Source: a virus
IMG/VR virus record: IMGVR_UViG_3300042904_000293
Span: 1-28,826 of that record
Length of the DNA: 28,826 nt
Direction: 5' to 3' (one strand)
Shown: piece after piece, positions 1-28,826 of the stretch
How the letters are laid out: each line of letters begins with the position of its first letter
How positions within the stretch are numbered: position 1 is the first letter of the stretch
Made by a program: the position numbers and the translations under genes
Notes under the pieces: generated by a model
Databases searched by the model: none
What the model was told of the DNA's origin: nothing
What the model saw: only the letters and a program-made list of their open reading frames with translations

Positions 1-1
1 G

Positions 2-523
2 CTGGTCTACGGCCTAGCTCTTACCGAGGAGTGGCAGATCCTCCAGGGCCCGGGCACCGGCGGTAACTTGCTCGGCTTTATGAACAACACCCTGATCCAG
101 AACCAGGGGACCATGACGGGTGCTGGCATCCAGCAGCTCGACTGGGTTCGTAAGGCGCTCACCAAGAGCCTGATCGCTGACTACCCGCCCAACGGCATCG
201 TAGTCAACCCGATCGACTGGGAGGCCATCGAGCTCCTGAAGGACTCGCAGGGCCGCTACCTCTACCTCGACATCAACCCCGGACGCGAGCCGAACATCTG
301 GAAGATCCCGGCTGTCGTCTCCAACTCCATGCCGGTCAACAACTTCCTGCTCGGAGCCTTCGCCCTCGGCGCGGACCTCTACGATCGGGAGACGACCACC
401 ATACGCTTCGCCGAGCAGCACGAAGACTACGTGGTTCGTAACGCCGTGCTGGTCCTGGCCGAGGAGCGGATCGGCCTCGGGGTCAAGCGACCCCTGTCCT
501 TCGTCAAGGGCCGGTTTGCCTAA
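2..523 (+). CDS. Major capsid protein, HK97 fold (C-terminal part, 5' end outside window)
   Basis: The reading frame is open from the first bases and stops at TAA 521-523, so only the last 173 or so residues are present. The visible part matches the C-terminal half of HK97-type capsid subunits: an early EEWQILQGPGTGGNLLGF stretch corresponds to the E-x-x-x-L-x-G-x-G-x-G-x-N-L-x-G-x-(L/M) signature. It is followed by the P-domain-like helix with VVNPIDWEAI, then the segment with VVSNSMPVNNFLLGAF, and finally an H-x-D-Y-V-V-R-N strand ending in a P-L-S-F-V-K-G tail, close to the family's usual end. The protein forms the icosahedral head shell. It is followed by a terminator hairpin and then the connector genes, the usual siphovirus order. 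Family is assigned from motifs only; no oddity is seen apart from truncation by the window edge. Confidence 0.93.
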   Translation: MVYGLALTEEWQILQGPGTGGNLLGFMNNTLIQNQGTMTGAGIQQLDWVRKALTKSLIADYPPNGIVVNPIDWEAIELLKDSQGRYLYLDINPGREPNIWKIPAVVSNSMPVNNFLLGAFALGADLYDRETTTIRFAEQHEDYVVRNAVLVLAEERIGLGVKRPLSFVKGRFA

Positions 524-538
524 GAGTTGATGATGCGA

Positions 539-568
539 GGGGTGAGAGCCGAAACTCTCACCCCCCTT
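539..568 (+). terminator. Hairpin downstream of the capsid gene, probable partial terminator
   Basis: A perfect 10-bp stem, GGGGTGAGAG (539-548) and CTCTCACCCC (555-564), closes a six-base loop CCGAAA. It sits 15 bases after the capsid stop. Only a weak pyrimidine run (CCTT) follows, so it may attenuate rather than fully stop transcription, or protect the 3' end of the abundant capsid mRNA. The next ribosome binding site (AGGAGGTG, 573-580) starts a few bases downstream. Confidence 0.7.
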
Positions 569-590
569 ACCCAGGAGGTGCAGAACCCAG

Positions 591-1079
591 ATGTCTAAGC
601 ACACACCAATCACGAGGCCCGAGGTCTATCCCGAGACTCTCGTCTCCAACGTCAACGACTTCCCGGTGGTCGAGTTCGACGGCACCGAGAAGATGCTCCA
701 GCGTGGCGACACCTACACCGTAGGCAACAACATCGCCGAGATCCATCTGCGTAGCGGTGTTGGTAGCCCGGAGGGTGCCGAGGGCCAGGGTGATCTTCTC
801 GCCCAGGAGGCCGCCTTGAGCCTGGAGTCAGGCGAGCAGGGCATCCACGGCCGGCGAAATGCCGCCGAGTCCGTTACGCCGCTCGAGCCTCAGCCGGTAC
901 TGGCCAACCCTGCTTCACAGCCCTACTTTGACCAGACGGTCACGCAGCTCAAGCGGCTCGCCAAGGAACGCGGCATCAAGGACGGGGCGAGGAAGAATCG
1001 TTCCGAGCTGATCGAGGCGCTGTCGTCTTCAGACAACGATGAGGAGAGCGCCGAGAACTCCGGGGAGAACCAGGAGTAA
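591..1079 (+). CDS. Small acidic virion-module protein with SAP/HeH/Rho-N-like C-terminus
   Basis: A 162-residue protein from ATG 591, with AGGAGGTG (573-580) ten bases upstream. The first half (about residues 1-60) looks beta-rich; residues 60-105 are low-complexity, rich in Glu, Gly and Ala. Residues 112-146 contain TVTQLKRLAKERGIK followed by KNRSELIEAL, the helix-extended-loop-helix pattern of SAP, HeH/LEM or Rho-N domains, which bind nucleic acids in other proteins. The tail is very acidic (DNDEESAENSGENQE). Proteins of this type often lie between the capsid and adaptor genes of actinobacterial siphophages and have no settled role; head-tail connection or DNA contact in the portal region is inference. 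The stop is seven bases before the next start, with the ribosome binding site of the next gene inside its end. Confidence 0.8.
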   Translation: MSKHTPITRPEVYPETLVSNVNDFPVVEFDGTEKMLQRGDTYTVGNNIAEIHLRSGVGSPEGAEGQGDLLAQEAALSLESGEQGIHGRRNAAESVTPLEPQPVLANPASQPYFDQTVTQLKRLAKERGIKDGARKNRSELIEALSSSDNDEESAENSGENQE

Positions 1080-1085
1080 GTCCTC

Positions 1086-1778
1086 TTGGCCGGCCGCGAC
1101 CTCATCACGCCCGAGCGGGTCATCCGCGTCCTCAAGCTCAAGCCCGACTCGACCTCTGAGGAAGACCGGGTGGCGATAGCCCGCTGGGTAGAGGCCGCAT
1201 CGAGCATGATCCGCGAGGAGACCGGGCGAGAGTTCGATGAGGTCGTGACCGAGGCCAGGACATTTCACCTCTACGGCGCCAACTCGATCTACCTGCCCGA
1301 GCTTCTGGACACCGCAAGCATTCAGTGGGTGAGGGACGCGAGTGGTGCCGAGCTGCCACAGCTTGACTACACGAGCTATCAGTCGACTGGCTACGGCTAC
1401 GAGATTCGGCAGCCGGTGGCCGAGAAGCTGAAGGGATGCTACCTCCATCTTCACGTCGCCGGGTTTCCGGGCTACTCGGGCGGGTCTTATCCACCGGAGC
1501 ACCTCGACTGGTTCGTCAGGAATTTCGAGGAGGGGCGGCCTCCGGGCTCGATCTACGGCGACCGCGTTGCGGTGATGGCCGACTGGGGATATGCACAGAT
1601 CCCCGCTCACATCGCCTTTCAGGCCGAGCGTATCGTGAGGACTTGGTATAAGCAGCTCGACCTCTTCGCCGAAACTCAGGCTGTTGAGGAATTTGGCGAG
1701 CCTTCCGGCCCGCTGCCCTCGCCTATTCTCGCAGCTCTCAAGAGCTGGAAGATAAAGAAGGTGGCGGTACTCCATTGA
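1086..1778 (+). CDS. Head-tail connector, gp6-like adaptor (Ad1 type)
   Basis: A 230-residue protein. I chose the TTG start at 1086 because AGGAG at 1072-1076 lies at suitable distance and the protein aligns with the family from its first residues. It opens with LITPERVIRVL, followed by an amphipathic helix ARWVEAASSMIREETGREF, typical of phage gp6-like connectors, which bind under the portal and form the first ring of the neck. A beta-rich middle (residues 60-150) and a helix IPAHIAFQAERIVRTWYKQL close the domain. Adaptors of the HK97 gp6 or SPP1 gp15 kind are often shorter, so the beta-rich middle may be an insertion. The TGA stop overlaps the TTG start of the next gene by four bases, which suggests translational coupling. 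Confidence 0.82.
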   Translation: MAGRDLITPERVIRVLKLKPDSTSEEDRVAIARWVEAASSMIREETGREFDEVVTEARTFHLYGANSIYLPELLDTASIQWVRDASGAELPQLDYTSYQSTGYGYEIRQPVAEKLKGCYLHLHVAGFPGYSGGSYPPEHLDWFVRNFEEGRPPGSIYGDRVAVMADWGYAQIPAHIAFQAERIVRTWYKQLDLFAETQAVEEFGEPSGPLPSPILAALKSWKIKKVAVLH

Positions 1779-2293
1779 GCTCGTACCGCGCCAAGGTGAC
1801 GATCAGCGCTGAAGGATCGCTCCCGGATTTCTCCGGCTTCGAGCGTGAGCTCCGGCGTGCTCAGGAAGAGAACGCCAGGGAGTGGGAGCGTGAGGTTAGG
1901 CGGCGTGCCGAGCTGGACATGGCGGCCTCGAAGACCAACCCAGGCAGAACTCGACACTCCCGTATGGCCCAGCGCTATTACGGCCGGGTCGATGCACAGG
2001 GGAATCTGCACGGCACCAACCCGACCGAGCAGGCGAAATGGAAAGAGTTCGGGACGAACCCGCATCCTATCGAAGCGAAGCCCGGCTCGCGCCGTGGCTC
2101 GCGTGGGCGCTTCATTCGCGGTGCGCGGATGCTCCGCTTTCCACATGCAGGCTCTCCCGGTGGTGTCGCGTTTCGCAGGAAGGTTCGCCATCCTGGCCAG
2201 CCGGCCAGGCCGGTCATGCTCGAGGCGATGGAGGATAAGATGCCGAGCTTCATCGACAACATCCGCCGCGCCGTCGACCGGAGCATCAGATGA
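1775..2293 (+). CDS. Neck/tail-completion protein, HK97 gp10-like
   Basis: A 172-residue basic protein starting at TTG 1775, which overlaps the preceding stop. After a charged N-terminal helix (about residues 20-50, FERELRRAQEENAREWEREV) it shows the HK97-gp10-like signature: AKWKEFGTNPHPIEAK near residue 90, a beta-strand MLRFPH, then VRHPGQPARPVMLEAM, matching the family's E-F-G-T-x-x-x-x-I and V-x-H-P-G-x-x-A-x-P-x-x pattern. The family joins head to tail and helps complete the tail end. Its place between the adaptor and the probable tail terminator fits. The stop overlaps the next ATG as ATGA. A head-closure protein would usually be encoded just before this gene, and none is present there. 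Confidence 0.85.
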   Translation: MSSYRAKVTISAEGSLPDFSGFERELRRAQEENAREWEREVRRRAELDMAASKTNPGRTRHSRMAQRYYGRVDAQGNLHGTNPTEQAKWKEFGTNPHPIEAKPGSRRGSRGRFIRGARMLRFPHAGSPGGVAFRRKVRHPGQPARPVMLEAMEDKMPSFIDNIRRAVDRSIR

Positions 2294-2703
2294 GTAAGCG
2301 AGTGGTGGCACAGGAAACGGCAGAGGGAATCTTCCTTGATGTTGCGGGGATCGAAGGAGTCGAGCGCGGGGCCGTGGAGAGGATGGGCCCTGGCCGCGTG
2401 AGGATGGTCTTTGACTGGCCGGAGCGCAATCCGTTCGACACCGCTCAATCGAGTGTGGAATACCAGTGGGCCTGCTCTGTCTTCGTCGCCCTTGACGATG
2501 AGAAGGATGGGGACGAAGAGCTGGCCGCGATACTGGAGGGGGTCGCGGCAGCTTTCGACGCGAGCACGCGCCTCATAGACGGCTCCGGCGTAGGGTGGCG
2601 CCTGATGAATCAGGGACCACCGTTCGATGTGGGGGCGGACCGTGCGCTCCTTAGAAAAGACTTTCTACTTGTCGCTGCCGTAATGGAGGTGCGTGGTGCC
2701 TAA
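2290..2703 (+). CDS. Probable tail terminator protein (Tc1-like)
   Basis: A 137-residue protein from ATG 2290, sharing an ATGA overlap with the neck gene. It has an alternating helix and strand pattern with an N-terminal helix (VVAQETAEGIFLDVAGIEGV), central strands, a helix ELAAILEGVAAAFD and a C-terminal strand LVAAVMEVRG. This resembles the alpha/beta fold of lambda gpU-type tail terminators, which cap the tail tube and set its end. I see no diagnostic motif; the call rests on size, predicted fold and position between the neck and tail tube genes. Translation of the next gene begins inside its end. Confidence 0.6.
   Translation: MSKRVVAQETAEGIFLDVAGIEGVERGAVERMGPGRVRMVFDWPERNPFDTAQSSVEYQWACSVFVALDDEKDGDEELAAILEGVAAAFDASTRLIDGSGVGWRLMNQGPPFDVGADRALLRKDFLLVAAVMEVRGA
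2685..2690 (+). promoter_or_regulatory. Ribosome binding site that favours start 2696 over 2693
   Basis: GGAGGT lies here. Two adjacent GTG codons follow at 2693 and 2696. The first leaves only two bases of spacing and the second five, so 2696 is the more likely start of the next gene. Confidence 0.6.
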
Positions 2704-3004
2704 AGTGATCGAGCGTGTAAACGTCTATGCCTTCGAGGCGGCCGACGGCGCCGTGGTGTGCGGCCGGCTACCTGGATTCCGGCGTTACGTCTCGATCGCG
2801 GGTGAGCATACACCGATGGTTCGGGAGGGCGACAGGGTGCGTCTGCGTTTCATAGACGACGGCATCATGGATGAGGGAGAAGTTCTCGAGGTAGAGCACC
2901 TCGGCGACAGGCTCAGACCCGACTATCACAGGACGATACTCGTGATTCGTCTGGACGAAGAGAGACCCGACAGCAACCACAGGAGGGAAAAGACTCATGG
3001 CTAA
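2696..3004 (+). CDS. Small beta-rich protein of unknown role between tail terminator and tail tube genes
   Basis: A protein of 102 residues (103 if the GTG at 2693 is used). I do not recognise the family. It is dominated by predicted beta strands: VNVYAFEAADGAVVCGR, RYVSIAGEH, DRVRLRFI, GEVLEVEHL and RTILVIRLD, with a charged C-terminal tail (DEERPDSNHRREKTHG). A small barrel of this size could be the missing head-closure or stopper protein, since siphovirus connectors usually include one and none precedes the neck gene, but position after the tail terminator argues against that. The gene overlaps the previous one by eight bases and the next one by eight, so it clearly belongs to the connector operon. 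Confidence 0.72.
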   Translation: MPKVIERVNVYAFEAADGAVVCGRLPGFRRYVSIAGEHTPMVREGDRVRLRFIDDGIMDEGEVLEVEHLGDRLRPDYHRTILVIRLDEERPDSNHRREKTHG

Positions 3005-3578
3005 GGTCAAGTACGAAGGTCCCGAGAACCTCGTCTGCGACGACCTGGAGCTCTACAACCAGGGCGCCGAAGCACCGGCGGTTCCGGTAAACGGCGAGGT
3101 CTACGACATCAGCGAGCCCTGGAGCGATGAGATGGTAGAGCGCATGGGTGCCTCCGCCGATCACGCCGCCCGGCTCCGCTCGTTTGTCGCGAGCGCCTAC
3201 TTCTTCCCGCAGGACGCCGAGGCCCAGGATGCCTACGACAACCTCGTGAGGCGTGGCATCGTGGTGGATCCCACGCGGACCAGGGAGATCGCCCGCGCTG
3301 AGGGGGCCGAAGATGCCCCGGTTGAGCTCGACGCAACCGATGGGGCAGTCGCCGAGGCCACGCACTTCGGCATCGACCTCACCGAGGTCGAGATCGAGGG
3401 CTCGGGTTCCGAGGGCCGCATCACCAAGAGCGACGTCGAGGCGTTCGTCGAGGCGAACGGGATAGAAGATCCCGACCAGCGGCCGGCGAGTGATCCGGGT
3501 ACGGGACTCCCACGCCTCCCCGAAACTCCCGTAGAGGATGAGCGACCTACCGATAACGATGAGGGAGGTGAAGCCTAA
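2997..3578 (+). CDS. Acidic virion-module protein with E3-binding-domain-like motif
   Basis: A 193-residue acidic protein from ATG 2997, with AGGAGGG at 2981-2987. Residues 1-100 include a beta-rich start (YEGPENLVCDDLELYN) and a helical part. Residues 117-157 read as an E3-binding or peripheral-subunit-binding motif: an AVAEATHFGIDL helix, then the G-S-G-x-x-G-R-I-T-K-S-D-V-E-A-F signature. In 2-oxoacid dehydrogenases this 35-residue fold binds partner enzymes; here it more likely mediates a protein contact in the virion or during assembly. The last 35 residues are Pro/Asp/Glu-rich and probably disordered. The stop TAA shares its last A with the ATG of the tail tube gene (TAATG), so the two are probably co-translated. 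The specific function is unknown. Confidence 0.75.
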   Translation: MAKVKYEGPENLVCDDLELYNQGAEAPAVPVNGEVYDISEPWSDEMVERMGASADHAARLRSFVASAYFFPQDAEAQDAYDNLVRRGIVVDPTRTREIARAEGAEDAPVELDATDGAVAEATHFGIDLTEVEIEGSGSEGRITKSDVEAFVEANGIEDPDQRPASDPGTGLPRLPETPVEDERPTDNDEGGEA

Positions 3579-4780
3579 TGGGCAAAATCGACGGCTTCGG
3601 TATGGCCCTGATGAACGACACGGTGGAGGCGGCTTCGCCGACCTCCTTCCCACCCGTCACCTCGATGGAGATGGCGGCACAGATCGCGGAGATGACGCAC
3701 GAGGCTACGCTCGGCGGACGTTTCCCAGAGGCCCTGAAGCGTGGCGCCAGGACCTACGCCGGCCCGGCCAACTTCGGCGCGCGGCCAGGCTCTCTGCCGT
3801 ACTTCCTCTCGATGGCCATGGGCAACCCCGTCACTACGAGGGTAGGAACTGTCTGGTCTTCGGGCCAGACATACACTCTCGGGCAGCTTATCATCCACAC
3901 CTCGCCGACGACCAAGGTCTTCGAGGTCACGACCGCCGGCACCGGCGGCACCACTGTACCTTCGGACGCCGGCGCTGTTGGCTCGACCATCGCCGCAACC
4001 TCGGGCACCGCGGTCTTCACCATCCGCGATGCGATCTACAAGCACACCTACTCGCCCGCAACGTCAGGACTTCTGCCGACGCCGGCGACGCTGTGGAAGA
4101 TCATCAAGGACGTCAACCAGCCGGGCCTCGGTACGGCTGATCTGGTAGACCGCTACGGTTGGGGCTATCTCAACGAACTCGGTCTTAGCATCGAGCCGAA
4201 CAACTACTTGCTGGGCTCCGCAGGTCTTGTAGCCAAACGCCTGACAGACCTTGCCGGTGTCGCTCCGGCGATAACCAGAGACGCGAGCGAGCTCTGGTCG
4301 TTCTCGGAGGTCTCGGCGAAGCTCGGGGTGAACGGTGCGGCCGTGGCCGATCACATCCTGACCAACTTCAACATGACCTACTCGAACAACTTCAACACCG
4401 ACAACTTCCAGCTAGGCTCTCTGGAGACCTCGGCCATCCGTCCGGGTAACGTGGGTCTCGGTGTTGGCTTCTCGGCGGCCCAGTCCCTCGAGGCGCACTA
4501 CCGCAGGGCGCTTCAGAATAACCCCGACTCCGTGCAGCTTACGCTGGTCGGCAAGGGCAAGGCGCTCCAGTCGACCATCAACGCCACGACTGCCTACGAG
4601 GAGTTTGGCCTCGACTTCAAGCGCCTCCAGTACACTGAGGCACCGCTGAATATCGACGCGGCCAACGTGCTGACCCAGGTGGCCATCTCCTCCAACGGTG
4701 TGCTCACTCCGGCGGGAGCGTTCCTGGACATCTACGTCGTGAACACGAACAACGGACTCACCTACGTCAAGCCCGCCTAA
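3578..4780 (+). CDS. Major tail (tube) protein with inserted accessory domain
   Basis: A 400-residue protein from ATG 3578, with GGGAGGTG at 3563-3570. Its N-terminus (DTVEAASPTSFPPVTSMEM, then helix and KRGARTYAGP), its long beta-rich body and its place just before the chaperone pair and tape measure identify it as the tail tube subunit, which polymerises into the tail shaft. Residues 91-153 form a probable insertion with TYTLGQLIIHTS, FEVTTAGTGGTTVP and a closing strand AVFTIRDA. This matches a module found twice in the 1,203-aa tail-tip protein downstream, so it probably decorates the outside of the tube. The C-terminus (GVLTPAGAFLDIYVVNTNNG) is strand-rich. At 400 residues it is longer than simple lambda gpV-like tube proteins, which the insertion partly explains. 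A noncoding gap with a strong inverted repeat follows. Confidence 0.82.
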   Translation: MGKIDGFGMALMNDTVEAASPTSFPPVTSMEMAAQIAEMTHEATLGGRFPEALKRGARTYAGPANFGARPGSLPYFLSMAMGNPVTTRVGTVWSSGQTYTLGQLIIHTSPTTKVFEVTTAGTGGTTVPSDAGAVGSTIAATSGTAVFTIRDAIYKHTYSPATSGLLPTPATLWKIIKDVNQPGLGTADLVDRYGWGYLNELGLSIEPNNYLLGSAGLVAKRLTDLAGVAPAITRDASELWSFSEVSAKLGVNGAAVADHILTNFNMTYSNNFNTDNFQLGSLETSAIRPGNVGLGVGFSAAQSLEAHYRRALQNNPDSVQLTLVGKGKALQSTINATTAYEEFGLDFKRLQYTEAPLNIDAANVLTQVAISSNGVLTPAGAFLDIYVVNTNNGLTYVKPA

Positions 4781-4799
4781 CGGCTGGCGCATAGCATTC

Positions 4800-4827
4800 T
4801 TGACAGGCACGTAACTTCTGGCATACT
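4800..4827 (+). promoter_or_regulatory. Candidate sigma-70-type promoter upstream of the tail chaperone genes
   Basis: A perfect -35 hexamer TTGACA (4800-4805) is followed after 16 bases by CATACT (4822-4827), a four-of-six match to the -10 consensus. Expected transcription would begin near 4835 and read into the chaperone and tape measure genes. The -10 hexamer starts at the last base of the left arm of a perfect inverted repeat and extends into its loop, so it could be controlled by a protein bound to that repeat. Confidence 0.55.
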
Positions 4828-4844
4828 TCCGCCAGAAGTTACGT
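4809..4844 (+). promoter_or_regulatory. Perfect 14-bp inverted repeat between tail tube and chaperone genes (operator or terminator)
   Basis: ACGTAACTTCTGGC (4809-4822) and GCCAGAAGTTACGT (4831-4844) are exact reverse complements around the eight-base loop ATACTTCC. As RNA this would be a very stable hairpin that could end or attenuate transcription of the abundant tube mRNA, but no T-run follows (CCGTCG). As DNA it is a dyad overlapping the -10 region of the candidate promoter, as expected of an operator. Confidence 0.7.
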
Positions 4845-4857
4845 CCGTCGAGTGTGT

Positions 4858-4866
4858 AGGGAGGAA
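4858..4866 (+). promoter_or_regulatory. Ribosome binding site that sets the chaperone G start at 4870
   Basis: AGGGAGGAA lies here, with its GGAGG core ending five bases before GTG 4870. The same frame also has a GTG at 4852, upstream of this site, which therefore cannot be the start served by it. Confidence 0.75.
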
Positions 4867-4869
4867 AGC

Positions 4870-5535
4870 GTGACGCAGGAGTACATTGACGCGGAGAGGG
4901 CCGTCGCAGAGCAGGTCGACGTAGGGGAAGTCCTCTACGAGAGGAAGATCAAGTGTAAGAATTTCGCTGGCGAGGCCGACCGTGAGGAGAGCGTGTGGCT
5001 TCGCGAGATGACGGAGGATGACGTCCGGGCTCGTACCCGCATCCTGACCGAGCAGAAGATCGCGAGGAAGAAGGGCCGGCAGCAGGACGTCGAGTTCCAC
5101 GCCGAGCGCATCAGGATCTTCGACTTCTCCCGTTCGATCGAGCATTGGGAGCTCACGCGCGAGAAGCGCGATGAGATGGGCAACATCATATGGGCGGTCC
5201 CGCCAGAGTTTCACCTCAACCCGGATGGCTCCATCAAGAAGTCTTCCAAGTCTGGCATCCCGCTCATCAAGAACCTGGATAAGGTCGAGGCGGTCAGGGA
5301 GATGCGGCCACTCAACCCCGAGGGGATCAGGACCCTCCCGCAGTATCAGGGAGACCAGATCAACCAGGAGATCCAGGACATCAACGACATCCCCGATCCT
5401 GACGAGGATGACGAGAAGAAGGCCAAGAAGGACATCGACCCCGGTGGTGAGTCAATAGGGTCACAGCGAGCCTACGAGGAGGCCCTGAGAGAGTCCTCCG
5501 GTGAGGAGGAAGCGCTAGTAGGGGACCCTATCTAG
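4870..5535 (+). CDS. Tail assembly chaperone, G-like (zero-frame product)
   Basis: A 221-residue acidic, helical protein starting at GTG 4870. It lies between the tail tube and tape measure genes, the fixed position of tail assembly chaperones, which coat the tape measure while tube subunits polymerise around it and are absent from the finished virion. Recognisable features are the strand-helix segment KIKCKNFAGEADREESVWLREMTEDDV (residues about 28-54; a common pattern for this family) and an unstructured acidic tail (IPDPDEDDEKKAKKD). The frame ends at TAG 5533-5535. A second coding frame opens just before the stop and shows no start codon of its own, so this product is probably also extended by a -1 ribosomal frameshift to 357 residues. 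Sequence alone does not identify the family beyond these points. Confidence 0.8.
   Translation: MTQEYIDAERAVAEQVDVGEVLYERKIKCKNFAGEADREESVWLREMTEDDVRARTRILTEQKIARKKGRQQDVEFHAERIRIFDFSRSIEHWELTREKRDEMGNIIWAVPPEFHLNPDGSIKKSSKSGIPLIKNLDKVEAVREMRPLNPEGIRTLPQYQGDQINQEIQDINDIPDPDEDDEKKAKKDIDPGGESIGSQRAYEEALRESSGEEEALVGDPI
5503..5535 (+). other. Programmed -1 ribosomal frameshift window (G to G-T)
   Basis: The -1 frame has a stop (TGA 5502-5504) and the zero frame stops at TAG 5533-5535, so a shift must happen within these 33 bases. No classical X-XXY-YYZ heptamer is evident. The best re-pairing is at C-CCT-ATC (5526-5532), where a proline tRNA on CCT can slip to CCC just before the stop. A-GGG-GAC (5520-5526) is a weaker alternative. 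The first would join ...VGDP to YLEYVREW.... Confidence 0.65.
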
Positions 5536-5942
5536 AGTACGTCAGGGAATGGACGCAAGCTAAACTTGCGCAAGCGGATGGAGAAGAGTGGGCAGAGAGG
5601 TTCTTCGAGGAGAAAGCAGAGGAGGGGGAGTTTCCTCCCGAAGAGCTGAGCGACTACCTTTACTGGTGGAGGTGGGGCGAGCACCCCGAGCATCTGCCCT
5701 CTCGGAAGAAGAGTCACATCTATCACTACTACTTCAACCACATCCACGCCATGAGAAGCGAGTGGGAGAAGGAGAAGTACGACAAGGCCGAGGAGGACCC
5801 GGAGGAAGCCTCGGACACGTCCGGCGAGGCATCGGAGATCCCCGAAGGAGCAACCGGCGGCGGCAAGGAGGGGGCGGACCTGGAGAAGGAACTCCTCTCC
5901 AAGGGCGGGAAATTTCCGACCCTCTCGAAGCCCTTCGGATAA
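5505..5942 (+). CDS. Tail assembly chaperone extension, T-like (made by -1 frameshift)
   Basis: This frame is open from 5505 to TAA 5940-5942 but has no ATG, GTG or TTG before ATG 5751, which lies in the middle of clearly protein-like sequence. The first part, YLEYVREWTQAKLAQADGEE followed by WAERFFEEKAEEGEFPPEEL, then DYLYWWRWGEHPEHLPSRKK and SHIYHYYFNHIHAM, is rich in aromatic residues and typical of the T domain, which recruits tail tube subunits. The last 55 residues are acidic and Gly/Glu-rich. The expected product is a 357-residue G-T fusion made at low frequency together with the 221-residue G protein. A separate 63-residue protein from ATG 5751 cannot be excluded but lacks a convincing ribosome binding site. 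Confidence 0.78.
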   Translation, partial: GGSASRGPYLEYVREWTQAKLAQADGEEWAERFFEEKAEEGEFPPEELSDYLYWWRWGEHPEHLPSRKKSHIYHYYFNHIHAMRSEWEKEKYDKAEEDPEEASDTSGEASEIPEGATGGGKEGADLEKELLSKGGKFPTLSKPFG

Positions 5943-5946
5943 CTTC

Positions 5947-5958
5947 CCGGTTAACCGG
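5947..5958. repeat. Perfect 12-bp palindrome CCGGTTAACCGG
   Basis: CCGGTTAACCGG starts five bases after the stop of the chaperone extension. It has no loop, so it is more likely a DNA-binding site or chance than an RNA hairpin. Its role is unknown. Confidence 0.4.
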
Positions 5959-5988
5959 AGAGTTTCCTTGCGGCTACTGTAGAAGCCC

Positions 5989-6007
5989 CGGGCCGCATCA
6001 CGGCCCG
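5989..6007 (+). terminator. Short GC hairpin in the gap before the tape measure gene
   Basis: CGGGCC (5989-5994) and GGCCCG (6002-6007) pair around a seven-base loop. No T-run follows, so it is at best a weak attenuator. It may instead shape the leader ahead of the tape measure start and limit its translation relative to the tail tube. Confidence 0.35.
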
Positions 6008-6035
6008 CTCTGTGCTACGCAGCTAAGGCTACCCC

Positions 6036-9000
6036 ATTAACGATCGCGACATAGAGGTAATCCTCCGGGTTCGCTCCGAACTCGACAAGCTCCAGCGCGA
6101 GCTACGTGATACCAAGCGCGCGGCCGAGGCGGTCGACGGTACGGACCTTGAGATCGAAGCCCGCTTCAGGGAAGAAGAGCTTAAGCGCGGTATCGCGGCG
6201 GCACAGGACATGGTTCGGAAAGCCTTCAAGGGGAAAGCCAACGAGATACGCTTCGCTGTACGTAAGGGTGACCTTGATGCTTTGGAGGACCTGCGCAAGG
6301 AGTTTACCGACAAGCGCATGGAGATCGAGGCCAAGGTCAAGAGCGATGAGGCCCGCGATGAAGTCGATGATCTGGGGCGGCGCCTTCAGCGCCTCGGGGC
6401 CATGCGCATATCAGCGGAGGCCGACCTAGACGGCGACCAATTCGACCGGGAAGTTGCCAAACTTCTCCGGGAAGCGAACAAGATAGAGGGCGCTGTATTC
6501 CAGGCGCGGCTCGATTCCGACGGATCCGAACAGGTGGAAGCGGCTATCGACCGCGCTTTAGCTTCGCTCCGAGATTTCGATGGAGAGACCGCCACCGCCA
6601 TCCTCCGGGTCCGCGGCGAGTCGGGAGTCAATGAAGCCGCCAAGCTGCGCTCGTCGATCGGTGATATCGAGGTAGAGGCAAAGGTCAATCTCGGCAGCTC
6701 CCTCGCCTCACTCGCATCATTTACCAAGGGGCTTACTACCTCAAAGACGGCGGGCTCGGGCCTCGTGCGCGAGATGAATGTTGTCTCCGCCGGCATTCAG
6801 CTCGTCACCCGTGCCATGATCGTCGCCGCTGCCGCCGGTGCTCTGCCGCTCGCCGGAGCGTTCGGCACCCTCGTCGGCGCCCTCGGTGGAGCTGTCGCAG
6901 GATTCGGACTTCTGGCCGCCGCCGCCGCACCTTCGATCGTCGCCATGAGCGAACACGAGGAAGCACAGAACAGAGTCGCATCCGAGACCAACTCTCTAGA
7001 ATCGGCGCAGCGGAGCTACCGTGATGCCCTCGAGCAGGTCGAAGAGACGCAGCGCTCGACCAATCAGGCTGTTGCCGAGGCTGCGAGAGCCTACCGGGAG
7101 TCCCTCGAGGCCATAGACCAGGCACGAGAAGAGGCGAGGGCGGGGGTCGAAGATGCGATTGAGTCCTACCAGCAGTCCCTACGTGACCTCGCAGAGACGA
7201 CTTTGCAGGCTAACCGCCAGGTCGCCGATGCCGCCCGCGCCGCAGCGGAGGCCGAGCGGAATCTCGCCCAGGCCAAGATAGAAGCTCGGCAAGCCGAGCA
7301 GGATGCGCTTGAATCGCTTGCCGAAACCGAGCGAGAACTTGCGCAAACCCGGCGCGATGTAGCCGAGCAGATTCAGGAAGCCTACGCCTCCTACAAGGAT
7401 TCTGTTGAAGCTATCGCCGAGGCTGAAGTGGCAGCGCGTGAGCAGGTCGCAGAAGCAACCAAAGAAGTGCAGGCTGCCGAGCGTGAATTGGCCGAAACCC
7501 AAGCCGCCGTACGCCAAAGAATCGCAGAAGCTACAGAGGCGCTTGCTGAGGCACATGAAAATCTTCGCGAGACAGCTCGCGACGTAGCCGAGCAGAACGC
7601 CGAGGCGTGGCGGTCCTACCAGGAGGCCCTAAAAGGCGTTCAGGAAGCAGAAGCGGAAGCTGCACGCAACAACCGTGAAGCGATGCAGGAATACAAGGAA
7701 GCAATAAAGGCTGTCGCCGATGCGAGACGAGAGGCTGCCCAGCAGGTCAAGGAGGCTATACGAGCTGAGGCCGAAGCCGAGCGAAATCTGGCCCAGACGA
7801 GGCGTGAAGTAGCGCAAGATATCCAAGAAGCTATTCAGGCGCAGCGGGAGGCCGAGCGCGACCTAGCCCAGACGGTGCGTGAAGTGGCCCGGGATATCAA
7901 AGAGGCCATCCGAGCCGAAGCCGAGGCGGCACGCGACCTAGCCCAGACGCGCCGCGATGTAGCCCAGGATATCCGGGATGCCATCCGCGATGTAGCAGAA
8001 GCCGAGCGCGACCTGGCAGAGGCTCAGCGCGATACAGCCGAGCAGATCAAGGACGCCTGGCAGTCGTATCAGGAGGCCGTGGAGGCCGTCGGTGAAGCCC
8101 AGCAAGAGGCTCACGAGAACGTACAGAATGCGATAGAGGCGCACCGCGAAGCCGTAATAGACCTTGCGGATACCCAGCGGGAAGCAGCCGAGAGGGTGCG
8201 CGATGCACTTGAGTCGCAGGCTGATGCGGCTCGCGATCTCGCAGACGCGAGAGAGGATACAGCCAAGCAGATCCGTGATGCGATCGAGTCTGAGGCCGAG
8301 GCGAGGCGTGACCTTGCGGACGTTGAGCGCGATGCGGCCAAGCGGATAATCGACGCCAGGGACGCCATAGCCGATGCTGATGAGGCGGCCATAGAGGCTG
8401 CCGAGAAGGTGGCTGAAGCGCGTGAAAATCTCATAGACATCACGCTCTCCGTTGCCGAAGCCCAGCGCGAGCTGAATGCGGCGATGCGCGAGGAGCCTTT
8501 CGAGGTCGAGCAGCTAGAGCTGAATCTCCAGGACGCCAGGCTCAAGGGCGCGGAAATCGCAGCGCAAATCGCCGAGCAGCAGCGGATACTCGCGATAGCA
8601 CGCGAGTACGACTACGCGCCGGGCATGGCGGTTACAGAGCAGGATATTGCTAGGCTCCAGCTCGAGCAGGCACAGAACGCACTCGATCAGAGGAAGGCCG
8701 AACAAGCCCTCGCCGAAGCGAGGGCCAATGGTTCCGAGAATTTGCAGAGCGCCCAGGAGCGCTACCAGGAAGCCTTAGACAAACAACGCGAGGCTATCGA
8801 GGCTATCGCCGATGCCGAGGAGGCGCGGACCGAGGCGACCCAGGCCGCGGCAGAAGCCCGTATCGAATACAACGAAACGATTCTCGAGCAGCAGCGCAGG
8901 ATCCTCGATGCCGAGAGGAAGCTGCATGAGGCCGAGGAGGCTATTGTTGAGGCGCGGGTCGAGGGTGCCAGGCGCATTGAGGACGCCCAGAGGCGATTCG

Positions 9001-12000
9001 CCGAATCCGTCCGCACCGTCGCGGAAGCCCAAAGGGACGCAGCCCGGGCCGTAGCAGAAGCTCAGGAGCGGGTCGCGGAGACGGCCCAAGAAATTATCGT
9101 TGCCCAGCGCGAAGGAGCAGAGGCAGTCCTCGAGGCCCAGGAATCGGCTCGCGAGGCATATAGCGCCTACCTCGAAGCGCAAATCGAGGGGGCGCGGCGG
9201 ATACGTGAGGCACAGAGGGCGATCCTGGAGGCCGAGCGCAACCTCGCCCGCACTCGCATTGAAGGCGCCCAGCAGATACGTGAGGCAGAGAGGGCGCTAC
9301 TGGAAGCGACGCGCAACATCACCCGTGTTCGGATCGAGGGTGCGCGTCAGATACGCGAGGCGGAAAAGGCGCTACTGGAAGCGACTCGCAACGTCACCCG
9401 TGTTCGGATCGAGGGTGCCCAGAGGATAAGAGAAGCCGAGCGAAATCTGGCCGAGGCAACCAGAGCCGTCATCCGGGCCCAGAGAGAGGGCGCGCAGGCC
9501 ATTAGAGAGGCCCAGGAAAGAGCGCTTGAATTGGCGCGCGAAGTTGTGCGGGTTCGCAGGGAGGGCGAGAAGTCGATCGCCGAGGCGCACAGACAAGCGA
9601 TGGAGCAATTCAGGAACTACGTCGAGACCGTCAGAGAAGGAAACGAGCGCATGGCGGAGGCTCAAGAGGAAGTCCGCAAGCGCGAGCAAGAAGTAAGGAT
9701 AGCTCGCAGAGAGGGCGCTCGCGAGATCCAGGCGATGTATGCCAACCTTATACAGTCTCAAAGAAACCTCGTCAATGCCGAGAACGAAGGCGTCAAGGAT
9801 GTTCGGGAGGCCCGAGAGCGCTCTCTCGAGGAGTTTGAGAATTACCTCGATACCATCACTGAAGGGAATGAGCAAATCGCCGAGGGCGAGCGGCGTGTCA
9901 AGGAGGAGCACGAGAACGTCGCCCAGGTCCGTCGGGAGGGCATCCAACGTGTACAGGAAATGGAGCGGGCGCTCAACGAAGCCGAACGCAACTGGCACCG
10001 CGCCCGCGTGGATAGGGCCAATGCAATTAAAGAAGCAAACATCAAGGTCGCCGAGAGCTACGAGGGCATAGGGGAGGCAAGGAAAAAGGGCGCGGAGCTG
10101 ATCGCTGCCGCCGAAGAGGACGCCGCAAACAAACTCCGCGCCCTGCACCAGGCGCAGATTGACCGGGCAAACCAGATGCGCGACGCCCACCAGGCAGTTG
10201 AGGACGCACAGAAGGATCTGAAGCAGGCCATAAAGGATCTGACTGATGCCCTCAATGACGAGGGTGTGAAGCTACACCAATTCGAGAAAGACCTCATCAA
10301 GAGGTGGAAGAAGCTGTGGGAAGACTGGGAGTTCTATTCTCGCCCGGCCCGTAAGGTCCTCGCTCGCATTGCGATCGACGTCATGGATCTTACGACCAAG
10401 GCGTTCCCGGCCCTCGGAGAGGCGGCCGAGGAGAGCGCTCTGGCCCTGGAGGAATCCTGGCAGAGGTTCAAGGAGAACATCACAAAGCCTAAGCAGCTCG
10501 AGCTGCTTCAGGAGATCCTGGACAGGCTCCCGGGCCTGACTCGTCAGGCTGCGAACGCCGCATCGGATATCGTTCTTACCGGCATAAACATCTTCGCGGC
10601 ATCCCTGCCAGCGGCCAAGGATTTTTTCCAGTACGTCAACCCGAAGCTGAATGATCTCAGGAATTGGTCTTCTTCAGAAAAGGGGCAGAACTCACTCAGA
10701 GACTTTTTCAAGGCGGGCGAGGAGTTCGCGGAGAAGGTGCTGGACACCATCGGCCGTGTGCTCAAAGGTCTCGGGAAACTAAGCAACCATCCCGGCTCAA
10801 AAGAGTTCATCAACCGGGTGCTAGATTTTGTGGGTGAAGTTGGGGATAACCTGCCTGTGCTCGGCGAGTGGTTCGAGGTTATGAACGATATCGCTGGTGC
10901 GATCGGCTGGGTGATCCAGAAGCTCGACAAGGTGCGCGAGAAGATCAACAACGCGGCTGATGCGTGGCAGAAGTGGACGCCGGCCTGGCTCGATCCGATT
11001 ATGAAGAAGATCGAGAAACTCACGGACGAAGAGCTCTCGGACATGCTCATCAAGCTCGGGCTCATCTACGGTGCCTACCGTTTCCTTGGCGGCCGTCTCG
11101 TCATAAGCGCGATCACCTCAGTCGGTACGGCGATCGCAACCCACGTACTGCCGCGTCTACTCACCTGGCTGACGAGGCTTCGTCTGATAAACCGCACTCC
11201 GCCCAACCCGATCCCGACGCCTACGGCGTGGCCGACCACGGGGCCGGGCGGTCCGATGGTATCGCCCAGGCCGGATACCTCAAGGAGCACGGCGCGCAAG
11301 CTCGCCGACGGCTTCAAGAAGGTCATCGCAAGTGCGATCGCCCTTATGGCCGGCGTGGGTGGACTGATCGCCCTTAGCGCTCTGGCCATCGGCCTCCTCG
11401 TCTACATCGTCTGGAAGTACGACCACCAGAAGGCCGCGGCCGAGTTCAAGAAGTCGATGGAGGAAGGGAAGAAGGCGGGCAAGGAAGCAGGGGACAACTA
11501 TACCGACTCGCTGGCCAACGCCATCATCGCCGGCCTCTCAGACGTGCCGCTTCTCGGTCCGTTCCTCGAGTGGCTTAACAAGAACATCATCCAGCCCGGT
11601 GATGAGGCTCTCGGCAAGTGGGATCCGATCGACTACTGGGTGCAGGAGCTCCTCGGCAAGGGACCGCCCAAGGGTCTCGGGCCGTTCGGGCAGGGTCTCA
11701 TGGAAATGATAATAGCCGGCATGAGGCAGATGCCGCTTATCGGTCCCTTGATCCAGCTCATAGAGCAGGCGTTCGGTCAGGGCCGGGACAAGAGCAAGGG
11801 CTTGAACTGGAAGGGCATCGGCTCCGCTGCTATCGAAGCCATCCTCTCGGGTCTAAGGAACACTCCCTTTATCGGTCCGGTCATACAATTCATCGAGTCG
11901 TGGTTCACGAAGTCTCGGGATAAGTCCAAGGGCTTGAGCTGGAAGAACATAGGCTCTGCTGCCTGGAACGCGATCAAGGCCGGGATACCCGGAGCGGGTC

Positions 12001-14144
12001 TTATCGGGGCCGCGGTGAAGTCGATCGGTGATTGGTTCACCCGTTCCAACAACTCCTCGAAGGGACGCAACTGGAAGGGCATCGGCTCCTTTGCCTGGAA
12101 TGCGATCAAGCGGGCGCTACCTGGAGCAGGGCTGATAGCCTTCGCCGTCGAGCAAATCGGGAACTGGTTCACCCGCTCCAACAATTCATCGAAGGGGCGT
12201 AACTGGAAAGGCATCGGATCGTTCGCCTGGAACGCCATAAAGAGGGCGCTGCCCGCTGTGGGTCTTATCGCTGCGGCGGTAGAGCAGATCGGGAACTGGT
12301 TCACACGGTCGAATAGCTCCTCCAAGAATCGCAACTGGAAGGGGATCGGCTCCTTTGCCTGGAACGCTATCAAGAGAGCTCTACCCGGAGCTGGCCTGAT
12401 AGCGTTCGCGGTAGAGCAGATCGGGAACTGGTTCACACGGTCGAACACTTCCTCGAAGAATCGCAACTGGAAGGGCATCGGCTCCTTTGCCTGGAACGCC
12501 ATCAAGCGGGCGCTGCCGGCCGTAGGTCTTATCGCAGCGGCCGTGAAGCAGATCGGCGACTGGTTCAACCGCTCCAACACCTCTTCAAAGAATCGCAACT
12601 GGAAGGGGATCGGATCGTTCGCGTGGAACGCTATCAAGCGGGCGCTGCCGGCCGTGGGCCTCATCGCCGCGGCCGTGAAGCAGATCGGTGACTGGTTCAC
12701 TCGATCGAACAACTCCTCGAAGAATCGCAACTGGAAGGGCATCGGCTCCTTTGCCTGGAATGCCATCAAGCGGGCCTTGCCGGCTGTAGGTCTTATCGCA
12801 GCGGCCGTGAAGCAGATCGGCGACTGGTTCACGCGGTCGAATAACTCGTCGAAGCAGCGCAACTGGAAGGGTATCGGTTCAGCCGCCTTCAACGCCATCA
12901 AGAACGCGATACCCGGAGTTGGCCTGATCGCTGCTGGGGTGAAGGCGATCGGTAACTGGTTTACGAAGTCGAGCTCCTCCTCCAAGAATCGTAACTGGAA
13001 AGGCATCGGCTCGGCTGCGTTCAACGCGATCAAGAATGCGCTGCCCGGGGTGGGACTTGTTACCGCTGGCGTGAACATAATCAGGAATTGGTACAACCGG
13101 ACGGTCAAGGAGAAGAACTCCAAGAACTGGAAGGGCATCGGCTCCAGTGTCATCACGGCGATCAAGGCGGGCGTTGGGGGAGCTCCCGCGATCGGCACCG
13201 GCATCATCGCCTCCATCCTCAAGGGCATGGACGTTAAAAAAATGATTGAGGAGGGTAAGAAAAAGGGCCAGAACTTCATCGACGGTTTCAGAAAATGGGT
13301 CCATTGGGAGTACGAAGGTAAGCAATCAGGCGGGGAGCTGAACAAGGGTATAAACGGCATCAACTTCTGGGAGACGGGTCGCAACAAGGGCGAGAATTTC
13401 AAGGCTGGCTTTAACTGGCATCACTGGAACTCCCTGGGTTGGAACGTGGCGATCGGTATTTTCAACGGCATCAACCACTACAACTTCTGGAACCTTGGGC
13501 ACAACAAGGGTCAGAACTTCGTGCAGGGCTGGAACGCTGCGACGCAGATCCGCTCGCCCTCGAAGGTGATGTACCGCTCAGGCCGTGACACCGTGCTAGG
13601 TGCCGTGCAGGGCATCGAAGCTACCGCGCCGCTGGCGGTGCGGGCGGCCGAGGACATGGCGAACAAGGTAACTGACGCCATGAAGCAGACCGAGGCGACT
13701 GTCGTAGCCGACACCATCGGCCGCGAGGTGCGCGCGTTCCGTACTCGCGAGAGAAACTACGCAACGCACATGCAGCGGCGTCTCGCCCTCGCCAAGCGTG
13801 TCAACCGGGAGATCGCCCGCTCGCAGGGAGAGACGATCGGACGTGCGTCCCCCGATGCGCCTTCGGCGACCACCCGGACGCACCGCTCGCGCATCTCGCC
13901 CGAGCCGTTCGGTCCGTCCGCCGGCGGGAGTGCGCCGGCGCCCAATGTCGAGGTCAACGTCAATATCTCCGAGGGTGCGGTCAAGGTAGAGGGTGCAGGC
14001 GGCGACCCCGTGGCGGTTAGCGAAGAGATCCTACAGCAGTTGATTGCTAGAATGGGACCCGAGATGAAGCGCCAAATCCTAGCGACGCTTGCCGAGGCCG
14101 ACGAGGCACGCGCCTCTTATCGAACAGGTTCGAGAGGAGGCTAG
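6036..14144 (+). CDS. Tape measure protein, about 2,700 residues
   Basis: Sets tail length and is ejected ahead of the DNA. From an ATT start at 6036 it has 2,702 residues; the first ATG in frame is 6210 (2,644 residues), but the 58 codons before it encode typical tape-measure N-terminal sequence (IEVILRVRSELDKLQREL) and the in-frame stop is at 6024-6026. In order: charged helices; a hydrophobic Ala/Gly-rich segment (DNA 6801-6951); about 1,100 residues of coiled coil (6950-10270) with a 25-residue period; a mixed helical domain; a second hydrophobic segment (11311-11415); ten 44-residue repeats (11784-13103); and a C-terminal part with the family motif IRSPSKVMYRSGRDTVLGAV (about 13545-13604), ending in GPEMKRQIL. 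No lysozyme or peptidase domain is seen. The stop is three bases before the next gene. Confidence 0.95.
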   Translation: MNDRDIEVILRVRSELDKLQRELRDTKRAAEAVDGTDLEIEARFREEELKRGIAAAQDMVRKAFKGKANEIRFAVRKGDLDALEDLRKEFTDKRMEIEAKVKSDEARDEVDDLGRRLQRLGAMRISAEADLDGDQFDREVAKLLREANKIEGAVFQARLDSDGSEQVEAAIDRALASLRDFDGETATAILRVRGESGVNEAAKLRSSIGDIEVEAKVNLGSSLASLASFTKGLTTSKTAGSGLVREMNVVSAGIQLVTRAMIVAAAAGALPLAGAFGTLVGALGGAVAGFGLLAAAAAPSIVAMSEHEEAQNRVASETNSLESAQRSYRDALEQVEETQRSTNQAVAEAARAYRESLEAIDQAREEARAGVEDAIESYQQSLRDLAETTLQANRQVADAARAAAEAERNLAQAKIEARQAEQDALESLAETERELAQTRRDVAEQIQEAYASYKDSVEAIAEAEVAAREQVAEATKEVQAAERELAETQAAVRQRIAEATEALAEAHENLRETARDVAEQNAEAWRSYQEALKGVQEAEAEAARNNREAMQEYKEAIKAVADARREAAQQVKEAIRAEAEAERNLAQTRREVAQDIQEAIQAQREAERDLAQTVREVARDIKEAIRAEAEAARDLAQTRRDVAQDIRDAIRDVAEAERDLAEAQRDTAEQIKDAWQSYQEAVEAVGEAQQEAHENVQNAIEAHREAVIDLADTQREAAERVRDALESQADAARDLADAREDTAKQIRDAIESEAEARRDLADVERDAAKRIIDARDAIADADEAAIEAAEKVAEARENLIDITLSVAEAQRELNAAMREEPFEVEQLELNLQDARLKGAEIAAQIAEQQRILAIAREYDYAPGMAVTEQDIARLQLEQAQNALDQRKAEQALAEARANGSENLQSAQERYQEALDKQREAIEAIADAEEARTEATQAAAEARIEYNETILEQQRRILDAERKLHEAEEAIVEARVEGARRIEDAQRRFAESVRTVAEAQRDAARAVAEAQERVAETAQEIIVAQREGAEAVLEAQESAREAYSAYLEAQIEGARRIREAQRAILEAERNLARTRIEGAQQIREAERALLEATRNITRVRIEGARQIREAEKALLEATRNVTRVRIEGAQRIREAERNLAEATRAVIRAQREGAQAIREAQERALELAREVVRVRREGEKSIAEAHRQAMEQFRNYVETVREGNERMAEAQEEVRKREQEVRIARREGAREIQAMYANLIQSQRNLVNAENEGVKDVREARERSLEEFENYLDTITEGNEQIAEGERRVKEEHENVAQVRREGIQRVQEMERALNEAERNWHRARVDRANAIKEANIKVAESYEGIGEARKKGAELIAAAEEDAANKLRALHQAQIDRANQMRDAHQAVEDAQKDLKQAIKDLTDALNDEGVKLHQFEKDLIKRWKKLWEDWEFYSRPARKVLARIAIDVMDLTTKAFPALGEAAEESALALEESWQRFKENITKPKQLELLQEILDRLPGLTRQAANAASDIVLTGINIFAASLPAAKDFFQYVNPKLNDLRNWSSSEKGQNSLRDFFKAGEEFAEKVLDTIGRVLKGLGKLSNHPGSKEFINRVLDFVGEVGDNLPVLGEWFEVMNDIAGAIGWVIQKLDKVREKINNAADAWQKWTPAWLDPIMKKIEKLTDEELSDMLIKLGLIYGAYRFLGGRLVISAITSVGTAIATHVLPRLLTWLTRLRLINRTPPNPIPTPTAWPTTGPGGPMVSPRPDTSRSTARKLADGFKKVIASAIALMAGVGGLIALSALAIGLLVYIVWKYDHQKAAAEFKKSMEEGKKAGKEAGDNYTDSLANAIIAGLSDVPLLGPFLEWLNKNIIQPGDEALGKWDPIDYWVQELLGKGPPKGLGPFGQGLMEMIIAGMRQMPLIGPLIQLIEQAFGQGRDKSKGLNWKGIGSAAIEAILSGLRNTPFIGPVIQFIESWFTKSRDKSKGLSWKNIGSAAWNAIKAGIPGAGLIGAAVKSIGDWFTRSNNSSKGRNWKGIGSFAWNAIKRALPGAGLIAFAVEQIGNWFTRSNNSSKGRNWKGIGSFAWNAIKRALPAVGLIAAAVEQIGNWFTRSNSSSKNRNWKGIGSFAWNAIKRALPGAGLIAFAVEQIGNWFTRSNTSSKNRNWKGIGSFAWNAIKRALPAVGLIAAAVKQIGDWFNRSNTSSKNRNWKGIGSFAWNAIKRALPAVGLIAAAVKQIGDWFTRSNNSSKNRNWKGIGSFAWNAIKRALPAVGLIAAAVKQIGDWFTRSNNSSKQRNWKGIGSAAFNAIKNAIPGVGLIAAGVKAIGNWFTKSSSSSKNRNWKGIGSAAFNAIKNALPGVGLVTAGVNIIRNWYNRTVKEKNSKNWKGIGSSVITAIKAGVGGAPAIGTGIIASILKGMDVKKMIEEGKKKGQNFIDGFRKWVHWEYEGKQSGGELNKGINGINFWETGRNKGENFKAGFNWHHWNSLGWNVAIGIFNGINHYNFWNLGHNKGQNFVQGWNAATQIRSPSKVMYRSGRDTVLGAVQGIEATAPLAVRAAEDMANKVTDAMKQTEATVVADTIGREVRAFRTRERNYATHMQRRLALAKRVNREIARSQGETIGRASPDAPSATTRTHRSRISPEPFGPSAGGSAPAPNVEVNVNISEGAVKVEGAGGDPVAVSEEILQQLIARMGPEMKRQILATLAEADEARASYRTGSRGG
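9294..9418 (+). repeat. Near-identical 75-bp direct repeats in the tape measure coiled coil
   Basis: A 50-base block beginning GCGCTACTGGAAGCGAC at 9294 recurs at 9369 with about two differences. It is part of a wider 75-bp (25-codon) period encoding RIEGA-x-x-IREAE units. The same period is seen earlier, for example at 7857 and 7932, encoding ERDLAQT and ARDLAQT units. Confidence 0.8.
11784..13103 (+). repeat. Ten tandem 132-bp (44-residue) repeats in the tape measure gene
   Basis: Units start at 11784, 11916, 12048, 12180, 12312, 12444, 12576, 12708, 12840 and 12972. Each encodes x-x-S-S-K-x-R-N-W-K-G-I-G-S, then an amphipathic helix (FAWNAIKRALP), a hydrophobic helix (GLIAAAVKQIG) and D/N-W-F-T-R-S. 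Units 3-8 are nearly identical, the flanking ones diverged, and degenerate copies extend the array on both sides (about 11500-11783 and 13104-13230). Some alternate units share the PGAG..AFAVEQIGN or PAVG..AAAVKQIGD version, suggesting duplication of one- and two-unit blocks. Confidence 0.92.
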
Positions 14145-14147
14145 GAG

Positions 14148-17100
14148 ATGCCGAAGATAGAGTACGTCATACCGGGCCTGGTCTTCCCAAGGATCAGGGG
14201 TCCGCAGCAGCTCTACATGAATCAGGATACGATGCCCGTCGACGGCTGGGTGACGGAGATCGGCATAACCGCGAACTCTCAGTCGAGTAGCACCTCGGGG
14301 CATCACCTCCTCCTCTACGACACCGACGCGCGACTCTTCTTGTCGGGCTCCCAGACCTGGGGGACCAACGAAGCGATGCGCACCGCTACCCTCTCGGCGA
14401 AGGTGGCCGCGGGCAAGACGCTCTACTGGGGTACGTGGAGTGCTCCGGGTAGCGGCAACACAGAATACATTGTAGACGACTGGACAGGCCACCATGTCGT
14501 CGGCAAGAGCACCGGCACGACATCGCCGACCGGCGATGCCGAACCCTTCGATGGTGCTCAGGGGAGCCAGAACCACGCCATAGACGGCTACCTCCAGTAC
14601 ATCGCACAGGCGAACCCTGGCGTAGGTGTGTGGCAGAGCCCATCCCCCACAGGTCTTATCACCACCTCGACGCCGACCTTCAAGGGCACTACGCCGCATC
14701 CCAATGGAGACGGTGCTCACGACTACACCGATACCGTTCACCTCAAGGTCTACAATCGTGACACGAACGTCGTCTACTTCGACCAGCAGTTCGCCACCAC
14801 CACAGCCGAGAGAAACGGCGACTACTTCGAGAAGACTCCCACCGACGGCCGAGGTACGGTAAGCCTCCCCGCCGGGGTAAACGCGGCTGCTGAGTTTAGA
14901 CACCGCGATACGTGGGGTGCATGGTCGGGCTGGTCGACGGTACGGAACTTCGAGATTTCGCCGGGCCCTGACCCTTCGGACGTCACCCGTCCCTTGGGCC
15001 GGGTCAACTACCGCAACCAGGCCGAGTATCTAGCGCAGGGCGGGTCGGGGAACCTCTACCGCGGCACGTACAACAACACCTCGGGCGCCGCACTCCACTC
15101 TGTTTCGGTCGAAGTGTGGGACCGCGCTCGCACCACGCGCTATAAGAGCAGCGGTTGGGTAAACGCCTCGGCTGCATCGGGGATATGGACACTTGCAGAG
15201 TGGTCAGGCCACGGGCTCTTTGATTACGGAGGGAAATACTCCGTCCGGGCGAAGGTGCGTGAAGACAACGGCTCGGGCTCACCTGCCATCGAGGCACCGT
15301 GGGGACCGTGGGCAGACTTCAACGTCAACGCCCTACCGCTCAAGCCCACCAACCTCGTGCCCGGAGGCGGGACGGCCACCTCCGCCCTAGACTTCGTGGC
15401 CAGCGTTTCCGATCCCGACGGCGATGCGATCACCGCGGCTCTCATGCGCATCACTCGCATCGCCGACTCGACAGCGATCAAGAGTGCTCTAGCGCGTGTG
15501 GTGAAGACCAACTACACATCAGGCGACATGGTTCGCGCGAGCACCACCGGCAACGGATACCGCTACAAGGCGCTCCAGACCGGCCGCTCTTCGGACATAG
15601 CGAATGGCACCCTGGTTTGGCCGACGACGCTAGGCTCCTCTGTCAAGGACATACCAACCACGGCGATTGTAAACAGCACGACCTATGCGCTCGGGGTTTG
15701 CAGGATCAGGCGTGGCACCACTTCCGGCACGCAGACGCTCTGGTACGAGGCGACGGCGATCACTACGGGGACCGTGGCAGCGACCGAGCCGGCCGCGTTT
15801 GCCACGGCGACCAACGGGCAGACCATCACAGACGGCGGCGTGACCTGGACGGTCAGGACCGCGATCAACTGGCAGAACGCTGGAGAAGACACGACCTGGG
15901 ATATGACCATCCAGGGCGGGACGGCGAACCGCACCATCCCTTCAGGCTTCTTGACCTTCGGCGAGGAATACTACTGGGAGGTGCAAGCCTCAGACGCGAT
16001 TGGATACGGGTCGTATTCTGATCGCGGGATCTTCGTCTTCGCCCAGGTGCCGAACATCACCATGCTCTCTCCACGGGAGACTCCCGCCCGTAGAAACCCT
16101 GTACTGGATCCCTCCTTTGAAGACACCTCGGTCTCCTGGTGGACGTTGGTCGGCGGGAACGCCACGAACACTTCCACTGTTTCTCAGGGCGGGGCCGCTG
16201 AAGGCGAGAACTTCCAACGCTTCTCGGTAGATGGTACGGCGACTTCAAATACCTTCTACCTCGCGACGCCAAAGATCGCCGTAGACGCTACGTGGAGTCG
16301 CGTCATACAAGCCCAGATGAGAAAGCTCTCGGGGACGGCGGCCGTGGATATGGTGCTGAAGTGCTACAACGCCTCGAACACGCTCGTCGGTACGATCCGT
16401 CCAGCCTCCTTGCGGGCGACGAACGGGGCGGACGTGCAGACCTACTGGCAGACCTATGGCGGCGTTGTCTGGCCGATCGGTTCTGGCCTCACGCCGGCGT
16501 TCCCGGCGGCCACGACCCAGTACGAAATCTGGATCTACCCCAAGGTAAGCGGGACGGGGGCGGCCGTGGTGGATGTCGATGCGATCCTTTCCGAGAACCT
16601 CTCGGTGCATAGCACCCAGGCGCAGGCAGATTTGGCGGCGAAGTGGTACGGCTACTTCGATGGGTCCTCCTCATTCTCCGATGTCGAGAACGACTCTGCT
16701 TACTACTGGGAGGACGTGACCAACTTCTCGATCTCGCAGGGCATACACGTCCTTAACGGCGTGGGCTCGAAGATCCACTACCGCTACGCTTCGGATGCTG
16801 CCCTTAACCAGAACGCCGCGCGTCTCTCAATTGACCAGTGGCTCGAGGATGAGCAGCAGTTCCAGAGGATCTACGATTCCGGCATGGTTCTAAACACCGT
16901 CACCCCGAACTCGATCGCCGCTATCGACTTCCCGCAAGGCGTGGTCAAGAGCCACGGCCGCTACCGCTTGCAGGTTACGGTCAGGGACACAGCGCTCATC
17001 TCCAAGGTGGGCCCGGAGATCCTGTTCGACGTAGATTACATCGGGCCGCCCGAGCTCACGATCACGCTCATTGAAGCCAACCCAGATCGCGGGACGATCA

Positions 17101-17759
17101 CGATATCGCACGATGCGAGTGCGCTCACCTCTTCAGAATTTACGGCATACGACTACGCCGTCAGCTCACCAGAGGAGCCGCTCGTGGTGTTTCATCGTGA
17201 GCGTAACCAGGCGAGGACGACTCAGGAATACCCGTGGCCGATTCACAACAGGAACTACCGGGTGATGGTCCGTCAGGTACAGCACCTCTTGGGCGAAGAC
17301 CTCGAGGGACGCTATTCGCAGGAGCAGGTCACATGTTCCTACCCCGGGATATTCTTCCTGAAGGATCCAAACGATCCTAGCCTCATCCTGCCCATCTCCG
17401 TGAAGCAGGGACAGAACCCGACGCTGGATTCGACGCCTTCCAGCTTCGCGAGCTACCGACCTTACGAGGAGGCCAGGCGCGTACACTTCGGGGCGGAGGC
17501 GATGGACTCGCAGGAGTCCTACATCTTCGAGGCGTGGGACACGGACGAAAAGTTGCAGGAGTATATTCGTGTCGCCGAAGATTTCCGAGCCCGTCCGCGC
17601 ACGCTTATGATCCTTGCCCAGCGTCCCGAGGAGAAGTTCGCTGTATACCCGAGGAAGATCGCGAGACTTCGCGGGAGCACTCCGCTCTATGCCCAGTACA
17701 CATTTGAGTTTGAGGAGTCGAGCTTCACCGAGGATGTCTTCAAGAGGGGTGCCGAGTAG
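14148..17759 (+). CDS. Large multidomain minor tail protein (tail tip, distal-tail-like C-terminus)
   Basis: A 1,203-residue beta-rich protein from ATG 14148, with AGAGGAGG at 14133-14140. It directly follows the tape measure gene, where distal tail proteins are encoded. Visible parts: an N-terminal beta sandwich (1-165); fibronectin/Ig-like domains (about 170-270 and 275-390, with WGAWSGWSTVRNF and WGPWADFNV endings); a third such domain interrupted by two copies of a TYxLG module (455-575); a jelly-roll, carbohydrate-binding-like domain opening with FEDTSVSWWTLVGG (about 657-815); two more Ig-like domains; and a C-terminal beta domain (about 1090-1203, ending SFTEDVFKRGAE) like those that close a distal-tail ring. 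It probably builds the tail tip and carries sugar-binding modules for contact with the host surface. Individual domain limits are estimates from the sequence pattern. Confidence 0.8.
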   Translation: MPKIEYVIPGLVFPRIRGPQQLYMNQDTMPVDGWVTEIGITANSQSSSTSGHHLLLYDTDARLFLSGSQTWGTNEAMRTATLSAKVAAGKTLYWGTWSAPGSGNTEYIVDDWTGHHVVGKSTGTTSPTGDAEPFDGAQGSQNHAIDGYLQYIAQANPGVGVWQSPSPTGLITTSTPTFKGTTPHPNGDGAHDYTDTVHLKVYNRDTNVVYFDQQFATTTAERNGDYFEKTPTDGRGTVSLPAGVNAAAEFRHRDTWGAWSGWSTVRNFEISPGPDPSDVTRPLGRVNYRNQAEYLAQGGSGNLYRGTYNNTSGAALHSVSVEVWDRARTTRYKSSGWVNASAASGIWTLAEWSGHGLFDYGGKYSVRAKVREDNGSGSPAIEAPWGPWADFNVNALPLKPTNLVPGGGTATSALDFVASVSDPDGDAITAALMRITRIADSTAIKSALARVVKTNYTSGDMVRASTTGNGYRYKALQTGRSSDIANGTLVWPTTLGSSVKDIPTTAIVNSTTYALGVCRIRRGTTSGTQTLWYEATAITTGTVAATEPAAFATATNGQTITDGGVTWTVRTAINWQNAGEDTTWDMTIQGGTANRTIPSGFLTFGEEYYWEVQASDAIGYGSYSDRGIFVFAQVPNITMLSPRETPARRNPVLDPSFEDTSVSWWTLVGGNATNTSTVSQGGAAEGENFQRFSVDGTATSNTFYLATPKIAVDATWSRVIQAQMRKLSGTAAVDMVLKCYNASNTLVGTIRPASLRATNGADVQTYWQTYGGVVWPIGSGLTPAFPAATTQYEIWIYPKVSGTGAAVVDVDAILSENLSVHSTQAQADLAAKWYGYFDGSSSFSDVENDSAYYWEDVTNFSISQGIHVLNGVGSKIHYRYASDAALNQNAARLSIDQWLEDEQQFQRIYDSGMVLNTVTPNSIAAIDFPQGVVKSHGRYRLQVTVRDTALISKVGPEILFDVDYIGPPELTITLIEANPDRGTITISHDASALTSSEFTAYDYAVSSPEEPLVVFHRERNQARTTQEYPWPIHNRNYRVMVRQVQHLLGEDLEGRYSQEQVTCSYPGIFFLKDPNDPSLILPISVKQGQNPTLDSTPSSFASYRPYEEARRVHFGAEAMDSQESYIFEAWDTDEKLQEYIRVAEDFRARPRTLMILAQRPEEKFAVYPRKIARLRGSTPLYAQYTFEFEESSFTEDVFKRGAE

Positions 17760-17761
17760 GG

Positions 17762-18964
17762 GTGGCCTCCTCTAGCCTCACGCCCACCATAGCGCAGCTC
17801 CTCGCCGGCCACGCCGGGAGCATCCCTCACCGCACGGAGCTCTACGTCTCCAACAAGGCGGGGGAGTATCTGCGGCCCATCCCCGGTACAGAAAACATCT
17901 CGGTCTCTTTAGACAACAAGCGCGAGCACGCATGGGAGCTGAAGTTCGTGATGGGCGCCACCGATGTCTTCTCTCCGCTCGAAGACTGGGTGAAGCTGGC
18001 GATAGATTTCCGGCTCGGCTCCGAGTGGGTGCGCTATCCGCTGGGGCTCTATAGGCTTCAGGTCCCATCGGATGACGTTCTCGCCTGGCGGCGAACGTGG
18101 GCCCTGACCGGATACTCTGGTGAGTGGATCATGGCCCAGGATCACGCAAGGCGGATGACCTTCGATCCAAGCATCCAGGGCTACCACGTCCCGCCGGGGA
18201 CCGGCGTGCTGGCAGCCTGTCGGCAGATCATCGTAGACTTCTTCGGATTCCCGGGGCGCATGGTGAAGTTCCCACCTGTCCAGGATGATGTCATCCTCAT
18301 AAAGGGGATGATCTTCGACATCGTGCAAGACGCTGCGGGAACCTACTGGCTCGCGGTCATCAATGCGCTTCTTAACGCCGGCGGCTTCTACCCTTTGTGG
18401 ACTGATGCGGACGGATCCTTTGCCACCAAGAAACGGCGGGCGCTCAGCGAGGAGGAGCCTACCCTCTGGCTCGGACAGGGCGAGCGCTACGAGAACATCG
18501 TCGATGGGGATGAGCCCTTCAAGTTGACCCGCGATCTCGGGAACTTCGCCAACCGGATCATCGTCATCTCCAACGACACCACGCAGATACCGCCTGTGCT
18601 CGCTGACGTCGTTGCGGATAACCCAGCCAACCCCTACTCGACGACTAGGCTCGGCTACACCAAGAGCACCACCATCACCGCTCAGCAGCTCGTAGGTCCA
18701 GATGAGGCAGAGGCGATGGCGCGCAGCGAGCTCTCAAGACGAGTCGCAGCTCAAGAAGAGTGGGGGTTTCAGACGGTCTTTGATCCCCGCCGAGGTCCAC
18801 ACGAAATCTACAAGACCAACTACAAGATGCGCGACGGGTCGGAGATCATCTCGGGTAACTACTTCTGCCACGGTATCGGGATGCAGGTAAAGCCTCTGGG
18901 GCTCATGGACCACAAGGTAGCGAAGGTGTTCCCGCTCGAAGAAGGGGACAACGCAGGTGAGTGA
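17762..18964 (+). CDS. Tail hub (baseplate hub / Tal N-terminal-like) minor tail protein
   Basis: A 400-residue protein from GTG 17762, two bases after the previous stop. It shows the pattern of siphovirus hub proteins with a gp27/Tal-like fold: an N-terminal domain with RTELYVSNKAGEYLRPIPGT and a WELKF strand, then the segment WVRYPLGLYRLQVPSDDV, which matches the P-L-G-x-Y-x-L-x-x-P motif common in actinobacteriophage minor tail proteins, then a DHARRMTF segment and a helix around NALLNAGGFYPLW. The trimeric hub closes the tube and contacts the end of the tape measure. Its order after the distal-tail-like protein is standard. The last eight bases overlap the next gene. Confidence 0.82.
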   Translation: MASSSLTPTIAQLLAGHAGSIPHRTELYVSNKAGEYLRPIPGTENISVSLDNKREHAWELKFVMGATDVFSPLEDWVKLAIDFRLGSEWVRYPLGLYRLQVPSDDVLAWRRTWALTGYSGEWIMAQDHARRMTFDPSIQGYHVPPGTGVLAACRQIIVDFFGFPGRMVKFPPVQDDVILIKGMIFDIVQDAAGTYWLAVINALLNAGGFYPLWTDADGSFATKKRRALSEEEPTLWLGQGERYENIVDGDEPFKLTRDLGNFANRIIVISNDTTQIPPVLADVVADNPANPYSTTRLGYTKSTTITAQQLVGPDEAEAMARSELSRRVAAQEEWGFQTVFDPRRGPHEIYKTNYKMRDGSEIISGNYFCHGIGMQVKPLGLMDHKVAKVFPLEEGDNAGE

Positions 18965-19955
18965 GTCCTCTCTCCCGTCCGTACCTTCGTCTGTTTCACC
19001 CTACCAGATCCCCGACCTCGCCAGGCGTCAGGCCGATCAGGAGCAAAAGCAGGTAGAGGCGGTGGTCGCCGCCATAGGTCTTCAGAAGATACGCGCTACG
19101 GTCGTGGCCGTCGATGAGCCCAACTCCTCCATACAGGTCATGCGCATCACGAACACGATCGCCGATGAGCCCTTCTACCCCGTCCGCGGTGGAGCGATGC
19201 CGGAGGTTGACGATCTGGTCTTCGGCTTTGAGGACTCGGGTGGGCCTGTCTTCATTGGCAACCTTGGTGGGGGTAGTGGAGTCCAGCCTCCCATAGGCTC
19301 GATGATGAATTGGGCCGGTGCTACGGACCCGGCGGATACAACGTGGCTGATCTGCGATGGGCGTACCGTCTCTGCCACAACATACCCGGAGCTGCTCCTG
19401 GTCTTGGGAACGACCTGGAATATTGGCGGTGAGGCGGCGGGCACATTCAGGCTACCGGATCTCAGGGGGCGCGTGGCAGTCGGCGCAGGCACAGGCACAG
19501 GTCTTTCTGCCCGAACCGTAGCACAGAAGGCGGGCGCCGAAACCGTAGTGCTCACAACGGCTCACTTGCCAGCGCACGATCACGGCGGAGCAACCGGAAA
19601 CGATACGCACGATCACGGCGCGGCGACCGGGGACAACACCCACAGCCACGGCGGGGCAACCGGCAACGACACGCATTCTCACACTGGTGACTCGACCGTC
19701 AGCTTCGGCGTCGTCGGGCCGGGCACGGCCCTCTCGGGCGGCGGCTCTCACAACGTTATGGTAAATGGCTCCCACACGGATACCGGCTCCACGCTCGGCG
19801 ACACCCACAGCCATACTATCTCGGGGGTCACTCATAGCCACACCGTTGCGGGCGACACCCACAGCCACACCATCTCATCAGTCGGGAGCGGTACGGCGCA
19901 CGACAACATGCCGCCGTGGGTCGGGATGCACCAGATCATCCGGGTGCTGCCGTAG
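18957..19955 (+). CDS. Tail fibre/spike with OB-like N-terminus, collar domain and HxH repeats
   Basis: A 332-residue protein from GTG 18957, with AAGGGG at 18942-18947, overlapping the hub gene. Residues 40-110 (KIRATVVAVDEPNSSIQVMR ... VDDLVFGFEDSGGPVFIGNL) look like the OB fold of spike-type proteins that plug a hub. Residues 114-178 are a phage tail collar domain: GSMMNWAGATDPADTTWLIC, DGRTVSATTYPELLLVLG and FRLPDLRGRVAVG. Residues 207-308 are Gly/Thr/His-rich repeats with seven H-x-H motifs, then NMPPWVGMHQIIRVLP, the usual collar-fibre ending. The protein is probably a trimeric tip fibre whose H-x-H motifs bind metal, as in T4 gp37. It ends the tail-tip block: the next gene is exported and has its own promoter-like sequence. 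Confidence 0.85.
   Translation: MSESSLPSVPSSVSPYQIPDLARRQADQEQKQVEAVVAAIGLQKIRATVVAVDEPNSSIQVMRITNTIADEPFYPVRGGAMPEVDDLVFGFEDSGGPVFIGNLGGGSGVQPPIGSMMNWAGATDPADTTWLICDGRTVSATTYPELLLVLGTTWNIGGEAAGTFRLPDLRGRVAVGAGTGTGLSARTVAQKAGAETVVLTTAHLPAHDHGGATGNDTHDHGAATGDNTHSHGGATGNDTHSHTGDSTVSFGVVGPGTALSGGGSHNVMVNGSHTDTGSTLGDTHSHTISGVTHSHTVAGDTHSHTISSVGSGTAHDNMPPWVGMHQIIRVLP
19575..19880 (+). repeat. Histidine-rich repeats in the collar fibre gene
   Basis: Three 33-bp units (19575, 19608, 19641) encode HDHGGATGNDT, HDHGAATGDNT and HSHGGATGNDT, with a partial fourth at 19674. After a spacer, three 27-bp units (about 19800-19880) encode THSHTISGV, THSHTVAGD and THSHTISSV. Confidence 0.85.
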
Positions 19956-19981
19956 AAATTTTATGACCCCTTCAGTACAAT
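19953..19981 (+). promoter_or_regulatory. Promoter-like element, copy 1, upstream of the exported beta-helix gene
   Basis: TAGAAA (19953-19958), TTTTATG (19959-19965), CCC and TACAAT (19976-19981) match a second copy at 22549-22577 at about 22 of 29 positions, with identical spacing. TACAAT is a five-of-six match to the -10 hexamer, and TAGAAA lies 17 bases upstream in the -35 position. Transcription would start near 19988, giving a leader of about 39 bases before ATG 20027. The element begins within the stop codon of the fibre gene. Confidence 0.55.
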
Positions 19982-20026
19982 CTCCGAATGTAGTTGGGTG
20001 ATTCGATGCAAGGAAAGGATACATAG

Positions 20027-22534
20027 ATGAGGGCAAGGGTAAACCTCACGATCGGCTTCGTGTCGTTCGCATTCATGCTGATAGTGGCGCTGCTCTGGTC
20101 GAGCACAGCCGATGCAGCTCTGCCGAGGAAGCAGGAAGCAGAGACCGGACCGACTCAGACTGCCGGAGCACCGCACACCGATTCAGCTTCGACGCCTACC
20201 AGCGCCAGCCCAAACTCTTACCGCTTCACAGCTAACGGCGGTATCCGATTCTTCTTCACCGTGGGGACGGGTGAGCAGGTCACATCCGTTGTGGTCCGGG
20301 CGAAGCTAGGCGGCACCTCCACGAGCGACTCCGATCTCATGGCCGTAGCTAATGGGACTAACCTCGGCACCAAGAACCTCACACTCGCATCGAATACCAG
20401 CTACTCCGAGCAATCTTTCGCGGTTTCCCCTAGCCTTGGTGCGGGATCTCACACCATAGACATCTACGCTCAGGATATGCAGAGCGGGGATAAGCAGATA
20501 TGGGATTGGGTAGAGCTCCGGGGCACGAACTCCAACCCATCCGATACCACGCCGCCTAGCACTAGCATTACCAGCGGGCCAACGAACGGCTCGACCGACA
20601 CGGATGGTAGCGTTTCCTTCGGCTTCTCCTCCAGCGAATCAAACAGCACCTTTGAATGCAAGCTAGACGAGAGCGCCTACGGATCTTGTACCACGCCTAA
20701 GAGCTACTCGAGCCTTGAGAACGGGGATCATACCTTCTCCGTCCGGGCTACTGATGCAGCCGGCAATACTGACGCGACACCGGCTACGAGAACCTTCTCG
20801 GTTGCGGTGCCGGATACAACGATGCCAGATTCGGTTATCGACTCCGGCCCTGGTGATACCTCGGACGGAGCGGCGACCTTTGAGTTCTCCGCTAATGAGC
20901 CCTCTACCTTTGAGTGCAAGCTGATCGTAGCAGGCACGAGTCCTGAGCAGGTGGTTCAGAACTGGACTTCCTGCACCTCGGGCAAGACGTATTCAGGACT
21001 CGCCGATGGTTCATACACGTTCCGTTTGCGGGCTACCGACACCGCCAACAACGTAGAGTCGCCGGTGACGGGCAAGACTTTCACCGTGACGAACGGCACG
21101 ACGGACACGACGCCGCCTAACACAACGATAGATTCAGGGCCGGCGGAAGGTTCGACCGACACCGATGGTAGCGTGACCTTCACGTTCTCCTCCAGCGAGA
21201 CCGGCTCTACTTTTGAATGCAAGCTGGACTCGGCGGCCTACGCCTCATGCACATCTCCCAAGTCCTACAGTGACCTTGCCGACGGCTCGCATACCTTCGC
21301 GGTACGCGCGACCGATTCCGCAAACAACGTAGACGCCTCGGCCGCGTCCCGCACCTTTAATGTGGACGTTCCGACCGTCGACTCTGACAATGACGGTGTG
21401 CCTGACTCTACGGATAACTGCGATCAGCAGCCCGGGCCGGCCAGCAACAACGGATGCCCGGTAGCGCAGACAGGATGCGACGTCAACGTAACGCCTAGCC
21501 AGGACCTCGATGCCATAGTGGACGGCGACTCGGCCACGACGGCAACCAAATTCTGTCTCTCATCAGGCACCTACAACATCTCCGATGACCTGGACTTGCG
21601 GGCAGGTGACCACCTCGCGGGCCCGATCGCCGTGATGGATTCTCACGGCCGCGCTGACTACGCGAAGCCTACGGCGAAAATAAACGCCGCCGGCGCATCG
21701 CGCGTGATTTCTGGCTTCGACTCCATCGAGGTCGAATGGGTCGAGATAACGGGTGCTGACGGTCAGATCGACGCCAACGGTACGCCAGCTCAGTGTCCCT
21801 CTTCGCCTCTGCCGAGTGGCTGCCCAGTCACAGGCACAGGGGTAGGGATCTCGATGGGCAACGCCGATGATTCCTCAGAGCTCCACCATCTGTATATCCA
21901 CGACAACGACGCCTCTGGTGTCGGCAACATGCACGGCCGGATCAAGAACTTCGAGTGTCACTCCAATACCAACAACTCCGCTTTTCTCGGAGTGGTGGCA
22001 TCCTGTGTGAAGGGTGTTGTGGAGTACGAGGCCGCCGAAGGGTACGTACACGATGAGCAGGGTAACGGTGTGTGGCTTGACCATACCCTCTCCGGTCCCG
22101 CCAATCAGGCGGAGATGAGCACGAACCCCGGTGGCGGCGCCTGGTTCCACGAGCTGGTTTCAGTGGATAACGGCCGCAAGGGCTTGCGCCATGAGTTCTC
22201 ACCGCGCGATGCTCCCGAGGGCGGGACGCTCCCGACGCCCACCATTATGATCGAGAACAACAACGTCCACGGCAACAACGATGAAGGCATCTCGATCAGG
22301 GACGCGCAGAACGCCACGGTACGCAACAACGTTCTAGGCGCTGTGACCATCGGCGGTATTGCGTACTCTGAAAATGGTGACAACAACAACAACGGTGCTG
22401 GTGATGGTGTCCTGGTCTCTGACTCGGGCCGCTCTGACCGGACCGATACCCGCAACGTCACCGTGACGGGCAACACGCTTAACGGTGATGAGGTCCGCTG
22501 CCCTGCTCCTGGCGCTGGGATCACCTGCCAGTAG
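20027..22534 (+). CDS. Exported multidomain protein: CBM-like, Ig-like repeats, type-3 Ca repeat, beta-helix
   Basis: An 835-residue protein from ATG 20027 with AAGGAAAGG upstream; a seven-codon frame (20006-20026) ends just before its start. Residues 1-30 are a clear Sec signal peptide with an ADA cleavage site. Then come a carbohydrate-binding-like sandwich (about 35-165, EAETGPTQTAGAP ... GSHTIDIYAQDM); three Ig-like repeats (about 172-255, 258-355, 358-450) with the STFECKLD ... DGSHTFAVRATD pattern; a thrombospondin type-3-like calcium loop (DSDNDGVPDSTDNC, about 452-479); and a right-handed beta-helix (480-835) with NNNVHGN and ATVRNNVLG turns, like pectate-lyase-type enzymes. The architecture is host-like. 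It may be a depolymerase or adhesin released from infected or lysogenic cells. A catalytic site is not evident, and virion attachment would be hard to reconcile with the signal peptide. Confidence 0.85.
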   Translation: MRARVNLTIGFVSFAFMLIVALLWSSTADAALPRKQEAETGPTQTAGAPHTDSASTPTSASPNSYRFTANGGIRFFFTVGTGEQVTSVVVRAKLGGTSTSDSDLMAVANGTNLGTKNLTLASNTSYSEQSFAVSPSLGAGSHTIDIYAQDMQSGDKQIWDWVELRGTNSNPSDTTPPSTSITSGPTNGSTDTDGSVSFGFSSSESNSTFECKLDESAYGSCTTPKSYSSLENGDHTFSVRATDAAGNTDATPATRTFSVAVPDTTMPDSVIDSGPGDTSDGAATFEFSANEPSTFECKLIVAGTSPEQVVQNWTSCTSGKTYSGLADGSYTFRLRATDTANNVESPVTGKTFTVTNGTTDTTPPNTTIDSGPAEGSTDTDGSVTFTFSSSETGSTFECKLDSAAYASCTSPKSYSDLADGSHTFAVRATDSANNVDASAASRTFNVDVPTVDSDNDGVPDSTDNCDQQPGPASNNGCPVAQTGCDVNVTPSQDLDAIVDGDSATTATKFCLSSGTYNISDDLDLRAGDHLAGPIAVMDSHGRADYAKPTAKINAAGASRVISGFDSIEVEWVEITGADGQIDANGTPAQCPSSPLPSGCPVTGTGVGISMGNADDSSELHHLYIHDNDASGVGNMHGRIKNFECHSNTNNSAFLGVVASCVKGVVEYEAAEGYVHDEQGNGVWLDHTLSGPANQAEMSTNPGGGAWFHELVSVDNGRKGLRHEFSPRDAPEGGTLPTPTIMIENNNVHGNNDEGISIRDAQNATVRNNVLGAVTIGGIAYSENGDNNNNGAGDGVLVSDSGRSDRTDTRNVTVTGNTLNGDEVRCPAPGAGITCQ

Positions 22535-22548
22535 GAGCGGGAATAGTC

Positions 22549-22577
22549 TAGAAGTTTTATGCCCCGTTGGTTACACT
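22549..22577 (+). promoter_or_regulatory. Promoter-like element, copy 2, directly before a probably leaderless gene
   Basis: TAGAAG (22549-22554), TTTTATG (22555-22561), CCC and TACACT (22572-22577) repeat the arrangement at 19953-19981. TACACT fits the TANNNT -10 form and ends seven bases before ATG 22585, so transcription would begin at or next to the start codon. Confidence 0.55.
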
Positions 22578-22586
22578 TCGGGGCAT
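22559..22586 (+). promoter_or_regulatory. Inverted repeat enclosing the -10 element and touching the start codon
   Basis: ATGCCCCG (22559-22566) and CGGGGCAT (22579-22586) are exact reverse complements with a 12-base loop holding TACACT. In a read-through transcript from upstream, the right arm would cover the start codon at 22585; in DNA the dyad could be an operator. Confidence 0.55.
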
Positions 22587-22908
22587 GGCTATTGATGTGG
22601 GAGAAACTGCGGAGGCGAGGGTCTACCTAGACCGGCGCGATCCAGAGGACCCCACCGGCCGGAAGCGCGTGCCGGCTGATGACGCCACAAGCGCGAGTGT
22701 TACGTTCGTAAGACCTGACGGCACTACGCTGCTTACGCGCACCTTTGAGAGCAACCCCCCCGTCCTCAATGAAGGCGGGGGGTACTATTCGGCATGGGCT
22801 GTGGTCGATGTGCGCGGGATATGGGAGGTGCGTCTCGCGGTAGTGGATCCCACGGGTAGACAACTGGCAGATTACACGGAGTTCTACGTGCAGGATGCGG
22901 CGGCGTGA
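22585..22908 (+). CDS. Beta-rich protein of unknown function, probably translated from a leaderless mRNA
   Basis: A 107-residue protein from ATG 22585. A TTG at 22567 in the same frame would add six residues but lies inside the promoter-like element, and neither start has a Shine-Dalgarno sequence. The protein looks like one immunoglobulin-type beta sandwich: GETAEARVYLDRRDPEDPTG, SASVTFVRPDGTTLLTRTFE, GGGYYSAWAVVDVRGIWEVR and DYTEFYVQDAAA. Similar small sandwich proteins in phage tail regions are usually adaptors or decorations of fibres. I do not recognise the family. It is followed after 35 bases by a short tail-fibre-family gene with a strong ribosome binding site, so it is probably the first gene of a fibre operon reaching to 27284. 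Confidence 0.72.
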   Translation: MAIDVGETAEARVYLDRRDPEDPTGRKRVPADDATSASVTFVRPDGTTLLTRTFESNPPVLNEGGGYYSAWAVVDVRGIWEVRLAVVDPTGRQLADYTEFYVQDAAA

Positions 22909-22943
22909 GTACCCGTCTCCGTAGCACAGGAGGGTAAAGATAC

Positions 22944-23375
22944 ATGGCGGGCAAGAGTAACACGCTGGCGGATGCACACCTGAATCTGGAGTTCCGGGCT
23001 GTTACCCGGACCTTCCCAACAAACCACTACATCGCGTTGTTCTCAACCATGCCCACGGATGCGGGCACCGGCGGAGTCGAGCTCTCGGCGGGTAACTACG
23101 CCAGGGTTGCGGTCTCCAGGGCTTCGGGCTCCTGGAGCGCTCCCGCGGCGGGTGCCGGCAACATCAGGCAGATCACGAATGCCGCGATCGTGGACTTCGG
23201 TACGGCAACCGCCGACTGGGCGCCATCAGGAACCCCGTGCGTGGGCTTCGGTGTCTTCGATGCGGCGTCAGGCGGGACCTTCCTCGGTGGTGGCGCGTTC
23301 GGATCTTCGGTCGTGATCCAGAGCGGCAACCCCGTCCGGTTCCCGATCGGCGCGCTCGTCATCGCTGACGACTAA
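22944..23375 (+). CDS. Phage tail fibre family protein (short)
   Basis: A 143-residue protein from ATG 22944, with AGGAGGG at 22928-22934. It matches the short family often annotated as phage tail fibre protein: a starting helix LADAHLNLEFRAV, then the P-x-N-x-Y-I-A-L-F-S-T-x-P-T-D-A-G-T-G-G pattern, GNYARVAV, a strand ADWAPSGTPCVGFGVFDAAS and a final strand FPIGALVIAD. Members are small beta proteins encoded in siphovirus tail-tip clusters and often carry a conserved WG-x-(V/I)-x-x-F-G-(L/V)-F-D-A motif, which is seen here with substitutions. The role is probably structural, at the tail tip; a precise position in the virion cannot be told. Confidence 0.8.
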   Translation: MAGKSNTLADAHLNLEFRAVTRTFPTNHYIALFSTMPTDAGTGGVELSAGNYARVAVSRASGSWSAPAAGAGNIRQITNAAIVDFGTATADWAPSGTPCVGFGVFDAASGGTFLGGGAFGSSVVIQSGNPVRFPIGALVIADD

Positions 23376-23436
23376 GGCAACCCGAAAAGTGCTCGGATAA
23401 GAGCCTCGGCTATGAGCCGATGAGGAGGGAGACCCC

Positions 23437-23862
23437 TTGACTATGCAGCGCCGCCGCGTCCTCTCCGTGGGGGGGGATGCGGTATACGTAGAAATCTTGT
23501 GGGACGATCCCATGCAGGTCGAGCAGCCGGATGAGAGCGTCATCGCGACCGACCCTGATGCAACGTGGTTGATTCACGAGGTCTTCTACCAGAACATCTA
23601 CGAACCGCCGACGGATTTCAAGGTGTCACTTAGACACCGGCTGAATCCCATGTCGTGGATCATCGAGCCGAACACGCCGGAGGAGAGTCGTGTATTCAAC
23701 CCGGGCACGCGGCCAGATATGCGCGACCTTACGGCTATCACGCTCGGCTCTTCGGGTGCCATAGGGGGTGGATTGGCTGCCGTGGCCAAAGTAGCCAGCC
23801 CGCAGCTATTCGCCACCTTCGTTCCCTCTCTGCATTTTCGGTTCAAGCGTCGCCGTAGGTAG
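23437..23862 (+). CDS. Tail-region protein of unknown function
   Basis: A 141-residue protein. I chose TTG 23437 because GAGGAGGGAG (23422-23431) ends five bases upstream; ATG 23443 would be 11 bases away and lose two residues. The middle (DATWLIHEVFYQNIYEPPTD, then VSLRHRLNPMSWIIEPNTPE) looks beta-rich, and it contains a Gly/Ala-rich hydrophobic stretch IGGGLAAVAKVASPQLF before a very basic end, FKRRRR. I do not recognise it. A short inverted repeat (TCGGCT 23406-23411, AGCCGA 23415-23420) lies just before the ribosome binding site and could affect initiation. The gene sits between two fibre-type genes, so a structural or assembly role is likely. Confidence 0.65.
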   Translation: MTMQRRRVLSVGGDAVYVEILWDDPMQVEQPDESVIATDPDATWLIHEVFYQNIYEPPTDFKVSLRHRLNPMSWIIEPNTPEESRVFNPGTRPDMRDLTAITLGSSGAIGGGLAAVAKVASPQLFATFVPSLHFRFKRRRR

Positions 23863-23867
23863 GCTAA

Positions 23868-26800
23868 ATGGCTATTGCTCATAGGGCTACGGAGCAGTAC
23901 GCCGCGACCACGACCGCCACGACGCACGATTTCACGATCCCCGCGTCAGCACAGGTAGACGACATCCTGATCCTCTGTGCGGGGAATAGGCAAATCGGCA
24001 ACGATCCGGCGCAGCCGAGTGGATGGGAACTTGGTTCTATCGACGCCACCGGGGCAGCGCATAACCTGGCAACCCTCTGGCGGAAGTGCCAGGCAGGAGA
24101 CCCCGGTAGTACCGTGACTCTCACGTGGCCGTCGGCCACGGAGGCGCAAGGCGGGATAGTCGCCTATAGCGGTGTGGACACCGTGACCCCGATGGACGTG
24201 GCCTTGGCGAAGATCGTCGCGAACCCCTCCTCGAACACGCACACCGCACCCACGATCACACCCGCGAACAACGACACGCTCCTGGTACACGTCTGGGTCT
24301 CCGGCGGTATCTCACCGTGGGCATCAGCAGACGCGGGTACGCAGCGCTACAACGCGATAGCGACGGCAACGCCTCGGGCTGTCTTATATGTTGACCGACC
24401 TGGACCCGCTGCTGGCGTCCCCTCTAGCGCCATAACTGCGACGCTCTCGGCCTCGGCGGTGCAGCAAGCAACGATGCACACGCTGGCCTTACGCGCAGCA
24501 GCGCCGACCGGGGAGACGCTCAGGCCAACCGGAGTCTCCGGCCTATCGAACCTCACTGGATCGCACACGGACATAGACGAAGACCCTGACGGCACGATCA
24601 CTGATGCGGGCCTGATCGGCTCCGACCCTAGCGGCACACCGCCAAACATCACGTTCGAAGGCAGCGTAGATAACACCGGCAACCCGACGACGAGCACGAG
24701 CGTCACGATCCCGGCTACGGTCAACGATGGTGACATCATCCTCGTCAGCGTGGTCAACGGCGACGGCACGGCACAGCCGACTATCTCCGATAACTCCGGT
24801 GTTGGGAACTGGACTGACAACACCAACGGCGGGGTAGCCAAGTTCCAGGCTGGTACGGCGATGGCTGGGGCGGTGTTCTGGAAGCGAATCACCAATCAGG
24901 CGGTAGAACGCTCAAAGGTAGTCTCGCTCGGCGGCATCACTGGCTCAACTTGCGCGAACCTATCCGTCAGGCGCGGGTGCGTGGCATCTGGCTCTCCCAT
25001 AGACGGGACGCCAGTGTCGGAGGGCAACGCGAGCGGTAACAACACGCAGGCCGGGATCACAACGCTTACCGATGGTGCGGCGGTCCATGTGGTCGTGTTC
25101 TACTCGGACAACACCGCAGTTACTACGAACATGGTTGCCACCTCTCCCGCAACGATAACAAAGGGCGGGGAGATTTACTCCTCGGGTGGCAACGACTCAG
25201 GGCTTGCCCATTTCCGGGAGATCAAAGCCACGGCTGGCGCTACTGGCGCGTTCACTTGGGCACCCGGCACGAACCAAGTCAGTACGTCGATAGCTTTCGC
25301 GCTCAAGCCCGCGAGCTCTCCAGCGCAGACGGTCAACACACAAGCTGATGTAGCGATGGGAAATCCGGTAGGGGCTCTTGCTACTGGCGCGGGAACCGGA
25401 GAGATCCGATCACGTATCCGCAAGAAGGGTACGGGCAGCGATCCACAAGGGCGCATCGAGCTAAGGAACGCAGCGGGCACCCTGCTTGGTACGCCAGTCA
25501 CCGACCGGGCGATCACCGAAAGCGACGCTAATGGGCAAACTGCCAATGCCTTCTTTAACCAGTCGATCATTCTCAACTCGGCAGACGTCGTGCTCAGGTT
25601 CGTTGGTACGGGGGCCTCCGGTGGACTCGCCGAGCTCGTCGCCGTGGAGTGGAATGCACAGATCGCCACAGTCGCCAACGTCGACCTATCGGGAACACTG
25701 GCCGGTGGTGGTGCTGCGTGGACCGGGACGCTGGAGGTTACGGATCTCCTGGCCGGCACTCTCTCTGGTGGTGCTGCGTGGACAGCTACGCCGGAGAGTA
25801 CCGACCTCCTCAGTGGGACAGTGGCCGGCATTGGTGCTGCATGGACCGGAGCGCTACAGGTAATAGATAACCTCTCGGGCACAATCTCTAGCAGCTCCTC
25901 CTGGAGTGCCACGCTGGAGGGGACAGACCTTCTCTCGGGTACACTCGCCGGTGGCGCCGCCTGGAGTGCCACGCTCGAATCAACCGATCTTCTCTCGGGG
26001 ACTCTTGCGGGTGGCGGGGCGGTGTGGACTGCACCCCATCCGGTAATTGTTCCGGTAGACCTCGCCGGCACACTCGCCGGCGGCGCAGCGTGGAGCGGAG
26101 CGCTAGAGGTTACGGATCTTCTCTCAGGTACGCTCTCGGGGGTAGGCGGACCGTGGAGCGGAGCGCTAGAGGTTACGGATCTCCTCTCGGGTACGCTCTC
26201 CGGGGGAGCTGCCTGGTCGGCTACACCTCAGATCACACGCTCGCTCGGCGGTACGCTCGCAGGGGGCGCAACGTGGAGTGCTACGCCGGAGGTATCGCGC
26301 CTCCTTGCGGGGACGCAGACAGGGCTTGCGAGGCCATGGACGGCAGCGCTGGAGGTTACGGACCTCCTCGCCGGCACGCTCCTTGGTGGTGCGCCGTGGG
26401 GCTCGACCCCACTCGAGGCGACCGATGCACTCTCGGGCACAGTCGCCGGCGGCGGCGTAGCATGGCAAGCACAGATAGAGGTTACGAAGTCTCTAGCGGG
26501 TACGCTCCTTGGCGGAGCTTCATGGACGGCCACACCTCAGATCACACGCTCGCTTACGGGCACGCTCCCTGGCGGAGCTGCATGGACGGGTACGCCGGAG
26601 GGTACGGATCTCCTGGCCGGTACACTCTCTGGTGGTGCTGCGTGGACCGCATCACTTGGCGGCGACAAACTACTTGCGGCCACCCTACTCGGGGGCGCGT
26701 CGTGGTCGGCTGCCCTCCAGGTCAGCAGGCACCTTGCGGGAACGATCCCCGCACCCGGCGCTGCGTGGTCTGGTGGTGTCGTTGTAACGCGCAACCTCGC

Positions 26801-27284
26801 CGGCACACTTGCGGGAGGGGCGGTCTACTCGGGGCTACTCCGCGTCGAACGCAATCTCGGTGGCACACTCATGGGCGGAGGCGTGCCTTGGGTAGCTGCA
26901 TTTGCGGGATTCCCGGTAGACTTCTCCGGTACGATGGGAGGAGGAGCCTCGTGGTCGGCCTCGCTGGAGGTGACACGGACCCTCGCCGGTCTTGCTCAAG
27001 GTGGAGCATCCTGGGGTGTGCTTGTTTCGCCCGAGGTAACACGAGCTCTGGGCGGCGTTCTCTCCCCTGACGAATACCACTATCTGGGCAGCGCCGAGAT
27101 CAGCCGGCTCATGTCAGGGTCTCTCCTTGGAGGCAGTCCCTACTCAGGGATACTCGGCCTCGCCATGACTATGCCGTGGGAGGATGCGATCCTCTTCCTC
27201 CAGGTGGCGGCAGCATTCGGCGTCAAGATCGAGGTCGTTCCCGCTATTGGTGCTCGCGTAGCAGTAGGGGAAGACGCTACGTAA
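23868..27284 (+). CDS. Large tail fibre-like protein with about 24 C-terminal repeats
   Basis: A 1,138-residue protein from ATG 23868, six bases after the previous stop. Residues 1-210 and about 235-480 are two copies of a beta-sandwich domain common in phage receptor-binding and minor tail proteins: IPASAQVDDILILCAG in the first, IPATVNDGDIILVSVVNGDG in the second, each ending in HTLALRA or SIAFALKP. A third sandwich follows (about 485-600, ending AELVAVEWNAQ). Residues 605-1101 are about 24 repeats of about 20 residues, consensus L-(S/A)-G-T-L-(A/S)-G-G-A-A-W-(S/T)-A-x-(L/P)-E-V-T-D/R-L, probably stacking as a beta-solenoid stalk. A hydrophobic C-terminus with MTMPWEDAILFLQVAAAFGV ends the protein. 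No catalytic motif is seen. It is probably a host-binding fibre. AT-rich noncoding DNA follows. Confidence 0.82.
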   Translation: MAIAHRATEQYAATTTATTHDFTIPASAQVDDILILCAGNRQIGNDPAQPSGWELGSIDATGAAHNLATLWRKCQAGDPGSTVTLTWPSATEAQGGIVAYSGVDTVTPMDVALAKIVANPSSNTHTAPTITPANNDTLLVHVWVSGGISPWASADAGTQRYNAIATATPRAVLYVDRPGPAAGVPSSAITATLSASAVQQATMHTLALRAAAPTGETLRPTGVSGLSNLTGSHTDIDEDPDGTITDAGLIGSDPSGTPPNITFEGSVDNTGNPTTSTSVTIPATVNDGDIILVSVVNGDGTAQPTISDNSGVGNWTDNTNGGVAKFQAGTAMAGAVFWKRITNQAVERSKVVSLGGITGSTCANLSVRRGCVASGSPIDGTPVSEGNASGNNTQAGITTLTDGAAVHVVVFYSDNTAVTTNMVATSPATITKGGEIYSSGGNDSGLAHFREIKATAGATGAFTWAPGTNQVSTSIAFALKPASSPAQTVNTQADVAMGNPVGALATGAGTGEIRSRIRKKGTGSDPQGRIELRNAAGTLLGTPVTDRAITESDANGQTANAFFNQSIILNSADVVLRFVGTGASGGLAELVAVEWNAQIATVANVDLSGTLAGGGAAWTGTLEVTDLLAGTLSGGAAWTATPESTDLLSGTVAGIGAAWTGALQVIDNLSGTISSSSSWSATLEGTDLLSGTLAGGAAWSATLESTDLLSGTLAGGGAVWTAPHPVIVPVDLAGTLAGGAAWSGALEVTDLLSGTLSGVGGPWSGALEVTDLLSGTLSGGAAWSATPQITRSLGGTLAGGATWSATPEVSRLLAGTQTGLARPWTAALEVTDLLAGTLLGGAPWGSTPLEATDALSGTVAGGGVAWQAQIEVTKSLAGTLLGGASWTATPQITRSLTGTLPGGAAWTGTPEGTDLLAGTLSGGAAWTASLGGDKLLAATLLGGASWSAALQVSRHLAGTIPAPGAAWSGGVVVTRNLAGTLAGGAVYSGLLRVERNLGGTLMGGGVPWVAAFAGFPVDFSGTMGGGASWSASLEVTRTLAGLAQGGASWGVLVSPEVTRALGGVLSPDEYHYLGSAEISRLMSGSLLGGSPYSGILGLAMTMPWEDAILFLQVAAAFGVKIEVVPAIGARVAVGEDAT
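25680..27170 (+). repeat. About 24 diverged 60-66-bp repeats in the 1,138-aa fibre gene
   Basis: Units begin near each L-(S/A)-G-T-L, the first at 25680 (VDLSGTLAGGGAAW) and the last near 27110 (LMSGSLLGGSPYSG). Unit length is mostly 20-22 codons. Some neighbours, such as the pair around 26100-26210, are nearly identical in DNA, while distal units are diverged. Long open frames in other phases here are side effects of the repeat composition. Confidence 0.85.
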
Positions 27285-27298
27285 CGGTTTGATTAAAG

Positions 27299-27331
27299 TT
27301 TATGTGGAAGTTTTTCTTTCAGATATATAGA
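27299..27331 (+). promoter_or_regulatory. AT-rich promoter-like sequence before the possible lysis genes
   Basis: The 73-base gap 27285-27357 is AT-rich against a GC-rich background. It holds TTTATG (27299-27304), recalling the TTTTATG element of the two promoter-like copies upstream, a T-run (27311-27315) and TATATA/TATAGA (27324-27331) in -10 position. No good -35 hexamer at standard spacing is seen. Confidence 0.4.
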
Positions 27332-27357
27332 ATGGTAAGCATGTCTACTCGGGGGAT

Positions 27358-27609
27358 ATGTTGACCGACTTCTCTGCTTATGGAGACCTGCTTCAAAATC
27401 TTGGCTTGATAGGCGTACTTACTATCGCTCTTCTGGGTAGGTATCGGGGATGGTGGGTAGACGGTCCGACTCATAGGAAGACGGAGGAGAGATGTGGGGT
27501 TCTTCAGGCGGAAAACACAACACTCTGGAAAGAAAAGGTAGAAGATGCAAAGGAACAGGGGGAGCTGGCCAAGGCTTACATGAAGCTAAGGGAACAGGAG
27601 AGAGCATGA
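27358..27609 (+). CDS. Small one-TM protein with coiled-coil tail, possible lysis-module member
   Basis: An 83-residue protein. ATG 27358 follows GGGGGA very closely, so TTG 27361 is an alternative start with better spacing. Residues 11-26 (LLQNLGLIGVLTIALL) form one membrane segment followed by basic residues GRYRGWW, then a charged helix (EERCGVLQAENTTLWKEKVEDAKEQGEL), probably a coiled coil in the cytoplasm. Single-TM proteins with a coiled-coil tail often lie beside holins in phages of Gram-positive bacteria. No specific family is recognised. The stop overlaps the next start as ATGA. Confidence 0.68.
   Translation: MLTDFSAYGDLLQNLGLIGVLTIALLGRYRGWWVDGPTHRKTEERCGVLQAENTTLWKEKVEDAKEQGELAKAYMKLREQERA
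27596..27600 (+). promoter_or_regulatory. Ribosome binding site that sets the start at 27606
   Basis: AGGAG ends five bases before ATG 27606. The frame stays open back to an ATG at 27492, but that would overlap the preceding gene by over 100 bases and has no such site. Confidence 0.7.
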
Positions 27610-27872
27610 GTTTTCTTGACCTCTTGCGCTCGAAGCTAACCGCCCGGGGTCAGGATGCGTTGCCGGTCAGCCACGAAGAGGCGAAGGAGGCGGCGGCGGG
27701 GAAAGAGGAATACTACAAGGTAATGAGAAGCCTTGCCGCTCAGGCTGGGGATGCCGAATCCGTAGCATTCTACAGAGAGCGGCTAAGGGTTCTCCGGGAA
27801 CTCAAGACGGAGCTCGAGGTGCTCATGGCGCCCACCTCCGAGGAGGCGGGGCGAGATGATCGGAATGGTTGA
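27606..27872 (+). CDS. Small soluble helical protein of unknown function
   Basis: An 88-residue protein from ATG 27606, coupled to the preceding stop by ATGA. It has a short N-terminal helix MSFLDLLRSKL and a longer helical region KEEYYKVMRSLAAQAGD to RLRVLRELKTELEVLM, with an acidic, basic-mixed end. No membrane segment and no family are recognised. It overlaps the next gene by 17 bases, whose ribosome binding site AGGAGG (27841-27846) is inside it. Its position between two membrane proteins suggests a partner or regulator of them, which is inference. Confidence 0.65.
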   Translation: MSFLDLLRSKLTARGQDALPVSHEEAKEAAAGKEEYYKVMRSLAAQAGDAESVAFYRERLRVLRELKTELEVLMAPTSEEAGRDDRNG

Positions 27873-28485
27873 ACACCTGTGGGGATACTTCTCGAGCATA
27901 GATACATCCTATGTGGTGCTCTGGCTTCTGACTGGGGCCTGGGTCTGGATCGCATCGCTTGGATTTCGAGATGCGTGGCGTGAGTTCAAGGCGACCCGCT
28001 TCAACTATCAGTTCATTAAGGAGTTCGGCAACGGCCGGGCCCTGGTCGCGAAGAGACGCTACGGGATTGCTGTATGGTTCTTGCAAGCCTTTAGCGTTGC
28101 GCTTGCGATTGGATTTGCAACTGTCTACGTCAACATTACTGGGCCCTCTGTGATCTACTCGACGGTGACGCGCCTTGCGTTCATCTGGATGTTCTTTTGC
28201 TTCTGGCGTGCGAAGGCGGGGAACAGGCTTCTGCGTCAGGAACGTGAGGCCGAGGAAGAACGCCAGGATGGGGAGCGGTTCATCGCCAGGAAAGAGCTGA
28301 TGGAGATGAAGAAGACTGGGGATGACACCTACTCTACCGTGCAAGACACAAACCAGATGCTTCGTGAAGACCGGGAGCAGGCTAGTGTCGACCGCGACGA
28401 AGAGAAGAGGGATCACAAAGAAGGCCGGGCTCATCGTGGACTTGATGAAGATGATGTTCGGCACGAGAAGGAGGAGACACGATGA
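27856..28485 (+). CDS. Three-TM membrane protein with long charged tail, holin candidate
   Basis: A 209-residue protein from ATG 27856 (a second ATG is at 27868), with AGGAGG at 27841-27846. Three hydrophobic segments are seen: residues 19-36 (YVVLWLLTGAWVWIASLG), 69-94 (with WFLQAFSVALAIGFATVYV) and 98-117 (ending LAFIWMFFCFW). The remaining 90 residues are strongly charged and helical (REAEEERQDGERFIARKELM and a His/Asp/Glu/Arg-rich end). Three membrane segments with a charged C-terminus at the end of the tail cluster fit a class I holin, but it is about twice the usual length because of the cytoplasmic tail. Membrane remodelling or superinfection exclusion are alternatives. No endolysin is in the window. 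The stop overlaps the next ATG. Confidence 0.68.
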   Translation: MIGMVEHLWGYFSSIDTSYVVLWLLTGAWVWIASLGFRDAWREFKATRFNYQFIKEFGNGRALVAKRRYGIAVWFLQAFSVALAIGFATVYVNITGPSVIYSTVTRLAFIWMFFCFWRAKAGNRLLRQEREAEEERQDGERFIARKELMEMKKTGDDTYSTVQDTNQMLREDREQASVDRDEEKRDHKEGRAHRGLDEDDVRHEKEETR

Positions 28486-28826
28486 TCTGCGTAAGGCGTA
28501 GCTGGCTAGTGATTTTGGCGAGTGTCGTCCTGGCGCTTATCTACACTGGCGCGGCCGAGGCTCACCCGAATACCAGGGGACCGCATAACGAGAACGGGAA
28601 CACGACCCTGGACATCTACAAGGTCGGGAACTTCAACGGCGCTCTCGGCGAAGCGATCGCCAACTACGGCGAGGGTAATCTTGGGAACGCACCAAAGCCG
28701 AGGACGGTTTCGACGCAGGCGCAGGCTGACGTGCTGGTTCGCTATCTGAATCCGGGTGAGGTTGGAGCTGGCTTCAGTCACAGGAATGGGGCGATCGACA
28801 TACTGCGCATCTCCCCGACGAGCCCG
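28482..28826 (+). CDS. Exported protein, 5' part only (runs off the window end)
   Basis: An open frame of 115 codons from ATG 28482 to the window end, with no stop; AAGGAGGAG (28468-28476) precedes it and ATGA couples it to the gene before. Residues 1-27 form a Sec signal peptide: basic MICVRRS, hydrophobic WLVILASVVLALIY, and an AEA cleavage site. The mature part starts HPNTRGPHNENGN and contains FNGALGEAIANYGEGNLGNA, then a TQAQADVLVRYLN strand and SHRNGAIDILRISP. The alternation of a helix and strands after the signal peptide resembles the front half of secreted zinc metalloproteases of the matrixin type, whose HExxH motif would lie beyond the window. That is a guess; no motif is visible here. 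Confidence 0.75.
   Translation, partial: MICVRRSWLVILASVVLALIYTGAAEAHPNTRGPHNENGNTTLDIYKVGNFNGALGEAIANYGEGNLGNAPKPRTVSTQAQADVLVRYLNPGEVGAGFSHRNGAIDILRISPTSP

Follow-up and report, generated by a model that had tools for sequence, protein, structure and literature searches.

An old, highly constrained array of ten 44-residue repeats in the tape measure protein of an uncultivated phage

What keeps ten closely similar copies of a 44-residue unit in a single phage protein? The window analysed here, a stretch of 28,826 nucleotides from an uncultivated virus of bacteria, encodes a tape measure protein (TMP) that carries such an array, and the initial annotation took it for a product of recent duplications that could alter tail length and perhaps insert into membranes. 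Our data indicate that the units are instead old and individually constrained, and we weigh below what each of them may be kept for.

That the gene encodes a siphovirus-type TMP is supported by both profile similarity and gene order. The 2644-aa ORF matches five PHROG tape-measure profiles (1272, 1686, 6090, 4372, and 1293; E 3e-10 to 1e-4), its residues 1186-1575 match TMPs of Microbacterium and Curtobacterium phages (tblastn, E to 6e-11), and it is the longest gene of the tail cluster, lying 3' of a tail protein and two overlapping chaperone-like frames (Table 1). Connector and tail genes upstream of the TMP, preceded on an overlapping contig by genes for an HK97-type portal, protease, and capsid, mark the phage as siphovirus-like; no close named relatives were found. 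The two chaperone-like frames (within 4804-5942) are acidic, stand in a -1 relation with an overlap at 5505-5535, and occupy the usual position of a G/GT chaperone pair, the T-like frame containing 13.8% aromatic residues. No canonical slippery heptamer was recognised and no family match was found for either gene. The TMP frame itself is open from 6027, and the 61 coding-like codons at 6027-6209, 5' of the ATG at 6210, include no ATG, GTG, or TTG; a rarer upstream start codon, such as ATT, is possible. Elsewhere in the window, a 1138-aa protein (23868-27284) contains two-copy tandem repeats of 60-63 bp at 25900-26016 and 26082-26206, and a tail collar protein a 33-bp triple repeat at 19573-19675.

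The array consists of ten gapless head-to-tail units of exactly 44 residues (132 bp) at 11784-13103, in frame within the ORF (TMP residues 1859-2298), as first described. Its self-alignment scores +4.34 per position at lag 44 and at most -0.48 at all other lags from 3 to 59, a gap too wide for a chance pattern. These limits hold for the core, which extends slightly into a half-degenerate unit on either side (units 0 and 11 in Table 1). Twelve positions are identical in all ten units (S4, K5, W9, K10, I12, G13, S14, A16, A19, I20, I37, and W40). The proposed W-K-G-I-G-S start fits nine units, unit 2 reading WKNIGS, and the proposed D/N-W-F-x-R-S end fits seven, the others reading SWFTKS, NWFTKS, and NWYNRT. 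The alternation of unit types was borne out, PGAGLIAF in units 3 and 5 against PAVGLIAA in units 4 and 6-8, with DNA identity highest at a lag of 264 bp. Opposite the array, an antisense frame of 541 aa is open (11777-13402, minus strand), most likely as a by-product of the repeats and high G+C content of the coding strand.

Table 1. Coordinates of the tape measure protein, its segments, and neighbouring tail genes in the window.
Feature	Position	Strand	Remarks
Major tail protein candidate	3578..4780	+	matches PHROG 290 (minor tail protein), 2e-19; named from its place in the gene order
Probable tail assembly chaperone, G-like, acidic	4852..5535	+	from gene order and charge; no family match
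Probable T part of G/GT chaperone pair	5505..5942	+	overlapping open frame, -1 relative to G; putative
Tape measure protein (TMP) gene	6210..14144	+	2644 aa from ATG; five PHROG tape-measure profiles
N-terminal hydrophobic stretch of TMP, residues 198-239	6801..6926	+	approximate dG scan
Acidic coiled-coil rod, residues 251-1350	6960..10259	+	25-residue period, net charge -80
Only strong transmembrane segment, residues 1716-1734	11355..11411	+	approximate dG -2.3 kcal/mol
Degenerate unit 0	11652..11783	+	34% aa identity to unit 1; upstream-region profile match E 0.002
Repeat unit 1 (divergent)	11784..11915	+	
Repeat unit 2	11916..12047	+	
Repeat unit 3	12048..12179	+	type PGAGLIAF
Repeat unit 4	12180..12311	+	type PAVGLIAA
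Repeat unit 5	12312..12443	+	type PGAGLIAF
Repeat unit 6	12444..12575	+	type PAVGLIAA; DNA closest to unit 8
Repeat unit 7	12576..12707	+	type PAVGLIAA
Repeat unit 8	12708..12839	+	type PAVGLIAA
Repeat unit 9	12840..12971	+	A/F variant
Repeat unit 10 (divergent)	12972..13103	+	
Degenerate unit 11 (NWKGIGSSVITAIK...)	13104..13235	+	unit HMM E 1e-7
SPSKVM motif, residues 2449-2454	13554..13571	+	common to Gibbles and fHoEfm07 TMPs; looser in Poco6

The central units had been called nearly identical in DNA, which our measurements do not bear out. The six central units share 82-98% of their residues and only 75-92% of their nucleotides, and the longest exact repeat in the array is 47 bp. Between them dN is 0.01-0.12, while dS lies between about 0.3 and more than 2, most values being close to 1 or higher and so saturated; individual values are rough, since each derives from a single pair of 44 codons. 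Their pairwise codon differences comprise 253 synonymous and 66 nonsynonymous changes, whereas random change would yield a synonymous share of only 24%. At positions with the same residue, units use the same codon at a frequency of 0.54, compared with 0.43 expected from random draws on the phage's codon usage. Protein identity and codon sharing are uncorrelated over the 45 unit pairs (rho -0.18, p 0.24; the pairs are non-independent), which argues that the units closest in protein are not those of most recent origin and that their likeness is held by selection. Saturated dS, near-random codon sharing, and the absence of this correlation together show that the units are old and each under strong purifying selection, not recently expanding. 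Similar codon scrambling is seen in the best-preserved 25-residue coiled-coil units of the same TMP (64-88% aa identity) and in the repeats of other TMPs, where the protein is much less alike (0.02-0.68, to be read as lower bounds because several unit frames are only roughly set).

The unit sequence appears to be new. Apart from this record it was found solely in IMGVR_UViG_3300045996_001307, a 99.98% identical contig (two mismatches in 9825 bp). A tblastn search of 50,697 phage records with the array (E up to 1), and scans of viral contigs and 84,980 species genomes with a unit profile and single proteins, gave nothing beyond this contig, although the scans may omit records of the genome to which the window belongs; PDB sequence and Pfam searches gave no match. 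Searches for cousin phages through the terminase, the 1203-aa tail protein, and the capsid returned only contigs with 100% identical matches. The repeat count proposed for related phages could be made in a single relative, which has the same units in the same order up to its end inside unit 10 (window position 13080). An apparent missing unit in its tblastn alignment (608 codons against 652 query residues) was discarded, as direct alignment gave the same units. This contig gives no sign of copy-number variation, but so near a relative cannot show that the number is fixed.

The repeat had been thought without parallel in other tape measures; this stands for the unit sequence, and the kind of feature is known. 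Tandem 11-residue W/F repeats have been described in siphovirus TMPs, including 44-aa (132-bp) blocks with four copies in each of two Bacillus cereus-group prophages and three copies in a third (Belcaid et al., 2011; PMC3271669). The array resembles these in being tandem, aromatic-marked, predicted helical, inside a TMP, and of equal block length; it differs in its ten copies, its Gly/Pro turn, its strong positive charge, and the lack of an 11-residue sub-period, lags 11, 22, and 33 scoring about -1. The published W/F patterns (every 11, or 11-11-18), tested in shortened form, did not match the array, and the Pfam 'TMP repeat' model PF05017 scored 8.3 against a gathering cut-off of 15. Three of the five TMPs that we fetched for comparison contain tandem blocks of 38-57 residues (Kithara 38, Poco6 42 and 57, fHoEfm07 44), the ReqiPoco6 TMP having two different blocks of its own, of 57 and about 42 residues, at residues 797-1024 and 1358-1525. 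The closest in layout is the Enterococcus phage fHoEfm07 TMP (residues 1000-1175), which shares the 44-residue period, a helix-Pro-helix appearance, and a location before an SPS[KR] motif, which follows directly there as SPSR and lies at residue 2449 here, but whose block is more hydrophobic, with 32-39% identity between its units. Homology between the two was tried and set aside: hhalign gave a probability of 0.85% and a score of 14.2, and 60 shuffles scored up to 14.9. The array belongs to a known and recurrent kind of feature, TMP tandem repeats, of which it is a striking variant that is old and highly constrained.

Where a single hydrophobic helix per unit had been suggested, AlphaFold2 models of two and four units predict two helices split by a Pro/Gly turn, at low confidence (pLDDT 38 and 55 for the four- and two-unit models) and with packing that is not readable; each unit would then be a helix, a Pro/Gly turn, a second helix, and a polar linker. 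Foldseek found no match to the two-unit model among viral structures at E ≤ 0.001. The amphipathicity suggested earlier stood for both helices, hydrophobic moments peaking at 95-100 degrees per residue (per-unit shuffle p 0.004-0.073), with Trp near both ends. The array has a net charge of +53 over 440 aa, compared with -80 in residues 251-1350.

Based on these properties and on a precedent in TP901-1, we propose, with about an even chance of being right, that the array is a chaperone-binding part of the rod, located towards the tip end and contributing to tail length. Deletions within the repeats and within the first hydrophobic region of the TP901-1 TMP give proportionally shorter tails; its hydrophobic stretches have been connected with binding of the chaperone, and its C-terminus has been placed at the tip (PMC5099701). 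In both proteins, aromatic repeats accompany hydrophobic stretches in the part that determines length, the repeat spacing being 11/18 residues there and 44 here, with six predicted membrane spans there against one strong segment and amphipathic units here. The array would be the C-terminal aromatic/hydrophobic repeat segment of the TMP, flanked by the transmembrane segment and the SPSK motif, its cationic, amphipathic helix-turn-helix units exposing Trp/Ile faces that the acidic G/GT-like chaperone probably keeps soluble and in register during tail assembly; the segment would then lie inside the tail tube near the tip and contribute to the measured length. An identical contact made by every unit would explain why every unit is kept by purifying selection. 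The TMP identity rests on the five profiles and gene order, and the array itself, its age, constraint, amphipathicity, charge, and position in the protein are shown by the sequence. Against this proposal stand the lack of a family match for the G/GT-like genes, the weak structure predictions, and the array's lack of an 11-residue W/F period, the feature that the proposal of chaperone registration concerned. Purifying selection on the units does not identify their binding partner. We considered charge complementarity between array and chaperone as specific evidence and rejected it, because most proteins of the cluster are acidic and the acidity of the G/GT-like genes is ordinary.

Next in standing, as a tentative alternative, is membrane-active delivery, in which the ejected cationic, Trp-rich units bind the anionic interface of the host membrane and, with the transmembrane segment, form or line a channel for DNA. 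The positive charge adds a clue to the amphipathic, Trp-flanked helices, since among five other TMPs the most positive 440-aa stretch reaches +40, in Gibbles, and those of the remaining four +5 to +28. The strong transmembrane segment lies about 120 residues N-terminal to the array, and in T5 a C-terminal hydrophobic segment of the TMP pb2, likewise near the tip, has been proposed to enter the membrane (PMC10038345); that segment comprises 46 hydrophobic residues, compared with 440 residues of cationic amphipathic units here. Insertion of the units themselves, as first suggested, fared less well: none scores as transmembrane (about +3.4 to +3.9 kcal/mol, compared with -2.3 for the upstream segment) in a dG scan that is simplified and approximate in scale and weighting. 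In TP901-1, a membrane role of the hydrophobic regions was judged unlikely or unprovable, the second region being dispensable (PMC5099701). A PDB sequence search for solved membrane-active or antimicrobial-peptide-like matches gave none at E ≤ 10. A bolder version, which we consider improbable, holds that the ten selection-frozen, Trp-flanked units, which presumably resemble helix-hinge-helix antimicrobial peptides, form a membrane-destabilising chain delivered by the tip ahead of the DNA, with silent sites scrambled for array stability.

We find it still harder to accept that the array is a pure spacer adding only 44-residue length steps, its sequence being of little importance. Tail length does follow TMP residue count in published deletions (PMC5099701), so a length role is plausible, and units have been duplicated in the past, as the similarity at lag 264 and the alternation of types show. 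The strong constraint on each unit argues against a mere spacer, the central units being far better conserved in protein than the best coiled-coil units at similar codon scrambling, and fixed W, G, and I positions are unexpected for one. The suggested change of tail length in 44-residue steps finds no copy-number difference in the other contig, and the accompanying 6.6 nm per unit is arithmetically right for an uninterrupted helix, an unlikely form given the Pro/Gly turns and the polar SNxSSKxR linkers. The truer ruler marking may be the 25-residue period of the coiled coil, which runs almost gap-free in two registers (about residues 251-725 and 901-1325) with a lag-25 identity of 0.315; other lags give 0.11, and none of 500 shuffles exceeded 0.142. 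Twenty-five helical residues span ~3.75 nm, close to the roughly 4 nm spacing of the 40 rings in the 160-nm T5 tail (PMC10038345).

Recent expansion, with unequal recombination changing copy number, is very unlikely in view of the saturated dS, the 47-bp limit on exact repeats, and the low codon sharing of adjacent units, the lowest of all (0.495, compared with 0.52-0.58 at greater distances). In its favour, the end units are more divergent, as expected for tandem arrays, and one tract points to duplication: 12066-12567 resembles 12330-12831 at a lag of 264 bp, consistent with a two-unit event of greater age, and the best-matching 132 bp within it (12435 against 12699, 93.9% identity) is the only more recent tract visible, the part of the earlier claim of one- and two-unit duplications that holds. 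The second contig breaks inside unit 10, although exact repeats there are at most 47 bp; population variation is one possible reason, and up to the break the contig has the same units. Least probable of all is that codon scrambling was itself selected, preventing recombinational deletion so that ten copies stay: adjacent units do share the fewest codons, units 3 and 4 only 14 of 38 (16.6 expected) at 93% aa identity, but age with purifying selection yields an equal pattern and no pair falls significantly below random expectation (lowest z -0.93).

A TMP is commonly regarded as a length ruler whose sequence is under loose constraint. In this one, the ten paralogous units provide an internal evolutionary experiment in which silent sites are nearly randomised and the unit protein is almost frozen, suggesting that each unit probably makes the same specific contact. 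Where repeat arrays of phages are nearly identical in protein, silent sites need checking before recent expansion is inferred. The array makes the spacer, chaperone-binding, and membrane-active roles of TMP repeats testable.
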